Positions 1-64,000 of a stretch of DNA of 64,000 nt are shown piece after piece; position 1 is the first letter of the stretch; each line of letters begins with the position of its first letter. A program made the translations under genes and the position numbers. Source of the DNA: Alphaproteobacteria bacterium (GTDB taxonomy: Bacteria > Pseudomonadota > Alphaproteobacteria > Caulobacterales > Aquidulcibacteraceae); contig JAGWZE010000001.1 in NCBI GenBank assembly GCA_018969015.1, positions 124,001 to 188,000 of the forward strand, given 5' to 3'. The notes under the pieces are model-generated. The model did no database searches. It was not told the DNA's origin and saw only the letters and a program-made list of their open reading frames with translations.

Positions 1-1
1 C

Positions 2-1030
2 GTTCTGAACGACGACCTTCACGTGACGGTCGGCGGTCGCTGGACGAAGGACGAAAAGACCGGCCGCATGCGGACGATCAACGGCGTGAACTTCCCCGTC
101 GGCTCGCAAGGGCAAGTCGTGGGCGGCCTGCTGTCCCCGCCGCCGATGAACTCGTCTTGGGATCGTTTCGATCCGGTGGTGAACGTGGCCTACGACATTT
201 CCGACGACATCATGGTCTATGCCAAGTACTCGACGGGCTACAAATCCGGCGGCGCCAATTCGCGCTCGCTGCGGTACCAGCCCTTCAATCCCGAAACCGT
301 GGACATGACGGAAATCGGCGCGAAACTCGAGTTCTTCGACCGTCGCGCCCGCCTGAACGTCGCCGCCTATGACGGAAAGTACAAGGACATCCAACTCGAC
401 TTCCAGGCGCAATACGTCCAGACCGATCCGGTCACGGGCGCCCTGCTGACGACGCAGCGGACGACGATTGAAACGACCAATGCGCCGGGCGAGGGAAAGA
501 TCAACGGCTTCGAGGCCGATCTGACGTTCGCCGCGACCGACAATCTCACGCTTTCTGCAAGCTATGCGTACAACAAGGTCGACATCCCGGCTACGATCAA
601 CCCGTTCCGTCAGGCCAACGGCCAGTTCATCACGGTCCCGGTCCCGATTTATCAGGTTTACACGCCGGAAAACTCCGCCAGCATCGCGCTCGACTACGAA
701 CGTCCGTTCCGGAATGCGAAGATCGCGGTGCACCTCGATGGCAACTACGGCGATGGCTACTACGCCAACTACACGGACGTCGCCTATGATCCGGTGACGC
801 GGGCCGTCACCATCAAGCAGCCGAAAGGCGACAGCTCGTTCATCGTCAACGGTCGCATTTCGCTCGCCGACATCCCGGCGGGAGGCGGCAAGGCCACGCT
901 GTCGCTCTGGTCGCGCAATCTGCTCGACGAGGAACACGTGTTCGCCAAGTTCCTCGATCCGCGTTTTGGATACGGCGGCTTCTTCAACGAGCCGCGCACA
1001 GTCGGCGTGGAAGTCGCGGTGAAAATGTAA
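2..1030 (+). CDS. TonB-dependent receptor, C-terminal part (5' end outside window)
   Basis: The reading frame is open from the first bases of the window, so the start, signal peptide, TonB box and plug domain lie upstream. The visible 342 residues are the C-terminal half of an outer-membrane beta-barrel: alternating strands rich in Tyr, Phe and Asn, with typical receptor segments such as DDIMVYAKYSTGYKSGG and, near the end, LSLWSRNLLDEEHVFAKF. TonB-dependent receptors import scarce ligands across the outer membrane using ExbBD/TonB energy. The protein ends in VAVKM, not the usual terminal aromatic residue. A strong terminator follows the stop. The ligand cannot be read from sequence; proximity to phosphonate catabolic genes is suggestive only. 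Confidence 0.92.
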   Translation, partial: VLNDDLHVTVGGRWTKDEKTGRMRTINGVNFPVGSQGQVVGGLLSPPPMNSSWDRFDPVVNVAYDISDDIMVYAKYSTGYKSGGANSRSLRYQPFNPETVDMTEIGAKLEFFDRRARLNVAAYDGKYKDIQLDFQAQYVQTDPVTGALLTTQRTTIETTNAPGEGKINGFEADLTFAATDNLTLSASYAYNKVDIPATINPFRQANGQFITVPVPIYQVYTPENSASIALDYERPFRNAKIAVHLDGNYGDGYYANYTDVAYDPVTRAVTIKQPKGDSSFIVNGRISLADIPAGGGKATLSLWSRNLLDEEHVFAKFLDPRFGYGGFFNEPRTVGVEVAVKM

Positions 1031-1056
1031 TCGGTCAGCGGGGGAACGCTGTACAA

Positions 1057-1090
1057 CCGGCGGAGCTTTCGGGCTCCGCCGGTCTTTTTT
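1057..1090 (+). terminator. Rho-independent terminator of the TonB-dependent receptor gene
   Basis: A perfect 10-bp stem, CCGGCGGAGC (1057-1066) pairing with GCTCCGCCGG (1073-1082), has a 6-base loop and is followed by TCTTTTTT. It starts 27 bases after the receptor stop codon, so the phosphatase gene downstream is a separate transcription unit or depends on readthrough. Confidence 0.9.
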
Positions 1091-1119
1091 CGATCGAGAC
1101 CTTACGGGGAGCCCGCGAG

Positions 1120-2043
1120 ATGGCGATGTTCACGTTGCGCGCGACGACTGCGCTTGCCTTGGCGATCACGTTGATGGCGTGCGCCGCTCCGCTCCGCAGC
1201 GCCAACGAGCCCGTCGCCGCTACGCCGGCCGCCGGCATCCCTGCGGTCGCGCATCAGCGTATCCTGCCCCTTCAAGGGCAGAAAAACCTTCGCGACCTCG
1301 GCGGGTACGTGACCGCCGACGGCCGTTCGCGCGTGAAGTGGGGCGAAATCTATCGCTCCGGCGCCCTGTCGTCCCTTACGGATGACGACTATCGCGCGCT
1401 CATGCCGTTGGGGATCGCGTCGGTTGTCGATCTGCGCTCCACGGACGAACGCCGCAAGGAGCCGACGACGTGGCGCGCCGGCGCGGTCGACGCCTACGCG
1501 AAGGACTATGTATCCGACGGCGAGCGCAGCCTGTTCGCCGCGCTGATGGCGCCGGGCGCGACGCCGGAGATGGTCAAGGCCGCCATGGCCGGCTTCTACC
1601 GCCAAATGCCAGAGCAGTTCGCCGATCAGTACGCCGAAATTTTCCACCGGCTCGCCGGCCGCGACGAAGCCTTGTTGTTCCATTGCACCGCGGGGAAGGA
1701 TCGCACGGGGCTGGCCGCAGCTCTCGTTCTCATCGTGCTTGGCGTCCCGCGCGAAACCGTCCGCGCTGACTACGAGCTGACGGACCGCGCCGTCGACTTC
1801 ATGGCCCAATTCAAGGCGCAGCCGAACCCCGCACCCGAGACCGACTCCTACGCGTTCCTGCGTCGTCTGCCGCCCGAGATGGTCATGCCTCTGATGCGGG
1901 CCGATCCGGCCTATCTCGATGCTGCGCTGGCGCAGATCGAGCAGCAATACGGATCTGTCACCGCGTACGTAAAGAAGCGTCTCGGCGTGACGGACGCCGA
2001 AATCGCGGCGATGCGTGCACGCCTTCTCGAGCCTGTCGCCTGA
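1120..2043 (+). CDS. Exported tyrosine-phosphatase-fold lipoprotein (Y_phosphatase3 type)
   Basis: This 307-residue protein begins with a lipoprotein signal (lipobox LMAC, Cys21), so it should be anchored in a membrane facing the periplasm. The core has the cysteine-phosphatase P-loop HCTAGKDRTG with nucleophile Cys189 and Arg195, preceded by the family-typical NLRDLGGYVTADGR segment. Proteins of this class hydrolyse phosphoesters on phosphotyrosine or on small or lipid substrates. The gene abuts the convergent DUF5690 gene with no spacer (stop at 2043, opposing stop at 2044). Next to a phosphonate cassette it could release phosphate from organic esters in the periplasm, which is inference. 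Fold assignment is secure; substrate is unknown. Confidence 0.88.
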   Translation: MAMFTLRATTALALAITLMACAAPLRSANEPVAATPAAGIPAVAHQRILPLQGQKNLRDLGGYVTADGRSRVKWGEIYRSGALSSLTDDDYRALMPLGIASVVDLRSTDERRKEPTTWRAGAVDAYAKDYVSDGERSLFAALMAPGATPEMVKAAMAGFYRQMPEQFADQYAEIFHRLAGRDEALLFHCTAGKDRTGLAAALVLIVLGVPRETVRADYELTDRAVDFMAQFKAQPNPAPETDSYAFLRRLPPEMVMPLMRADPAYLDAALAQIEQQYGSVTAYVKKRLGVTDAEIAAMRARLLEPVA

Positions 2044-3312
2044 TCACGACGCCTTCAGCTTGACGCGGAAGTAGAGAGCCGAGGCCACCACGAGTACGAC
2101 ACTGACGACGGACGTCGCGTAGGCGCCGCCGACGAAGAACGCGAGCCAATCCAGGCTCGGCGCAGCGAAGTTCTTGTAGAGCATCAACGCAACGGAGCCC
2201 ACATAGCCGGCCGCATCGGCGAGATAGATCAGGAACCCCGCCGTACCAATCCGATGTGACGCGGCGAGCAGCCGTTCGAACAGCACGACGTTGTACGGGG
2301 TGTAGCAGACATAGAGACCGGCCCCGATGGCGACCATCCATGAGACGCCATCGATCCAGTGGAGCTGGAAGGCCAGCGTCGCGGCTCCAATCGTCAATGC
2401 GCCAAGCGCCATGAGCGCGTGCGTCACGAAGAAGGCGACGCGATTGGACCGGATCGCCATCATCGCCGCCAGAGCGACGAGGGCGACCGCGGCGACCGGC
2501 GCTTCACTCAGCGCGAAGATCGCGGCGTCTCCGCCGTGGCCCAGAGAGCGCCACAACTCTGCAGCGAAGTTGTCGCGGAAATCGCGCGCGACGGTGAAAA
2601 GCACGTAGGCGCCAATCAGGAGCGCAAGTCCGGCGCCGAACTGCGCGACGAAGTCACGACGCGCGGACGCGTCCATTGGCGCGCGGCGCATGCGGGCCTC
2701 TTCGTCCTCTCTTGTCGGCGGCGGCAACACCGAAAGACCCCAGACCGACACAGCGAGGACCGGGAAGAAAAGCGCCCCCGTCACCGCGGGCATCCAATAC
2801 TCCGGGACCCCCAAATCCACCATCGTCCAGGTCCCGATGCCCTTCACGACACCGGACGAAAGAATGAAGCTCGCGCAAAGAACGGCGCCGAGAACCTCGG
2901 TGACGCGACGACCTTCGAGATACGAGAACACGAGCCCCCAGATCAGGCCGAGCGGCAACCCGTTCGCGAACATCGCCGCCACCTTCAGTCCCGGCGGCGC
3001 AATCGCGAAGACGATCAGCGCCAGCCAGGCTGCGCCAATGAGCGCGAGAATCGCGGCGGCGCGCCCCTTTCGCCCAAGCTCCGATATGACCTTCACGCCA
3101 ATCGCTTTCGAGAGCGCGTAGCCGATCACCTGTGCAATCACGAGCGCGATCTTAAAATCGAGCGCCGCCGTCCACCCTTCCGGCGCATCGAACGTCGCCG
3201 CCGTGAAGGGTTTGCGGAATGCGTACATCGCGAAGTATGCGGAGAACGATGCGAGACCGCCCACGAGAATGACGAACGCCGTTTCCCAGCCCTCGGACCT
3301 GTCGCGCGCCAT
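2044..3312 (-). CDS. DUF5690-family (MFS-like) membrane transporter
   Basis: A 422-residue polytopic membrane protein with about 12 hydrophobic helices. The opening YFAMYAFRKPFTAATFD resembles organophosphate/sugar-phosphate antiporters of the MFS and is the signature I associate with DUF5690. It diverges from the dioxygenase-fusion gene across about 180 bases and converges on the phosphatase. No ABC-type phosphonate importer (PhnCDE or PhnSTUV) is visible in the window, so this protein is the best candidate for moving the phosphonate, or a breakdown product, across the inner membrane. Transporter fold is clear; substrate is inferred from neighbours. Confidence 0.8.
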   Translation of the reverse strand: MARDRSEGWETAFVILVGGLASFSAYFAMYAFRKPFTAATFDAPEGWTAALDFKIALVIAQVIGYALSKAIGVKVISELGRKGRAAAILALIGAAWLALIVFAIAPPGLKVAAMFANGLPLGLIWGLVFSYLEGRRVTEVLGAVLCASFILSSGVVKGIGTWTMVDLGVPEYWMPAVTGALFFPVLAVSVWGLSVLPPPTREDEEARMRRAPMDASARRDFVAQFGAGLALLIGAYVLFTVARDFRDNFAAELWRSLGHGGDAAIFALSEAPVAAVALVALAAMMAIRSNRVAFFVTHALMALGALTIGAATLAFQLHWIDGVSWMVAIGAGLYVCYTPYNVVLFERLLAASHRIGTAGFLIYLADAAGYVGSVALMLYKNFAAPSLDWLAFFVGGAYATSVVSVVLVVASALYFRVKLKAS

Positions 3313-3489
3313 CGTCTTGTTCCCCGCCGATCAGCCCTCACCACAAAGGCCAGAAACAGCGACAGTTCGATGACGGCGCGCCGCGTGGCGTCCCATTTTC
3401 GGCGCTCGCGATCGCGGTTCCATGGTGAAGTTCGAAGGCGGATCGTGCTAAACGCGACCCGCATCACGGCGAGCACGGGTATTCGCGAA
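3313..3489. promoter_or_regulatory. Divergent promoter region of transporter and phosphonate cassette
   Basis: The stretch separates the start codons of two divergent genes and must hold both promoters. I see no convincing -35/-10 pair or operator palindrome. An AAGG at 3435-3438 sits 6 bases before an in-frame GTG at 3445, so the rightward gene might start there instead of at the ATG at 3490. Confidence 0.4.
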
Positions 3490-5142
3490 ATGAGCCTTGG
3501 ATCGGCCAAAGCCAACGCCGCGCGCGCCGGTGTCGCGGACGTCGCACTGAATGCCCAGGACATCCTCGTGACGTTCACGGACGGGACCTTCGCGACCGTC
3601 CCCGCCGACCGACTGCTTGACAACGCACCCGATCGCTTCGACGCGGAAACCGGACAGCGCCGGGGCGCCGCGGTGACCGCCGCCGAATGCGCATTGGATG
3701 AGATCGAGATCACGGACGACGGTGTGAATTTCCGCCGGCAGGCGCTGAGGCTATCCTTCGCCGAGCTCCGTGAGATTGCCCGGCCCAACGCTGTGGACTT
3801 TTCCCGGCGTCGTCGATCATGGCGGTCGCCCAACGAGATCGGCCGACATGACGCGCGCGGATTCATCGACAACCTCGAAATCCAGAGAATCGCTTTGGCC
3901 GACTTCGTGCGCGACGGTGCATGCGTCCTGGAGGGACTCCCGGAGACGACGTCCGTCGATGAGGTCGTGGGCGCGTTCGGCCCGGTTCGCGAGACGAACT
4001 ACGGGCGTGTATTCGACGTGAAAGCCATCGCCGATCCCGACAATCTCGCGTCCACCGCATTGCCTTTGGCGCCGCACACCGACAATCCTTATCGCGCCTC
4101 GCCGCCGGACATTCAGATTCTCGTTTGCCGGTCGGCTGCCGAGAGCGGCGGCGAAACGATTCTTGTCGATGGGCTGGCGGCGGCCCAGCACTTGCGGGCG
4201 CACCACCCGACCCACTTCGACGTGCTGGCCCGGGTGCTGGTTCGGTTTCACTGGGGTGACGGCCACCATGGCCTTGCGGCCCGCGCTCCCGTCATCGCTT
4301 GCGCTGCGAATGGCGAAATCGAGCGGATTCGCGTGAACGATCGGGCTCTCCGTGACGTCATTGCGACCCCGCCAGACGAACGTGCATGGCGCGCCGCGTC
4401 CCTCGCATTCCAGGACGTGCTGCAATCCCATGACGTGATGGTTCGGCTGACGCTCCGGCCGGGCGACGTCCTGATGCTCGACAATCGGACGATCCTGCAT
4501 GGCCGTACAGGATTTGCAGACGCATCGCGCTGGCTTCAGGGCTGCTATGCCGATATCGACGGCCTCTTCAGCACGCTGGATCGCCTCGAGACCAAAGAAG
4601 CAGCGCGCCGGGTCGACGAATCTCTGGCGCTTCTTGCAGGACCGGCCGGCGACCAGACCTATGGCGAGAGCCTCAGTCTGCGCGCCCATTCCCTGCAGGC
4701 GGCGCATCTGGCCTGCGAGGACGGTTGCCCCGAACTCCTCATCGCCGCTGCCCTGCTGCACGATATCGGGTGGGCGGCCGATTCCCGCACCCATGAAGCT
4801 TCCGGCGCCGCCTTCGTTGCGCAGCGCTTCGGCGCTGCCGTTGCGGCGCCGATCGCCCTTCACGTTGCCGCCAAGCGCTATCTGACCGGCGTCGACCCGC
4901 GCTATCTTGAGACCTTGTCGCACGCCTCGCGCGAGACCCTCGCCATGCAGGGAGGCCCGATGGATCCGGCCATGTGCGCCGAGTTTCTGCGCTTGCCGGG
5001 CGCGCCCTTGGCGCTTCGACTGCGCGGCTTCGACGATGCAGCAAAGAATCCGGACGCCGAAGTGGCGCCGCTCTTGGCCTACCGGCCGCTCCTGACGCGT
5101 CTGGCGCGCGCAGCCCTTTCTTCCGAGGAGATCACAACGTGA
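3490..5142 (+). CDS. Fused phosphonate dioxygenase and HD-domain oxygenase (TmpA-TmpB / PhnY-PhnZ-like)
   Basis: The 550-residue protein has three parts. Residues 15-98 resemble the DUF971 domain of gamma-butyrobetaine hydroxylase. Residues 125-365 are a TauD-type 2-oxoglutarate/Fe(II) dioxygenase with HTD (196-198), distal His337 and Arg347. Residues 385-550 are an HD-fold mixed-valent di-iron oxygenase like PhnZ/TmpB: Y391, E393, H400, H424-D425, H435, H458, K462 and D515 fit the PhnZ ligand pattern as I remember it. In known two-protein systems the first enzyme hydroxylates the alpha carbon of (trimethyl)aminoethylphosphonate and the second cleaves C-P, giving glycine (betaine) and phosphate. 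Here both steps sit on one chain. The cysteines expected in the DUF971 zinc site are absent. Start could be GTG 3445. The stop overlaps the next start (GTGA). Confidence 0.85.
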   Translation: MSLGSAKANAARAGVADVALNAQDILVTFTDGTFATVPADRLLDNAPDRFDAETGQRRGAAVTAAECALDEIEITDDGVNFRRQALRLSFAELREIARPNAVDFSRRRRSWRSPNEIGRHDARGFIDNLEIQRIALADFVRDGACVLEGLPETTSVDEVVGAFGPVRETNYGRVFDVKAIADPDNLASTALPLAPHTDNPYRASPPDIQILVCRSAAESGGETILVDGLAAAQHLRAHHPTHFDVLARVLVRFHWGDGHHGLAARAPVIACAANGEIERIRVNDRALRDVIATPPDERAWRAASLAFQDVLQSHDVMVRLTLRPGDVLMLDNRTILHGRTGFADASRWLQGCYADIDGLFSTLDRLETKEAARRVDESLALLAGPAGDQTYGESLSLRAHSLQAAHLACEDGCPELLIAAALLHDIGWAADSRTHEASGAAFVAQRFGAAVAAPIALHVAAKRYLTGVDPRYLETLSHASRETLAMQGGPMDPAMCAEFLRLPGAPLALRLRGFDDAAKNPDAEVAPLLAYRPLLTRLARAALSSEEITT

Positions 5143-6269
5143 CGTACGACGTCGCAATCGTAGGGGCCGGGATCGTCGGTCTCGCGCATGCTGTGGCGGC
5201 CGTGCGCCGCGGGCTCTCCGTCATCGTCGTCGACCGGGACGCGCGCCCGATCGGCGCCTCGATCCGAAACTTCGGTTTCATCACCGTCACCGGACAGCGT
5301 CGAGGTGAGACCTGGCGGCGGGCCATGAGGTCTGCGGCCGTATGGGCAGAAATCGCGCCGCGGGCTGGCATAGCGATCGAGCAGCGCGGTCTCTATGTCC
5401 TCGCCCGCCGCGAGGAAGGCATCCCGATCCTCGAGGCGTTCGCCAAGACCGAAATGGGAGAAGCCTGCACCCTGCTGTCCGCGACCGAGGCTCACGCGCG
5501 CATCGGCGACGTGCAGCCCGAGGCGCTGAGCGCAGCGATGTTCAGCCCTCATGAGTTGCGCGTCGAGAGCCGTGACGCGATCCCGAAGCTCGTTGGGTGG
5601 CTGGCCGACATCGGCGTGTCGTTTCGTTTCAGCTGCGCTGCACGCGCCGTTACGCCGTCCGGTGTTTCAACCTCACGCGGCGACGTTAACGCCGAGACCG
5701 TGATCGTGTGCAGCGGCGACGATCTTGCGACGCTCTATCCCGAGAATTACGAGCGCTTCGGCGTCACGCGCTGCATTCTGCAGATGCTGCGCCTGGAGAG
5801 CCCGGGCTTTACGTTGCCAGCCCCGTTGATGACGGATCTGAGCCTCGTTCGATACAGAGGCTATGCCGATCTGCCGGAGAGCGCCCAACTGCGCTCAATA
5901 CTTCAGCGGGAACAGGCGGAGTATCTGGAGCATGGCGTCCACCTGATCATCGTCCAGAGCGGCGATGGCTCGCTCGTCGTTGGCGACAGCCACCACTATG
6001 CCGATGCGCCGGCGCCGTTTGCCGACAGCAGCGTCGAGTCGCTCATCCTGGCCGAAGCCCGCGCGACACTCGGAACCGCGCCTGCGGTTCGCGAGCGCTG
6101 GACGGGCACCTATGCGAGCGCGGCAGAAGACATGTTCCGCGCGTCGCCCGATATTCGAACGCGGCACGTGGTCGTCACGAGCGGCACGGGCGCGTCGACG
6201 GCCTTTGGCATCGCGGAAGAAACCTTCGCCGACCTTTTCGGCCCAGCCCCTGACAGGACATTGCCATGA
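5139..6269 (+). CDS. FAD-dependent oxidoreductase, phosphonate-associated (TIGR03364-like)
   Basis: The 376-residue protein starts with a dinucleotide-binding fold (DVAIVGAGIVGLAHA, GxGxxG at residues 9-14) and has the D-amino-acid-oxidase fold, including an IRNFGFITVTGQ segment and a C-terminal TSGTGASTAFGIAEE flavin loop. The family is known from its genomic association with phosphonatase-like hydrolases. From memory, members oxidise N-methylated 2-aminoethylphosphonate to phosphonoacetaldehyde. That would feed the PhnX encoded next door. The GTG start at 5139 shares bases with the previous stop and is preceded by GAGGAG. The 3' end overlaps phnX by 4 bases, so all three proteins are translationally coupled. 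Family is clear; exact amine is inferred. Confidence 0.87.
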   Translation: MTYDVAIVGAGIVGLAHAVAAVRRGLSVIVVDRDARPIGASIRNFGFITVTGQRRGETWRRAMRSAAVWAEIAPRAGIAIEQRGLYVLARREEGIPILEAFAKTEMGEACTLLSATEAHARIGDVQPEALSAAMFSPHELRVESRDAIPKLVGWLADIGVSFRFSCAARAVTPSGVSTSRGDVNAETVIVCSGDDLATLYPENYERFGVTRCILQMLRLESPGFTLPAPLMTDLSLVRYRGYADLPESAQLRSILQREQAEYLEHGVHLIIVQSGDGSLVVGDSHHYADAPAPFADSSVESLILAEARATLGTAPAVRERWTGTYASAAEDMFRASPDIRTRHVVVTSGTGASTAFGIAEETFADLFGPAPDRTLP

Positions 6270-7045
6270 GACTCCCCGCCATCATCTTCGATTGGGCCGG
6301 AACGATGGTGGATTTTGGCTCCGTGGCGCCCGTGATCGCCATGCGCCAAGCCTTCGCCGCGGAAGGCGTCGAAATCACCGAAGCCGATGTGCGCGCCGGC
6401 ATGGGGCTCGCCAAACGCGATCACGTCGTTTCCATCCTTGCCCTGCCGACCGTATCCGCAGCCTGGAGCGCCGCGCATAGAGGCCCGGCGACGGCGGAAG
6501 CCGTGGATCGAATCTTCGCCGCGATTGGCCCTTTGATGGCGCAGGCCGGAGCAGCGCGGGCGGACCTCATTCCCGGCGCAGCCGACGCCTGTTCGGTGCT
6601 GCGCCGCGCCGGCGTCCGTATCGGATCGACCACAGGCTACACGCGCGCGATGATGACGCCGATCCTGGAGCGCGCCGCAGCGCAAGGCTACGAGCCCGAC
6701 GTCGTGCTGTGCGCCGGAGAAGCCCCACAAGGACGTCCTGCCCCATTCATGATCTGGCGCGTTCTCGAAGCGCTGGGCGCTTGGCCCGCATCCGCCGTCG
6801 TGAAAGTCGACGATGCGCCCGTGGGGATCATTGAAGGAAAGAACGCCGGCTGTTTCACGATCGGCGTCGCGGCAAGCGGCAACGCCGTAGGGCTGGATCT
6901 CGCCGCTTACCTGGCGCTCTCCCACAGCGACCGAATGGCGCGGGTAGCAGCCGCGCGCTCAGAACTGCTCGCCGCCGGCGCAGACGTCGTCATCGACTCG
7001 GTCGCCGATCTAATGGAAGCCTTGCGAAGCAGAGCTTTGATCTGA
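6266..7045 (+). CDS. phnX: Phosphonoacetaldehyde hydrolase (phosphonatase)
   Basis: This HAD-superfamily enzyme (259 residues) cleaves phosphonoacetaldehyde to acetaldehyde and phosphate. Visible features are the nucleophile loop FDWAGTMVDFGS with Asp9 and Ala11 (phosphonatases have DxA where most HADs have DxD). Lys50 in GMGLAKRDH is the predicted Schiff-base lysine of the cap, and VKVDDAPVGIIEGKNAG is the C-terminal acidic motif. Length is normal for PhnX. The ATG overlaps the stop of the FAD enzyme (ATGA), so the enzyme that makes its substrate is probably co-translated. No terminator is obvious in the 263 bases before the convergent hipA, and I see no gene there. Confidence 0.93.
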   Translation: MRLPAIIFDWAGTMVDFGSVAPVIAMRQAFAAEGVEITEADVRAGMGLAKRDHVVSILALPTVSAAWSAAHRGPATAEAVDRIFAAIGPLMAQAGAARADLIPGAADACSVLRRAGVRIGSTTGYTRAMMTPILERAAAQGYEPDVVLCAGEAPQGRPAPFMIWRVLEALGAWPASAVVKVDDAPVGIIEGKNAGCFTIGVAASGNAVGLDLAAYLALSHSDRMARVAAARSELLAAGADVVIDSVADLMEALRSRALI

Positions 7046-7308
7046 CGCGAATTCCGAGCGGCATCATGGCGAAGCGCGCGAAATGGGTCGGGGGCCACAG
7101 CCACCTCTGTTTCCCCGGGTCAGCGCGCACGGGTTTCGTGCGCTCGTCTCGAGCCGGTGGGCCGAGCTTCCATGCCTTCCTCGCGGTCGGGCTCGACTTC
7201 TAGGACAACGCGTCGCGACGATGGCTAGTGAGCAACTGGGGCGTTCGGAGAAAGGCCGCCATTCGCGTATTCCGTGGCATTCGGCACGCATTGGCGTCTC
7301 ATGCGCCG

Positions 7309-8553
7309 TTATCGCATCCTCACCGCACGCGCCGCGACCAAAGTGGAAAACCGCTTTAGCTCCGCTTCCGACAGTCCTGACGTGACGATCTTTCCAGGAC
7401 CGCGCAACGCTTGCTCCGCCGCTGCAGCCGCCAACTCCTTCACCCGCCGGCGCACGAACGGCGCAGCAAGCCCAGCGTCGCCAGCAAACTTCGCCCAAGT
7501 CGTGTCGTCGACCTCCTCGAGCGTCGCGCTTTTCCCGATCTTCATCGAAAGCTTCGGCGAAAGCTCCGGATACGCCACGGTCGACAGCAGGTCATAGAGC
7601 GGCGCGAGCGTCGCCCCGTCAGGCCCGTAGAGGAGGCTGTAGTTTTTCCCGTGCGCGTCGGCGTTGCCGACGATCAGGTTGAAGATCGCGGCGTCGAGAA
7701 GCTTCAGGACTTCGACGGCCGGGCGTGTCGCGACACGGCGCAACAGCTCGAAGCTCGTCTTGAACGTCGGCCCGCCCTCGGCGGCGTATTTGTTCTCGGG
7801 CGGAATGCCGAGCGCCTGGCAGAAGTCTTCCTGATGCAAACGCGTGACGCGGCCCGCTGCGTCGCGCGCGCGATCATACCGCGTCACAAGGAGGAAATGC
7901 CGATCGGCAACCACGCGTGCTTCGGCAGGCGCGGCGACGAGCCCGAGTTCCGCAGCGAGCGCCATCGCGAACGCCTCGTTCTCCGTCGTTCCGGGGAAAC
8001 GCTCGATCGGCGGCTTCAGGATATGCGTCGTCGGTTGCCCCGGCGCCGGCAGCGCAATGGCGCCATCGACGAGCACGACGGGGATCTTGTTCTGCGCGCC
8101 GGCAAGCGACAGGCGCAGGCCCTCCCGCCCTGCCAGAAAGGGGCGCTTCGGCAGTTCGTCGAGCAGAGCGACGAGTGCGTTTTCGCCGAGCGGCTCCGGC
8201 GGGGCATTGCCCCCGGCCGTGGGCGGTTGCTCGCCTTCGGGCCAGAGCGTCAGGGCGCCCGCGACGTCGCCGCCCAGCGCGCGCAGCAGCGCGAAGTCAT
8301 TTCCCTTCGATAAGCCCAGCGCGCGCGCCACCGCCTCGCGCGGCGCCTCCTCGGGAAGAAGGCCTGCGAAGAACGGACGGCAGGCGCGGCGATTCAACGT
8401 CTCCGCCCTCTTGGGAAGCGAGGCCGAGAGTGGGGCCGCGCTGGCGTCCGCCAGCCACGCGGGATCGTAGGCAAAGCTCACGTCGCCATGCTCGTCGAGG
8501 CGCAGCGCGCCGACGATCTTGTCCTCCCACCAGACCGAGAGCGCCGCCTTCAT
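7309..8553 (-). CDS. HipA-family toxin kinase, module 1
   Basis: The 414-residue protein has the HipA layout: N-terminal subdomain 1 (to about residue 110), then a Ser/Thr-kinase-like core with the glycine-rich SLAGAQNK (149-156), the catalytic loop NADAHGKN (297-304) and the metal-binding Asp321 in YDLLS. HipA kinases phosphorylate glutamyl- or other aminoacyl-tRNA synthetases and cause growth arrest or persistence. All catalytic residues I can identify are intact. Its ATG overlaps the antitoxin stop by 4 bases, the usual coupled order antitoxin then toxin. Upstream lies a set of palindromes that should be the antitoxin operators. Confidence 0.92.
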   Translation of the reverse strand: MKAALSVWWEDKIVGALRLDEHGDVSFAYDPAWLADASAAPLSASLPKRAETLNRRACRPFFAGLLPEEAPREAVARALGLSKGNDFALLRALGGDVAGALTLWPEGEQPPTAGGNAPPEPLGENALVALLDELPKRPFLAGREGLRLSLAGAQNKIPVVLVDGAIALPAPGQPTTHILKPPIERFPGTTENEAFAMALAAELGLVAAPAEARVVADRHFLLVTRYDRARDAAGRVTRLHQEDFCQALGIPPENKYAAEGGPTFKTSFELLRRVATRPAVEVLKLLDAAIFNLIVGNADAHGKNYSLLYGPDGATLAPLYDLLSTVAYPELSPKLSMKIGKSATLEEVDDTTWAKFAGDAGLAAPFVRRRVKELAAAAAEQALRGPGKIVTSGLSEAELKRFSTLVAARAVRMR

Positions 8554-8762
8554 CGCGACGATCCCGGCTGCACAAGCGTGACGGCAAGGCCGAGCGCCGC
8601 CGCGACGGCCAGGGCCTTGCCTATATGCGAGGTCGGCTTCCCGCCCTCGAGATCGACGATGAACCGGACGCCCACTCCCGCCGCTCCGGCGAGCTGGTCC
8701 TGCCGCAAGCCCTGAGCCTTGCGGGCGGCGCGGATCGCGGCTCCGAATTCTTCAGCGGTCAC
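8550..8762 (-). CDS. HipB-like XRE antitoxin, module 1
   Basis: A 70-residue helix-turn-helix protein (AIRAARKAQGLRQDQLAGAAGVGVRFIVDLEGGKP) of the type paired with HipA-like kinases (Y4mF/HipB class). I place the start at GTG 8762 because GGAGAG sits 4 bases upstream on the minus strand. An earlier ATG at 8816 would put a perfect 24-bp operator palindrome inside the coding sequence. The protein should bind the palindromes upstream, repress the operon and neutralise the kinase encoded next. Confidence 0.85.
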   Translation of the reverse strand: MTAEEFGAAIRAARKAQGLRQDQLAGAAGVGVRFIVDLEGGKPTSHIGKALAVAAALGLAVTLVQPGSSR

Positions 8763-8770
8763 GGCGCTCT

Positions 8771-8794
8771 CCAAATTCCCGATCGGGAATTTGG
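8771..8794. promoter_or_regulatory. Perfect 24-bp palindrome, operator 1 of HipBA module 1
   Basis: Arms read CCAAATTCCCGA and its exact reverse complement, centred on 8782/8783. It overlaps the Shine-Dalgarno of the antitoxin gene. Its core TTCCCGATCGGGAA recurs in two further copies upstream, so it is the likely antitoxin binding site and lies where bound protein would block transcription of the module. Confidence 0.82.
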
Positions 8795-8817
8795 GGGTCC
8801 GCAGGCTCGAACACAAG

Positions 8818-8844
8818 GCAAATATTCCCGATCGGGTAATTTGC
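8818..8844. promoter_or_regulatory. Operator 2 of HipBA module 1 (imperfect palindrome)
   Basis: The core CCCGATCGGG is perfect, with partly matching flanks (GCAAAT on the left, ATTTGC on the right). The centre is 49 bases from operator 1. Confidence 0.72.
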
Positions 8845-8869
8845 TACCACTGACCGCAAAGGCGCTGCC

Positions 8870-8890
8870 GCTTTCCCGATTGGGAAAAGC
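8870..8890. promoter_or_regulatory. Operator 3 of HipBA module 1 (degenerate palindrome)
   Basis: TTCCCGATTGGGAA has one changed centre base and partly complementary GCT/AGC ends. The centre lies 48 bases from operator 2, so the three sites are almost evenly spaced along the promoter region. Confidence 0.65.
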
Positions 8891-8995
8891 TGACGCACAT
8901 TCATTCGCGTAGCTATCGGTGTAGGAGGTGGCGCAGCGTGTGGCCTCTCATGATCGGCCGCCGTTGCCACTTCAGGACCCGCTGCCACAACTCCC

Positions 8996-9123
8996 GCACC
9001 ATAAATAGTGCAATAAGAAATTTTTTGAGCGTTTTATCGTGCGTCCGCGCGCCCCTGGGTCGCACGCGCGCCAGCCGCACCATAAAGCGTGCATTAAGCG
9101 ATTCAACGCACTATTTTTGGCGC
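8996..9123. promoter_or_regulatory. Operator array of HipBA module 2 (GCAC-N8-GTGC sites)
   Basis: Inverted repeats with an 8-base spacer occur at 8996-9011 and 9077-9092 (both GCAC-N8-GTGC), and as variants at 9027-9042 (GAGC-N8-GTGC) and 9108-9123 (GCAC-N8-GCGC). The sites fall into two pairs, each 31 bases apart (8996/9027 and 9077/9108). The E. coli HipB operator likewise has short half-sites around an N8 spacer. The last site ends directly against the antitoxin ATG. Confidence 0.75.
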
Positions 9124-9450
9124 ATGAAAAACTCCTTTGCAGTCCAAGCCCTCCCCCTGCCAGTCCGCAGCGCCCTCACCAAGCTGGGCGCGGACATCTC
9201 GACCGCGCGCCGGCTGAGAGGCATTTCCGTGCAGTTGATGGCAGAGCGCGCCCTCGTTGGCCGCAACACGATCACCCGCCTCGAGCGCGGCGATCCCGGC
9301 GTTTCGATCGGCGTCTACGCCACCGTGCTGTTCGTGCTGGGAATGAGCGACCGACTCGCGATGCTTGTGGATCCATCGACAGATGCGGTCGGGCTCGCTC
9401 AGGCGGACGCGCTAGCCCCCAAACGCCCAAGACGGCGAAAGACGGCCTGA
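9124..9450 (+). CDS. HipB-like XRE antitoxin, module 2
   Basis: A 108-residue protein with a central helix-turn-helix (ADISTARRLRGISVQLMAERALVGRNTITRLERG) and a basic, disordered tail ending PKRPRRRKTA. It is longer than and unlike the module 1 antitoxin. The ATG at 9124 is chosen because the upstream frame runs through the operator repeats. The gene is separated from its HipA partner by one base (TGA-G-ATG), so the two are co-translated. It should bind the N8-spaced inverted repeats just upstream. Confidence 0.85.
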   Translation: MKNSFAVQALPLPVRSALTKLGADISTARRLRGISVQLMAERALVGRNTITRLERGDPGVSIGVYATVLFVLGMSDRLAMLVDPSTDAVGLAQADALAPKRPRRRKTA

Positions 9451-9451
9451 G

Positions 9452-10810
9452 ATGGAACGCGAACTCGAGGTCTGGATCGATCTGGCCGGGACGCCCGTGC
9501 GTGTTGGGCGCCTCTTCGTCCGCGCCAAAGCGAACCGGGAAACGTCCTCCTTTGCCTATGACCCGTCGTGGCTGAAGCAACCGGCGCGGTTTGCACTCGG
9601 ACCGTCGCTGATGCTCGCCGAGGGGCAATTCCACTCCGACCGCCCGCTGTTCCAGGCGTTTACGGACGCGGCCCCCGATTCCTGGGGCCAGCGCCTGCTG
9701 CGGAAACACGAGCGCAACGACGCCAAGACCAACCGCCGCACGCCTCGAACGATGTTGCAGGCCGACTATCTGCTAGGTGTCAGCGACGAAACGCGCATGG
9801 GCGCGCTCCGTTTCAAGGACGTGGGCGGGACGCATTTCTTGTCCGCCAGCGCAGAGCCGGTCCCGCCTTTGATCGAGATCGGCCGCCTGCTCAATGCGGC
9901 TGCGCGCTTCGACAAGGGTTCGGAAACGCCGCAGGACCTGGCGCTGGTGCTGGCCCCCGGGACCTCACTCGGCGGGGCTCGCCCGAAGGCGACCGTCCGC
10001 GACAAGGATGGCGCGCTGCTGATGGCGAAGTTTCCCAAGGCGGGAGACGACTGGCCTGTGATTCTGTGGGAGGCGGCGACGCTTGACCTGGCCGCCAAAG
10101 CTGGGATCGACGTCGCGTCAGGCCGGCTCGAAAAGGTCGCCCGGAAACCGGTGCTGCTCCTACGCCGATTCGATCGCGCAGGCGTTGCGCGGGTTCCGTT
10201 CCTTTCGGCGATGACGGCGCTCGACGCCCAGGATCACGAGAACCGCCAGCGTTCCTACCTTGAGATCGCCGATTTCATTCGCGTGGAGGGCGCGGCGACC
10301 CCGGCCGATCTCGCGCAGCTCTGGCGACGGATGATGTTCAACGTGCTGGTTTCGAACACCGACGACCACCTGCGAAATCACGGGTTCCTCCGGGCGGAGA
10401 AAGGTTGGCGCCTGGCGCCCGCCTACGACATGAACCCGACGCCGACGGACGTGAAGCCGCGGATCCACGCGCTTGCGCTCGACGAGACGGATCCGACTGC
10501 TGCGGCCGAAACCTTGCTGGCGATCGCCCCGCGGTTCGGGCTGACGAGCGCTGCGGCCCGCGAGATCGCCGCTGAGGTCGGCGCGGCAGTGTCGGGCTGG
10601 GCGAGCGTCGCCAAAGCCGTCGGACTCAAGGCGGGCGACATCGAGCGGATGGAGTCAGCGTTCGAACACGACGACGCCGTTACGGTCCGCAAGCTCGGGA
10701 CGCGTTCGGGATCGGTCGACCAGCCCACGAGGCGACCGACAAGCACGCGAAAAGCAACCCAGGCGCCCGCTCAGCCAACCGCACTGCGCCGACGGCCGAG
10801 AAAGACCTGA
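9452..10810 (+). CDS. HipA-family toxin kinase, module 2
   Basis: A 452-residue HipA homologue only distantly similar to module 1. It has the N-terminal subdomain (YDPSWLKQPARFALGPSL), the glycine-rich GTSLGGARPK (170-179), the catalytic loop NTDDHLRN (302-309) and the metal-binding Asp326 in AYDMNP. The kinase core looks complete. The last about 40 residues form a Thr/Arg/Pro-rich basic extension (ending LRRRPRKT) that HipA proteins normally lack and that may bind nucleic acid. The target is not predictable from sequence. It follows its antitoxin directly. Confidence 0.9.
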   Translation: MERELEVWIDLAGTPVRVGRLFVRAKANRETSSFAYDPSWLKQPARFALGPSLMLAEGQFHSDRPLFQAFTDAAPDSWGQRLLRKHERNDAKTNRRTPRTMLQADYLLGVSDETRMGALRFKDVGGTHFLSASAEPVPPLIEIGRLLNAAARFDKGSETPQDLALVLAPGTSLGGARPKATVRDKDGALLMAKFPKAGDDWPVILWEAATLDLAAKAGIDVASGRLEKVARKPVLLLRRFDRAGVARVPFLSAMTALDAQDHENRQRSYLEIADFIRVEGAATPADLAQLWRRMMFNVLVSNTDDHLRNHGFLRAEKGWRLAPAYDMNPTPTDVKPRIHALALDETDPTAAAETLLAIAPRFGLTSAAAREIAAEVGAAVSGWASVAKAVGLKAGDIERMESAFEHDDAVTVRKLGTRSGSVDQPTRRPTSTRKATQAPAQPTALRRRPRKT

Positions 10811-10995
10811 GCACGCCCAATCGACAGCACACGGAACCCGGAGGAATAGCGCGAATCCAGACGAGAGATTGGTGGCAAGATAAAATGCGCCGCAGCGTCG
10901 AGATCCGCAGCGCATTGTCTGCACATCTTTTTTTCGCAGGTCATTGTGGGACACGACGCAACGAGTTCGGACGATCACGACTTGGAGCGCGCGCA
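10811..10995. other. Non-coding stretch before relaxase gene; candidate oriT
   Basis: No gene is visible. An inverted repeat, AATGCGC (10884-10890) and GCGCATT (10910-10916), has a 19-base loop and lies about 80 bases before the relaxase start. Relaxase genes often sit beside their transfer origin, so this is a plausible oriT. No nic-site consensus was recognised. Confidence 0.3.
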
Positions 10996-12998
10996 ATGGC
11001 CAAATGGGATGGCGAAGACCGGCTGAGAGGCTTCTCCGGCAAATCGCGAACCGCGAATGACGTCAGCGCGGCGAGGTTTCCGCGCGCGTCGCTCGCGGGC
11101 TCGAGCAAGCGCGATCGCGCCGCCTGGTTCAATCGCAAGACCGGCGCAGGCGCCGTCAAACTCGCGCCCGAGCGCCCAGCGGGAAGCCAGCGCGTGATCG
11201 TCAAGACGCGTGTCGTCGTGCACGCGAAGGTCGGGGGCGGCGGCGGCGCGGGCGGGATGATGCGCCACACGCTCTATGTCGAGCGCGACGGCGCCGGCCG
11301 CGACGGCGACGAGGTCCACGTCTTCGATCGTGACCAGGATCGCGCCGATGGCGCCGCCTTCGTCGATCGCTGCGAGAACGACCGGCACCATTTCCGCGTC
11401 ATCATCTCCCCCGAGCGCGGCGACGAGATGGCGAGCCTGCCGGACTACACGCGCGACCTGATGCGCGAGGTCGAGGCCGATCTCGGCACGCAGATCGACT
11501 GGATCGCGGCGGAGCATCACGACACCGGCCGCCCGCACGTCCACCTCCTGATCCGCGGCGTGCACGAGAACGGGCGCGATCTCGTCATCCCGCGCGAGTA
11601 TGTTTCCCACACCTTCCGGCATCGCGCGGAAGAGATCGCCACGCGCGAGCTCGGTCTGCGCCGCGAGAACAGTCTCTCCGAGCAGCTGGACCGCGCCGAT
11701 GAGCGCGCGGCCAGGGCCGAACGGATGACGCACCTGGACGAGCTCCTCCTAGAACGCGCCCGCGAGCACGAGATCCGGATCAAGGACCTGCCGGAAGCCA
11801 CGCGCGACCGCGCGCCCCTCGTCCAACGGCTCAATCACCTCGAGGGCCTGGGTCTCGCCGAACGCACCGCCCCCGATACCTGGCGTCTCGATCCGGACCT
11901 CGAGACGCGCCTCATTCGCCTCGAGGACGCCCGCGACCGCGAGCGGGCGGCGGCACGGATTCTCGCGCACGAGGACCGCGGGTACGAGCCCGATCGCACG
12001 CGGGCCCTCGAGGACAGCCATTCCACCCATCGCGCCGTCGGCCGCCTCGTCGGCTTTGAGCCACTGACGCACCGGGCCGACGGCCCCACGCTCATCGCCA
12101 TCGAGGGCGTCGACGGGAAACTCTGGACCGCGCGCGTGAGCCGACAAGATGAGCTGCGCGGACTCAACGGCGTCGGTCGCGGTGCGATCGTCTCCATGCA
12201 ACGCGCCCCGCCTGACTTGAAACCCTCCGACCGCACCATTCTCGCGATCGCCGGCGAAGACGGGATCTATTCCGCCGAACGCCACAAGGAGCTCATCCCA
12301 ACAGATCAGCAGAAATACTCGACATGCACGTCCGCCGGCTCGAGGCGCTGCGCATGAGCGGCGGCGTCGAGCGCACGCCGGACGGGCAGTTCCTGCTTCC
12401 CGGCAACTATGCGGAACGGGTGTTGCGCCTCGAAGGCCGCGGCGCCCGCGAAAGCGCGAAGGTGCAGCTCCTCGATCCGCACTCGATCCAGCAGCAGGCG
12501 CGCTACCACGGGCCGACGTGGCTGGATCAGGTCATGACTGACAAGGTCGACCGCACCCACTTCGCGCGCGCGCACTTCGGCGTCGAGATCGAGCAGGCCA
12601 TGCAAACGCGGCTACAGACGCTCGTGTCGCTGGGCGCCGGCGTGCGCCAAGGCCAGAGCGTCGCGCTCTACGAGGGCTGGCAAAACCAGCTTCAGCGCAT
12701 GGAACGCGCCCTCATGCTGCAGCGGATCGAGCGCGAGACGGGCCGCGTGGCCGACGTCGCCCGCGACGGCGACCGTGTCCATGGCGTCTTCGTGAGCCGC
12801 ATCCACGCCGCCGAAAAGAGCTACGCCCTCCTCGTCCACGACCGCACCGCAACCCTCGTCCCGTGGCGGCCGGACATGGACCGCGCGATCAACCAGTTCA
12901 TGGCTGGGCAGGTGAGCGGGCGGACGACGGACTTCAAGTACGGGAAGGGCGTGGAGCAGGCGGTGAAGAGGGACTTGGGGCGGGGGCTGGATCGGTAG
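10996..12998 (+). pseudogene. DUF3363-type relaxase (VirD2-like), frameshifted near 12300
   Basis: The first frame (10996-12357) carries the relaxase domain: a putative catalytic Tyr in HTLYVERDG, FRVIISPERG, and the metal-binding HHDTGRPHVH. The second frame (coding to 12998) continues with the expected HVRRLEALR...VERTPDGQF and the rest of the DUF3363 domain. The join lies around 12290-12325, where one reading gives TDQQKYSTC and the other EILDMHVRR. Relaxases of this type nick oriT of integrative or mobilizable elements. Start ATG 10996 has GGAG 8 bases upstream. The nuclease half could still be made as a 453-residue truncated protein. Frameshift may be real decay or a sequencing error. 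No type IV secretion genes are present. Confidence 0.85.
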
Positions 12999-13194
12999 CT
13001 AGGCGCTTCTGAAGGACTACGCGTTGGGTGCTTAAGCCCGTCACATACTTCGGCGCGGAAGAAGCCCTATCGGATCGGCTCGAGTAGCAGTCAATCCGGA
13101 TGTTCGTTACGAGACGGCCGACGACAATCTTTGGCCCATCGCAGTCAGGCGCATGCGCCCGCCAAGAACGTGATGGGCGGATGGCGCGTTCGCC

Positions 13195-13680
13195 TCATCG
13201 GCTAAACGGCACGTGGCCTTCGAAGAACAAGGTGGCAAATAAACTCGCCATCGAAGCGACGCCGCCGAAGGCGCACAGCCAGATGGCTGCAATTTCGATA
13301 CCCGAGCGCACATTGATGACGTCGGCGAACTGGTGGAGCGCCTCCCATGGGTCATCCGAATAGCGCCAGCGCCCATAAGACATCGAAACGATGGACAAGG
13401 CGGAGCAAAGGATCAGCGCCAAAAATCCGAGACCCGCAACGCGCAACCAGGGGCTGTCGGGGCTCAGATAGGCGATCGTGTCAGGGCTTGCGGCAAACTG
13501 GACAAGATCGCTTGCTATCAGGAGACCGGAAAAACCCAGCAATGCGCCGCACTTGTTGTGGTGGTCCTGATCTCTATAGCGCAGGCTCTCGACAATGAGC
13601 TGCGTGGGTTCGTCCATCGCGATGAGCGCCGCCCAACGCTTGCGTCCTCTGAGTTCCGGCGTCAGTTTTTCAGTTGGCAT
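13195..13680 (-). CDS. Three-helix membrane protein of unknown function
   Basis: The 161-residue protein has a soluble N-terminal helix containing RDQDHHNK, a hydrophobic pair (CGALLGFSGLLIASDLV and WLRVAGLGFLALILCSALS), a cytosol-length linker (SYGRWRYSDDPWEALHQFADVINV) and a third helix near the C-terminus. Start ATG 13680 has GAGGGA in front. It lies inside the mobile-element remnant and faces its flanking relaxase. The layout (helix, two-helix hairpin, linker, one helix) recalls small membrane effectors of cyclic-nucleotide defence systems, but no cyclase gene is nearby and I recognise no signature. I assign no function. Confidence 0.6.
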   Translation of the reverse strand: MPTEKLTPELRGRKRWAALIAMDEPTQLIVESLRYRDQDHHNKCGALLGFSGLLIASDLVQFAASPDTIAYLSPDSPWLRVAGLGFLALILCSALSIVSMSYGRWRYSDDPWEALHQFADVINVRSGIEIAAIWLCAFGGVASMASLFATLFFEGHVPFSR

Positions 13681-13901
13681 GGCGTTCCCTCTATTCTGGT
13701 TCGACGAGAGGTTACTTCGACGACATGGCCGAAGGCGGCCTTCGGCGTTCCCGCGGGCAACGGCAGATAGACTGTCTTTTTTACGCAGATCCCCGCCAAT
13801 GACCAAGAACGGCGAGTTCCTGCCAAAGGCCTATGAACCGTGAATGTCTTTCGTCGGGCCAAATCTCGCCCTGCGAACAGAGCAGCGTCCGCCCTCGTTG
13901 C

Positions 13902-14294
13902 CTAGTCAAATGCGGAGCGCTCATGGCGCGCGCCAACGAGCTGCTCGCGATCTGCGGAACCCGACTGGTCGCTGGCCCATTCGAGTAAGTCGACCTCGCC
14001 GTCAGCAAGCTTAGGCCGGCGCGGGCGGCGCGGCCTGTTCAATTTGTCGCGCTCGACTCGGAGAGGGCTCAGGCGCCGCGCTTTCTCGAATACGAGCCGT
14101 CCGCCAAAGCGCGCCATTGCCGCATCCAGCTCCGCGAGTTCGCTGGCGAGCCAGAACACGCGCCCAGCAATGACGCGCGGCGGCGGAAACCCGGGTACGA
14201 CCTTGCTCGCGCGCCAAAGGGTTGCGCGGCTCACGCCGAGTGCACCCACAATTTGCTTTAGCGGAACCCGATCGTCCTGGTCTATCGCAACCAT
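13902..14294 (-). CDS. AlpA-like helix-turn-helix DNA-binding protein
   Basis: A 130-residue protein. The N-terminal half reads as a small winged or excisionase-type helix-turn-helix (VPLKQIVGALGVSRATLWRAS ... VIAGRVFWLASELAELDAAM), the rest is basic (LNRPRRPRRPKL). Such proteins commonly regulate excision or transfer in integrative elements. ATG 14294 has a GGAG about 6 bases upstream, which is why I do not use the longer frame that continues antisense of the next gene. It lies 80 bases downstream of another HTH gene on the same strand and probably shares its transcript. Confidence 0.6.
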   Translation of the reverse strand: MVAIDQDDRVPLKQIVGALGVSRATLWRASKVVPGFPPPRVIAGRVFWLASELAELDAAMARFGGRLVFEKARRLSPLRVERDKLNRPRRPRRPKLADGEVDLLEWASDQSGSADREQLVGARHERSAFD

Positions 14295-14374
14295 CCCCAC
14301 TCCGGATTGGCAGGGCATCACGCCAACCGGCGACCGCCAATGCCGTTCGCGCCCGACGTGAGCCCGGCCAGCCC

Positions 14375-14653
14375 CTAGATCCCCGTGAGCGAGCGCCGCG
14401 GCGGCGTTGGCGCTTTCCGCGGCTCCGCCGAACTCCGGCGTGGGGCGCAGATCAGCGTCGCCAGGTAGGCATCCAAATGGCTCCTGCGGTACATCGCCCG
14501 CATCCCGACGTGGGTGCAGAGCGGGCCAGTGCCGTCGTGGAACTTCCGGGCGAGCGTCTGGGGCGCCGTGGTGAGCCCCCGCTCGGTCAGGTAGCGCGCC
14601 GCTTCCTTGCGCGACAGCAGGCGTTCGGGACGAAGTGCGTCGGTCACGTTCAT
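14375..14653 (-). CDS. Helix-turn-helix protein, mobile-element type
   Basis: A 92-residue protein with LLSRKEAARYLTERGLTTAPQTLARKFHDGTGP, the classic excisionase-like helix-turn-helix seen beside DUF3363 relaxases in alphaproteobacterial integrative elements, followed by a short Arg/Pro-rich tail. A near-perfect ribosome binding site (AAGGAGG, 6-base spacing) marks the ATG at 14653. It is probably the first gene of a leftward pair with the AlpA-like gene. Its presence supports the view that 10.8-15 kb is what remains of an integrative or mobilizable element. Confidence 0.7.
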   Translation of the reverse strand: MNVTDALRPERLLSRKEAARYLTERGLTTAPQTLARKFHDGTGPLCTHVGMRAMYRRSHLDAYLATLICAPRRSSAEPRKAPTPPRRSLTGI

Positions 14654-15069
14654 CGAGGTCCTCCTTCATGGCTTCGATGACGACGAGCATTCGCAATCGG
14701 CCGGCGCTCTCAACAGGTTCGTGGTTTCCGGCCGCCACGTCGTTGTTTCCGCCGGATCCGGGCGATTCCGGAAGATTCGAGAGGATCCCATCTCGGGAAA
14801 CGGCAAGCCCGTGTCACGCCGTTTCCCCGCATGTCACAGCGTTGTATGGCGTTTCCCGCGCTTGCGATGCGCCCAAAGTGGAGCCGAGATCTCGAGACAC
14901 GCCGCCCTCAGGCGGTCACGAATCGCATAAGGACTGGTAAACTGTGCCCGATCCAGAGCGATCCAGGCTGATCTAGTCACGCAACGCACGCGGTGTCGTC
15001 TTGAGCGACATGCCAATAGCCAAAGCCGATCGTCTGCGGCAACAACTCGACGGCGGCCGCGGCAAGGTC
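14654..15069. other. Gene-free stretch at the right part of the mobile-element remnant
   Basis: I see no coding region, tRNA or integrase in these 416 bases. It includes three tandem 10-base repeats (listed separately) and ends at the stop of the truncated panE. No clear attachment-site duplication was found by eye. Confidence 0.5.
14950..14979. repeat. Three 10-bp tandem repeats, GATCCAG type
   Basis: The units are GATCCAGAGC, GATCCAGGCT and GATCTAGTCA. The first 16 bases (ATCCAGAGCGATCCAG) recur exactly at 29802-29817, where four such units occur, so this is a dispersed short element and not local slippage alone. Confidence 0.6.
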
Positions 15070-15410
15070 CTACGCGTCAGTTCTGCTCTTTAGGGCCGTT
15101 GACTGCGCAAGCACGCGAGTAAGGCCAAGAATGGCGTCCATCGCGGGCGTCTCGACGCCGACACTCCTCGCGATTTCACGCGGCGCAGCAAGGAGTGCGT
15201 CCACCTCGAGTGGGCGTCCCGCTTCGACATCCTGCAGCATCGACGTTTTGAATGCGCCGAGCTTACGCGTGACGGCAAGCCGATCCTCCCCGCTTTCGGC
15301 GATGTCGCAGCCGATGCGTCGCCCCGTCTCGGCGGCCTCGGCCATGACGGCGAGAATGAACGCACGAACGCGCGGGCTTGTTTCACTGCGGCGCAGGCGC
15401 CCACCCCGGA
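15070..15410 (-). pseudogene. panE: 2-dehydropantoate 2-reductase fragment (C-terminal domain only)
   Basis: The last about 100 codons encode the ketopantoate reductase C-terminal domain: SPRVRAFILAVMAEA, KLGAFKTSMLQDVEAGRP and LEVDALL...GVETPAMDAI are diagnostic. Upstream of about 15400 the frame loses all resemblance, and neither the NADPH-binding GxGxxG domain nor a proper start is present, so about two thirds of the gene is missing. PanE makes pantoate for coenzyme A, and this copy cannot be functional. The break may mark where the mobile element or a deletion rearranged the locus. The exact left limit of homology is uncertain. Confidence 0.8.
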
Positions 15411-15518
15411 GGCGGCGTGACCGGCGCGCCCGGACACAATGCGGCCAAGGCGACCCTGCGAAGCTGGCGCTGAGAATCGAGGACGCATAGCGCCCCGGGG
15501 CGCCAAACGATCCCGTCC

Positions 15519-17444
15519 TTAGAACTCCTGCCAGTCCGATCCGACGGCGCGCTTGAGAGGCACGGCCGCGGCGGTGGGCGTCGCGTTCGCGCGATTCGAT
15601 TTGGACGCGGTAGGCGGCGTTGACGGCTTTGCGGCGCGACGCTGGCCAGCCTCGTTGAATCTGAAGTGCGAGACGACGGCGGCAAGGTCGGCGGCTTCGC
15701 GGGCGAGCGCGTGGCTGGCGGCCGTCGTTTGCTGGACCATCGCCGCGTTCTGCTGAGTGCCCTGATCCATCTCGTTCACGGCGTTATTCACCTGCGTGAG
15801 GCCCGTCGCCTGTTCTTCCGACGACGCCGCAATCGCGCGCACGAGCTCGTTGATCGCGCCGACGCGCTCGATGATCAAGCGCAGCGCGTCACCGGTTTCG
15901 CCGATGAGGCGCGCGCCGCCTTCGACTTGGGAGCCGCTCGTGCCAATCAGCGCCTTGATCTCTCGAGCCGCATCCGCCGAGCGTTGCGCCAGCGCACGCA
16001 CTTCCTGCGCGACCACCGCGAACCCCCGTCCGGCCTCGCCGGCGCGAGCGGCTTCGACACCGGCATTGAGCGCGAGCAGGTTCGTCTGGAAGGCGATCTC
16101 GTCGATGACGCCGATGATCTGAGCGATCTGCTTCGAGCCCTGCTCGATCGTCTGCATCGCCTGGATCGCGCCCTGCATGATTTCGCCGCCCTTTTGCGCC
16201 GCAAGTCGCGCTTTGGACGCCTCGTCGTGGGCCTCGCGCGAGCCATGCGCGGAACGCTTCACCGTGGCGGTGATCTGCTCCAGCGCGGCCGCGGTCTGCT
16301 CGAGAGCGGCGGCCTGCTGCTCGGTGCGTTGGCTGAGATTGTCCGCGGCCTTGCTGACTTCGTCCGCGCCCGCATTCACGCCCTGGCTCGCGATGTTGAT
16401 CTTGGCGATCGTGTCGGAGAGCTGCTCCATCGCGGCGTTGAAGTCAGATTGGAGGCGACGATAGTCGGCCGGGAAATCACCGCCGAGGCGATGCGTGAGG
16501 TCTCCGTTGGCCAGATGCGAGAGCCCCTCGCCCAGCGCGTCCACTGCGAGCTTCTGGTCTCGGTTCGCGACCTCGAAGGACTGGCGCATCTCGTCGAGCC
16601 GGCGCGCGAGATCCTCTTTGAAGTTCTCGGACTCCTTCTGAAGACGGGCGCGCTCGATCGCGCTGTCCTTGAACACGGCGACCATGTCCGCAATCTCGCC
16701 GACCTCGTTCTTTACGCCGCGCGACGGGATGGACACCTCGAGATCGTCCTTGGCGAGACGATCCATCACCTGCGTGAGTTCGCGCAGAGGCTTCAGCCCG
16801 CCCAGCGCCCAGCGCGCGACGATGAAGCCGACCAGCGCCGAGATGCCGAGCACGCCGAGCACCAGCCACGTGAACCCCTGCACGACGGCCGTGGCCTCGG
16901 CGTTGAGGACCTTGTTCTTGTTTTCCTGGAGATCGATGAACTGGTTGATCTGCGCGAGCCATTGCACGAAGGCGGGGCGAGCTTCGATCATCAGCAGCGC
17001 GTGCGCTTCGTTTGTTTGCCCAGAGCGCTGGAGGCTGATGACTTTCTCAATCATCGGCAACGTGCGCTTTTCGGTTTCCTTGATCGACGCGAGGATCGCC
17101 CGCTCTTCCGCCGTGGTGTTGCTGGCGGAATCCATAATCTTGTCGAGCGGCCCGGCGGAAGCGGCGTAGAAATCGGCCAAACGATTGATCTCGGCCACGG
17201 CGTCGTTGAGTTCATCCGTGGAATAAACGAGGTACACGTCGCGCAGGCTGATCGCGCGATCGTGCACGCTGCCGCGGAAGTTGATCGCGTATCGCTGCTT
17301 GAGACTGTTGATCTTGTTCATCTCCTGCATGTCGGCGCGCAACTCCGACATGCGCATCAAGGAGACAGCCGCAAGAACGACCATCAGCAGGAGCGCAGCG
17401 ATAAAACCAAGGCCGAACCGCTGCCCGATACGCAAGTTCACCAT
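15519..17444 (-). CDS. Methyl-accepting chemotaxis protein with four-helix-bundle sensor
   Basis: A 641-residue chemoreceptor with TM1 (about 12-32), a periplasmic helical-bundle ligand domain, TM2 (about 190-212), HAMP, and the cytoplasmic signalling hairpin with the conserved tip [37 protein letters not shown] (given here only as a landmark: residues in the region 455-495). It ends in DWQEF after a flexible linker, a W-x-x-F tether that binds CheR and CheB in other bacteria. That would recruit the enzymes encoded 30 kb away. The gene stands alone with 615 bases of non-coding DNA upstream. Confidence 0.95.
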
Positions 17445-18059
17445 CGGCGTTAACCCTCGAAAACTTGCGCCGACTTTTTTCTGGATGCCGTAAAAATCGG
17501 GCTAATTCTGCAAATCACACGATCACGAAATCGTGCACTTAAGTACACTCAAGTACTTTGACACCTATCTGCTTGGTTTTGGGTCGCGAATAAGAAAGGG
17601 AACCCGCGCGATCAGATCCGCGATGAAGAAGTCCTTGATCGGAATTGGATCGGGTCGAGAGGATGATGGCGTCGCATTGCGTCAGTGGCCCACACCCGGA
17701 AAGGGCCGGACAGCATCGCGCCTGCAACGCGCTACATCATTTTGAATCGGACTGTTTTGCAGCGCCGTCGACAAATTTGGATCCGTTCACCGCACACAGC
17801 CTTCAAGTCCTATGTTGACCGTCGCAGCGGCTGCGTTGGCATCTTGCTCAAATCGCAAGGCCGAACACTCATCGCTTCGCGGTGTTTCGGGATCGACCTC
17901 TCGCGCGCAAAGCGGACTGGGCTATCGCGCCCATGAAAGCCTGGGCGCTCCGGTAGGCCTTCGCTGCAAGGAAGAGGCTTGGCCATCCGTCCAGATGTTC
18001 AAGCCCTTTTAACGTTGAAACGCGCACAACCTCGCGACGTTTGCTTGAAAGATACTGGA
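17445..18059. other. 615-base intergenic between chemoreceptor and hybrid kinase
   Basis: The starts of two divergent genes bound this stretch. Short open frames inside have no ribosome binding site or recognisable product. A small hairpin, CACGAAATCGTG, and a nearby duplicated AAGTAC are the only structures seen. I find no RNA gene. Confidence 0.5.
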
Positions 18060-21000
18060 ATGCGTAGGCCCCCACAGATCGCCGCCGAACGGGAACGCCT
18101 TAACGCACTGTTGGCTCAGCAGATACTCGACACGCCGCCCGAGCCGGCGTTCGACGCCATCGTCGCCCGCGCCGCGGCCGCAACCGGCGCGCCGGTGTCA
18201 CTGGTGTCTCTCGTCGACGAGGCTCGGCAATGGTTCAAGGCGCGCCATGGTCTGGACGCGACCGAAACGCCGCGTGAATGGGCGTTCTGCGCACACGCAA
18301 TCGCTGGGACCGGCCCCCTCGTCGTCCCAAACGCCGACCAGGACGAACGTTTCCAGGGAAACCCCCTCGTCGAGGGCGCGCCATTCGTGAAGAGCTATTT
18401 GGGCGCGCCGCTCATCGACGCTGACGGTTACGCACTCGGGACGCTCTGCGCGATCGACCACAAGCCGCGTGATTGGACCACAGCTGAGATCGACGAGATG
18501 TTGCGCCTCGCCGCCCTGGTCACCGAAGTCATGTGCCTGCGCGCCAAGGCCATGGCCGCGGAGCAACTGTCGCTCGAGATCATGGCGCTCAACGAGCGGC
18601 TCCTAGCGGAGCGGTCTTTGTTCAACGCCGTGGAAAAACTCGGCGCCATTGGCGGATGGGAACTCGACCTGGATTCGATGCTGCCGGTGTGGAGTGAGCA
18701 GACATGCCTTATCCACGAGGTCGGAACGGACTTTCAGGCCACACTTGAGACCGCGATCGACTTCTATGCGCCAGAAGCTCGGGCAGCCATAGCGGACGCC
18801 GTCGCACGCGCGACCACAGATGGACAACAGTTCGATATTGAGACCGAGATCATCACGGCCCGCGGCAATCGCCGCTGGGTTCGGACGATGGGGAAACCCA
18901 TCTTCAAGAACGGCGTGCCGGTCAAGCTGGTCGGTGCATTCCAGGACATCACGGAACGTCGTGCGGCCATGGCCTCTCGCCTGTTCGACGAACGCCTGCA
19001 ATCCGCCAAGGCGGAAATTCAGGAGCGCTTTCTCGCTGGCGACGCGAAGCAGGCATTCGCCATCGCCCTCGATCATCTGTGCGCGCTGACGGACAGTGCG
19101 TATGGCTTCATTGGCGAAATCGTCGTTGAGGCCGAAGCGCCGGTGCTTCGTACGCATGCGATCACGGACATCTCTTGGGATGCCGCAACGCGCCAACTCT
19201 ACCAGGAGCGCCAGAGCACCGGGTTCGAGTTCCGCAATTTGAAGACGCTGTTCGGCGCAGCCATGGTCGACGCGAAGCCCGTCTTCGCCAACAGCCCTGC
19301 CCATGACCCGCGCAGCGGGGGCCTGCCGCATGGCCATCCGCCCATGACAAGCTTTTTGGGCGCGCCGATCATCGTCGGTGGCGACATGGTCGCCATGGCG
19401 GGCATCGCCAATCGCCCCGCCGGCTATGACGAACGCGTTCTCGAACAGATTGCGCCGCTTCTTGAGGTCATCGGAACCCTCGTCACGCTGACCCGCGAAC
19501 GTAAACGGCGGGAGGCGACCGAAGCACAACTGAAGGCCGCAAAATCTGCGGCCGAAGACCTCAGCATGAAATTGCGTCTCGCCGTTCAGGCTGGATCGAT
19601 TGGTCTTTGGCAGTATTCGCCCCAGTCAGGTGCTTTGGCGTGGGACGAGGCGATGTTCTCGCTCTACGGGCGTGACCCATCCATGTTCAAAGGGGGGGTC
19701 GATGATTGGATCAGCAGCGTTCACCCCGATGATCGTGAACGCGCCGTATCTGGTCTCGACGCATCCCTCAAGGAGGATGTTCCGTTCAAGTCGGTGTTCA
19801 GGATCGTCCGCAGCGATGGGAGCGTCCGACACATTTCCGCGCATGCGATGCTTTCGCGCATTGGCTCCGAACGCGTCATGGTCGGCGCCAACACGGACGT
19901 GACCGATTTCGTGGAGGCGGTGGAACGCGCGGAAGCGGCTGCGGAATCCAAATCCCGGTTCCTGGCGAACATGAGCCACGAAATTCGCACGCCTCTGAAC
20001 GGCGTGATCGGCGTCGCCGGTGTCCTGGCGAAGACGCAACTCACCGAACATCAGCGCGAAATGGCGAACCTCATCCAGAGCTCGGGAGAGACACTCCAAG
20101 CTGTGCTCAACGACATCCTCGACATGTCCAAAATTGAGGCCGGCAAGATCGAGATTAGCGCCGTACCCGTTTACCTTGCGGGCGAAATCGAAGTCGCCGC
20201 TTCTCTCTTGGCCGTGCGCGCTGAAGAAAAAGGAATTGAGTTCACGGTCGACATCGCCGAGAACGCGCGTGGACACTTCACGGCAGATCCTGTGCGAATC
20301 CGCCAGATCGTCTCGAATCTGGCGTCGAACGCGGTCAAGTTCACATCTTTTGGCGGCGTCCGCATCGAGGCGGAGCGCGCGTCTGATGGCGCGTTCATCC
20401 TGCGCGTTCGCGACACCGGAATTGGCTTCGACGACGAAGCGAGAAAGCGGCTGTTCGGGCGCTTCGAGCAGGCGGATAGCTCGATCACGCGGACGCATGG
20501 CGGCAGCGGCCTTGGCTTGTCGATCGTGCGGGCGTTGGTCGATCTGATGGGCGGATCGATCGAGGTCGAGTCCGCGCCGGGAGCGGGCAGCACGTTCACC
20601 GTTATCTTGCCGCTGGAACCATGCGTTCGGGATGATGCGTTGGACGCCGAACCGGAGCCCCGACGGCCGTCTGCGCAGCACGAGTCGAACCTGCGCGTGC
20701 TCGTCGCCGAGGACAATCCTACGAACCGCAAGGTTATCGGCCTCATTCTCGAAACGATCGGAGCCAAAGTCGCGTTCGTGGAGAATGGCGAACTGGCCGT
20801 CAGCGCGGTCCAGGCCGAACGCTTCGATGTCGTTCTCATGGACATGCAAATGCCGGTCATGGACGGCTTGTCCGCCACCCGCGCAATCCGTGAGTGGGAA
20901 GCCACACAGGGCCACGTCCGGACGCCGATCGTCATGCTGACAGCGAACGCGATGGACGACGATCGCCTGCGCGCCCTCGACGCCGGATGCGATCACCATG

Positions 21001-21101
21001 TCGCCAAGCCCGTCTCGCCAGCGGCCCTGATCCAAGCGCTTGACGACGCCGTGAGCAGAATAGGTGATGACTGTCGCGACCCACACCGACAGGTGAGCTG
21101 A
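18060..21101 (+). CDS. Hybrid sensor histidine kinase (GAF-PAS-GAF-PAS-HisKA-HATPase-REC)
   Basis: A 1013-residue soluble kinase. Domains in order: GAF (residues 5-160, with [17 protein letters not shown]), PAS (185-300), a second GAF (320-480), PAS (505-625), HisKA with phosphoacceptor His about 639 in [11 protein letters not shown], HATPase (GTGIGFDD-type and GSGLGLSIV boxes), and a C-terminal receiver with Asp about 928 in [12 protein letters not shown]. No membrane segment is visible, so it should sense an intracellular cue. Start ATG 18060 has GAAAG upstream, and a TTG slightly earlier is possible. No dedicated response regulator is adjacent. The next bases are the remnant of a chemoreceptor gene, which hints at a past rearrangement at its 3' end. 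Confidence 0.93.
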
Positions 21102-21286
21102 TCTGCGCCACGGTCGAGGCGGCCCGAGCTGGCGAAGCCGGCCGCGGATTCGCCGTTGTCGCTTCAGAGGTGAAAGCGCTCGCAGGCCGTTCGGGCGCGA
21201 GCGCGAATGCAATCGCCGAGACCATCACGAAGAGCGAACGCGCGATCAGCGCAATGAACGCCAACCTGATGCGGATTGCCAGCTAG
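21102..21286 (+). pseudogene. Chemoreceptor signalling-domain fragment
   Basis: Immediately after the kinase stop, one frame (read from 21110 to the TAG at 21284-21286) encodes [20 protein letters not shown] followed by KALAGRS...[16 protein letters not shown]. This is the hairpin tip and returning helix of a methyl-accepting chemotaxis protein. The rest of the gene, including any start, is missing. The sequence ([13 protein letters not shown]) differs from the three intact receptors here ([13 protein letters not shown]), so it is not a recent copy of them. It is probably the scar of a deletion that joined the kinase gene to an old receptor gene. Confidence 0.8.
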
Positions 21287-21494
21287 TCGAAATAGGCGCG
21301 TCGCGCATTCAGTGAAGTCCGCTGCGGACGCGAAGGCGATCCTTTAACGACGAATCCAGCGACGTCGCGACGGTAGATTGGCCGCCGTCGTCCCCAATCA
21401 AAACGTTCATTTCGAGTTCCGCCGGGACCTACTTTTACTTTGTTTCCATGAGAGGAGGTTAAACAAAACGATCGCAACTTGAGGGGCTCTGCAC

Positions 21495-23657
21495 GTGGGA
21501 AGGCGAAGCATCGGACTGCCCGGCGCTGCCGACGACACAATTCTGAGCCGCATGCTGATCATCTATGGCGCGGGCATCGCGTCTATCCTGGTCATCCTGA
21601 TTGGCGTGATGTTCATTTTCGTTGCGCCAAAGTTCCGCGACCTTCAGGAAAATGAAACGGCGCACCGCGAGGAAGTCGTTCGCCAAGCGTTTCGGGCCGA
21701 AGTTGACCGCCTTTCAGAGCTTGCGCGAACAAATGCGGTTTGGGACGACGCCTACGCCTATGCGCGAGGCGTCGGATCGAGGAGCTTTACGGCGACCAAT
21801 TTTAGCGCCGAAGCTCTTCGGCAGATTGAGCTGTCCGGCGTGATCATCCTCGATCGCCGCGGCCGCGTCTTGTACCGAACCGACGCGGCGGAGCCTGCCC
21901 CCGACCCCCTGCTCGAGCGCGTTGTCGAGGCCGCGACGAAGTCCTCGCACTTTACGCCAATGTCGTCCGACGCAATTCGCACAGGGGTCGTTTCCGTCGC
22001 CGGCCAAGCAGCGATCATTTCAGCCGCACCGATCGTCCGCTCTGATGGCTCCGGCGCGCCTGCCGGGCGCATGATTCTCGCGCGGGCTCTCGATCCCGTC
22101 CTAATCGAACGGCTCAGCGTGCAAGCGCAAATGCCCTTGCGCATCGAGTTCGGTAAGCAAAGCCCTTCGACCGGTCCAATCTTGAGACGCATCGCAGTTC
22201 CTGACGTCATCGGCGAGACGCCGGCATGGATCGTGTTGCACGGTTCGCATGAAGTGATGAGCCTGGGTCAGCAGAGCTTTATCAGTCTCGGCGCCGTGAC
22301 CCTGGCTATTCTGCTTATTGTCGCGCTCGTCACGGGACGAGTGCTGAAACGTGAAATCGTCGACCCGGTGCGCAGACTGGCCGACGATCTTCTGCACAGC
22401 GGCTCGATCTCCGCTCCTTCCGCTACCTCGGGGCCAAGAGAACTGATCCAACTGCGCAACGCCTTTAATGTCGCAATTTCACGGGTTGAAGAAGAAACGA
22501 GCCGGCACCGGGCTGCGGCCGCGCTCGCCGACAAGGCGCGCGCGGCAGCAGAGCAAGCAAGTCAGGCGAAATCGCAGTTCCTGGCGGTCATGAGCCATGA
22601 GCTTCGGACGCCGCTCAATGCCGTGATCGGCTACTCTGAAATCCTTCAAGAGGACCTCGAAGTCGAAGGACGAATCGACAGTGCATCCGATGCGGCCCGG
22701 ATTCGCAAAGCCGCCCGCCACCTTTTGAGCCTGATCAACGACATCTTGGACTTGTCCAAGATCGAGGCAGGCCGGATGGAGTTGCACCTCGCACCGCTCG
22801 ACATAACCGCCCTCGTCCAGGACGTCGTGGACCAGGTTCGCCCCGTCGCGGAGGCGCGCGGCAATCGTCTGGTTGTGTCGATCCCGGATGATCTCGTTCC
22901 GAAGATGGCTGACGTGGGCAAGCTTCGCCAGTGCCTTCTCAATCTTCTCAGCAACGCGGCGAAGTTCACAAAAGACGGGCAGATCGAATTGCGCATATCG
23001 CGGCTGCCGATCGGTCTGCGTTTCGACGTACAAGACACGGGCATCGGCATCAGCCCCGAGGACGCACTGCGGCTTTTCGAGCCTTTCACGCAGGTCGACA
23101 GCACCCATACGCGCAGTCAGCAAGGCACCGGGCTCGGCCTCGCGATCACGCGACGGCTGGCCGAGCTGATGGGCGGCGACCTCACGGTCGCAAGCACGCC
23201 TGGCGCGGGCTCGACCTTCACGTTGACGATCGCCGCGGCGCGCGCCCCGACGGAGATGGCGCCGACCCACGACTGCATACTGATCATCGAAGACGAACCC
23301 GACTCACGGGAGCTCATTCGACGCGCACTCGCCCCGCTGCCCTTCGAAATCCGCACGGCCGTGAGCGCCGCAGATGGCCTCGCCGCCTTCGAGGCGCTCA
23401 AACCGATCCTCGTCTTGCTCGATATCCACCTGCCCGACGGCAGCGGCTGGGATGTGCTCACCCACATGCGGAGCGAAAGGCCGGACATGCCGGTTCTGGT
23501 CGTCTCCGTCGACGACGATGACGGACGAGCGTCACGCTACCACGCCTCAGAATTCCTAGCAAAACCGGTAGACCGCGAGCGGATCGCCACGGCCGTGCGC
23601 CGCCTTACGCACGTTCCGACTTTGTCGACGGCGCCCGATTTGGCGGCCACGAAGTGA
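21495..23657 (+). CDS. Membrane hybrid histidine kinase with CHASE4-like sensor
   Basis: This 720-residue kinase has TM1 (about 19-42), a periplasmic CHASE4-like domain (AEVDRLSELARTNAVWDDAYAYARG is typical), TM2 (about 258-280), a HAMP-like linker, HisKA with His about 368 in SHELRTPLNAVIGYSEIL, HATPase (DTGIGI, GTGLGLAI) and a receiver domain with Asp about 642 in VLLDIHLPDGSGW. The GTG start at 21495 has GAGGGG 8 bases upstream. The receiver could pass phosphate to an Hpt protein elsewhere. It is transcribed alone; the 208 bases before it carry no gene. Confidence 0.93.
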   Translation: MGRRSIGLPGAADDTILSRMLIIYGAGIASILVILIGVMFIFVAPKFRDLQENETAHREEVVRQAFRAEVDRLSELARTNAVWDDAYAYARGVGSRSFTATNFSAEALRQIELSGVIILDRRGRVLYRTDAAEPAPDPLLERVVEAATKSSHFTPMSSDAIRTGVVSVAGQAAIISAAPIVRSDGSGAPAGRMILARALDPVLIERLSVQAQMPLRIEFGKQSPSTGPILRRIAVPDVIGETPAWIVLHGSHEVMSLGQQSFISLGAVTLAILLIVALVTGRVLKREIVDPVRRLADDLLHSGSISAPSATSGPRELIQLRNAFNVAISRVEEETSRHRAAAALADKARAAAEQASQAKSQFLAVMSHELRTPLNAVIGYSEILQEDLEVEGRIDSASDAARIRKAARHLLSLINDILDLSKIEAGRMELHLAPLDITALVQDVVDQVRPVAEARGNRLVVSIPDDLVPKMADVGKLRQCLLNLLSNAAKFTKDGQIELRISRLPIGLRFDVQDTGIGISPEDALRLFEPFTQVDSTHTRSQQGTGLGLAITRRLAELMGGDLTVASTPGAGSTFTLTIAAARAPTEMAPTHDCILIIEDEPDSRELIRRALAPLPFEIRTAVSAADGLAAFEALKPILVLLDIHLPDGSGWDVLTHMRSERPDMPVLVVSVDDDDGRASRYHASEFLAKPVDRERIATAVRRLTHVPTLSTAPDLAATK

Positions 23658-23816
23658 TCGACAATGGGGCCGTGCGGCGCCTGAATAATCCGCGACCTGT
23701 TGGTATGGTGCGCACATTGAATGGGGTGCGGGCTGGATCGGTAGGTGGCATGGAGATCGCCGACCTAGATTTTGTCCGCGCAGAGAAGACGAGCGCTGCG
23801 GACACGGGCCGAGGAA

Positions 23817-24416
23817 TCAGCCCCCGTCGGTTCGTCCTGGTGAAGCTGAAATGTCCCTCAGCAGCCTCCCAGCCAGAGCGTCGAAATCGGGCGACTTTCG
23901 CGCGCCCGGGTCGAGCCGCTCGAGAACCCGGGCATGCAGGAGTCGATCTGGGGCGCGAGGATCGATGCAATACAGCCCGCGCTCTTCGATCGTTGTCCAG
24001 GGCATGGGAGGGCCGCCGAGCGAGAGCGTCTGGTTCCACCGATGGGCATAGCGTGCGCAAAGTGCTCCGTGGTCGACATCCGCCGCCGCATCGGGGCCGC
24101 CGGCGTGCTTCGCCCACGCAACGATGTCCGCCTGGGAGCGGACAGGCTTGTACGGTGCGAACACCGATAGCTGAAACTGAAGGCGGTCGCCGTCGCGTTT
24201 GAAGTGGTGGCTCAGCATGCTTTCCTTCGTTTCGGGATATAGGACGGCGCGCCAGCCGATGCCCGGCATTTGGTAAGTGAAGCCGCCGATGCGCGCAGAT
24301 CCTTCCGCATCGACGAACCGTGTCCGCCCCGATGCGCAGCCCGTCACGGCGAGTGTGATGACGAGCAGCATGGCGCCCAGAGCCGAGGCGCCCGGCGAAG
24401 TGCGTCCCGCGTTCAT
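23817..24416 (-). CDS. Lipoprotein of unknown function
   Basis: A 199-residue protein with a lipoprotein signal ending in lipobox VTGC, then a globular domain with several Trp and Cys residues ([16 protein letters not shown]). I do not recognise the family. Its start overlaps the stop of the upstream SDR gene by 4 bases, so it is the last gene of the leftward envelope operon. Location in a membrane facing the periplasm is predicted from the signal. The function is unknown. Confidence 0.75.
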
Positions 24417-25228
24417 CGGGGCTCATCCTGCGATTGAGCAGGGCTTGCCGCAGAGCCGGCCAGGATGCCGCCGTCCACGTGAATTTCGGCGCCAGTGATG
24501 TAGGTCGCTTCGTCGCTCGCAAGCATGATTGCGATAGCCGCCACCTCCTCCGGCAGGCCAAACCGTCGCAACGGCGTGTCGGCGACGAAGGCCGCCATGT
24601 TGGCCTCTCGCTCGGCCCCCTCGCCCAGCATCGGTTCCCACATTGGCGTGAGGATCGCGGCCGGGTGGATCGAATTGCAGCGGATGCGCAATCCTTGTTC
24701 TGCGCAATAGAGCGCGACGGTCTTGGTGTGGTTGCGCACCGCCGCCTTGGACGACGCGTAGGCCGCGGCTGCCGGGATGCCCACGATGCCGGAGCGCGAC
24801 GAGATGTTGATGATGGATCCGGAAGCGGACGGGCGCATTGCGCTGATGGCATGCTTGCAGCCCAGAAACACGCCATCGAGATTCGTTGCATGAACGGCGC
24901 GCCAATCAGCGAGGGACGCGTGCTCGGGATCGTGGCGCGCGGAGCCGCTTTCGAAGCCAGTGATTCCGGCGTTGTTGACGAGCACATCAAGGCGGCCGAA
25001 ACGGTCACGAATCTTGCGATGCGCATCCCGCCACTGATCCTCCTCGCGAACATCGAGCGCGAGCGCGGATGCGTTCGCACCCAACGATGCCGACATTGCG
25101 TCGACGGCGGTGGCGTCGATGTCGCTGAGGAAAACATGTGCTCCTTCGCGGACGAACGCTTTTGCGATTGCTGCGCCGATGCCGCGCGCCGCGCCCGTGA
25201 CATGGGCGATCTTGCCTTCAAGTCTCAT
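24413..25228 (-). CDS. Short-chain dehydrogenase/reductase
   Basis: A 271-residue classical SDR: cofactor motif TGAARGIG, the NNAG motif at [10 protein letters not shown], catalytic Ser in [10 protein letters not shown] and YASSK (Tyr-x-x-x-Lys). The C-terminal IHVDGG segment is normal. Such enzymes oxidise or reduce alcohol/ketone groups with NAD(P)H; Asp after the second strand (LSDID) suggests NAD preference. Start ATG 25228 has GGAG 6 bases upstream. It lies among envelope genes whose roles do not point to a substrate, and it overlaps the downstream lipoprotein gene by 4 bases. Confidence 0.9.
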
Positions 25229-25239
25229 GGAGATCTCCG

Positions 25240-25340
25240 TCAACTGTAGCTCGCCTCGCAAAGGCCTTCGCCTTGCATGAGCGCGGGTGTCACGCCGGCA
25301 ACGTCGCGCCGACGGCCACAAGAACGCGACGACGATTCAT
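25240..25340 (-). other. Possible broken short reading frame
   Basis: An ATG at 25340 opens [16 protein letters not shown], a signal-peptide-like start with twin arginines, and stops after 16 codons. One frame over, reading continues ([16 protein letters not shown]) to a stop at 25240. It may be a decayed small exported protein or chance. Confidence 0.25.
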
Positions 25341-25353
25341 CGGTTAGCCTCCG

Positions 25354-25635
25354 TCAGCCGCACCGGAAGCCGGTGATGATCCCCTTGTCGTCGACCAGCA
25401 CGTTGAGCCGCGTGGGCGCGTAGTCCTGCGTGACCATCGCGCCGGGGGTAAGGACTCGCACGCCAACCGGAAAGGTCGCCGCCGCGAGCGGCGCCCCGAC
25501 CATGCCACGCCAATCGCCGGCACGGCAGGAGTCGGCAGGGGATGCTGCCGGCGGCGCTGCGTCGATGCTGATACAGCCGGCAAGCGCGGCTGCTCCAAGG
25601 GCGAGAGCCGCATGTGAGAAAATCGCGGACTTCAT
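25354..25635 (-). CDS. Inhibitor I78-family lipoprotein (predicted protease inhibitor)
   Basis: A 93-residue protein with a lipoprotein signal (lipobox LAGC) and a domain matching the I78 inhibitor pattern: CRAGDWRGMVGAPL, VRVLTPGAMVTQDY and RLNVLVDDKGIITGFRCG, with one Cys near each end of the domain likely forming a disulfide. Eglin/potato-I-like folds of this type inhibit serine proteases. Membrane anchoring in the periplasm suggests self-protection against proteases, which is inference. It is 39 bases downstream of a larger lipoprotein gene on the same strand. Confidence 0.85.
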   Translation of the reverse strand: MKSAIFSHAALALGAAALAGCISIDAAPPAASPADSCRAGDWRGMVGAPLAAATFPVGVRVLTPGAMVTQDYAPTRLNVLVDDKGIITGFRCG

Positions 25636-25674
25636 TGCTGTCTCCGTTGTAGTTTGTCCCGCGAGGTCTGCGCG

Positions 25675-26424
25675 TCAGCCGGCCTCGCGCCCGAGCGCGC
25701 TCTCGGCTGGATCCCAGAACAGCCCGAGCGCCATCGCTGCGACGGCGAGCGCGGTGCGGTCTTCGGCGCTGACGTCGGTGCGCATAAGAATTTGTGGGGC
25801 CCCGTTGATCTCGACGGCTCCGATCGCAATGCCGTCGCGCTCTACAACGTACCCGATCGGCGTCGCCATCTGCATCGGCGAACCTTCGAGATCGTGCACG
25901 GAGCGGATCGAGAAACTTCCCTGACCGAACATGATCTCGCCGCGGCGCTCCTCGCGCAGCATTGCGCCGCCGAGACCACGACGTTGCGCTTGGATTTCGA
26001 ACCGCGCCGGGAGCGCGCGCCCGTTCTGACTGACGTCGCAGGCATAGGCCATGGGATGCGGATCGAAGCTCACGATCCGGATCGTGACCGAGCGCTGGCG
26101 CATGCGGCAGGAGACGTCGAGGGCCCCGTCGATCTGCGGACCCCGGAGCGTGAAGTTCGTTCGCCCGTCACGCCTTTCATAAAGCGGGTCGAAGAACGCA
26201 AGCCTTGAAGCGGAGCGGGTAAAGGTTCCGGAATAGGCGCCGGCCTGGAAGGCGCCGCTTCGGCCGCCGCCAATACCGACCACGGAGAACGTTTCGACGC
26301 CGGTCGTCAGCGCAGGAGGCAGGGCCATGCGTGCAGGCGGAATTGAGGCGCAGGCGGCAAGCGCCATAGCGGCGGCGCCGAGAAGAAGTGTGGTTGCATT
26401 CATTGGCATTTTCCCGTGCTTCAT
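25675..26424 (-). CDS. Lipoprotein of unknown function
   Basis: A 249-residue protein with a lipobox LAAC after MNATTLLLGAAAMA, followed by a beta-rich domain (GGGRSGAFQAGAYSGTFTRS, FEIQAQRRGLGGAML). No family recognised. The start at 26424 overlaps the previous stop (ATGA), which supports co-translation with the 93-residue protein upstream. An internal ATG at 26409 would still leave a full signal peptide. It probably acts in the envelope together with its operon neighbours. Confidence 0.72.
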   Translation of the reverse strand: MKHGKMPMNATTLLLGAAAMALAACASIPPARMALPPALTTGVETFSVVGIGGGRSGAFQAGAYSGTFTRSASRLAFFDPLYERRDGRTNFTLRGPQIDGALDVSCRMRQRSVTIRIVSFDPHPMAYACDVSQNGRALPARFEIQAQRRGLGGAMLREERRGEIMFGQGSFSIRSVHDLEGSPMQMATPIGYVVERDGIAIGAVEINGAPQILMRTDVSAEDRTALAVAAMALGLFWDPAESALGREAG

Positions 26425-26702
26425 GTGGGTTCGCTCGTGAGGACGATCAGAAAGTCAGGCAGAGCGAAGGCCGGCGCAGGCTCGAGCGTGGTCGCCCCCG
26501 CGAGGGAGAGCGCCGCCGCGAAACGGTCCGTCTTGTCGCGAGGCACCGTAATCTGCACCGCGACGGTTCGACCGGTGACGCCGTGTTCGAGCGCGCGCCC
26601 TCCCAGCGCCTCGGCGAGCGCGGTGATCTCACCAAGGCGTCGGGACAGATCATCTGCTCCGCACGCGAGGCAGACGATCATGGGCGCGGACGTGGCGCTC
26701 AT
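26421..26702 (-). CDS. Small conserved-looking cytoplasmic protein, unknown
   Basis: A 93-residue protein without signal peptide or membrane helix. The sequence (LGEITALAEALGGRALEHGVTG, VAVQITVPRDKTDRFAAALSLAG) has an alternating beta-alpha-beta pattern that could be a small ferredoxin-like or ACT-like fold. I cannot name a family. It is 6 bases downstream of a small membrane-protein gene and overlaps the next lipoprotein gene by 4 bases, so it belongs to the same operon. Confidence 0.6.
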   Translation of the reverse strand: MSATSAPMIVCLACGADDLSRRLGEITALAEALGGRALEHGVTGRTVAVQITVPRDKTDRFAAALSLAGATTLEPAPAFALPDFLIVLTSEPT

Positions 26703-26708
26703 GCCGCG

Positions 26709-26882
26709 TCAGCCGCGCGCCGATCGCGGCAAGTATGCGCGCGCTTCCGCCTGATACGGATCGAAGAGCGCAGAGCGACGTTTCTCACGCGCTGCGCGGC
26801 GGCGATCCGTCCAGGCGATCATGCCAAGCATGCCGACGACGAAGCCGACGAGCAGCCAGGCGATGGAAGACAAGATGAACAT
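26709..26882 (-). CDS. Small single-pass membrane protein
   Basis: A 57-residue protein with one N-terminal transmembrane helix (SSIAWLLVGFVVGMLGMIAW) and a basic cytoplasmic tail (TDRRRAAREKRRSALF). The ribosome binding site AGGGAGA, 7 bases before ATG 26882, supports it as a real gene despite its size. It is placed 23 bases after the beta-barrel gene and 6 bases before the next gene. The function is unknown; the layout is common in small membrane regulators. Confidence 0.6.
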   Translation of the reverse strand: MFILSSIAWLLVGFVVGMLGMIAWTDRRRAAREKRRSALFDPYQAEARAYLPRSARG

Positions 26883-26905
26883 GGATGATCTCCCTGCCTC
26901 CTGGG

Positions 26906-27495
26906 TCAGAACTTGTAGGCGGCGGCGAGGCTGAAGCGATTGCGCTCGAAGGCGTTGCTGTCGCCATACGTGTAGGCGCCGCGGAGGCGCCAATTGTACG
27001 CCACTGCCCATTCCGCGCCGGCGCCGACGGTGAACTCGTTTCGTCGAACGACCCGTCGAGCCGCGAAATGAGGCACCCGGACGGCGGAGCGCAGACTGGA
27101 GCGCGCAGTTCGCGCACCGCATTGACGTGGAACCATTCATGGCCGATTTCGGCGAACACCAGCGTGCGCTCACCGATCGTGCGCCCGGCACGCGCCGTGA
27201 CGCCCCATTGGTCCTCGATCGCGACCCGGGTACGGGACGTGTTGATTCCGAGCTTCTGGGTCTGACCGTCTTCGACGCCGTCGACGGCGACGCGCGCACC
27301 GGCGCCGATGACCCATTTGGACGGCAGCGCGAAGTCCCAGCCGCCGACGAGGTTCAGCGTTTCGCCCTCGGCTCCGTCATAATCCTCGTATCCGGCTTCG
27401 ATCCCGATGCTTGGCCCGGCGAAATGCTGCGCATAGGCGGGGGCGGCAAGGCTGCCCAAAGCCGCCGCGGCTGCAATGAAGGCTGCATTTTTCAT
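26906..27495 (-). pseudogene. Outer-membrane beta-barrel protein with a frameshift
   Basis: Reading from ATG 27495 gives a signal peptide (AALGSLAAPAYA) and barrel strands (HFAGPSIGIEAGYEDYDG) to about residue 150. The frame then leaves the family near 27045-27055 while a second frame continues RRNEFTVGAGAEWAVAYNW to AAAYKF, a proper terminal-Phe barrel signature. The whole region is 590 bases, not a multiple of three. The intact protein would be about 196 residues, a small OmpA/Opa-like porin. Either the gene is inactivated or the assembly has a one-base error. It heads the leftward envelope operon, divergent from the SARP-like regulator. Confidence 0.8.
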
Positions 27496-27581
27496 GGTCT
27501 TGTCCCTGGTTGCTTCCGGCGGTTGCGCCGCCGCGTCGGCAGACCAATCGCGGCCACACGTTTGCGCGAGCGGCGGCGCCG

Positions 27582-27602
27582 GCGTTGGAATCGCGTTGGA
27601 AT
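27582..27602 (+). promoter_or_regulatory. 11-bp-phased direct repeat before the SARP-like regulator
   Basis: GCGTTGGAAT occurs at 27582-27591 and again at 27593-27602, giving an exact 11-base period. Regulators of the SARP class bind direct repeats with helical (11 or 22 bp) phasing, so this may be the operator of the regulator encoded 28 bases downstream, controlling itself and the divergent porin operon. Confidence 0.5.
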
Positions 27603-27629
27603 GGCGCTCGGAACTGCTTATTTCGCTCC

Positions 27630-29624
27630 ATGCTGAACGACGCGGGATCCACGAACGCGCTGCGGCTGAGCCTCTTCGGCCCCCTGAGAGTTGAGTTGCA
27701 TGGCCGCACTGTGGCCATGCCGGCCTCTCGGAAAACGCGCGCAATCCTCGGCTATCTCGCGCTCTCGGGGCGGGCCGTCAGCCGTCAGCGGCTCTGCGAT
27801 TTGTTCTTCGATGCGCCCGACGACCCGCGCGCGTCGCTGCGATGGAGTCTCACCAAGATCAGGCCTCTGGTGGACGAGCCCCAGCGGCCGCGGCTCCTGG
27901 CGGAGCGGGACACGTTGCGGATCGATTTCGCGGGCGCCGATGTGGACGCCCACACAGTGTTGGCTATCGCCGCGCAGCCGTTGACGGAACTGCCGAGCGC
28001 CCTGCGACTGTACGCACTCGACCAGTTGAATGCAGACTTGTTGGAAGACTGCGACCTGCCCGATCGCCCTGAGTACGCTGCATGGCTCGCAGCGCATCGG
28101 CAGGACTTCCGGGCGATCGCGCTTAAGCTCGCGTCGGCGGAGGTTCAAGCCAGCAAAGGCGAGGCGCGCATCGGCGCCCTGCGGCGGCTACTGGCGCTCG
28201 ATCCGCTCGACGAGTCGGCCGCCGCCTCCCTTGCCCGCGCGTTGATGGCGGCTGGGCGCCGCGACGAGGCACATGCCTTGGCTGCGTCTACCGAGCGCCA
28301 ATTGCGCCTGGCCGGGCTCCAGGCAGGCCCGACCGTGAGGTTGGCGCTGCGATCATCTGCACCGGAGCTTAAACAGGCGGCCGTGCCCCCGCAGGCGGCG
28401 CCTTCGGAACCGCCCGCCGATGGACGGATCTCCGTTGGGGTCGTTCCATTTCTGAACCACAGCCCGGATGTGATCCCAGACGAGTTGATGGATGGCCTGT
28501 TAGAGGCGATCGCTCACATGCTGTCGAAGTTTCGCGACATACGCGTCGCGGGCTTTTCCGGTGCGATGCAATTCAAGGGCGCCCTCAAGGATCCCGCTGC
28601 GATGGGGGAAGCGCTCGGCGTCAGCCATCTTGCCGGCGGCAGCGTCATGGCTCGAAACGGCGCCTTGAAAATTCGCTACCGATTGGTCGCAGCCGCTGAT
28701 GGCGCGTTGATCGCCAGCGGCGATGTGGAACATGACGCCGCCGACGCATTCGCGCTTTTGGAGGATGCGCCGGCAAGGCTTGTGGTGCTGCTTGCACATC
28801 ATCTGGCCAATACTGCGCGCGAATCCGCACTCGCCACGCCCGACGACCGACGCAGCGCCTTCCAGCATTTCCTGGTGGGCATCTACTTCGGGTTTTTCGC
28901 CACACCGATCGATTATTCGGCTGCGTTGGCGGCCTTTGAGGCCGGCCTCGCGCTCACGCCTGACGACCCCAATCTCAACGCCTATGCCGCATGGGCGAAA
29001 GCAGGTCTGGGGCATGCGTCGCGCGAGCCTGAGCGTACTCAAGCAGCCGCGCAGGCCTATCGCGCCATAGCTGCAGCTGACAGCAACGCTGACGCCTTGG
29101 CGATCGCCGCTTGGTCCGCAGTGCACATCGGGCAGGACTATGACGCCGGGTTGCGCGCGGTCGAGCTCGCCACCCGCCTAAATCCTTTGTCGCGAATCGC
29201 CTGGAGCGCGAGCGCCTGGATTCGCGCAATGGCGGGCGAGTTCGAGACACCGTTGCAGCACTGGGACAATGCCATACGCTGCAACCCACTCGGCTCCAAC
29301 GTCGACACCTCATTTGCCGGTCGCGCGCTGTGCTACTGGATGGCCGGCCGATTTCAAGAGGCTGCAGACGCGGCTAAACGGGCGCTGGAGCGACAGCCAG
29401 GCCACGCTGGGGCTCACATGGCGGCGGTGGCGGCCGCACAGGGGCTTGGCGACCCAGAAATGACCAAGGCGGCCGTGCGCGCGATGCTGCAATTCTTCGC
29501 CGACGCACCTGACACGCCTGTCATGGCCTCCATTCCAATCCGATCCAGAGACATGAAGGCGCGTTTGCTGGAAGCGATCCGTTTAGCACGGGCGCAAGCA
29601 AAAGGCGATTTGGCTGACGGTTAG
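27630..29624 (+). CDS. SARP/CadC-like transcriptional regulator with TPR domain
   Basis: The 664-residue protein begins with an OmpR-type winged helix as found in SARP proteins (LSLFGPLRVELHG, SRKTRAILGYLALSG, LRWSLTKIRPLVD), continues with a BTAD-like helical region (to about 245), a TolB-like segment beginning RISVGVVPFLNHSPD (about 270-390, also LGVSHLAGGSVM) and C-terminal TPR-like helices (about 430-650). No membrane helix. Such proteins control peptide, porin or secondary-metabolite genes by direct-repeat binding. The ATG at 27630 has no Shine-Dalgarno, so the mRNA may be leaderless or the start slightly off. It diverges from the envelope operon by 134 bases, which is its likely target. 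Confidence 0.8.
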   Translation: MLNDAGSTNALRLSLFGPLRVELHGRTVAMPASRKTRAILGYLALSGRAVSRQRLCDLFFDAPDDPRASLRWSLTKIRPLVDEPQRPRLLAERDTLRIDFAGADVDAHTVLAIAAQPLTELPSALRLYALDQLNADLLEDCDLPDRPEYAAWLAAHRQDFRAIALKLASAEVQASKGEARIGALRRLLALDPLDESAAASLARALMAAGRRDEAHALAASTERQLRLAGLQAGPTVRLALRSSAPELKQAAVPPQAAPSEPPADGRISVGVVPFLNHSPDVIPDELMDGLLEAIAHMLSKFRDIRVAGFSGAMQFKGALKDPAAMGEALGVSHLAGGSVMARNGALKIRYRLVAAADGALIASGDVEHDAADAFALLEDAPARLVVLLAHHLANTARESALATPDDRRSAFQHFLVGIYFGFFATPIDYSAALAAFEAGLALTPDDPNLNAYAAWAKAGLGHASREPERTQAAAQAYRAIAAADSNADALAIAAWSAVHIGQDYDAGLRAVELATRLNPLSRIAWSASAWIRAMAGEFETPLQHWDNAIRCNPLGSNVDTSFAGRALCYWMAGRFQEAADAAKRALERQPGHAGAHMAAVAAAQGLGDPEMTKAAVRAMLQFFADAPDTPVMASIPIRSRDMKARLLEAIRLARAQAKGDLADG

Positions 29625-30171
29625 CCGCACCAAGCACCCAGTCCGGCGAACGGGCTTCCGTTGTGGCTGCTCTGCCTGTGATGATCTCGACGCTAAACGT
29701 TGCCGGGCTGAGCGTCTGCCCCGGCTCAGTCGGGCTGTGGCGTCTCGAGCGGCCGCCGCGCACTCCGCCTCGAGCCGCGAACAAATGGTCCAACATGCGC
29801 AATCCAGAGCGATCCAGCTTGATCCAGCTTGATCCAGCGCGGCTCGATCGTGGGGAGCTACCTTGCAAAGGACGCATCGAAGCTCATCCGGCAGCCGATG
29901 GGCGCGCATCGCCGGAACTTCTCAGGATGGCTTCCCTTTTCGGGCGATTTGAGCCACATTCGGATCGTCCGGAACTCGAACCCTGCGCAATAAAATTTGA
30001 TTGCCGGCGCCACGTCGGGATCGCGCAAGGTCTATTCGTCCGAACTCCACCTATCTTCTCAGCGCGCTATGCCAAGAGCGGCTCGCCTCTTCTGGCGCCA
30101 CTCGCCGGCGCACCGCGCGCCCGGCCGCCCCCTTCCCAAGTCAGCCAGCCGCCGCCACCCCGGCCCCCGAT
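29625..30171. other. 547-base intergenic without genes
   Basis: Convergent stops of the regulator and alanine dehydrogenase genes bound it. The only structure is a tandem 10-base repeat near the middle (listed separately). No terminator with a T-tract and no RNA gene were seen. Confidence 0.5.
29801..29840. repeat. Four 10-bp tandem repeats, GATCCAG type
   Basis: The units are AATCCAGAGC, GATCCAGCTT, GATCCAGCTT and GATCCAGCGC. It shares 16 identical bases with the repeat at 14950. Flanking bases to the left (TCTCGAG, GCGAA, TG-GC) also resemble that locus loosely, so a dispersed element of perhaps 100 bases is possible. Confidence 0.65.
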
Positions 30172-31257
30172 CTAGAACCCCAGGGCCTCGCGCACCGACG
30201 CATGCACGATCCGGCCGCCCTGGACGTTGAGGCCCGCGGCGAGGTTGGGATCGTCGGCCATGGCCTGCGCGGCGCCCTTGTTGGCGAGGGCCAGCGTGAA
30301 GGGCAGCGTCGCGTTGTTGAGCGCGAAGGCGCTGGTGCGGGCGACAGCGCCGGGCATGTTGGCCACGCAGTAATGCAGGATGCCGTCGATCTCGTAGACG
30401 GGATCGGCGTGCGTGGTGGGGCGGCTCGTTTCGAAGCAGCCGCCCTGGTCGATGGAGATGTCGACGAGCACGGCGCCCGGTCGCATCGTCGCGAGCATGG
30501 CGCGCGTCACGAGCTTGGGCGCGTTTCCGCCCGGCACGAGGACCGCGCCGATGACGAGATCGGCCTCGCGGACCGCCTCCTCCACCGCGGCGCGCGTCGA
30601 ATAGACGGTTTCGAGTCGGCCGTTGAATTCGCGATCGAGCTCTTCGAGGCGTGCGGGATTCTTGTCGAAGACGGTGACGCGGGCGCGCATGCCGACAGCG
30701 ATCTGCGCGGCGTTGTAGCCCGCGACGCCGGCGCCGAGGATCACGACATCGGCCGGCCGCACGCCGGGGACGCCGCCGAGCAGCACGCCGCGCCCGCCAT
30801 GGCTCTTTTCCAGGAAGGTCGCGCCGACCTGGATCGACATGCGTCCGGCGACCTCGCTCATCGGCTTGAGCAGCGGCAGCCGCCCGTGCGCGTCGGTCAC
30901 GGTTTCATACGCGATCGCGGTACAGCCCGAGGCCATCAGGGCCTTCGCCTGCGCGGGATCGGGCGCAAGATGCAGATAGGTGAAGAGCACGTGATGCGGC
31001 TGCAGCCGTGCGCACTCGACGGGCTGCGGCTCCTTCACCTTGACGATGAGGTCGCTCGCCTCGAACACCGCAGCGGCGTCGGCGAGAATGGTGACGCCCG
31101 ATTGCCGGTAGCGGTCATCGCTCGCGCCGATACCGGCGCCGGCGCCGGACTGGACGAAGACCTGATGCCCGGCGCGCACGAGCTCGGCGGCGCTTTCCGG
31201 CGTCAGGCCGACGCGGAATTCCTGGGGCTTGATTTCAGCGGGACAGCCAACGCGCAT
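30172..31257 (-). CDS. ald: Alanine dehydrogenase
   Basis: A 361-residue NAD-dependent enzyme converting L-alanine to pyruvate and ammonia. Diagnostic segments are the N-terminal MRVGCPAEIKPQEFRVGL, the substrate-binding VKVKEPQ (Lys near residue 74), the HH of LQPHHVLFTYLHLA and the Rossmann motif DVVILGAGVAGYNAAQIA. Length is normal for Ald. ATG 31257 has GGAGG 5 bases before it. The divergent Lrp-type regulator 123 bases away is the usual activator of ald in alphaproteobacteria and should act through the sites between the two genes. Confidence 0.96.
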   Translation of the reverse strand: MRVGCPAEIKPQEFRVGLTPESAAELVRAGHQVFVQSGAGAGIGASDDRYRQSGVTILADAAAVFEASDLIVKVKEPQPVECARLQPHHVLFTYLHLAPDPAQAKALMASGCTAIAYETVTDAHGRLPLLKPMSEVAGRMSIQVGATFLEKSHGGRGVLLGGVPGVRPADVVILGAGVAGYNAAQIAVGMRARVTVFDKNPARLEELDREFNGRLETVYSTRAAVEEAVREADLVIGAVLVPGGNAPKLVTRAMLATMRPGAVLVDISIDQGGCFETSRPTTHADPVYEIDGILHYCVANMPGAVARTSAFALNNATLPFTLALANKGAAQAMADDPNLAAGLNVQGGRIVHASVREALGF

Positions 31258-31302
31258 GGGAGCCTCCATAACGTCGCGAGTGTAGGCCCAAGGCCGCGGG
31301 AG

Positions 31303-31373
31303 GTCTTTGCAAAGCGCGACGGGAACGCGGCGGTTTTCGTATAATCTTGCAGGAACGCCGCGTTCTTGCAAAA
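31303..31373. promoter_or_regulatory. Ald/Lrp intergenic control region
   Basis: A small palindrome CTTTGCAAAG (31305-31314) and two related elements, TCTTGCAGG (31345-31353) and TTCTTGCAAA (31363-31372), lie between the divergent starts. The sequence TATAAT at 31340-31345 is a candidate -10 for the regulator gene, though no good -35 is seen. The TTGCAA elements are plausible Lrp-type half-sites. Confidence 0.45.
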
Positions 31374-31380
31374 TACCTGC

Positions 31381-31827
31381 ATGAAGCTGGACGACATCGA
31401 CATCGCTATCCTGGACGCGCTGTCCGCGAACGGCCGCGCGACCAGCGCCGAAATCGGAGAACAGGTCGGGTTGTCGCCGTCGGCGGCGCATCGGCGCGTG
31501 AAGGCGCTCGAGGACGCCGGCGTCATCGCGGGGTACGCCGCCCGCATCGCCCCGGACGCCTTCGGCCCGACCACCACAGCCTTCGTCGCGGTGACGCTGG
31601 AGAACCAGCGCCAGGAGACGATGGCCGCGTTCGAGCGCGCCGTGGCGCGCCATCGCGAGATCGAGGACTGCCACCTGATGACGGGGGAAAGCGACTATCT
31701 GCTGCGCATCCTCGTGCGCAGCGACGACCGCTACGAGCGCGTGCACCAGGATGTCCTGTCGCGCCTGCCGGGTGTGCGGCGCCTCGTGACGAGCTTCAGT
31801 ATACGGACGGTTTTCCGGCGGTCCTGA
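31381..31827 (+). CDS. Lrp/AsnC-family regulator, probable alanine dehydrogenase activator
   Basis: A 148-residue protein with an N-terminal helix-turn-helix (LDDIDIAILDALSANGRATS, SPSAAHRRVKALEDAG) and the RAM effector-binding domain (CHLMTGESDYLLRILV, LPGVRRLVTSFSIRTV). Lrp-type proteins form octamers and sense amino acids. Position opposite ald indicates that alanine is the signal (compare AldR/BkdR-like regulators), which is inference. ATG 31381 has no obvious ribosome binding site, and a TTG 15 bases earlier is an alternative. A hairpin follows its stop. Confidence 0.92.
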   Translation: MKLDDIDIAILDALSANGRATSAEIGEQVGLSPSAAHRRVKALEDAGVIAGYAARIAPDAFGPTTTAFVAVTLENQRQETMAAFERAVARHREIEDCHLMTGESDYLLRILVRSDDRYERVHQDVLSRLPGVRRLVTSFSIRTVFRRS

Positions 31828-31844
31828 GAGAGCCGGACATGCAA

Positions 31845-31875
31845 ACGGGCCGGCGCGCAGATGCGGCCGGCCCGT
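31845..31875. terminator. Hairpin between convergent lrp and csp genes
   Basis: ACGGGCCGG (31845-31853) pairs with CCGGCCCGT (31867-31875) around a 13-base loop. The T-tract is weak on either side (CTTTC rightward, TTG leftward), so it may terminate both converging transcripts inefficiently or by blocking polymerase. Confidence 0.6.
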
Positions 31876-31938
31876 CTTTCATGCAGTCACGCACGATGCA
31901 GGCGCGCGCCTACGGCCAGGGCCGCGGCGCGCTGCCGC

Positions 31939-32145
31939 TCAGGCGAGTTGCAGGTTCGTCGCGGAGTCGCGGCCCTGACGGTCGCGCTCGAGATCGAAGC
32001 CGACCTTCTGGCCATCAGCGAGGCTGCGCAGACCCGCGCGCTCGACGGCGGAAATATGGACGAAGACGTCCTTACCGCCCGTCTCGGGGGTAATGAAGCC
32101 GTAGCCTTTGGTGGTGTTGAAGAACTTAACGGTGCCGACAGCCAT
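31939..32145 (-). CDS. Cold-shock protein (CspA family)
   Basis: A 68-residue single cold-shock domain with both RNA-binding motifs: KGYGFI (RNP1) and VFVHI (RNP2). It binds single-stranded RNA and DNA and acts as an RNA chaperone in the cytoplasm. The start at 32145 is set by AAGGAGA 7 bases upstream and by the family's usual MAVGTVKFF beginning. A hairpin lies in the leader 28 bases before the start. In alphaproteobacteria such genes respond to cold or to stationary phase; this one's regulation is not visible. Confidence 0.96.
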   Translation of the reverse strand: MAVGTVKFFNTTKGYGFITPETGGKDVFVHISAVERAGLRSLADGQKVGFDLERDRQGRDSATNLQLA

Positions 32146-32172
32146 TGCCGTCTCCTTGTGTACGAAATTCCT

Positions 32173-32191
32173 CACGCGGGTCATCCGCGTG
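32173..32191 (-). promoter_or_regulatory. Leader hairpin upstream of the cold-shock gene
   Basis: CACGCGG (32173-32179) pairs with CCGCGTG (32185-32191) over a 5-base loop, in the presumed 5' untranslated region of the cold-shock mRNA. It could affect mRNA stability or temperature response. Confidence 0.4.
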
Positions 32192-32337
32192 TGGTCGATT
32201 TTTCGAGGGAAACAGCAAAAGTCCGGCGCGACAGCGAAGGATCAGAGCGTGACGCGACGAGATCGATGACCCGCATATAGGGCTTTCGACCGCGTCTGTC
32301 CATCGCAACGTCAGCGCAGGGCCGCCGGCGACGCCGT

Positions 32338-34359
32338 TCAGCTCGCGATACGCCAGGCGGCCTCGAGCTTCGCGGGCGTCGCGACCGGCTCGGGGCGGCC
32401 GAAATGGTAGCCCTGCGCCGCGCCGCAGCCGACGGACTGGAGGAACGCGGCCTGGTCGCCCGTCTCCACGCCTTCGGCCAGCACGCCGATGCCGAGGCTC
32501 TGCCCGAGCGACACGACGGCGCCGATGATGGCGCGCGCCTGCGGATCGCTCATCACTTCGTCGACGAAGGACTTGTCGAGTTTGATCTTGTCGAACGGGA
32601 ACGCCCGCAGCGTCGACAGCGACGAATAGCCGGTGCCGAAATCGTCCATGGCGATCGACACGCCCAGCGCGCCGAGACGGCGCAGCACGTGGATCGTGTG
32701 GGCCGGATCGCCCATCATCGCGGTCTCGGTGATTTCGAGCTCGAGACGGCGCGGCGACAGGCCCGTCTCCAGAAGGATCTCGTGCACGAGGCGCGGGAGA
32801 TCTGGCACGTGCCCAAGCTGCACGGCCGACAGGTTGACCGCCACCTTCCAGGGCGTCGGCCATGTCGCCGCCGTCGCGCAGGCGTGGCGCAGCACCCACT
32901 CCCCGATCGGCACGATGAGGCCCGTTTCCTCCGCCAGCGAAATGAACTCGGCGGGCGACACGTAGCCGCGCACCGGGTGGCGCCAGCGGATCAGGGCCTC
33001 GAAGCCGGTCGTTTCGCCGGTCGCGAGCGAGGTCTGCGCCTGGTAGCGCAGCTCGAACTGGCCGGCGTCGATGGCGTCGCGCAGTTCGCGCACGAGCGCG
33101 CGGCGGGCGCGCGCGGCCTCGTCCGTCGTCGCCTCGTAAAAGCAGACGCCGCCGCTGACGCCGCCCTTGGCGCGCTGCATGGCGAGATCGGCATTGGCGA
33201 GCAGCGCGGCGGCCCCGGCCGCATCCTCCGGATAGCAGGCGACGCCGATGGCGGCCTGGAGGGAGACATCGCCCTCGCCGACACGCAACGGCGCCGCGAC
33301 GGCGGCCTCCAGGCGCTCGGCGAACGCGCCGGCGCCGGGCCGTCCATCCACCAGCGCCAGGGCGCCGAACTCGTCGCCGCCGAGCCGCGCGACGAACTCC
33401 CCGTCCCGCAGCGCGCCCCGCAGCCGCGCCGCGATTGCACGCAGCGCGCCGTCGCCGGCGGCGTGGCCGTGCGCCTCGTTGACGTCCTTGAAGCGCTCGA
33501 GATCCAGCACGACGACCGCAAGCGACCGTCCGGAGCCGGCGAATTCGAGCGAGCGATCGAGCCGGTCAAGAAAAGCCGCGCGGTTCGGCAGTTCGGTCAG
33601 GGCGTCGTGCTTGGCCAGGCGCGCGAGCTCTTGCGTGCGCTGGGCGGAAAGGTGGCGATCGAGCAGATAGCTCGCCGATCCGGCGCCGACGGCGAGCAGC
33701 CCGATGCCCGATGCGGCGACGGCGAGGATGCCGGCGGAGTCGACATCCAGCGGCGCTGCGCTCAGCGGCACGATCGTCAGCGCCGCCATGCCCGTGAAGT
33801 GCAGCCCGACGATCGTGAGGAACACGCCGACGCCTGATCCCACGTGGCAGTAGCGCGTGAGCGGGCGCGCGCCGCGATTGAAGGCGAGCGCGCCAAGCAG
33901 AAGCGCAACCGCGATCGAAGCAGCGATGCCGCCCTGATCCCAGATCAAAACGCCCTGGGTGTTGAAGCCCGCCATGCCGAGATAGTGCATCCCGGCGACG
34001 GTCGCGCCGAACACGACGCCGGCCGCCTCCGGCGCGTAGCGCCACCGCCGGGCGTAGAGCGTGATGGCGGCGCCGCATCCCGCGACCGCGCCGACGAGCG
34101 ACAGCAGCGTCCAGAAGGGATCGTAGGTCACCGTCAGCGTGTTGCGGTAGGCCAGCATGGCGACGAAGTGCGTCACCCAGACGGTCGATCCGCCGACGAT
34201 GGCGCCGAGCAGAGTCCAGATGCCGCGAAGCGCGCCTTCCGTGGTGCGGGCGCGCTGCGAAAGTCGGACGAGAAAGGCCGCGCCCAGCGCGCAGATCAAT
34301 GCGGCGAGGACGACGAGGCTCAGGTCATGGTCTTCGGTCAGGCAGGTCAGGACGCGCAC
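32338..34359 (-). CDS. MHYT-GGDEF-EAL cyclic-di-GMP signalling protein
   Basis: A 673-residue membrane protein with a seven-helix MHYT sensor (three copies of the motif: WVTHFVAM, GMHYLGM, LHFTGM, thought to bind a metal and sense a gas), then a diguanylate cyclase domain with intact RLGGDEF and a phosphodiesterase domain with intact EALIRW and the loop DDFGTGYSSL. Both catalytic signatures look active. The I-site equivalent reads RDGE, not RxxD, so product inhibition may be lost. The protein could set c-di-GMP levels in response to oxygen, NO or CO. It is transcribed alone. Confidence 0.94.
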   Translation of the reverse strand: MRVLTCLTEDHDLSLVVLAALICALGAAFLVRLSQRARTTEGALRGIWTLLGAIVGGSTVWVTHFVAMLAYRNTLTVTYDPFWTLLSLVGAVAGCGAAITLYARRWRYAPEAAGVVFGATVAGMHYLGMAGFNTQGVLIWDQGGIAASIAVALLLGALAFNRGARPLTRYCHVGSGVGVFLTIVGLHFTGMAALTIVPLSAAPLDVDSAGILAVAASGIGLLAVGAGSASYLLDRHLSAQRTQELARLAKHDALTELPNRAAFLDRLDRSLEFAGSGRSLAVVVLDLERFKDVNEAHGHAAGDGALRAIAARLRGALRDGEFVARLGGDEFGALALVDGRPGAGAFAERLEAAVAAPLRVGEGDVSLQAAIGVACYPEDAAGAAALLANADLAMQRAKGGVSGGVCFYEATTDEAARARRALVRELRDAIDAGQFELRYQAQTSLATGETTGFEALIRWRHPVRGYVSPAEFISLAEETGLIVPIGEWVLRHACATAATWPTPWKVAVNLSAVQLGHVPDLPRLVHEILLETGLSPRRLELEITETAMMGDPAHTIHVLRRLGALGVSIAMDDFGTGYSSLSTLRAFPFDKIKLDKSFVDEVMSDPQARAIIGAVVSLGQSLGIGVLAEGVETGDQAAFLQSVGCGAAQGYHFGRPEPVATPAKLEAAWRIAS

Positions 34360-34507
34360 GGATCACCTGGAGAGCGGTCGTCCGTACACGAACGGAGTTT
34401 ACACTTCGCAACCACGTCCGGCCTAGAGGACCTTCCGGTCGGCGGGCGTGGCGGCCGCAATCGCAAACCGCGCGTTCAGGAAGGTGAACGGTGTGCGAAC
34501 GGCGTCG

Positions 34508-35158
34508 TCAGGGCCCATCACGCCAGGGCGCCACGGGCAGACGCCACGCGAAGCGGATCGCCAGCACGCGGAGCGCGAACGTGACGAGACCACCGGCGAT
34601 CGCGACCCGCACGGCGTCGAAGCTCAAAACCGCGCCCGTGACGACGACGACCGCGCCCGCGAGCGCCGCCACGGCATAGATCTCCGTGGGCTTCAGCACA
34701 CTCGGGACTTCCGCCAGCAGAACATCGCGCACGACGCCGCCGCCGATCCCCGTCAGCATGCCCATCAGCGCCGCCATCGGCGGCGAGAGCCCGAACGCGA
34801 GGGCCTTCTGCGCGCCCGCCACGCAGAACAACGCCAGCCCTGCCGCATCCACCAGGAGGATCGGCGCGGAGACCTTCTCGATGGCGGCGCCCCACACGAA
34901 CACCGCGAGGCCCGCCGCCATCGCCGCCGCGAGATAGCGCCAATCCGTGAAGGCCGCCGGCGGGGTCGCGCCGATCAGCACGTCGCGCAGGATGCCGCCC
35001 GAGCAGGCCGACGCGAAGGCGACGACGAGCACGCCGAACACGTCCAGCCCGCGCCGCGCGGCCGCGAGCGATCCTAGAAGCGCGAACGCCACAGTGCCGC
35101 TGAGATCCAGCGCCAGCACGAGAGCGCGCGCCGACGCGCTGGCAAGATCCGCTTCCAT
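34508..35158 (-). CDS. TRIC-family cation channel (UPF0126)
   Basis: A 216-residue protein with seven predicted helices in two repeats, each with the glycine-rich motif characteristic of bacterial TRIC channels: ASACSGGILRDVL and LTGIGGGVVRDVL. These trimers conduct monovalent cations, though some members are tied to amino acid transport. Start ATG 35158 gives the family's typical length, although the frame is open to 35233. It is located between the c-di-GMP protein and the TadG gene, with no operon partner. Confidence 0.9.
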   Translation of the reverse strand: MEADLASASARALVLALDLSGTVAFALLGSLAAARRGLDVFGVLVVAFASACSGGILRDVLIGATPPAAFTDWRYLAAAMAAGLAVFVWGAAIEKVSAPILLVDAAGLALFCVAGAQKALAFGLSPPMAALMGMLTGIGGGVVRDVLLAEVPSVLKPTEIYAVAALAGAVVVVTGAVLSFDAVRVAIAGGLVTFALRVLAIRFAWRLPVAPWRDGP

Positions 35159-35327
35159 CCCGTTCGCCCCGCGGCCGTGCCCGCATCCGTTTGCGTCGAC
35201 GCCGAAGGCCGACATTAACGCCCGCGTCACCAAGACGGCCGCCTTATCGTGAATGCGGCCGCAAACGGAGCGAAATTAACGCCATCTCTTAAACGAATGG
35301 AAACGCCGAGCGCGAGACATTCACCGC

Positions 35328-36557
35328 GTGAGACTTGGTGTCCCCTTGCGTTCGCGGCCTGGTTTCCTTCGGTCGAAGGCCGGCAACGTCGCCATGATGG
35401 TGTCGTTGTCGCTTCCCTTTCTCATTGGCGGCGCCGGCTTCGGCGTCGAGACCAGCTATTGGTACCTGAAGTCGCTCGAGCTGCAGGGCGCGGCCGACAA
35501 CGCCGCCTACGCCGCCGCACTCGACAAGCGCTCGGGCTCGAACGACACGGCCGTTCGCGCAACGGCGGCGAACACCGCCGCAGCGAATGGCTTCGACGCC
35601 AGCGTCGGGACGATCACCGTCAACACGCCGCCCGCGAGCGGGCCCAATCGAAACGCGCAATCGGTCGAAGTCCTGCTCAATCAGAACCAAGACCGGTTCT
35701 TCTCCAGCCTCTTCACGAACGCCCCGCTCGTCGCGAAGGCGCGCGCGGTGGCGACGTTCCAATCTGCGGCCAACGCCTGCGTCCTTGCCCTGAACGCGAC
35801 CGCCTCGAAGGCGGTCGACTTCTCGGGCAACACGTCGACGACGCTGACGAGCTGCAGCGTCATGTCCAACTCGACCGCGGCCGACTCGATCAACGTGCAG
35901 GGCTCCGCGCAAGCGACGGCGGCGTGCTTCGTATCGGCCGGCGGCGTGACGATGACGTCGGGCGGGAAGTCGACGCAATGCGCCCAGCCGATCCGCCAGG
36001 CCCCTCCGGCAGGCGACCCCTACGCCGCGTTCGAGCCTCCGGCTGCCTCCGGCAACTGCCGCAACTCGAACGGCGCCACGCTCCAGGCGGGACGCTATTG
36101 CTCCGGCCTGACGCTCTCCGGGACGGTGACGCTGAACCCTGGCGTGTACTACGTCTCGGGTGGTGATTTCCGCATCAACGCCAACGCGAACGTCACGGGG
36201 ACGGGCGTCACGATCGTCCTCGTGGGCTCCGCCCGCGTGACGATGAATGGCAACGCCATGGTGCGCCTCTCCGCGCCGACCTCCGGCGCAACCAAAGGCA
36301 TGCTCTTCTACGGGGACCGCGCTTCGTCCGGCGGGACCAACCGGTTCAACGGGACGGCAGCGTCGCTGCTGACCGGCACGATTTATGCACCGCGTCAGGA
36401 CGTCGCCTACCTCGGAAACTTCTCGGGATCGGGCGGATGCACGCAGGTCGTCGCGTCCACGGTCACTTGGAGCGGGTCGACGACCATCGCCGTCGATTGC
36501 TCCGCCTATGGCATGTCGCAGGTTCCGATCCTTCAGGTCGTCAAGGTGGTCGAATGA
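35328..36557 (+). CDS. TadG-like pilus assembly protein
   Basis: A 409-residue protein starting with a TadE/G membrane anchor (GNVAMMVSLSLPFLIGGAGFGVETSYWY, residues about 18-48) followed by a large exported Ser/Thr/Gly/Asn-rich domain (SGTVTLNPGVYYVSGGDFRINANANVTG) reminiscent of a beta-helix. TadG-type proteins act in Flp/Tad pilus secretion. The start is GTG 35328. Its stop overlaps the TadE gene (ATGA), and the trio is expressed together. The remaining tad machinery (secretin, ATPase, prepilin) is not in the window. Confidence 0.85.
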   Translation: MRLGVPLRSRPGFLRSKAGNVAMMVSLSLPFLIGGAGFGVETSYWYLKSLELQGAADNAAYAAALDKRSGSNDTAVRATAANTAAANGFDASVGTITVNTPPASGPNRNAQSVEVLLNQNQDRFFSSLFTNAPLVAKARAVATFQSAANACVLALNATASKAVDFSGNTSTTLTSCSVMSNSTAADSINVQGSAQATAACFVSAGGVTMTSGGKSTQCAQPIRQAPPAGDPYAAFEPPAASGNCRNSNGATLQAGRYCSGLTLSGTVTLNPGVYYVSGGDFRINANANVTGTGVTIVLVGSARVTMNGNAMVRLSAPTSGATKGMLFYGDRASSGGTNRFNGTAASLLTGTIYAPRQDVAYLGNFSGSGGCTQVVASTVTWSGSTTIAVDCSAYGMSQVPILQVVKVVE

Positions 36558-36973
36558 GAACCCTCCTGCACCGTTTCACGCGTGATACCTCCGGCGTCGC
36601 GGCGGTCGAGTTCGCGATCGTCGCGCCCGTTCTCGCGCTGCTCCTGGTCGGGCTCGTTCAGGGGTGGTTCGACGTCAAGCAGCGCACCGACGCCCAAAGC
36701 GCCATGCAGGCCGGCGTTCGCTACTATCTGCAAGGCGGCGTCGACGACGTCACCGCGCGCGACTTCGCTTTGCGTGCTTGGCCGAGCCGGCCCACGGATG
36801 GTGTCGTCGAGGTGTCGCGCGCGTGCCTGTGTGGCGACGCCGTCGTCTCGTGCACGTCCATGTGTGGCGCCAACCCGCCTGCGGTGAGGGTCGCCGTCTC
36901 CACGCGTTACCGGGCGAGCTCCCTGCTCGCCACCACCGATATCGTCCATGAACAATCCGTCCGCATCCGCTGA
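36554..36973 (+). CDS. TadE-like pilus protein 1
   Basis: A 139-residue pseudopilin-like protein with the TadE motif (SGVAAVEFAIVAPVLALLLVG) as its single membrane helix and a short exported domain with three closely spaced Cys pairs (ACLCGDAVVSCTSMCG), which could form disulfides. TadE pseudopilins are processed by TadV and support Flp pilus assembly. Overlaps both neighbours, by 4 bases with TadG and by 26 bases with the next TadE. Confidence 0.86.
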   Translation: MRTLLHRFTRDTSGVAAVEFAIVAPVLALLLVGLVQGWFDVKQRTDAQSAMQAGVRYYLQGGVDDVTARDFALRAWPSRPTDGVVEVSRACLCGDAVVSCTSMCGANPPAVRVAVSTRYRASSLLATTDIVHEQSVRIR

Positions 36974-37355
36974 GCGGCTCGCCGACGACGAAGAGGGCGC
37001 GACCGCCGTCGAGTTCGCGCTCGTGGCGCCGGTCGCGCTCGCTTTGATGTTCGGGATTCTGCAGCTCGGCTGGGCGTTGCATTGCGCCGCAAGCGCGCGC
37101 TACGCCCTCGAGCGTGCGATGCGCGCCGTGACGCTCAATCCGGCGATGACACAGGATCAGCTCGCGACGGCCGTCCGCGAGGATCTGAAGACCATCGCCA
37201 ACCCGAATGAAGTGACCGTGACGCTCCGCCGCGAGACCGTGGCGGGCGCCTCCAGCGCGATCGGCACGGCGACGTGGACCTCGACGATCGGCGTCCCCAA
37301 CCTCTACACCTACCCGATCAGCTATACCGCCACGATCGTCGCGCCGACGACGTAA
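36948..37355 (+). CDS. TadE-like pilus protein 2
   Basis: A 135-residue protein with the same anchor signature (EGATAVEFALVAPVALALMFG) and an exported domain without cysteines. Its ATG at 36948 lies 26 bases inside the preceding gene. The pair probably arose by duplication and then diverged. It converges on a chemoreceptor gene 27 bases away, with no terminator visible between them. Confidence 0.86.
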   Translation: MNNPSASAERLADDEEGATAVEFALVAPVALALMFGILQLGWALHCAASARYALERAMRAVTLNPAMTQDQLATAVREDLKTIANPNEVTVTLRRETVAGASSAIGTATWTSTIGVPNLYTYPISYTATIVAPTT

Positions 37356-37382
37356 CGACGGCTGTGCGCAGGTGACGGCGGA

Positions 37383-39035
37383 CTACGCGTAACGGCGGTT
37401 CGATTGCGTCGCAGGCGGCGTCCAGCGGCTGCGCGGCGTCTGGCCGCCCGCGCCGAACGAGAACCGCCCGATCTGCGCGGCGAGCTCGGCGATCTGGTCG
37501 CGCAGCGACGCCGTCGCCGCGGCCGTCTCTTCGAACATGGCGGCGTTCTGCTGGGTGGAGGTGTCGATCTCGCCGATGGCGTTGGTCACGTCCTGGATGC
37601 GGACCGCCTGATCCTGGACGGAGCGCGCGACGTCGCCGATCACGCTGTCGATCTGCGAGAAGCTGCCGACGATGCGCTCCAGCGCGCCGCCCATGTCGCC
37701 CACGTGCCTCACGCCGGTATCGACATGCTGCGCGCTCGCCGCGATCAGCGCCTTGATCTCCTTCGCGGCGTCCCCGGAGCGCTGCGCCAGCGCGCGCACT
37801 TCCTGGGCGACGACGGCGAAGCCGCGGCCCGCCTCGCCGGCACGCGCGGCTTCCACGCCAGCGTTGAGCGCGAGCAGGTTCGTCTGGAAGGCGATCTCGT
37901 CGATCACCAGCGTGATCTGCGCGATCCGCGAGGACGAGCTTTCGATCTGGCGCATCGCCGTCACCGCGAGATCGACGACGTGGGCGGAAGACTCCGCGTC
38001 GCCCCGTGCGGTCGCCACCATCTCGGCCGTGGACTGCACGCGGTCCGACGCGCTGCGGAAGGCGCCGCTGGCCTGCCCGAGCGTGGTGGAGGCCTGCTCC
38101 AGATCCGTCGCCTGCCGTTCCGTGCGGCGCGCAAAGTCATCCGTGGCCTGGGAGATTTCGTTGGTGCTGGAACGGATTTCCTCGACGACCGCGCCGATGC
38201 GGCCCAGAGCCGTGTCCAGCGCCTCGGCGGCGGCGTTGAAGTCCTTGAACAGCTGCGCGTAGCCATCGGCCGCGACGGCGTCCAGGCGCCGGCGCACGTC
38301 CCCGGACGCGAGGCTCGAAAGGCCTTCCCCGATGCGCGCGATGACCTCGGCCTGGCGCGCCTGGAATTCCTGCTCCTTGAGGCGGGCCGCTTCGCGCTCC
38401 ATCTCGGTCTCTTTGGCTGCGCGCATCCCCGCGAGCTGCGCCTCTTCGGCGGCCGCCTGCGCATTCTCCGCGTCACGCCGCGCCGCATCGGAGGCCGCCA
38501 TCTCGACGTTCGTGCGGATCGCCGCCCACACGAGGATCACGGCCTCGACGGACAGGATAACGGCGTGCAGGAGGATCCGGCCGATGCTGGACTCGCCAGG
38601 GAACACCAGCGCGCCCGCAAGCAGGCCCAGGCCCAAATGGTGCACCGCGACCACGCCCGTTGCGGCGACGATCACGCGCCAATCCGCGAACAGGATGAGC
38701 GCCGCGAGCGCGGCGAAGTACGCCATGTGCAGATCGCTCTGCAGGCCGTTTCCGGCGGCCGCGGCGAGCAGCGCGGAGATCTGCAGCATCAGGATGCCGC
38801 CAAGACCGGCCTGCGCGATCCACTCCCGCCCAGCCGGGCCGCGGAGGAAGTACGCCGCCGCGGCGGCCACTGCCGCAACCGCGGAGGTCGCGCCCAGGCC
38901 GCCGTTCGAAACGAGATCGACGACCGCAACGGCGACGCCCGTCGCCGCCGTCAGTGCAAATGCGACGGAGGCCGCAAGCTGGCGCTGGCGATCAAGCGCG
39001 GCGTTGCGGTAGATGACGGGACCATCGATGCGCAC
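37383..39035 (-). CDS. Chemoreceptor with multi-helix membrane sensor
   Basis: A 550-residue methyl-accepting chemotaxis protein whose N-terminal 175 residues are about six transmembrane helices, with no periplasmic ligand domain. One helix pair includes [19 protein letters not shown] and [12 protein letters not shown]; conserved His residues there may bind a metal or heme. A coiled linker (about 175-235), HAMP-like segment and the signalling hairpin with [20 protein letters not shown] follow. Unlike the other two intact receptors here it ends in SNRRYA and lacks a W-x-x-F tether. Its signal may be intramembrane (redox or energy state), which is inference. Confidence 0.9.
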
Positions 39036-39118
39036 GGCGTTGCTCCGAACACGGTGAATTTGGGCGAACCATGCGGTCGGGTTCTAAACGCGCAGTGAAG
39101 GAAATCGTCCGAACACGT

Positions 39119-39409
39119 TCAATTCGCGTCTTTTGCGCACCCTTCCGCGTCTGGCGACCGTAGAACGATCACAGAGCCGTGAGGGCGGAACGGTTCGCCA
39201 GAGGCGACGTCGAACACGGCGGCGCGTCCATCGGCCGACATCGACACGAGCAGCCCACCGCCGCTCAACCCCGCGCGCGCGGCCTCCCCCGCCGCCGCGC
39301 CCGGAAGCGCAAGGACCAGGGCCCGCTCGTTCGGCGCGCGCAGGAACGCAGGCGTCCCCAGCACGGCGACACCTCCGATCGCGATCAGCGCCGTTTTCAA
39401 CATGATCAT
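39119..39409 (-). CDS. Small exported or membrane-anchored protein, unknown
   Basis: A 96-residue protein with an N-terminal hydrophobic segment (TALIAIGGVAVLGTPAFL) that can serve as signal or anchor, followed by a short domain (SGGGLLVSMSADGRAAVFDVASG). No family recognised. Start ATG 39409 has a GGATGG in front, and a second ATG at 39403 is equally possible. It sits between a chemoreceptor and an enoyl-CoA hydratase, all on the minus strand. Confidence 0.5.
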   Translation of the reverse strand: MIMLKTALIAIGGVAVLGTPAFLRAPNERALVLALPGAAAGEAARAGLSGGGLLVSMSADGRAAVFDVASGEPFRPHGSVIVLRSPDAEGCAKDAN

Positions 39410-39470
39410 CCCATCCGTCCGAGGACGGATCGTCTACGCGCCGCGCGTTACCGGACCGTCTCCGCGGCGA

Positions 39471-40268
39471 CTACTGGCCGGTAAAGACCGGCGGGCGCTT
39501 CTCGAGGAAACTCGCGACCCCTTCGGCGTGATCCTTCGTCTTCATCAGCCGGCGGATCTCGCCGATGGCGTAGCGGCCGATGTCTTCCGCGTCGCCATAG
39601 GTGGCGCGCCGCAGGCCGGCCTTGAGCGCCTGCACCGCGAGCGGGGGATTGGCGGCGATGCGGCCGGCGATCGCGCGGGCGCGCGGAAGGAGCGCCTCGT
39701 GCGGCGTCACCTCGCTCACCAGGCCGATGCGCAGCGCCTCGGCGGCGTCGATCACGTCGCCCGTAAACAGCAACTCGGCGGCCTTCGCGGCGCCCACGAT
39801 GGCCGGCAGGCGGTAAAATCCGCCCACGTCGCAGACCAGCCCGCGCTTGACGAAGAGCTCCGCGAACTTGGCCCGCTCGGAGGCCAGGCGGATATCGGCA
39901 AAGAGGGCAAGCTCCATGCCCCAGCCCACGGCGGCGCCATTCACGGCCGCGATGATGGGCTTGTCGCACGCCAGCGCCGCCATGGCGGCGGGCGTGGGCT
40001 CGAGCTCGCGCGGCGACGGCGTCACGGGCTTGGGGCCCGCCATGATCTCGCGCACGTCGTCTCCGGAACAGAAGGCCGGATCGGCCCCGGTGACCACCAA
40101 GCAGCGGATCTCGGGGTCCGTCGCGGCGCGACGAAACGCGGCCTCGAGCCGACCATAAGCCTCATAAGTCAAAGCGTTGCGTTGCTCGGGGCGGTTGAGC
40201 GTGACGAGCGCGACGCCCTGCTCGACTTCGACCCGCACGCTTTCCGAACCCGCTTCCGCCGCAGCCAT
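39471..40268 (-). CDS. Enoyl-CoA hydratase/isomerase family protein
   Basis: A 265-residue crotonase-fold protein. Oxyanion-hole segments are DPAFCSGDDV and AVNGAAVGWGMELAL; the Glu corresponding to Glu164 of the rat hydratase seems conserved (AKAAELLFTG) but the Glu144 position is Phe (FAELFVKRG), common in members with other activities. It acts on an acyl-CoA thioester in fatty-acid or aromatic degradation; the substrate is not predictable. ATG 40268 has GGAGG 7 bases upstream. It diverges from the ABC operon by 174 bases. Confidence 0.9.
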   Translation of the reverse strand: MAAAEAGSESVRVEVEQGVALVTLNRPEQRNALTYEAYGRLEAAFRRAATDPEIRCLVVTGADPAFCSGDDVREIMAGPKPVTPSPRELEPTPAAMAALACDKPIIAAVNGAAVGWGMELALFADIRLASERAKFAELFVKRGLVCDVGGFYRLPAIVGAAKAAELLFTGDVIDAAEALRIGLVSEVTPHEALLPRARAIAGRIAANPPLAVQALKAGLRRATYGDAEDIGRYAIGEIRRLMKTKDHAEGVASFLEKRPPVFTGQ

Positions 40269-40442
40269 GATCGACCTCCCTGCCGCGCCGCCCTCGCCGC
40301 CAACAGTCGGACACGGCGACGTCATCCGCAGTATGGACCGACAGGCCCGCGACGCGCGAATCATGACCGCATCGTTTTTCGATAAATTCTTATTGACATC
40401 CGATAGACATGAACGCGACACTGGCGTGATCGGAGGCGAACT

Positions 40443-41318
40443 ATGCTTGAAGTGCGCGGATTGACCCATCGTTACGCGGGCGGGGTAACGGCTTTGGACG
40501 GGGTGTCCCTGTCCGCGCCTGCGGGGATGTTCGGCCTCCTCGGCCCCAACGGGGCCGGCAAATCGACCTTCATGCGCTGCCTGGCCACGCTTCAGGTGCC
40601 TTCGGAGGGCGAGATCCGCTTCGGCGACATCGACGTCCGCAAGGAGCCGGAGAAGCTGCGCCGCGTGCTCGGCTACCTGCCGCAGGATTTCGGCGTCTAT
40701 CCGCGCGTGACCGCGGTCGACATGCTCGATCAGATGGCCGTGCTGAAGGGCGTGTCGAACGCCAAGCAACGCCGCGAGGTGGTCGATGGCCTCCTCGCCC
40801 AGGTCAATCTCTGGTCCGCCCGCAAGAAGCCGATCGCGTCCTTCTCCGGCGGCATGCGCCAGCGCTTCGGCATCGCCCAGGCGCTGATCGGCGATCCCAA
40901 GCTCGTCATCGTGGATGAGCCGACCGCCGGCCTGGATCCGGAAGAACGCAATCGCTTCCTCAACCTGCTCGCCGACATCGGCGAAGACGTGCTCGTGATC
41001 CTGTCGACGCACATCGTCGACGACGTCGCCGATCTGTGCCCGCGCATGGCCGTGCTGGCGCAGGGCCGCATCGTGCTGCAGGGCGCGCCGCAGGAGCTGA
41101 TCAACAGCCTGCGCGGCCGTATCTGGCGCAAGATCGTGTCCAAGGCCGAGGCCGCGGACGTCCGCACCCGGATGAACGTCATTTCCGCGCGCCTGATCGG
41201 CGGACGCACCATGTTGCACGTCCTCGCCGACATCGCGCCCGGCGAAGGCTTCGAACTCGCCTCTGGCGGTCTCGAAGACGTCTATTTCTCCGCCCTCTCC
41301 GCTTCGCGCGCCGCCTGA
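40443..41318 (+). CDS. ABC transporter ATP-binding protein
   Basis: A 291-residue ATPase with Walker A (GPNGAGKST), Q-loop (YLPQDF), signature (FSGGMRQRFG), Walker B (LVIVDEPTAGLD) and switch His (STHIVDD), all intact. It belongs to the ABC-2 export class. Its partner is the permease-peptidase fusion starting 15 bases downstream. GGAGG lies 6 bases before ATG 40443. A TTGACA at 40393-40398 could be a -35 box, though no matching -10 is at the right distance. Substrate unknown. Confidence 0.93.
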   Translation: MLEVRGLTHRYAGGVTALDGVSLSAPAGMFGLLGPNGAGKSTFMRCLATLQVPSEGEIRFGDIDVRKEPEKLRRVLGYLPQDFGVYPRVTAVDMLDQMAVLKGVSNAKQRREVVDGLLAQVNLWSARKKPIASFSGGMRQRFGIAQALIGDPKLVIVDEPTAGLDPEERNRFLNLLADIGEDVLVILSTHIVDDVADLCPRMAVLAQGRIVLQGAPQELINSLRGRIWRKIVSKAEAADVRTRMNVISARLIGGRTMLHVLADIAPGEGFELASGGLEDVYFSALSASRAA

Positions 41319-41332
41319 GCGAGACGACACCG

Positions 41333-44300
41333 ATGTTCGCCAAGATCGCCGCGTTCGAATTCCGCTACCAGATCAAGCAGCCGCTGTTTTGGATCACGTT
41401 CGCCTTGTTCTTCCTGCTGACGTTCGGAGCGATCGTTTCCGAACAGATCCAGATCGGCTCGGCCGGCAACGTCTGGAAGAACAGCCCCTTCGCCATCATC
41501 CAGACGATGCTGATCATGTCGATCTTCGGCATGTTCGCCACGACGGCCTTCGTCGCCAACGTGATCGTGCGTGATGACGAAACCGGCTTCGGCGGCATCG
41601 TCGCGTCGACGTCGGTGCGCAAGGCGGATTATCTGTTCGGGCGGTTCACGGGCGCGGCGGCCGTCGCTTTCATCGTGTCCCTTTCGGTGCCGCTCGCGAT
41701 CGCGGTCGGCGCCGCCATGCCGTGGCTCGATCCCGAGAAGATCGGCCCCTTCGTTCTGCAGCACTATCTGTTCGCCACCGGCGTGATGGTGTTCCCGAAC
41801 TTCCTCTTCACCGCCGCGCTGTTCTTTTGCGTGGCGACGCTGACGCGCTCGATGATGGCGAGCTACGTGGCGGTGACGGCGTTCCTAGTCGCCTATCTCG
41901 TGTCGCTCAGCCTGATGCAGACGCCCGAAGCCCGCGAGATCGCGGCCTATGTGGAGCCCTTCGGCATCGGCGCCTTCTCGCTGCAGACGCGCTACTGGAC
42001 GGTCGCGCAGCGCAACGCCGACCTGCCGGAACTCGCCGGCACGCTGCTCGCCAATCGCACCGCCGTCCTCGCGCTCGCGGGCGTGTGCCTCGGGCTCGCC
42101 TTCGCCTTCTTCCGCTTCGAGAAGAAATCCAAGGCGGCGCGCCCCGCGAAACCCTCCAAGGCCGACGCGAAGCCGCCGGCGATCGCGCGCGCGCCGCGCG
42201 TGACGCCCTCGCACAGCGCGGGCGTGCCGCAGTTCCTCGCGCGGACGCGCTTTGAGACGTTCGAGGTTGCGCGGAACCCGGCCTTCATCGTGCTGCTGCT
42301 GATCGGGGTGATGAACGCGCTCGGCAGCCTGCTCTCGGCCGACGAGATGTTCGGCACCCCGATCTACGCCGTCACGCGCGTGATGGTGGAAGCGATCCGT
42401 GGCGCCTTCACGATCTTCCCGATCCTGATCGCCATCTACTATGGCGGCGAGCTCGTGTGGCGCGAGCGCGACAAGCGCATCCACGAAATCATCGGTGCGA
42501 GCCCCGCGCCCGATTGGTCCCTCGTGGTGCCGAAGATCATCGCGCTGTCGCTCGTCCTGACGGCGAGCATGGCCGTCGCGATCGTCACCGCGCTCGTCGT
42601 CCAGGCGGTGAAGCAGGCCCCGATGGAGGACGCCTGGAGCTATATCGCCTGGTATGTGGGGCCGAACGCCGTCGCGATGGTGCAGATCGCCGCGCTCGCG
42701 GTCTTCGTCCAGACGCTCGTGCCGAACAAGTTCATCGGCTACGGCGTGATGCTCGTTTATCTCGTGACGACGATGGTCGCCGCCGCGATGGGCATCGACC
42801 ACAACCTGCTGATCTATGGCGGCAGCCCGTCCGAGCCGCTGTCGGACATGAACGGCGCCGGCTATTTCCAGAGCGCCGCGAATTGGTTCCGCGCCTATTG
42901 GAGCGCGATCGCGCTCGCGCTGCTGACGCTGTCCTTCGTGCTGTGGCGGCGGGGCGCCGACACGCGCCTGGCGCCGCGCCTGGCGCGCGTGCCGCGTCGG
43001 CTTGCCGGCGGCGCCGGGATCGTGTTCGGGGGCTCGCTGCTGACGGCCGCGGCGCTCGGCGGGTTCATTTTCTACAACACCAACGTCATCAACCCGTACC
43101 GCGGCTCGACCGAGGGCGAGAAATGGACGGCGGCGTTCGAGAAGAAGTACCTCGCCAACGAACGCCTGCCCCAACCGACGATTGTGGACGTCGATCTCGA
43201 CGTGTCGATCACGCCCGCCGCGCTGACGGCGCGCACCAAGGGCCGCTACACGCTCGAAAACCGCACGGGCGCGCCGATTTCCGAGGTTCACGTGCGGTTC
43301 GCACGCGACGTCGGCGTCTCCCGCCTCGACATCGAGGGCGCGCGTCTGCGCTCCGAGGACGACCGCTTCAACTACAGGATCTTCACGCTGGAAACGCCGA
43401 TGCAGCCGGGCGAGCGCCGCACGCTCACCTTCACCAGCACCGCGGGCCAGACCGGCTTCAAGAACAGCGGCAACACCACGCGCGTCGTCGAGAACGGCAC
43501 GTTCCTGAACAACTTCGAGTTCGCACCGGTGATCGGCATGGACCGCGGGCAGCTTCTGACCAGCCGCGAGGTGCGCCGTCGCAACGGGCTCCCCGCCGAC
43601 CTGCGCATGCCGAAGCTCGAGGATACGAGCGCCCAGGGGCACCACTATCTGCGCCACGACAGCGACTGGGTGACGGCGCGCATCCGCATCGAGACCGACG
43701 CCGATCAGACCGCGATCGCGCCGGGGCGTCTCGTGAGCGAAAGCGTCGCCAATGGCCGCCGCCGCGTCGAGTACGTCACTGACGCGCCGGTGCAGAACTT
43801 CTTCTCGATCCAATCGGCCCGCTACGCCGTGAAGCGTGCGAAGTGGCGCGACGTCGATCTCGCCGTCTATCACCACCCGGCCCACACCTATAACGTCGAC
43901 CGCATGCTGACGGCGATGCAGGTGTCGCTCGACTACTACTCGACGAACTTCAGCCCCTACCAGTTCAAGCAGGCGCGGATTCTCGAATTCCCGGCCTACG
44001 CCACGTTCGCGCAGGCGTTCGCCAACACCATGCCCTACTCGGAAGCGATCGGCTTCATCGCCGACAACCGCGACCCTGACGACATCGACTACGCCACGTA
44101 CGTCACCGCCCACGAGGTCGCGCACCAATGGTGGGCGCACCAGGTGATCGGCGCCGACATGCAGGGCTCCACGATGCTCTCCGAGACCCTGGCGCAGTAC
44201 TCGGCGCTGATGGTCATGAAGAAGATGTACGGCGCGGACCAGATCCGCCGGTTCCTCAAGTTCGAGCTCGACGCCTATCTGCGCGCGCGCGGCGGCGAGT

Positions 44301-44935
44301 CCGTCGAGGAACAGCCGCTCGTGCGCGTCGAGAACCAGCCCTACGTGCACTACCGGAAGGGCTCGCTCGTCATGTACCTGCTGCAGGACGAGATCGGCGA
44401 AGCCACGGTGAACCGCGCGCTTGCCCGGTTCCTGCAGGCGCACGCGTTCAAGTCGGCGCCCTACCCGCGCTCCAGCGACCTGATCGCGCTCCTGCGCGAG
44501 GAAGCGGGCCCCGGCCCGGCGCAGGACCTGATCACCGACCTGTTCGAACGGATCACGATTTACGACCTCAAGGCCGCGGACGCGACGGCGACGCGCCGCG
44601 CCGATGGCCTCGTGGACGTGGCGGTGAAGGTGACGGCGGCGAAGGCCTATGCCGATGGCGCTGGCGTCGAAAAGCCCGCCCCTCTCAACGAGCGGATCGA
44701 TGTCGGCGTGTTCACCGCCGAACCCGGCCGTGGCGTGTTCAAGGCGTCGGACGTCGTGGTGATGGAGAAGCGCGTCCTGAGCTCGGGCGAGCAGACCATC
44801 ACCTTCAAAGGGTTGAAGATTCAACCGGGCGCGACGATCCATGTCGGCGTCGATCCCTACAACAAGCGGATCGATCGCAACTCCAGCGACAACCTCGCTA
44901 AGACCACGCTGCCGCGCACGGCGCCGGCGTCCTAG
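41333..44935 (+). CDS. ABC permease fused to M1 metallopeptidase
   Basis: A 1200-residue protein. The first about 580 residues form two ABC-2-type permease halves with six or so helices each, joined by a basic linker (KKSKAARPAKPSKADAK, near 265-285). A last helix (AGIVFGGSLLTAAALGGFIF) leads to a periplasm-facing M1 aminopeptidase-like domain: HEVAHQWW with zinc ligands His927 and His931 and Glu951 in LSETLAQY, plus a Tyr-rich region (YVHYRKGSLVMY). The HExxH to Glu spacing is one residue longer than in classical M1 enzymes. It probably pairs with the ATPase upstream to export and trim, or sense, a peptide. The function of this family is unsettled. Confidence 0.92.
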   Translation: MFAKIAAFEFRYQIKQPLFWITFALFFLLTFGAIVSEQIQIGSAGNVWKNSPFAIIQTMLIMSIFGMFATTAFVANVIVRDDETGFGGIVASTSVRKADYLFGRFTGAAAVAFIVSLSVPLAIAVGAAMPWLDPEKIGPFVLQHYLFATGVMVFPNFLFTAALFFCVATLTRSMMASYVAVTAFLVAYLVSLSLMQTPEAREIAAYVEPFGIGAFSLQTRYWTVAQRNADLPELAGTLLANRTAVLALAGVCLGLAFAFFRFEKKSKAARPAKPSKADAKPPAIARAPRVTPSHSAGVPQFLARTRFETFEVARNPAFIVLLLIGVMNALGSLLSADEMFGTPIYAVTRVMVEAIRGAFTIFPILIAIYYGGELVWRERDKRIHEIIGASPAPDWSLVVPKIIALSLVLTASMAVAIVTALVVQAVKQAPMEDAWSYIAWYVGPNAVAMVQIAALAVFVQTLVPNKFIGYGVMLVYLVTTMVAAAMGIDHNLLIYGGSPSEPLSDMNGAGYFQSAANWFRAYWSAIALALLTLSFVLWRRGADTRLAPRLARVPRRLAGGAGIVFGGSLLTAAALGGFIFYNTNVINPYRGSTEGEKWTAAFEKKYLANERLPQPTIVDVDLDVSITPAALTARTKGRYTLENRTGAPISEVHVRFARDVGVSRLDIEGARLRSEDDRFNYRIFTLETPMQPGERRTLTFTSTAGQTGFKNSGNTTRVVENGTFLNNFEFAPVIGMDRGQLLTSREVRRRNGLPADLRMPKLEDTSAQGHHYLRHDSDWVTARIRIETDADQTAIAPGRLVSESVANGRRRVEYVTDAPVQNFFSIQSARYAVKRAKWRDVDLAVYHHPAHTYNVDRMLTAMQVSLDYYSTNFSPYQFKQARILEFPAYATFAQAFANTMPYSEAIGFIADNRDPDDIDYATYVTAHEVAHQWWAHQVIGADMQGSTMLSETLAQYSALMVMKKMYGADQIRRFLKFELDAYLRARGGESVEEQPLVRVENQPYVHYRKGSLVMYLLQDEIGEATVNRALARFLQAHAFKSAPYPRSSDLIALLREEAGPGPAQDLITDLFERITIYDLKAADATATRRADGLVDVAVKVTAAKAYADGAGVEKPAPLNERIDVGVFTAEPGRGVFKASDVVVMEKRVLSSGEQTITFKGLKIQPGATIHVGVDPYNKRIDRNSSDNLAKTTLPRTAPAS

Positions 44936-44943
44936 CCGTCAGG

Positions 44944-44973
44944 GCGTCCGTCGCGCGCACACGCGACGGACGC
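44944..44973 (+). terminator. Strong 12-bp hairpin after the ABC operon
   Basis: GCGTCCGTCGCG (44944-44955) pairs perfectly with CGCGACGGACGC (44962-44973) around a 6-base loop. No T-tract follows, so it may be a T-less terminator or an mRNA 3'-end stabiliser. It lies 8 bases past the stop codon. Confidence 0.65.
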
Positions 44974-45251
44974 GCCTGCACGCAGAGCGCGAGCGTGACC
45001 GCGCTTCGGCTGGGCCGGTTATCGGCACCCGAGCTCTATAGAAAACCAAGTAAATCGCGCAAATCGGCTGCGCGAATGAACCATTTTACCGCTCGTCAAC
45101 TCTTTCCGATTTACCACGGCATAACGCCGGATTCGCGGTCGGTATCCGCGGACGGCGCGCGAATGGTCCGGTCGATCGAACCCGCGTGAGCACAACTCGC
45201 GTCTCGATTGTACCGCACCTCGATCGCGCAGGTTGATCGCGGGAGGGCCAC
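44974..45251. promoter_or_regulatory. Upstream region of the che operon
   Basis: No gene is visible. It must contain the che operon promoter. An AT-richer patch (about 45040-45120) is the likeliest place, but I see no clear -35/-10 or flagellar-class promoter. Confidence 0.4.
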
Positions 45252-45542
45252 ATGGGCGAAGGCGCCCTCGCTGACGCAGCACTGCCGGCCTCGCTCGATG
45301 CGCGCGCGGCCCATGTTCTGCGCGAGGCCCTCGCGCAGGCCGACGGCCATGTCGTTCTGGAGGGCGAAGCCGTCGAGTTCATCGGCGGCGCCGCGTTCCA
45401 GACCCTGCTCGCGGCGCGCAAGACCTGCCTGGCGTCGGATCGCACCTTCGCCGTGCGCAACGCATCCCCCGCATTCCTTGATCAATGGCGCGCGATGGGC
45501 GGGCCAGAGGACGTGTTCGAGACTTCAACGGGCGCAGCATGA
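45252..45542 (+). CDS. STAS-domain protein, first gene of the che operon (position of Caulobacter cheX)
   Basis: A 96-residue protein with an anti-sigma-antagonist (STAS) fold: DGHVVLEGEAVEFIGGAAFQTLLAARKTC matches the beta-alpha unit with the switch Ser/Thr site altered (IGGAA instead of ID-S). In Caulobacter a small protein in this position is named CheX; it is unrelated to the CheX phosphatase of spirochaetes. GGAGGG lies 5 bases before the ATG, and its end overlaps cheY by 4 bases. A role in receptor-kinase signalling is inferred from context only. Confidence 0.8.
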   Translation: MGEGALADAALPASLDARAAHVLREALAQADGHVVLEGEAVEFIGGAAFQTLLAARKTCLASDRTFAVRNASPAFLDQWRAMGGPEDVFETSTGAA

Positions 45543-45904
45543 CCAAGACGATCTTGACCATCGACGACTCTCGCACGATGCGCGACATGCTCAAGCTGGC
45601 GCTCGACGACGCCGGCTATCGCGTGGTGCAGGCCGAGGACGGCATCGCCGGCCTCGCCGCACTCGAAGCGCACGCGCCGGACGTCGTCATCACCGACATC
45701 AACATGCCGAACCTGGACGGGTTCGGCGTCATCGAGCGCGTACGCGCGAACCCACGGCACAAGGGCCTCCCCGTCCTGGTGCTGACGACGGAAAGCGCGC
45801 CTGAAAAGAAGCAGCGCGCGCGCGAAGCCGGCGCCACCGGCTGGATCGTGAAGCCGTTCGATCCCGCGAAACTCGTGGACGTCGTACGCCGCGTCTCAGG
45901 CTGA
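45539..45904 (+). CDS. cheY: Chemotaxis response regulator CheY (first copy)
   Basis: A 121-residue single receiver domain with acidic pocket DD (9-10), phosphoacceptor Asp53 in ITDINMPNLDG, Thr in LTTES and Lys in IVKPFD, all as in active CheY. It carries the phosphate signal from CheA to the flagellar switch. The start overlaps the STAS gene (ATGA), and cheA follows after 5 bases. Confidence 0.96.
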   Translation: MTKTILTIDDSRTMRDMLKLALDDAGYRVVQAEDGIAGLAALEAHAPDVVITDINMPNLDGFGVIERVRANPRHKGLPVLVLTTESAPEKKQRAREAGATGWIVKPFDPAKLVDVVRRVSG

Positions 45905-45909
45905 CCCAC

Positions 45910-48090
45910 ATGGCGACCGATCCCTTCGAGGCCATCAAGGCGACCTACTTCCTCGAATGCGAGGAACTGCTCGCCGATCTGGAGCGCCACGTGATGGCGT
46001 TGGAATCGGGTGACGCCGATTCCGACACGCTGCACGCCGCGTTCCGCGCCGTGCACTCCATCAAGGGCGGCGCCGGCGCCTTCGGTCTCGAAGACCTCGT
46101 GCGCTTTGCGCACGTGTTCGAAACCTTCATGGACGAACTGCGCAGCGGCCGGAAGCCGTGCAGCGAACAGGCCGTGCGCGTCATGCTCGCGGCGTCGGAC
46201 GTCCTGGCCGATCACGTCGCCGCGGCGCGGGGCTCCAACGCCGCGCTCGATCATGCGCGCGTCGCCCACGTCGTCGCCGACCTCGAGGCGCTCACGGCTG
46301 GAACGGCGCCTTCCGCGCCGGGCGCCCTGGCCGCCGCTGCGCCCGAGCCGGACGGTCCCGCTCCCGACGAGTTCGGCTTCACGCCCGTCGCCTTCGATTT
46401 CGGGCTCGGCGATGCGCCGGCCGAACCGCAGGGCTGGCGCATCCACTTCAAGCCGCACCCGCGGCTGCTCGAAACCGGCAACGACCCGGCGCTGATCCTG
46501 CGCGAGCTCGCCCGCCTCGGTCCCTGCGACGTGACGCTCGACGATCGCGACCTGCCCGGCGTGGACGTGCTCGAAGACGGCGCGTTCCACCTCGCGTGGG
46601 ACATCGTGTTGAATGCAGCGCCGCCGGAAACCGCCGTACGCGAAGTGTTCGAGTTCGTCGACGGCTTCTGCGACCTCGTCATCGCGCCGCTCGGCGCCGA
46701 GGCCGAAGCCGAGCCGGTCGCCGCGCTCATCGAGGCCCCGTCCGATCCCGTTTTCGCCACCGCGCCGATCCAGATGGAAGCCGCCTCTGCGCCGGCCCCT
46801 GCCCGGGCGGCGGAGCCTGCAGCCTCCGCCAAACCTGCTGCCGGCGGCGGTGGCGGCGGCGGGACCGCCGGCGCGGCGCCGTCGCAAACATCGATCCGCG
46901 TCGACCTTGACCGCATCGACAAGCTCATCAACGTCGTCGGCGAGCTCGTGATCCAGCAGGCGATGCTGGCGCAAAGCGTCGTCGAAAGCGGCCTTGCGCG
47001 GTCTTCCGCGGTCTCGGTCGGTCTCGAGGATCTCGAACAGCTGACGCGCGAGATCCAGGAAAGCGTCATGGCGATCCGCGCACAGCCCGTGAAGGCCGTG
47101 TTCCAGCGGATGCCGCGGCTCGTGCGCGAAGTCGCTGAACTGACCGGCAAGAGCGTGCGCCTCGTCACCGAAGGCGAGGGCACGGAAGTCGACAAGACGG
47201 TGATCGATCGTCTGGCCGAGCCGATCACGCACATGATCCGTAACGCCATCGATCACGGCCTCGAGGACCCGGACGCCCGCCGCCGCGCCGGAAAAGACCC
47301 GGAAGGCGTCATCCGCCTCGCCGCGCTGCATCGGTCCGGCCGCATCGTCATCGAAGTCAGCGACGACGGCCGCGGCATCAATCGCGACCGCGTGCGCGCC
47401 ATCGCCGTCGAACGCGGCCTGATCGCCGCCGATGCGCCGCTCACCAACGAGGAAATCGACAACCTCATCTTCCTGCCCGGCTTCTCCACCGCCAGCACCG
47501 TCTCCGACATTTCGGGACGCGGCGTCGGCATGGACGTGGTGAAGCGATCGATCCAGCAGCTCGGCGGACGAATCTCGATCGCCTCCACGCCGGGCAAGGG
47601 CTCGACCTTTACGATGAGCCTGCCGCTGACGCTCGCGGTGCTGGACGGCATGGTCGTCGAGGCCGGCGGACAGACGCTGCTCGCGCCGCTGAGCGCGGTC
47701 GTCGAAAGCTTCACGCCGAAGGCGGCCGATCTGCACCGCATCGGCCCCACGGAAACGCTCATCCGCTTCCGCGACCGCTTCCTGCCCCTCATCGACACCG
47801 CCGCGGCGCTCGGCTTCCCGGCGGCGCCGATGCAGCAATCGGGCGCCCGCGGGATCGCGATCGTCGTCGAGAGCGAAGGCGGCATGCAGGCCGCGCTGCG
47901 CGTCGACGGCATCCACGGCCAGCGTCAGGTCGTGATCAAGAGCCTCGAGACCAACTACACGAAAGTCGATGGCGTCTCGGCCGCCACGATTCTCGGAGAC
48001 GGGCGCGTCGCCCTCATCCTCGACGTCGACGCCCTGCTCTCTCTCGGCAAACGCGCCGGAACTCCCGCCGATCTCCGCCTTGCGAGCTGA
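45910..48090 (+). CDS. cheA: Chemotaxis histidine kinase CheA
   Basis: A 726-residue kinase with P1 (Hpt, phosphoacceptor His49 in VHSIKGGAGAF), a long linker region with a Pro/Ala-rich, Gly-rich stretch (about 285-325), P3 dimerisation (IRVDLDRIDKLINVVGELV), P4 ATPase (HMIRNAIDHGLEDPDARR, DDGRGI, GRGVGMDVV) and P5 CheW-like domain at the C-terminus. All functional motifs are intact. It autophosphorylates under receptor control and phosphorylates CheY and CheB. A P2-like segment (about 170-255) is weakly conserved. Confidence 0.97.
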   Translation: MATDPFEAIKATYFLECEELLADLERHVMALESGDADSDTLHAAFRAVHSIKGGAGAFGLEDLVRFAHVFETFMDELRSGRKPCSEQAVRVMLAASDVLADHVAAARGSNAALDHARVAHVVADLEALTAGTAPSAPGALAAAAPEPDGPAPDEFGFTPVAFDFGLGDAPAEPQGWRIHFKPHPRLLETGNDPALILRELARLGPCDVTLDDRDLPGVDVLEDGAFHLAWDIVLNAAPPETAVREVFEFVDGFCDLVIAPLGAEAEAEPVAALIEAPSDPVFATAPIQMEAASAPAPARAAEPAASAKPAAGGGGGGGTAGAAPSQTSIRVDLDRIDKLINVVGELVIQQAMLAQSVVESGLARSSAVSVGLEDLEQLTREIQESVMAIRAQPVKAVFQRMPRLVREVAELTGKSVRLVTEGEGTEVDKTVIDRLAEPITHMIRNAIDHGLEDPDARRRAGKDPEGVIRLAALHRSGRIVIEVSDDGRGINRDRVRAIAVERGLIAADAPLTNEEIDNLIFLPGFSTASTVSDISGRGVGMDVVKRSIQQLGGRISIASTPGKGSTFTMSLPLTLAVLDGMVVEAGGQTLLAPLSAVVESFTPKAADLHRIGPTETLIRFRDRFLPLIDTAAALGFPAAPMQQSGARGIAIVVESEGGMQAALRVDGIHGQRQVVIKSLETNYTKVDGVSAATILGDGRVALILDVDALLSLGKRAGTPADLRLAS

Positions 48091-48092
48091 CC

Positions 48093-48554
48093 ATGACCAC
48101 GATCACGTCTCCTGAGCAAAATCGCGAGCTGATGGCCTTCCGCGCCGGCGGCCAGGAGTTCTGCGTCGACATCATGACGATCCGCGAGATTCGCGGATGG
48201 TCGCCCGCGACGCCGCTCCCGCGGACGCCGTCCTACGTGCGCGGCGTCATCAACCTGCGCGGCGCGATCCTGCCGATCGTCGACCTTTCGGCGCGTCTCG
48301 GGCTTGGCGCCTGCGAACCGGATGGGCGCCACGTCATCATGGTGGTGCAGATCGGCGAGCGCGCCGTGGGCCTGCTCGTCGAGGCGGTGTCCGAGATCCT
48401 GATCATCAGCCCCGCCGAAGTGCAGCCGGCGCCGGAGATCGCGTCCGACGACATGAAGTCCCTCATCCGCGGGATCGTGCCGCGCGACTCGCGCCTTCTC
48501 AGCATCCTGGACGTCCACCTCCTTCTGCCGGAAGTGAACGCGGAAGCCGCATGA
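48093..48554 (+). CDS. cheW: Chemotaxis coupling protein CheW
   Basis: A 153-residue CheW with typical segments (FCVDIMTIREIRGW, PSYVRGVINLRGAILPIVDL, GLLVEAVSEI). It links CheA to receptors in the signalling array. The gene follows cheA by 2 bases and its end overlaps cheR (ATGA). Confidence 0.97.
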   Translation: MTTITSPEQNRELMAFRAGGQEFCVDIMTIREIRGWSPATPLPRTPSYVRGVINLRGAILPIVDLSARLGLGACEPDGRHVIMVVQIGERAVGLLVEAVSEILIISPAEVQPAPEIASDDMKSLIRGIVPRDSRLLSILDVHLLLPEVNAEAA

Positions 48555-49414
48555 GCGCCGTTCGGGCCCACCGCGGCGTCGTCGCCGGCGAATACGTGAT
48601 GACCGCGGAGGATTTCGCGTTCATCGCCGGCGTCATGCGCGACTCCACCGGAATCCATCTCGGATCCGGCAAGGCGACGCTCGCCTATTCGCGGCTCGCC
48701 AAGCGGTTGCGCGCGCTCGGGCTCGAAAGCTTCAAGGACTATTGCGCGCTCGTGGGAACGCCAGACGGCGCCGATGAGCTGCAGGCGATGGTCGCGGCGC
48801 TGACGACCAACGTGACGCGGTTCTTCCGCGAGCCGCACCACTTCGAAGCGCTCGCTTCGGAATTTCAGACCCGCCTCGCCGAGAAGGCGCGTGCGGGCCA
48901 GCCCGTGCGCCTGTGGTCCGCCGCGTGCTCGACGGGCCAGGAACCCTATTCCATGGCGATGACCGTGCTCGACGCGCTGCCCGAGGCGCTCGATCTCGAC
49001 GTCCGCATCCTCGCCACCGACATCGATCCCAACGTCCTCGCCGAAGCGCGCGCCGGCACGTACGCCGCCGAGGTCGCCTCCGCGATCCCCAGCAGCACGC
49101 GCGCGCGTTACGCCGCGCCCGGCGGCGATCGCGGTGCGTACACCGTGTCGCGCCAGGTACGCGATCTCGTGGTGTTCAACAGCCTCAACCTCAACGGCTC
49201 CTGGCCGATGAAGAAGAAATTCGACGTCATCTTCTGCCGCAACGTCGCGATCTATTTCGACGACGCGACGCAGGAACGCCTTTGGGGCCGCCTCGCCGAC
49301 TCGCTCGTGCCCGGCGGCCTCCTCTGCATCGGCCATTCGGAGCGGGTGTCAGGCCCAGCCGAAGCGCGCTTCCACCTCGGCGGCCTGACCACCTATCGCC
49401 GGAGCGCAACATGA
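48551..49414 (+). CDS. cheR: Chemoreceptor methyltransferase CheR
   Basis: A 287-residue SAM-dependent enzyme that methylates glutamates on receptors. The N-terminal helical domain contains [14 protein letters not shown]; the SAM site is [31 protein letters not shown] is the typical later motif. It carries the usual beta-subdomain region that docks W-x-x-F receptor tails, present in two receptors in the window. Both ends overlap neighbours by 4 bases. Confidence 0.96.
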
Positions 49415-50466
49415 CGGTCCGCGTCCTCGTCGTCGACGATTCTCCCAGCATGCGCCGCCTGATCACGGCCGTGCTCTCCATGGACGACGACATCGAAGTC
49501 GTCGGCGCCGCCGGCGATCCGCACGAAGCGCGCGCGGCGATCAAGGCGCTCAACCCCGACGTGCTCACGCTCGACGTCGAGATGCCGAACATGAACGGCC
49601 TCGAGTTCCTCGAGAAGATCATGCGCCTGCGCCCGATGCCGGTCGTGATGGTCTCCACGCTGACGCACGCCGGCACCGAAACCGCCCTCGCCGCGCTGGA
49701 GCTCGGCGCGGTCGACGTCGTCGGAAAGCCGGATGGCGCGCGCCCCGGGCCGGAGGGTTTCGAAGGCCTCGCCGCCAAGGTGAAGGCCGCAGCCAGCGCA
49801 CGCCTTCTGCGCGTCGGCGCCGCCGCGACGGGCGTCCCGCGGGAGCCGCGCCCCGCCCAATCGGCCGGCGCGTACACGCCGGATCCGGATCATATTCTCG
49901 CCATCGGCGCCTCGACGGGCGGCGTCGAGGCCCTGATCGAGGTGGTTTCGGGCCTGCCGAAGACCTGCCCGCCGACCGTCATCGTCCAGCACATGCCGCC
50001 CCGCTTCACCGCAAGCTTCGCGGCCCGGCTCGACCGCGCCTCCGAGGCGACGGTGACGGAAGCCGCCGACGGCGACCCACTTCTTCCCGGTCGCGTCTAC
50101 ATCGCGCCGGGCGGCGATTTCCATCTTGAGGTCACGCCCGGCTCGACGCCGCGCTGCCGGCTGCTCGCAGGTGATCCCGTGAGCGGACACCGTCCTTCCG
50201 TGGACGTGCTGTTCCATTCGGTCGCCCGCCTGCGTCGCCCGGCGACGGGCGTCATTCTCACCGGCATGGGCCGCGACGGCGCCGAAGGCCTGCTTGCGAT
50301 GCGCCGCGCCGGCGCCCGCACCATCGGCCAGGACGAAGCGTCCTGCGTGATCTACGGGATGCCGAAAGCCGCTTTCGAAATCGGCGCCGTCGAACGACAG
50401 GCGCCCCTGTCGCGCATGGCCGCGACCATTCTTTCCGCTTGTTCCACCAACCACCGCGCCGCCTGA
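49411..50466 (+). CDS. cheB: Chemotaxis methylesterase/deamidase CheB
   Basis: A 351-residue protein with a receiver domain (Asp55 in [12 protein letters not shown]) and the C-terminal methylesterase with catalytic Ser in IGASTGG, His in VQHMPPRF and Asp in [10 protein letters not shown]. When phosphorylated by CheA it removes receptor methyl groups, giving adaptation. It starts within the cheR stop. Confidence 0.97.
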
Positions 50467-50477
50467 GGAGTAAGAAA

Positions 50478-50867
50478 ATGCCCGCCGCTTCCGCCATCAA
50501 GGTCCTGGTCGTCGATGACCAGCTCTCGATGCGCGCGCTCGTGAAAACGAGCCTGCAGCAAATGGGAATTCGCGACATCCGCGAGGCCGCGGATGGCGAG
50601 GCCGGCTTGCACGAACTTCTAGCGAAGCCCGCGCATCTGGTGATCTCGGACTACAACATGCCGAAACAGGACGGCCTTTCGTTCCTGCGCGCCGTTCGGG
50701 CCAATCCGGCGACGGCAAAAACCGCGTTCGTGATGCTGACCGGGCGCGCGGACAAGGAACTGGTGACGCGCGCCGTCCAATACGGCGTCAACAACTACGT
50801 CGTTAAGCCGTTCAACGTACAGCAGCTGCGCGAGAAGCTCGAAGCGGTGTTTGGAAAGCTCACGTGA
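50478..50867 (+). CDS. cheY: CheY response regulator (second copy)
   Basis: A 129-residue receiver domain with DD (13-14), Asp58 in VISDYNMPKQDG, Thr in LTGRAD and Lys in VVKPFN. It is closer to classical flagellar-switch CheY than the first copy (YGVNNYVVKPF). Multiple CheYs in one operon are normal in alphaproteobacteria, where one acts on the motor and others serve as phosphate sinks or c-di-GMP effectors. GAGGAG precedes ATG 50478, and the stop overlaps cheD (GTGA). Confidence 0.95.
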   Translation: MPAASAIKVLVVDDQLSMRALVKTSLQQMGIRDIREAADGEAGLHELLAKPAHLVISDYNMPKQDGLSFLRAVRANPATAKTAFVMLTGRADKELVTRAVQYGVNNYVVKPFNVQQLREKLEAVFGKLT

Positions 50868-51415
50868 GACCTTTGGCGGATCATCGCAGCGCACGTCGCA
50901 TTTCCGTCAACCAGGGCGACCACGTCGTCGCTGGCGAGGACGACGTGTGCCTGACGGCGATCCTGGGCAGCTGCGTCGCGTTCTGCCTGCATGACGCGAC
51001 GGCGCGCGTGGGCGGCATGAACCACTTCCTTCTTCCCGAGCCGCCGGGGGGCGACGCCCAGGCGGCGCGGCGCTACGGCGCGTATCTCGCGGAAGTCCTG
51101 ATCAACGAGATGATCAAGCGCGGCGCCCAGCGCGAGCGGATGCAGGCGAAAGTGTTCGGCGGCGCCCGGATGATCCAGGGATTGAGCGATATCGGCGCGG
51201 CCAATGCGGCCTTCGCGACGACGTTTCTCGGCAACGAAGGCATTCCGATCCTGTCCCAGAGCCTCGGCGGCGAGCGCGCGCGCCGGATCGAGTTCTGGCC
51301 GGCCACCGGTCGTGCATTCCAGCGTCTCGTCGCAGGCCCGATCCCGGAAGCGGCGCCCGTGCGCGCGCCCCGCCCCGTCGTCGTGCCGACGTCTGGCGAC
51401 GCGGAGCTCTTCTGA
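50864..51415 (+). CDS. cheD: Chemoreceptor glutamine deamidase CheD
   Basis: A 183-residue protein with the CheD catalytic Cys and His in ILGSCVAFCLHD and VGGMNHFLLPE, followed by KVFGGARM. It deamidates receptor glutamines and can influence CheY phosphatases. It starts with GTG overlapping the preceding stop. The C-terminus reads GDAELF, nearly the same ending as the next protein (DVELF). Confidence 0.95.
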   Translation: MRPLADHRSARRISVNQGDHVVAGEDDVCLTAILGSCVAFCLHDATARVGGMNHFLLPEPPGGDAQAARRYGAYLAEVLINEMIKRGAQRERMQAKVFGGARMIQGLSDIGAANAAFATTFLGNEGIPILSQSLGGERARRIEFWPATGRAFQRLVAGPIPEAAPVRAPRPVVVPTSGDAELF

Positions 51416-51732
51416 TGTCCACGCACCTCTCGGCCCTGACCGCCATCGCCGACGAGCTCGAGCTTTTGCGGGACTATGTCGATCGCCTGGCGCCGATCAT
51501 CGCGTCCGGCGTGGCCGCAGAGCCGACGCGCCACATGGCCGACGCCCAGCGCATCGATCTGCTCGATCAGACGCTTGCCGCCCTCGCGGACTACGCGCGG
51601 GACGTGGCCGCGGGCCGCGACGCCGCCGAGAGCGTGCGCCGCATCGGTCTTGCCGACGTGGCGCTGCGCCTTTCGCGCGGCGACTCGAGCAGCCGCAATC
51701 GCGAAGTCGCGTGTGACGTGGAGCTGTTCTAG
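51415..51732 (+). CDS. cheU: Small chemotaxis-operon protein (CheU position)
   Basis: A 105-residue helical protein (DELELLRDYVDRLAPIIASG, QRIDLLDQTLAALADYARDVAAGR) ending in ACDVELF. By position it matches Caulobacter cheU, whose function is poorly known. Its start shares one base with the cheD stop (TGATG). The C-terminal D-x-E-L-F shared with CheD suggests that both bind the same partner. Confidence 0.75.
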   Translation: MSTHLSALTAIADELELLRDYVDRLAPIIASGVAAEPTRHMADAQRIDLLDQTLAALADYARDVAAGRDAAESVRRIGLADVALRLSRGDSSSRNREVACDVELF

Positions 51733-51737
51733 ACGCC

Positions 51738-52334
51738 ATGACGCCGTCGCGCACTTCCCCGGTGATGACCTCCATCGAGATGATGCTCATCGTCGAGCAG
51801 CAGTTCGCGATGGATGTCCTCAACACCGTGGTGAAAGGCTTCGGCGTCGGTCGTCTCGTGAAGACGCGTACGGTCGAGGAAGCCCTCGCCGCGATGAACA
51901 TCTCCCCCGTCGACATCGTGCTCGTCGACTGCACGGGCGCGCCCGGCGGCAACGAAGGGGTCGTGCGTCGCTTGCGGCACGAACTTCCGGCGCCGCGCAA
52001 CGCAATCCCGATCGTCATCCTGGCCGCGCACGCCGGCGAAGCGCTCATCCGCTCCTGCGTCTCGGCCGGCGCGTCTTTCGTGATCAGCAAGCCCTACAAC
52101 GCCGAAACACTGCTGACGCGGATCACGTGGCTCTCCCAGGATCCGCGCGCCTTCATCACCGAGGGCCCCTTCATCGGGCCTGATCGCCGCGTCCGCAACA
52201 CCGGCCTGCCCGCAGGATTTTCCGAGGGCCGCCGCGCTTCCGATCTCCCTGCCGATATCGGCGAGGCAGGCGCCAATCTGGATCAGTACTCGATCGACGC
52301 CATGCTGCGCCCGCAGAAAGTGATCCTGCAATGA
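51738..52334 (+). CDS. Degenerate CheY-like protein (CheYIII position)
   Basis: A 198-residue protein with a receiver fold (IEMMLIVEQQFAMDVLNTVV, VDIVLVDCTGAPGGNE, SFVISKPYN) and a C-terminal extension (about 135-198, GPDRRVRNTG). The acidic pair is changed to Glu-Gln, although the phosphoacceptor Asp (in LVDCTG) and the Lys remain, so Mg-dependent phosphorylation is doubtful. In Caulobacter the corresponding CheYIII-like protein is also divergent. ATG 51738 lacks a clear ribosome binding site, and 51765 is an alternative. The stop overlaps cheE. Confidence 0.8.
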   Translation: MTPSRTSPVMTSIEMMLIVEQQFAMDVLNTVVKGFGVGRLVKTRTVEEALAAMNISPVDIVLVDCTGAPGGNEGVVRRLRHELPAPRNAIPIVILAAHAGEALIRSCVSAGASFVISKPYNAETLLTRITWLSQDPRAFITEGPFIGPDRRVRNTGLPAGFSEGRRASDLPADIGEAGANLDQYSIDAMLRPQKVILQ

Positions 52335-52798
52335 CGATGCTCGCCGAAACCGAGTTCGCGAAGAAGCTGGCGCGCGCGCCCCGCACGTCTCTCGCCGCGC
52401 AAATCGCCGAGGCCGAGCGCCTTGTGGCGGCGCAGCACTCGCCGTTTTTCAAGCAGCTGCTGGCGATGGTCGATGACATCGTCGCCGCGTCGCACCGGCG
52501 TGGCGAGCCCGATCGTGCCGCCATCAAGAGTCTCGCTTCGGACATCGCCGGGGCCGGCGGTCTGATGGGCGCGCCGGACGTGGCGCAGGTCGCGTCCCAA
52601 TTGGCCCAGCTTGCCGACGAAATGGCGGAGACCGAGTGGAGCTGGGACGCGATCGGCGTGTTCACGCAGACGCTCTCCCTGCTGACGAAATCGGATGAGA
52701 GCCTCACGGCGGAGCACAAAGCGCTCCTCATCGAACAGCTGACCCACGTCCGCGCGACGCTGAAGACGCGCGCCGGCCGCACGGGGGCGCCCACATGA
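52331..52798 (+). CDS. cheE: Chemotaxis-operon protein CheE-like
   Basis: A 155-residue, mostly helical protein ([57 protein letters not shown] as a landmark around residues 115-145). By operon position it corresponds to Caulobacter cheE, which has no established biochemical function. It begins within the preceding stop (ATGA) and is followed by the operon's receptor gene after 43 bases. Confidence 0.72.
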
Positions 52799-52841
52799 GA
52801 TCACACGACCCCCAATCGAACAAAAAACAGGGAGCCGCACC

Positions 52842-54824
52842 GTGTTGAAAACCGTGAACCAAAAGGTTCTGGCCGCCGGCGGGGCGTTCGTCGCTACAAC
52901 GATCCTGTCCAGCGGCGTCGCAGGCTTCGCCCTTTTCGAACTCGGCAAGGCCAAGAACGCGGTGGCCGGCATCACGGAGGCCGGACGTCAGCAGAACTAT
53001 GCCGACATGATGCACGATGCGCTGCGTAGCGACGTGCTCTCCCTCGCCATCGCCTACGATCCGCGCTTCGGCATCGACCGCGACGAGGCGGTGCGCGCGC
53101 TGGACGAGCACGCCACAGCGTTCGTCCAGGCGATCGACGCGGCGAAGGCGGCAAGCGACAATGCCCGGGTGCAGGCGATCCTCGCCGAAGTCGAGCCGCC
53201 GCTACGCGCCTATATCGACACGGCGCGCAAGTATGGCGAACTCTCCGACGGGACCAGTGCGCCGACACCCGCGCAACAGGCGCTCTACAAGGATTTCATC
53301 CAGCGCTTCGAAACCCTCGAAGACGCGATGGGCGCCGCCTCCGACGCGATCAGCGAGGAAGCGAAGACCGTCTCCGAGCGCGCCAAGGTCGTTGGCCAAT
53401 ATGCCTGGATGGGGATCTTCGGCGCAGGCGTGCTGGCGATCCTGCTCTCGGTCGGATTGATCCTGATCGCCCGCCGCTCGATCCTGCAGCCGCTCGACGG
53501 GTTGCGCTCCACGCTCGAAACCATGGCGCGCGGTGAAAACGCAGACGCCAGCCACATCGCGGCGCGCCCGGACGAGCTGGGCGCGATCGCCCGCGCCGTC
53601 GGCGGCGTCGCCACGAACATCGCCGAGGTGATGCGACGCGAGCAAGCGGAGGCGCAGCGAATCCGCGAGGCGCAGGCCGCAACCGAACGCGAAGCCCGCG
53701 CCGCGCAAGACCGCGCCGCCGAAGAACAACGCCAGATCGTGGGCCTGCTTGCCGACGGTCTCGGACGCCTCGCGAATGGCGATCTGACCGCCCGCATCGA
53801 CGCGTTCGTGCCGGTCGATTACGTGCGCCTGCGCGACGACTTCAACGCCGCCATCGCCAAGCTGCGTGAAGCGATGAGCGTCGTCGCCGCCAACGCCGAG
53901 GCGATCCGCACCGGCTCGACCGAAATCAGCCAGGCGGCCGACGATCTCTCCCGCCGCACCGAGCAGCAGGCCGCGAGCCTTGAGGAAACGGCGGCCGCGC
54001 TCGACGAGGTCACCGCCACCGTCAACAAGACGGCCACCGGCGCCAAGCAGGCCGCCAGCGTCGTCGCCACCACCCGCGGCGAAGCCGAAAGCACCGGCGC
54101 CGTCGTGCGCGACGCCGTGCAGGCCATGACGGCGATCGAGAACTCGGCGCAGAAGATCTCGCAGATCATCGGCGTCATCGACGAGATCGCCTTCCAGACG
54201 AACCTTCTCGCGCTCAACGCCGGCGTCGAAGCCGCGCGGGCGGGCGAAGCGGGGCGCGGGTTCGCGGTCGTCGCGCAGGAAGTGCGCGCGCTGGCGCAGC
54301 GCTCGGCCGATGCGGCCAAGGAGATCAAGCAACTCATCCTGCAATCGACGCAGCAGGTCGAAGCCGGCGTCGATCTCGTGGGGCAAAGCGGCGAAGCGCT
54401 CACGCGCATCGTCGCGCGCGTCGGCGAGATCAACGTGCTCGTCACCGAGATCGCCGCGTCCGCGCAGGAGCAGGCCACCGCGCTCGCGCAGGTGAACACC
54501 GCCATCAACGAGATGGATCAGGTCACCCAGCAGAACGCGGCCATGGTCGAAGAGACCACCGCCGCGAGCCACTCGCTCGCGCAGGAGGCGGACGCGCTCG
54601 AAAAATCGCTCGGCAGTTTCGATCTCGGCGCCCCGCCCTCGACGGAGTGGGCCGTGCGCACGCCGAAACGCGCCCCCGCGCCGCCGGCCCGCGCCGTTGC
54701 GCCGCGCCACGCGCCCGCCGCTCCGCCGCCCAGGGCGCAGGCGCCGCGCCCGCCCGCCAAAGTGGCCTCAGCCGCACCGTCCCCCGTCGCAGCCAGCCCC
54801 GACGCTGACTGGGAGGAGTTCTGA
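52842..54824 (+). CDS. Methyl-accepting chemotaxis protein of the che operon
   Basis: A 660-residue receptor: TM1 (about 8-34), a helical periplasmic domain, TM2 (about 187-210), HAMP ([22 protein letters not shown] region), a second HAMP-like stretch ([10 protein letters not shown]), and the signalling hairpin ([14 protein letters not shown]). A Pro/Ala-rich flexible tail leads to the C-terminal DWEEF, a CheR/CheB tether. It starts with GTG 52842 with GGAG 8 bases before. In Caulobacter the receptor McpA heads this operon; here it ends it. Confidence 0.95.
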
Positions 54825-54852
54825 CGCGGGGCGCGCGCACGCCAAACGATCC

Positions 54853-55284
54853 TTATGACCAGAACTGCTCCCCGATCGGCCGCGTTTCGCAGCGGATGAG
54901 GCGCGAGTCTGCCGTGGCGGCCGTCCTGTGCTGGACGAACACGCGATAGTCCGGATCGCGCACCATCGCCATGAACGCGTCCGATGTCGGGTACTCGGCG
55001 ACGAACGCGATATCCCAATGCTCCGTCTGCGGTCCCGTCACGATCACCTGCGGCGCGCCGGCCCAGATGGTGCGCCCGCCCAGCCGCCTCAGGATCGGCG
55101 AGGTCGTCTGCGCGTAGAGGCGATAGGCGTCCATGCCGGTGAGGCCGCGGCGGGCGTCGGGGTGATCGTCCGGATACGTCGCAAGCGGCTTGAGCCGGAT
55201 CAGGTTCAGCATGTTGATGGGCGTATCGCGGGGAAGGCTCTTGAAGATCGCCCACGCCTCGCGATCGGGATCGACATGGCTCAT
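54853..55284 (-). CDS. DUF1330-like (dabb-fold) protein
   Basis: A 143-residue protein with a ferredoxin-like alpha+beta pattern and the family features INMLNLIRL and FVAEYPTSDAFMAMVRDPDYRVFVQHRTAATADSRLIRCE. Proteins of this group are small dimeric barrels often seen beside catabolic enzymes; no reaction is established. GGAGG lies 6 bases before ATG 55284, and the gene follows the enoyl-CoA hydratase by 11 bases on the same strand, so it should be co-transcribed. Confidence 0.82.
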   Translation of the reverse strand: MSHVDPDREAWAIFKSLPRDTPINMLNLIRLKPLATYPDDHPDARRGLTGMDAYRLYAQTTSPILRRLGGRTIWAGAPQVIVTGPQTEHWDIAFVAEYPTSDAFMAMVRDPDYRVFVQHRTAATADSRLIRCETRPIGEQFWS

Positions 55285-55295
55285 CTGCGCCTCCC

Positions 55296-56111
55296 CTATT
55301 TGTCCTGATAGACCGGCTTGCGCTTCTCCATGAAGGCCCGCATCCCTTCGGCGAAGTCCTGCGTGCGGGCGCACATCGTCTGATTGCGGTTCTCGATCGC
55401 CATCGCCGCCTCGAGGCTGGGCGCATCGATCGCGAAGGCGAGGCCTTCCTTCGTCATGCGAAGCCCGATCGGCGAGGCGTTGAGCATGTCCTCGACATAG
55501 CCCTCACCCACCGCTTCGAGATTGGCGTCCGGCACGACTTCGGAGACGAGGCCCGTCGCCAGCGCGCGCGGCGCCGTGATGAAGCGCCCCGTCAGCATCA
55601 GTTCCGACGCCACCGACGCCCCGACGATCCGCGGCAGGAAATAGCTGACGCCCATGTCGCAGGACGACAGGCCGAGCTTGATGAAGGCCGAATTCATCCG
55701 TGCGCTCTCACCGGCGATGCGCACGTCCGACGCCAGCGCGAACGCGAACCCGCCGCCGGCCGCTGCGCCATGCACCAGCGCAATGATCGGCTGCGGACAG
55801 CGGCGCATCTTGATGTAGACGTCCGCGAGGAAACCCTGGAACCCGTAGCCGCCGCCGAAGGGGATCGTGTCGCCGTTGTCTCCGGCGCGTTCCTTGATGT
55901 CGAGCCCGGCGCAGAACGCCCGCCCCGCGCCGCGCAGGACGACGACGCGCACGGAGCCGTCGTGATAGAGGCGGCCGAAATAGTCGTTCATCTCGTGCAC
56001 CATCTGCGTCGAGATCGCGTTCAAGGCGTGCGGGCGATTGAGCGTGACCCAATCGGCCGCGCCGCGCTTCTCGACCACGATGGTTTGGTACGCGCTGTGC
56101 TCAGCGGACAT
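55296..56111 (-). CDS. Enoyl-CoA hydratase/isomerase family protein
   Basis: A 271-residue crotonase-fold enzyme. Oxyanion-hole residues lie in GRAFCAGLDIKER and VHGAAAGGGFAFALASD. The Glu144 position is Phe (NSAFIKLGLSSCDMG), while a Glu equivalent to Glu164 is present (ASELMLTG). This pattern is common in enoyl-CoA hydratases of branched or aromatic breakdown. It is the middle gene of a leftward operon with an OYE-type reductase and a DUF1330 protein, so a joint catabolic pathway is likely. Substrate unknown. Confidence 0.9.
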   Translation of the reverse strand: MSAEHSAYQTIVVEKRGAADWVTLNRPHALNAISTQMVHEMNDYFGRLYHDGSVRVVVLRGAGRAFCAGLDIKERAGDNGDTIPFGGGYGFQGFLADVYIKMRRCPQPIIALVHGAAAGGGFAFALASDVRIAGESARMNSAFIKLGLSSCDMGVSYFLPRIVGASVASELMLTGRFITAPRALATGLVSEVVPDANLEAVGEGYVEDMLNASPIGLRMTKEGLAFAIDAPSLEAAMAIENRNQTMCARTQDFAEGMRAFMEKRKPVYQDK

Positions 56112-56169
56112 GGCGCTTCTCCGTCTCCTCGCCGACCGCCCCGGTGCGCCGGAGTCGGTCCGTTTGTCG

Positions 56170-57252
56170 TCATGCCGCTTCGGCGACGAACCCCTTCCAC
56201 GTTCTCATGTACGTCAGGAACGCCGGCCCCAGCCCTTCGGCTTCGAGATGCGCGGCGGGCACGGGCAGCGCGATCGGCTTGAACGCGGGGTCCTGCGCGA
56301 CCTTCTTCGGGAAATCGTGGTGCAGGATGGCGCCGCGCCCGACGACGACGAAGTCGAGGCCGGCCTCCATCGCGCGCGCGCACGCTTCACCCGAGGTGAG
56401 CTTGCCGGCGGCGCCGACGCGAACCGAGCCGCGCTCCAGCTCGGCGAACCAGGCGACGAGCGAGCGGCCCTTGAACTCGGCTTCTTCGGGCTCCTTGAAG
56501 ACGTCCCACAGCGAGAGGTCGAGATAGTCGATCTTGCCCTGCCGCATCAGCTTTGCCGCGAGGTCGCGGATCTCGCGCATCCGCAAGCCGAAACGTTCCG
56601 GCGAGAGGCGCACGCCAAGGCTGAAATCGGAACGGCACGTCGCGCGCACGCCGTCGATGATCTCCATCAGGAATCGCTCGCGGTTCTCGACGGAGCCGCC
56701 ATAGGCGTCCTCGCGCCGGTTGATCTCCGGGCTCAGGAATTGGCAGATCAGATAGCCGTGCGCGCCGTGCAGTTCGACGCCGTCGAACCCGGCCTTCTCG
56801 CAGCGCTTCGCCGCGGCGATGAAGGCGTCGGCCGTGCGCCGCACCTCGTCGAGCGTCAGGGCGCGCGCGCCCGTCTCGGCGTCGTCGGAGGGGCATACCG
56901 GCTTTTCGCCGATGATCGCTTCCGGCGAGCGCATTCCGGCATGGTGCAGCTGCACGACGGAATGGCTCTCCGCACGACGGATCGCGTTCGCGAGACGCGT
57001 GAGCCCCTCCAGATGCATGTCGTCGTGCGCGCCCAGTTGCCCGGGGAATCCGAGACCAACGGGGGCGATCGACGCCGCGCATGTCATCGTCAGCCCGAAG
57101 CCGCCCGTCGCGCGCATCGTCAGCCACTTGAATTCGTCGTCGCTCAACCTTCCGTCAGGGAAGCTCTGAAGGTTCGTGAGGGGCGCGAGAACGAAGCGAT
57201 TTTTCAGCGCGGGGCCGCGCGTCAGCGGCAGCGGATCGAACAGCGACGCCAT
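56170..57252 (-). CDS. Old-yellow-enzyme family NADH:flavin oxidoreductase
   Basis: A 360-residue FMN-dependent TIM barrel: opening LKNRFVLAPLTNLQS, VQLHHAGMRS (binding of phenolate or enone substrate), HGAHGYLICQFLSPEINRR with YGGSVENRERF, and the FMN phosphate-binding VGAAGKLTSGEACA. Enzymes of this class reduce activated C=C bonds in enones or act as dienoyl-CoA reductase-like proteins. ATG 57252 has AAGGA 8 bases upstream. It is the first gene of the leftward catabolic trio, 58 bases before the enoyl-CoA hydratase gene. Confidence 0.93.
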   Translation of the reverse strand: MASLFDPLPLTRGPALKNRFVLAPLTNLQSFPDGRLSDDEFKWLTMRATGGFGLTMTCAASIAPVGLGFPGQLGAHDDMHLEGLTRLANAIRRAESHSVVQLHHAGMRSPEAIIGEKPVCPSDDAETGARALTLDEVRRTADAFIAAAKRCEKAGFDGVELHGAHGYLICQFLSPEINRREDAYGGSVENRERFLMEIIDGVRATCRSDFSLGVRLSPERFGLRMREIRDLAAKLMRQGKIDYLDLSLWDVFKEPEEAEFKGRSLVAWFAELERGSVRVGAAGKLTSGEACARAMEAGLDFVVVGRGAILHHDFPKKVAQDPAFKPIALPVPAAHLEAEGLGPAFLTYMRTWKGFVAEAA

Positions 57253-57304
57253 GAGGTCATCCTTGCGAAAACGGGCCGAGCGTATCGCCTGGCGCGCGCT
57301 TCCG

Positions 57305-59692
57305 CTAGCCAGCCAGCCGCGCGAGCAACGCCGCGAGTTCGTCCTGCCGGATCGGCTTGTCGAGGCGCGGAGCGCCGACGTCTTCGCCATTGGGCAATTC
57401 GGCGTAGCCCGTTGCGATGATCACCGGGAGATCCGGACGATGCGCGCGCAGACGTCGCGTCAACTCGGCGCCGCTCATGCCCGGCATGCCGTGATCCGTG
57501 ACGACGATCGCAACGTCCGGATACGCATCGAGCGCCGCCAGCGCTTCTGCCCCGGAACCGACTTCAATCGCGGTGTGCCCGAGGTCTTCGAGGATCGCCG
57601 CCGTTCCCATGCGCACCAGCGCGTCGTCGTCGACGACGAGGACCGTGTGCTTGCGCCGGACCTGCGCAGCTGTCGGCCCATCCGAACCGGCTTCGCCGAT
57701 CGCAGGCGGCTCGGTTGCGCACGGCAGCCAGAGCCGCACCCGCGTTCCCGCGCCGACATTGCTCTCGATCGCAAGCCCGCCGCCCGATTGCGCGGCGAAC
57801 CCCTGCACCATCGAAAGGCCGAGCCCCGTCCCCTGCCCGACGTCTTTCGTCGTGAAGAACGGCTCCGTCGCACGCGCCACGATGTCGGGCGCCATGCCGC
57901 CGCCCGTGTCGATGACGTCAATGGCGACGTAGCAGCCCGGCGACAGGCCGAACGCACTGCCGAAATCGACGAGATCGCGGAACGCCGCGATCGTCAGCGC
58001 GCCGCCCTCCGGCATCGCGTCGCGCGCGTTGACGGCAAGATTGAGCACGGCGAGCTCGAGCTGATTGGGATCGGCCGATACCGGCGGAAGATCAGCCTCC
58101 AGCCGAATGTCGATCACGATGGCCGGGCCGATCGTGCGCTGGAGCAGCTCTTTCATGTCCGCGACGAGGGCCGGCACGTCCACGGATTTCGACCGCAAGT
58201 CCTGCCGGCGCGCGAACGCCAAGAGCCGCCGCGTCAGCGCGGCGCCGCGCTCGGCGCCCTGGATCGCGCCATCGATGAGCCTCAGCGCGCGTTGATCGGC
58301 GCCGACGATTTTGCGCGCGACGGTGAGATTGGCGAGAACGGCGGAGAGGAGGTTGTTGAAGTCGTGCGCGACGCCGCCCGTCAGCTGCCCGATCGCCTCC
58401 ATCTTCTGCGCTTCGTGCAGCAGCCGAAGCGCGCGCTCGCGCTCGTCGACCGCACGCGCGATCCGGCCTTCGAGCTCGGCGTTGAGATCCTCCAGCGCGC
58501 TCTGCGTGCGGCGACGATCCGTGACGTCCCGGTAGAACACCGCGAGCCCCACATCGACGGGATAGGCCCGCACGTCGAGCCAGACGTCATGCACGTCGGA
58601 TGTGTGTCGATATTCGACGGCGACCGGAACCCGCTCCGCCATCGCCTTCTGGTAGGCGGGCCAGGTCGGCATGTGTTCGGCCTCGGGCCAGACGTCGAGC
58701 AGATGCCGCCCCACGATCTCGGACTCGGGCCGCCCGTCGATGCGCAGCGCCTCGGCGTTGACCTCCAGGATTCGGAACCCGAAATCCAGAACGGCGAACC
58801 CCTCCGCCATGCCGCTCAGCACCGCGCGCAGCCGGTTGCGCTCGTTGCGCAGCGCATCCTCTGCGCGGCGCTTCTCCGTCACCTCTTCGCAGATGACGCC
58901 GATGCCGCGGATCTCGCCCGCCGCGTCGCGCACCGGATAGAAGTGCTCCACCCATTGGCGCAACACGCCGGGCGAACGCTTCGTTTCGCCTTCGATCGGC
59001 ACGTCGGACAAAGTCTCGCCAGTAGCCAGAACGTGCCGCAGCAACGGCTCGCCCTGTGCGCGCAGGTCCGGCACGAGATCCCAGATCTGGCGCCCGATAT
59101 GCTCTTCCACCGTGAAGCCGTTGATTTCGGCGAGTGCATCGTTCATCCGCACCACGCGCAGATCGCGATCGAACAGCGCAAGGCCGATCGGCGCGCTGCG
59201 ATAGATCGTTTCGAGCTCGATCGTCTCGCTCGGCGGCTGCGAAACAAACGGCGAATTCTGCGACGGCTCGACCACGACATCGGCGCCGGAGACGACGCTT
59301 CCCGCCAGGCGCCCCTCCCCGTCACGCCACGGCGCAATCACGAGCGACATGGACCGATGATCGCCGCGCGCGGACACGACGCCGCCGCGAAGATGCGTGG
59401 TGTGCCCGCTCGCCGCGGCGGCCAGCGCGGCGCGGAGACGCTCCGGCATATCCGCGTCTCGACGCCAGAGGTCGAGCGCGGAGACGTCGAGGCCGGCAAG
59501 CGCGCTGCCGCTCAAGCCGGCGAACTCCGCCACCGGACGGCTTGCGCTGACGATCGCGCCGGCGACATCCGTCACGATGACGAAACCGGCGACGGCCTCG
59601 AGGACGCCGCGCAGGTCGGCGTGGGCGCTTGGGGCCGCATCGCGCGCGCCCGCTTCGGAGCTGACCGGCATGGCGAGAGAATCAGACGACAT
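57305..59692 (-). CDS. Hybrid histidine kinase with three PAS domains
   Basis: A 795-residue soluble kinase: PAS domains at about 25-135, 160-285 and 290-410 (RSAPIGLALFDRDLRVVRMND and FAVLDFGFRILEVNAEALRI are typical cores), HisKA with His in TGGVAHDFNNLLS, HATPase (NLAVNARDAMPEGG, DTGGGM, GTGLGLSMV) and a receiver domain with Asp in VVTDHGMPGMSG. The type is common in alphaproteobacteria. ATG 59692 has TGGAG upstream. It diverges from a LysR regulator gene by 139 bases. No partner gene is obvious. Confidence 0.93.
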   Translation of the reverse strand: MSSDSLAMPVSSEAGARDAAPSAHADLRGVLEAVAGFVIVTDVAGAIVSASRPVAEFAGLSGSALAGLDVSALDLWRRDADMPERLRAALAAAASGHTTHLRGGVVSARGDHRSMSLVIAPWRDGEGRLAGSVVSGADVVVEPSQNSPFVSQPPSETIELETIYRSAPIGLALFDRDLRVVRMNDALAEINGFTVEEHIGRQIWDLVPDLRAQGEPLLRHVLATGETLSDVPIEGETKRSPGVLRQWVEHFYPVRDAAGEIRGIGVICEEVTEKRRAEDALRNERNRLRAVLSGMAEGFAVLDFGFRILEVNAEALRIDGRPESEIVGRHLLDVWPEAEHMPTWPAYQKAMAERVPVAVEYRHTSDVHDVWLDVRAYPVDVGLAVFYRDVTDRRRTQSALEDLNAELEGRIARAVDERERALRLLHEAQKMEAIGQLTGGVAHDFNNLLSAVLANLTVARKIVGADQRALRLIDGAIQGAERGAALTRRLLAFARRQDLRSKSVDVPALVADMKELLQRTIGPAIVIDIRLEADLPPVSADPNQLELAVLNLAVNARDAMPEGGALTIAAFRDLVDFGSAFGLSPGCYVAIDVIDTGGGMAPDIVARATEPFFTTKDVGQGTGLGLSMVQGFAAQSGGGLAIESNVGAGTRVRLWLPCATEPPAIGEAGSDGPTAAQVRRKHTVLVVDDDALVRMGTAAILEDLGHTAIEVGSGAEALAALDAYPDVAIVVTDHGMPGMSGAELTRRLRAHRPDLPVIIATGYAELPNGEDVGAPRLDKPIRQDELAALLARLAG

Positions 59693-59831
59693 GGGGCTCC
59701 AGACGCGACGCAGCGTCAGATCATGCCAGTCCGCGCCTGCCGCGTCATGTCTCGCGGCGCGCGCGTCCACGGGGCGGCTTCGCGCGTGCAAAATTCTCGC
59801 GGCGCGCCGTTCTCCAATATAGAACGTCGGC

Positions 59832-60713
59832 ATGCTGAATTACGGTCACCTGCGCTATTTCTGGGCCGTCGCGCACGAAGGCGGGCTGAACCGGGCCGCG
59901 GCGCGGCTCAACGTGTCGCAGTCGGCTTTGTCCGTTCAGATCGCGGCGCTGGAAGAAAGCCTCGGCCAGAAGCTGTTCGAACGCCGCGGGCGAACGCTGG
60001 TGCTGACCGAAGCGGGCCGGATCGCGCTCGAGCATGCGGACTCGATCTTCGCCGCGGGGGACGAACTGGTCTCGACGCTGCGCGGCCGTGCGCCGCAGAG
60101 CCGATCCGTGCTCCGCGTCGGCGCCGTGACCACATTGTCGCGGAACTTCCAGCTCGCCTTCCTGCAGCCGGTCGTGCGCCGCGGCGACGTCGAGGTGATC
60201 GTGCGCGCCGGAAACTTTCGCGGCCTGCTCGCGATGCTGGAGGGGCTCGAGCTCGACGTCGTGCTCGCCAACGCCCCACCTCCCCGCGAAGGCGGCGCCG
60301 TCTGGCTCGCGCACCAGATCGCCGATCAACCCGTGAGCCTCGTCGGGCGCCCGGGGCTCGCGCGGCCCGATGCGGACGTGCGCGATCTCGTCGCGAGCCA
60401 TCCCCTCGTCCTGCCGGGCCCGGAAAGCAGCGTGCGCGCCGGTTTCGAAGCCTGGGCCGCGCGCGCGGGCGTGACGTTCGACATCGCGGCGGAAGTCGAC
60501 GACATGGCGCTGTTGCGCCTCATGACGCGCGAAGGCGTCGGCCTCGGGGTCGCGCCCCCGATCGTCGTTCGGGACGAGCTCGACGCCGAAACGCTCGCCG
60601 AGCTCCATCGCTTCCCCGACCTGCACGAAACCTTCTATGCCGTGACCCTGAAGCGCCGCTACCCGAACCCGCTGGTGGCCGAGCTCATCGGGCCGACGCC
60701 CGCAGCAACCTGA
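59832..60713 (+). CDS. LysR-family regulator, NhaR-like
   Basis: A 293-residue regulator with the N-terminal helix-turn-helix (LRYFWAVAHEGGLNRAAARL, SQSALSVQIAALEESLGQKL) in the exact form seen in NhaR-type activators (MLNYGHLRYFWAVA). The C-terminal effector domain follows. NhaR responds to Na+/alkaline stress, but no antiporter gene is adjacent here, so that role is not implied. A strong terminator follows the stop at 60713. Adjacent targets may be the divergent kinase or the downstream small exported protein. Confidence 0.92.
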   Translation: MLNYGHLRYFWAVAHEGGLNRAAARLNVSQSALSVQIAALEESLGQKLFERRGRTLVLTEAGRIALEHADSIFAAGDELVSTLRGRAPQSRSVLRVGAVTTLSRNFQLAFLQPVVRRGDVEVIVRAGNFRGLLAMLEGLELDVVLANAPPPREGGAVWLAHQIADQPVSLVGRPGLARPDADVRDLVASHPLVLPGPESSVRAGFEAWAARAGVTFDIAAEVDDMALLRLMTREGVGLGVAPPIVVRDELDAETLAELHRFPDLHETFYAVTLKRRYPNPLVAELIGPTPAAT

Positions 60714-60718
60714 ACGTG

Positions 60719-60742
60719 AAAGGCCGCCTTGCGGCGGCCTTT
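60719..60742 (+). terminator. Rho-independent terminator after the LysR gene
   Basis: AAAGGCCGCC (60719-60728) pairs with GGCGGCCTTT (60733-60742) around TTGC. The T-run is short (TTT) but part of the stem. It ends 70 bases before the convergent repeat-protein gene and can serve both strands. Confidence 0.82.
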
Positions 60743-60811
60743 CCAATGAATCTGATCATTGCGCATCCAACGATCCCGGATGAAACTCGCCCGGGCGCTG
60801 GCTGCGCGATC

Positions 60812-61069
60812 TCAGGTGTGACCGGGCGCGTCGACGCCGCGGTCTTCGCGGCGCTGACCACGATCTTCCTGGCGCTGCGTGCGATCCTCGCGGCGCTGGG
60901 CGCGATCTTCCTGGCGTTGCCCACGATCTTCCTGACGCTGGGCGCGGTCTTCCTGGCGCTGGCCGCGATCTTCCTGGCGCGGCGCCTCGCCCGCTTCACG
61001 CGCGAACGCCGGCGCGCACACGCCGAGTGCGAGAACCGCAACTGCAGCGGCCAAAACGGTCTTCTTCAT
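60812..61069 (-). CDS. Small exported heptapeptide-repeat protein
   Basis: An 85-residue protein with a clear Sec signal (VLAAAVAVLALGVCAPAFA), then seven tandem heptapeptides of consensus R-Q-E-D-R-x-Q (residues 31-79). The mature part has near equal Arg and Asp/Glu, is probably disordered or a single charged helix, and is expected in the periplasm or outside. The ribosome binding site AAGGAGA lies 7 bases before ATG 61069. The function is unknown; similar Arg/Asp-rich repeat proteins exist in some alphaproteobacteria. Confidence 0.82.
   Translation of the reverse strand: MKKTVLAAAVAVLALGVCAPAFAREAGEAPRQEDRGQRQEDRAQRQEDRGQRQEDRAQRREDRTQRQEDRGQRREDRGVDAPGHT
60833..60979 (-). repeat. Seven 21-bp tandem repeats within the heptapeptide gene
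   Basis: Seven 21-base units (147 bases) encode the R-Q-E-D-R-x-Q heptads. Units 1 and 3, and 2 and 4, are identical at the protein level (RQEDRGQ, RQEDRAQ), so the array grew by duplication of a 42-base pair. Copy number is likely to vary between strains. Confidence 0.8.
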
Positions 61070-61176
61070 GGGGCGTCTCCTTATCGAAACGCCCGTTCGG
61101 CCGCTTCGTCAGGTGGACAACGGGGCTCCCGAGGATTCATTCCCGCAGACAGAAGGTTTCGCCTGCGACGCGAATC

Positions 61177-62505
61177 TCACTCCTTCAGGGCCCCCTCCGC
61201 CACCGTTTCGATCGGACGCAGGAGATATTCGAGGATCGTCCGACGGCCGCTCTTGATGTCGACATTCGCCGTCATGCCGGGCGTCACGGCGAACTTCGAC
61301 GTGAGCTGCGCCGCATCGGCCGCGAGACGCACACGGAAATAGGCCGTTCCGCGCTCGTCCTGGATCGCATCCGGCGACACTTCCAGCACGCGCGCCGCCA
61401 GCCGCGCATAGGGGCCGCTCTCGAAGGCGGTGATGCGGACGGTCGCCTCCTGTCCCGGCCAGACATCGGCGCGGTCTTTGGGATCGAGGCGGGCCTCGAT
61501 CGTGACGGTCGTGTCGACCGGCGTGATCTCCATGATCGGTTCGCCGCCGCGCACGACACCGCCCACCGTCCGCGAATAGACGCGGTTGACGACGCCATCC
61601 ACCGGGGCGCGCACCTCCGTGCGGCTCTGCCGATCGGAGAACGCGGAAAATCCCTGCTCCGCCTTCGCCAGCGCCAATCGGACCTCGGCGGACTTCTGTT
61701 CGGCCTCGGCAAGGAACTTGGCGCGGATCGAAGCGCGGCGCGCTTCGGCCTCCGCGGCGCGGGCCGAGGCTTGCGGAATCTCGGTCGCGACGTCGGAGAT
61801 CCGCGTCCGGAGTTGTTGCAGCGCGTTGCGCTTGTCGAGCACTTCCTGCGCGCCGATCGCATCGGCGGCGAGCGCGCGCTCCAACAGACGCAGCTGATCC
61901 ATGGTGACGCGCTCTTCGGAGCGCAGGCTCGCCAAACGCGCCTCGAGCGAGCGCATTTCCGCCCGCACCGTCTGGATCTGCGCGTCGACGACCGTCATGT
62001 CCTGGCGCAACTGCAGCGCGCGGGAGCGGAAGAGATCGGCCTCTGAGGCCGCGATCGCCGGCGCCGCCTGGGCAAGCATGGGATCGACGGTGAACTCCTG
62101 CCCGGCCGTTTCCGCCGTCAAGCGGGCGAGTTGAATCTTGAGCGCCGCGACTTCGGTGCGCGAGTTGGAGAGATCCGCGGCAGAAAACTGGTTGGAAAGT
62201 CGCAGCAAGACGGCCCCGCGGCGCACGCGGTCGCCTTCCTTGGCCATGATCTCGGTCACGATCCCGCCCTCGAGGTGCTGGACGACCTGCGCCCCGGCGG
62301 CGGGCGCCACCCGGCCCGTCGCCCGCGTTACCTGATCCAGTTTGAACAGCGCGGCCCAGACGAGAAAGAGCAAGGTCGTGATCGCCAGGATCTTTACAAG
62401 CCGCTCCGTCGCGCGCGTCGAAAGGCGCTCGCTCCAGCCGAGCGCTTCGGCGTCGAGGCTGGCTTCGCCGGGCTTCGACGGCCCCGAGGATGATGTTCCG
62501 GACAT
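61177..62505 (-). CDS. HlyD/PrtE-type membrane-fusion adaptor of a type I secretion system
   Basis: A 442-residue protein with one N-terminal membrane helix (LVKILAITTLLFLVWAALF, about 35-58), a biotinyl-lipoyl half motif (VVQHLEGGIVTEIMAKEGDRV), a long periplasmic coiled coil (about 120-270) and the second half motif (VRAPVDGVVNRVYSRTVGGVV). It should link an inner-membrane ABC exporter to TolC. The ABC exporter gene normally next to it is not within the window on this side. The neighbour downstream is the exported repeat protein, which has its own Sec signal and so is not an obvious substrate. Confidence 0.92.
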   Translation of the reverse strand: MSGTSSSGPSKPGEASLDAEALGWSERLSTRATERLVKILAITTLLFLVWAALFKLDQVTRATGRVAPAAGAQVVQHLEGGIVTEIMAKEGDRVRRGAVLLRLSNQFSAADLSNSRTEVAALKIQLARLTAETAGQEFTVDPMLAQAAPAIAASEADLFRSRALQLRQDMTVVDAQIQTVRAEMRSLEARLASLRSEERVTMDQLRLLERALAADAIGAQEVLDKRNALQQLRTRISDVATEIPQASARAAEAEARRASIRAKFLAEAEQKSAEVRLALAKAEQGFSAFSDRQSRTEVRAPVDGVVNRVYSRTVGGVVRGGEPIMEITPVDTTVTIEARLDPKDRADVWPGQEATVRITAFESGPYARLAARVLEVSPDAIQDERGTAYFRVRLAADAAQLTSKFAVTPGMTANVDIKSGRRTILEYLLRPIETVAEGALKE

Positions 62506-62597
62506 TAAGTGATCCTGTTTACCCAGGGTTCCAGCCCTAACAAGGGGTGAAACCGTTTAGTTCAGGCCCCCTTAAGGATTGCGCCGGGATCGGACGA

Positions 62598-62985
62598 TCA
62601 GGGTCGCCAGCGCATGCAAGCGCGCATTCGTCCGGGTCCGGATGGTACGCAGTGGGCCTCGGCGGCCTCGACCGCGGGCCGGAACGTCTGCAGCGCCCTC
62701 ACCCGCGTCCAGGCGGCGATGTCGGCGGCCGGCAGACCCGCCTGACTCCCATGCGCCGCAAGGGCTTGGCGCTTCTCGGCCGGGTGCGCGGTGACGTCGA
62801 TGCGGAGGTCCGGCTCGCGGCCGGCGCCAACCAGCGCTTCGGCCCTCGCCCAAGCGACGCCATTGCCGCACGCGGCCTCGACGAGGCGCGCCAGGGCGCG
62901 ATGGTCCGGGCAATAGTCTTGCCCGGAATGGGTGATAACGAGGTCCGGCCGGGCCCGATTGAGGCCGGCCGCAACCGCTCCTCGC
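62598..62985 (-). pseudogene. PIG-L/LmbE-type deacetylase fragment
   Basis: The C-terminal half of a PIG-L family zinc deacetylase is recognisable: RPDLVITHSGQDYCPDHRA with the family's second metal-ligand region, then EALVGAGREPDLRIDVTA and EKRQALAAHGSQAG. No start codon belongs to it and the N-terminal zinc motif (typically HPDD) is missing. Upstream DNA is the SDR gene, so the deacetylase has been cut. The left end of homology is approximate. PIG-L enzymes de-N-acetylate sugars; this remnant is not expected to work. Confidence 0.68.
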
Positions 62986-63034
62986 CCCTGCGGCTCATGG
63001 GACCGGGCTCGCTGCGCCTGATCCCGGCTGCGGA

Positions 63035-63814
63035 TCAGGCGTTCCTGGCCATGAGCCCGCCATCGACCGGGATCGTCGCGCCGGTGATGAACGACGCCGC
63101 CGGCAGGCACAGGCTGGCGGTGATGTGGGCCACCTCCTCCGGCTCGCCGTAGCGGCCGAGCGCGGTCCGACGCTTGGCGTAGATGGCCTTCTGATCGGCC
63201 GGGATCGCCGCCGTCATCGGCGTGTTGATCGGCCCGGGACAGATGCAGTTCACCGTGATGCCGGCCCGCCCGAGTTCGACCGCGAGCCCGCGCGTCAGGC
63301 CCGTGATGCCCGCCTTGGCCGCCGAATAGGCGCTGTGCCCGGCGGTGGCGCCCAGAGCCTCCGTCGAGGCGATGTTGACGATCCGCCCCGCATCGGACCG
63401 GCGCAGATGCGGCAGCGCCGCGCGGATCATCAGCTGCGTGCCCGTGAGCATGATAGCGACGCCGCGGTCCCAGGCGGCGTCGTAGTCGTCCGCCTCGATC
63501 GGCTTGAAGACGGACACTCCGGCATTGTTGACCAGGATGTCGAGCCGGCCGAAGCCCTCCGCCGCCGCGGCCACGACTCGGCGGACCACAGCGGCGTCCG
63601 CGACGTCCAGCGCAAAGGCCTGCGCACGTCCCCCGGCCGCGCGGATCATCGCGGCGGTTTCCTCCACCCGTGCGCCGTCGATGTCGGCGCAGGCGACGGC
63701 AGCGCCTTCCGCGGCAAGGATACGCGCCGTGGCGCGCCCCATCCCGCCCGCGGCGCCCGTGACGATGGCGGCGCGCCCCGTCAAGCGGCGCGGGCTCAAG
63801 AGATCATCGGTCAT
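63035..63814 (-). CDS. Short-chain dehydrogenase/reductase
   Basis: A 259-residue classical SDR with TGAAGGMG, LVNNAGVSV, catalytic Ser in NIASTEALG and Tyr/Lys in YSAAKAG, and the C-terminal IPVDGG. Asp after the second strand (CADID) favours NAD(H). The start at 63814 is supported by a strong GGAGGAGG 6 bases upstream; a longer start at 63841 is possible. The substrate is unknown. Confidence 0.92.
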   Translation of the reverse strand: MTDDLLSPRRLTGRAAIVTGAAGGMGRATARILAAEGAAVACADIDGARVEETAAMIRAAGGRAQAFALDVADAAVVRRVVAAAAEGFGRLDILVNNAGVSVFKPIEADDYDAAWDRGVAIMLTGTQLMIRAALPHLRRSDAGRIVNIASTEALGATAGHSAYSAAKAGITGLTRGLAVELGRAGITVNCICPGPINTPMTAAIPADQKAIYAKRRTALGRYGEPEEVAHITASLCLPAASFITGATIPVDGGLMARNA

Positions 63815-63885
63815 GGCGTCCTCCTCCGGCGTTTTCGCCATTGGACGACGCGCACGCCCGCGCGTCCAGCGTCAGGACGCCAATG

Positions 63886-64000
63886 TCAGGACGACAGCGC
63901 CAACAACGGCTTCTGCCGCGCAGCCCGCCACCCGGGGAAGAACCCGCCCACGAACCCGATGATCAAGGCGAGGATCACGGCCTGCACCACGATCTCCGGT
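63886..64000 (-). CDS. FtsX/MacB-type ABC permease, C-terminal end (partial)
   Basis: The last 37 codons are visible before the window edge. They encode a final transmembrane helix and tail (VVQAVILALIIGFVGGFFPGWRAARQKPLLAL), which is the typical ending of FtsX-domain permeases (G-x-x-P-x-W-R-A-A-R). The gene continues beyond 64000 and should have its ATP-binding partner there. It ends 71 bases before the SDR start and is co-directional. Confidence 0.75.
   Translation of the reverse strand, partial: PEIVVQAVILALIIGFVGGFFPGWRAARQKPLLALSS

Follow-up and report, generated by a model that had tools for sequence, protein, structure and literature searches.

Within a 64,000-nucleotide stretch of alphaproteobacterial DNA (the window), we identified two complete and divergently oriented hipBA modules of the type II toxin-antitoxin kind, hipB1-hipA1 (8762-7309, minus strand) and hipB2-hipA2 (9124-10810, plus strand). 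In both modules a helix-turn-helix antitoxin gene lies directly 5′ of a gene for a full-length HipA kinase with HipA_C and N-terminal domains. The genes of the locus and its flank are:

7309..8553, minus strand: hipA1, HipA-family Ser/Thr kinase toxin of the Y4mE type, 414 aa
8550..8762, minus strand: hipB1, XRE antitoxin and predicted autorepressor of the Y4mF family, GTG start, 70 aa
9124..9450, plus strand: hipB2, XRE antitoxin and predicted autorepressor, 108 aa
9452..10810, plus strand: hipA2, HipA-family kinase toxin of a type common on alphaproteobacterial plasmids, 452 aa
10885..12998, plus strand: RlxS-type relaxase gene following module 2, in two frames (10885-12357 and 12324-12998)
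14375..14653, minus strand: small ORF of unknown function, with counterparts of 69% and 71% identity in loci L189 and L190, in the same order and orientation

In module 1, hipB1 and hipA1 overlap by 4 bases. HipB1 scores 75.5 bits against TIGR03070 (couple_hipB; scanned as ORF 8550-8768), above the cut-off of 71.65 that defines the Y4mF family. HipA1 matches HipA_C (PF07804, 1.8e-51) and the HipA N-terminal domain (PF13657, 2.4e-25), and its glycine-rich (LSLAGAQNK), catalytic (NADAHGKN) and metal-binding (YDLLS) motifs line up with those of E. coli HipA. HipA1 is also close to solved structures. The gene order and kinase of module 1 match Y4mEF of Sinorhizobium fredii pNGR234a, where a HipA 61.6% identical to HipA1 is annotated adjoining a Y4mF-family antitoxin; unlike module 1, Y4mEF is plasmid-borne, and no further hip module is annotated across the 9.2 kb examined.

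In module 2, a single base separates the hipB2 stop from the hipA2 start. HipB2 is the weaker XRE protein, with Pfam matches to HTH_31 (8.4e-06) and HTH_3 (1.4e-04) that both fall marginally below the Pfam cut-offs, and at 28.6 bits against TIGR03070 (cut-off 71.65) it lies outside the Y4mF family; its counterpart in the relative G010 is 80% identical. HipA2 matches PF07804 (2.5e-49) and PF13657 (7.7e-07), and its corresponding motifs (TSLGGARPK, NTDDHLRN and YDMNP) likewise line up with E. coli HipA. We found HipA2 matches at E ≤ 1e-20 in 377 plasmid records, each below 60% identity, and one relative in viral contigs (48%). The only PDB sequences that match at E ≤ 1e-5 are three short chains of HipA_C, HipT(Lp) among them, which prompted a comparison with HipBST. 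Uncharacterised plasmid modules such as that of Agrobacterium fabrum pEHA105 (48.1% identity) share the gene order and kinase type of module 2; unlike our locus, the 10.2 kb of pEHA105 examined shows neither a relaxase nor another hip module in its gene table, which is incomplete. We rejected assignment of module 2 to HipBST, given that HipA2 has an N-terminal domain and that no hipS lies between hipB2 and hipA2, and to YjjJ/HipH, given 50 bits against PRK09775 (equivalog cut-off 401) and a bicistronic layout rather than a single gene with an N-terminal HTH.

These coordinates and Pfam matches agree with the initial annotation, which had read the locus as two divergent HipBA modules with intact kinase catalytic loops and about 360 bases between the antitoxin starts (exactly 361 bp, 8763-9123, in one intergenic region). 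Its view that the modules are unrelated, and not a simple duplication, also holds. HipA1 and HipA2 are 25% identical to each other, and 29% and 21% identical, respectively, to E. coli HipA; they are the only HipA_C matches (E ≤ 0.001) in the whole 3.4-Mb genome. In a midpoint-rooted HipA tree of 92 of 152 rows (all 28 HipA2-like, 26 of 86 HipA1-like and 38 others, identical rows removed), which carries a long-branch warning for its deepest joins, the two kinases are placed apart, each on a supported branch of its own and next to its own set of relatives. A tandem duplication and inversion of a single ancestral module, which would account for the identical gene order in both modules, is already contradicted by this divergence and by their different operators, and we give it practically no weight.

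The gap between the modules holds two non-overlapping sets of candidate operators with different motifs, one in each half:

8776..8789, unstranded: putative operator 1-1, TTCCCGATCGGGAA, closest to hipB1, 0 mismatches
8825..8838, unstranded: putative operator 1-2, 49 bp from operator 1-1, 1 mismatch, spacing kept in relatives
8873..8886, unstranded: putative operator 1-3, 48 bp from operator 1-2, 1 mismatch, spacing kept in relatives
8995..9011, unstranded: putative operator 2-1, CGCACCATAAATAGTGC, distal, at -128 from the hipB2 start (G010 counterpart at -130)
9027..9043, unstranded: possible weak fourth module 2 site, 2 mismatches on the minus strand, without a counterpart among the G010 sites
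9076..9092, unstranded: putative operator 2-2, CGCACCATAAAGCGTGC, at -47 from hipB2 in the source genome and G010 alike
9107..9123, unstranded: putative operator 2-3, adjoining the hipB2 start codon, at -16 in the source genome and G010

Set 1, assigned to module 1, comprises three TTCCCG-NN-CGGGAA palindromes spaced 49 and 48 bp apart. Operator 1-1 sits at the centre of a perfect palindrome of 24 nt (8771-8794) and is the sole exact match to the pattern in the genome. With up to one mismatch the pattern occurs at 24 places genome-wide, three of them in the gap, versus 37 for a reversed control pattern, so lone sites elsewhere carry no meaning; outside the gap, these places are never closer together than 100 bp. 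At two mismatches the window holds 6 sites versus 5.17 expected, a number reached in 42 of 100 shuffles and therefore at chance level, so the case for set 1 depends on its closer matches, on how they are spaced and on their persistence in relatives. Set 2, assigned to module 2, comprises three, perhaps four, GCAC-N8-GTGC-like sites arranged as a close pair and a distal site. Its pattern occurs at 7 places genome-wide with up to two mismatches (3 in the gap; control, 11), and both exact matches are in the gap. In the window we counted 8 such sites versus 1.87 expected, a number reached in none of 100 shuffles, for a pattern derived from these very sites. A scan for sigma-70-like promoters gave no site, a result to which we assign no weight.

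Conservation extends to many module-1 relatives for set 1 and to one module-2 relative for set 2. Exactly three set 1 sites (≤2 mismatches) are found in 64 of 84 distinct regions upstream of module-1 relatives, of the 148 spacings 134 measure 49 or 50 bp, and none of 8,400 single-base shuffles of these regions contained three or more sites. G010, the closest module-2 relative, retains set 2 at -16, -47 and roughly -130, with a degenerate right half in its operator 2-3 counterpart. Candidate palindromic operators are present 5′ of hipB in both modules, as expected of HipBA systems, with set 2 backed by one relative.

The initial annotation had gone on to suggest that binding at one operator set could affect the other module, possibly as a two-toxin switch. 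The motifs support neither a shared operator set nor such a switch, since they occupy separate halves of the gap and each is kept in the absence of the other module: set 1 persists 5′ of module-1 relatives with no adjoining module 2, and the G010 module 2 stands without module 1. A survey for the same pair, which the initial annotation had suggested, did not recover it among the relatives compared, an outcome that the annotation had named among those that would refute the switch. A HipA2-type gene lies beside module 1 in 0 of 80 module-1 relatives, in flanks that mostly span ~1-1.5 kb, such that a distant second module could escape, and among relatives that include no genus-mate. Both modules also occur in G010 and in G453, on different contigs in each case; the DNA 5′ of the antitoxins is free of the partner for 3.3 and 5.6 kb in G010, and for 3.3 and 1.8 kb in G453. 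In G444 and G453, a block of hipB2, hipA2, rlxS and the small ORF occurs without module 1.

Close HipA pairs do recur in the family, with changing partners. Across 60 genomes there are 47 HipA pairs that share a genome, and 3 of these are at most 5 kb apart, versus 0.16 expected for uniform placement in 3.3-Mb genomes; hipA1/hipA2 is one of the three, and the count omits a tandem G028 pair with a second kinase absent from the list used. A second divergent hipBA-hipBA pair, in G017, is built of other HipA types. Labelled pair members are scattered over the HipA tree (8 changes for 8 rows, a label that omits the G005 pair, the G028 pair and the left kinase of G017), and shuffled labels are equally scattered (mean 7.8). 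Our literature search for adjacent toxin-antitoxin modules returned no paper, and a defence-system library search gave weak partial matches only.

Relaxase and integrase genes are linked to these modules in some relatives. The two relaxase frames match NF041267 at 3e-82 and 1.7e-34, under the curated cut-off, and in L190 and L189 the relaxase is a single frame of 687-698 aa and the next gene after hipB2-hipA2. The frame-broken gene in the window appears to be what is left of a mobilizable element associated with module 2. The small ORF, which has no Pfam match, likely belongs to the same block, and follows rlxS by ~60 bp in L189/L190 versus 1.4 kb in the window. (An apparent HipB-HipA fusion in L189 is an artefact of undetermined residues within hipB.) Among the 61 HipA genes of the family, at least 9 have an RlxS match within 5 kb, versus 0.75 expected; these nine take in both hipA1 and hipA2 and three genes of G453.

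An integrase profile matched none of the 836 ORFs of the window at E ≤ 1, and with the relaxase frame-broken the window lacks the intact integrase and relaxase that define an integrative and mobilizable element; L189 and L190 have both genes. A tyrosine integrase ORF lies ~140 bp 5′ of hipB1 on the same strand in G010 (Pfam-checked), and ~160-200 bp 5′ of hipB2 on the same strand in G444 (Pfam-checked), G453 and G156. Such adjacency is uncommon, at 6 of 73 module-1 loci (4 same-strand) and 3 of 41 module-2 loci. No integrase lies within 2.5 kb of the G010 module 2, the nearest one found being ~3 kb away on the opposite strand, or of module 1 in G020, the third-closest module-1 relative (73%). 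A cursory look for att sites also gave none. A further neighbour at our locus, the phosphonate gene phnX, has a match in 5 of the 60 family genomes, 4 of them beyond the source genome at 50-52%.

Together, these data lead us to favor a model, at a probability of roughly 80%, in which two independent element-borne hipBA cassettes were abutted by element decay or recombination and are neighbours rather than parts of one switch. Each HipB would bind and neutralise the HipA kinase of the same module, and would repress the module's promoter, either alone or as the HipBA complex, at the operator array belonging to that module. A freed HipA would halt growth by phosphorylating a cellular target, for which aminoacyl-tRNA synthetase provides a precedent. 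Because the modules border integrase or relaxase genes in several of the closest relatives, the original use of each cassette was most likely maintenance of an integrative or mobilizable element. On this model, the divergent arrangement would have arisen when the two cassettes were joined at the ends that face the integrase, followed by decay of the element, as suggested by the broken relaxase frame and the absence of an integrase in the window.

We consider it unlikely that the modules are instead coupled through the gap, by cross-binding, HipBA bridging or looping, or supercoiling of the divergent promoters, so that a single toxin is freed at a time or the two are freed together. Just ~108 bp separates the two sets at their closest approach (8886 and 8995), and the G017 pair provides another instance of the layout, although one made of other HipA types. 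Caulobacter crescentus also offers a precedent: its hipBA1, hipBA2 and hipBA3 show that one genome, here from what is probably the same taxonomic order, can hold several hipBA modules, and hipBA1 and hipBA2 are reported to have identical inverted repeats in common and to cross-neutralise, with transcriptional crosstalk speculated from those repeats (PMC7029023). The Caulobacter modules are separate operons by locus tag (PMC7029023). At our locus, by contrast, the two motifs differ, the operators are neither shared nor interleaved, relatedness is distant for the antitoxins and for the kinases, and the pair is unconserved among the relatives compared.

It is similarly improbable that one or both toxins are inactive after element decay, leaving functional HipB repressors or nothing at all. 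The split relaxase and the unmatched integrase would fit such a remnant, but the reading frames of the four hip genes are uninterrupted, their motifs are preserved, and each operator set remains whole or almost whole. We are also skeptical that the divergent hipBA-hipBA layout is a recurring, selected feature of the family, in which toxins with different targets would be coupled by short-range bending or supercoiling between adjacent, dissimilar operator arrays, with no shared sites, into a dormancy switch. Pairing may nonetheless have some selective value, given the G017 pair and the excess of pairs within 5 kb over uniform expectation. An assembly error at the module junction is very improbable: the genome is in 69 contigs, and the hipA2 counterpart in G010 is split across two, but the locus lies far from the ends of a 208,751-base contig and each kinase is present in a single copy.

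Under the favored model of independent cassettes, the pair would illustrate how toxin-antitoxin cassettes of mobilizable elements accumulate side by side with their regulation intact, and adjacency by itself should not be taken as a circuit. The broader result, more general than the pair itself, is the evenly spaced array of three putative operators (49-50 bp) 5′ of Y4mEF-type hipBA, which we find in records titled as several phyla. We found no description of such an array in the literature searched, a coverage that excludes most subscription journals, and of nine papers matching the motif strings, none has a hipBA title. In Y4mEF itself, TTCCCG-NN-CGGGAA recurs three times 49 bp apart, at -136, -87 and -38. 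Legionella pneumophila HipBST similarly has three evenly spaced upstream operators, with 53-bp gaps in nearly all species (PMC10653801), but is tripartite and differs from module 1 in motif and spacing. If HipBA1 bridges the sites of its array, a large class of hipBA modules would have a simple, testable geometry unlike that of E. coli. The E. coli K-12 hipBA locus resembles both modules in being an antitoxin-kinase operon with several palindromic operators 5′, and has four TATCC-N8-GGATA operators at start-to-start distances of 28, 39 and 28 bp, compared to three at 49 and 48 bp in module 1.

The initial annotation described two unrelated HipBA modules in divergent arrangement, each with an intact kinase, and our analysis bears out both observations. 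Module 1 (hipB1-hipA1, Y4mEF type) and module 2 (hipB2-hipA2) lie in the window (G000:C42:124001-188000 of the 3.4-Mb source genome, G000) on either side of a 361-bp gap, as follows:

8553-7309, minus strand: hipA1, kinase toxin of module 1
8762-8550, minus strand: hipB1, antitoxin of module 1
8776, 8825 and 8873, hipB1 side of the gap: set 1, candidate palindromes TTCCCG-NN-CGGGAA with 0, 1 and 1 mismatches
8995, 9076 and 9107, hipB2 side of the gap: set 2, candidate sites of the form CGCAC-...-GYGC, from a pattern search
9027, hipB2 side of the gap: weak fourth set 2 site, from the pattern search
9124-9450, plus strand: hipB2, antitoxin of module 2
9452-10810, plus strand: hipA2, kinase toxin of module 2

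HipA1 and HipA2, which are the only HipA_C matches in the whole genome, both possess HipA N-terminal and C-terminal domains, and alignment reveals the Gly-rich, catalytic and metal-binding motifs in each. The two kinases share 25% identity and fall on separate supported branches (100/99) of a midpoint-rooted, 92-row HipA tree, whose deepest joins carry the tool's long-branch warning. Judged by sequence, the modules are unrelated except at the superfamily level. HipB1 passes the cut-off of the Y4mF-family model, and HipA1 groups with the kinase adjoining a Y4mF-family antitoxin on pNGR234a (61.6% identity). The HipA2 type is frequent on alphaproteobacterial plasmids, with 377 of 72,556 plasmid records matching at E<=1e-20, none of which reaches 60% identity. 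Among solved structures, HipA2 has only three sequence matches at E<=1e-5, all HipA_C chains of 312-320 aa, one of them named HipT(Lp). Experimentally analysed hipBA modules are reported to fall in clade I of the Hip tree by Gerdes and co-workers (PMC8262856). HipA kinases are reported to act on aminoacyl-tRNA synthetases, with GltX as the E. coli target, TrpS as that of HipT, and GltX, LysS and TrpS as those in Caulobacter (PMC8262856, PMC7029023). By this precedent, HipA kinases such as these may be expected to phosphorylate aminoacyl-tRNA synthetases.

A single operator set serving both modules is not borne out by the gap (8763-9123), which holds two different motifs, each confined to its own side, with ~108 bp free of sites of either type between them. 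Exact occurrences of the set 1 and set 2 patterns are found genome-wide only in this gap. With two mismatches allowed, matches to the set 1 pattern occur in the window at chance level (6 found versus a shuffle mean of 5.17); those to the set 2 pattern, itself derived from these sites, exceed chance (8 versus 1.87). The predicted sites thus mark the gap as two cassettes placed end to end, without one common operator set. In Caulobacter, HipB1 and HipB2 are reported to cross-neutralise; identical inverted repeats in both operons led the authors to speculate that transcription might also be subject to crosstalk (PMC7029023). The window modules, in contrast, have different motifs, and direct DNA-level crosstalk between them is therefore unlikely.

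The part of this analysis that most merits follow-up is the Y4mEF-type operator array. Set 1 is an old array. We searched 84 distinct regions upstream of hipB1 relatives, leaving out 4 with short upstream DNA and excluding repeats and antitoxin matches below 45 bits, and at up to two mismatches found exactly three sites in 64; the others have four (3 regions), two (11), one (3) or none (3). Spacings are 49 or 50 bp in 134 of 148 cases, and three or more sites arose in none of 8,400 single-base shuffles. In a preceding count, which included some duplicate rows, 68 of 89 had exactly three sites. Records with three or four sites are titled Proteobacteria, Acidobacteria, Verrucomicrobia, Gemmatimonadetes and Chloroflexota, many of them metagenome bins whose single assignments may be wrong, and pNGR234a carries three sites too. 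The nearest described parallel that we found is Legionella HipBST, in which three operators are reported at even intervals, the gaps being 53 bp in almost every species (PMC10653801). E. coli hipBA differs in having four TATCC-N8-GGATA sites, start-to-start 28, 39 and 28 bp, against the three TTCCCG-NN-CGGGAA sites of set 1. For set 2, the hipB2 of genome G010 (80% identical) has sites at -16, -47 and -130 (the last at -128 in the window) in upstream DNA that otherwise differs, and in less similar module 2 relatives (hipB 63%) the operator sequence is visibly different.

The divergent pair was not conserved in any relative compared, in a sample without any genus-mate. None of 80 named relatives has a HipA2-type gene beside module 1 within 6 kb on each side, or less near contig ends. 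G010 and G453 contain both modules on separate contigs (module 1 on C466 and module 2 on C399 in G453). In G010, HipA1 is 81% identical and HipA2 fragments on two contigs are 83% and 73% identical, and there is no partner module in the 3.3 kb upstream of hipB1 or the 5.6 kb upstream of hipB2. The G010 hipA2 counterpart is broken near residue 180 (L131:5938-6606 and L132:7886-8647), with other sequence past each break, which may be either an insertion or an assembly break. In one of the 80 named relatives, a Phenylobacterium locus (L061), two module-1-type copies lie divergently, ~2.5 kb apart.

Close pairing of HipA genes does occur elsewhere, with other partners. The family match list contains three close pairs versus 0.16 expected: the window pair, a divergent pair in G017 and a tandem pair in G005. 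G028 has a further tandem pair at a contig end. Among the matches listed from 385 genomes of the class and 398 of the order, we picked by eye further close sets in G101, G358, G406, G474 and G505, all single-strand. The G017 locus (L142:3648-7684) comprises two complete divergent hipBA modules of other HipA types with antitoxin starts ~400 bp apart, one side having a 224-aa antitoxin and the other a 488-aa kinase that ends in a winged-helix-like C-terminal stretch. On the HipA tree, the 8 labelled pair members require 8 changes, a scatter equal to that of shuffled labels, which indicates that pairing recurs with varying partners. Such recurrence fits islands that gather toxin-antitoxin cassettes, and alone is no proof of coupling. 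Tandem two-kinase arrays are seen in L143 (G101), L137 (G005), L138 (G028), L144 (G358) and L145 (G406); in G101, G005 and G028 an unrelated HipA comes first and a HipA2-type module second.

Each of the two modules resembles mobile-element cargo. Directly after hipA2 lies an RlxS-type relaxase in two reading frames (10885-12998), either by true decay or by sequencing error, whose first piece matches NF041267 at 3e-82, under the curated cut-off. The block hipB2-hipA2-rlxS-small ORF recurs without module 1 in G444 and G453, where rlxS is a single frame (698 and 687 aa; 67-70% and 56-58% identity to the window's two pieces). Across 60 family genomes, at least 9 of 61 HipA genes, two of them hipA1 and hipA2 of the window, lie within 5 kb of an RlxS match, versus 0.75 expected under uniform placement. 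Another RlxS-like relaxase adjoins module 1 in G453:C466 and G036:C7, with Pfam Relaxase above cut-off in G036 only.

Integrases point the same way. G444, G453 and G156, the second to fourth closest module 2 relatives, have a same-strand tyrosine integrase ORF ~160-200 bp upstream of hipB2; the closest, G010, has none within 2.5 kb. The two closest module 1 relatives, G010 and G036, have one ~140 bp and 2.3 kb upstream of hipB1. Overall, an integrase lies within 2.5 kb upstream at only 6 of 73 module 1 loci, in 4 cases on the same strand, and at 3 of 41 module 2 loci; none of the 836 window ORFs matches the integrase profile at E<=1. Two element-borne cassettes thus seem to have joined at their integrase-facing ends, the integrases then being lost; a shallow search found no att site at the locus. 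The locus is best read as a pair of independent hipBA modules that derive from mobile elements and now abut. The suggested two-toxin switch is unsupported, given the separate operator motifs and the absence of the pair from the relatives compared.

In G444, genes for a TIR-domain protein and a TPR protein (L189:10555-13373) adjoin the rlxS block and are possibly defence cargo. A 927-aa ORF is also present to the left of the hip locus (2359-5142). The left neighbour of the hip locus in the window is PhnX (phosphonoacetaldehyde hydrolase), preceded by an FAD oxidoreductase; this region (~3500-7045) looks like a phosphonate degradation cluster.
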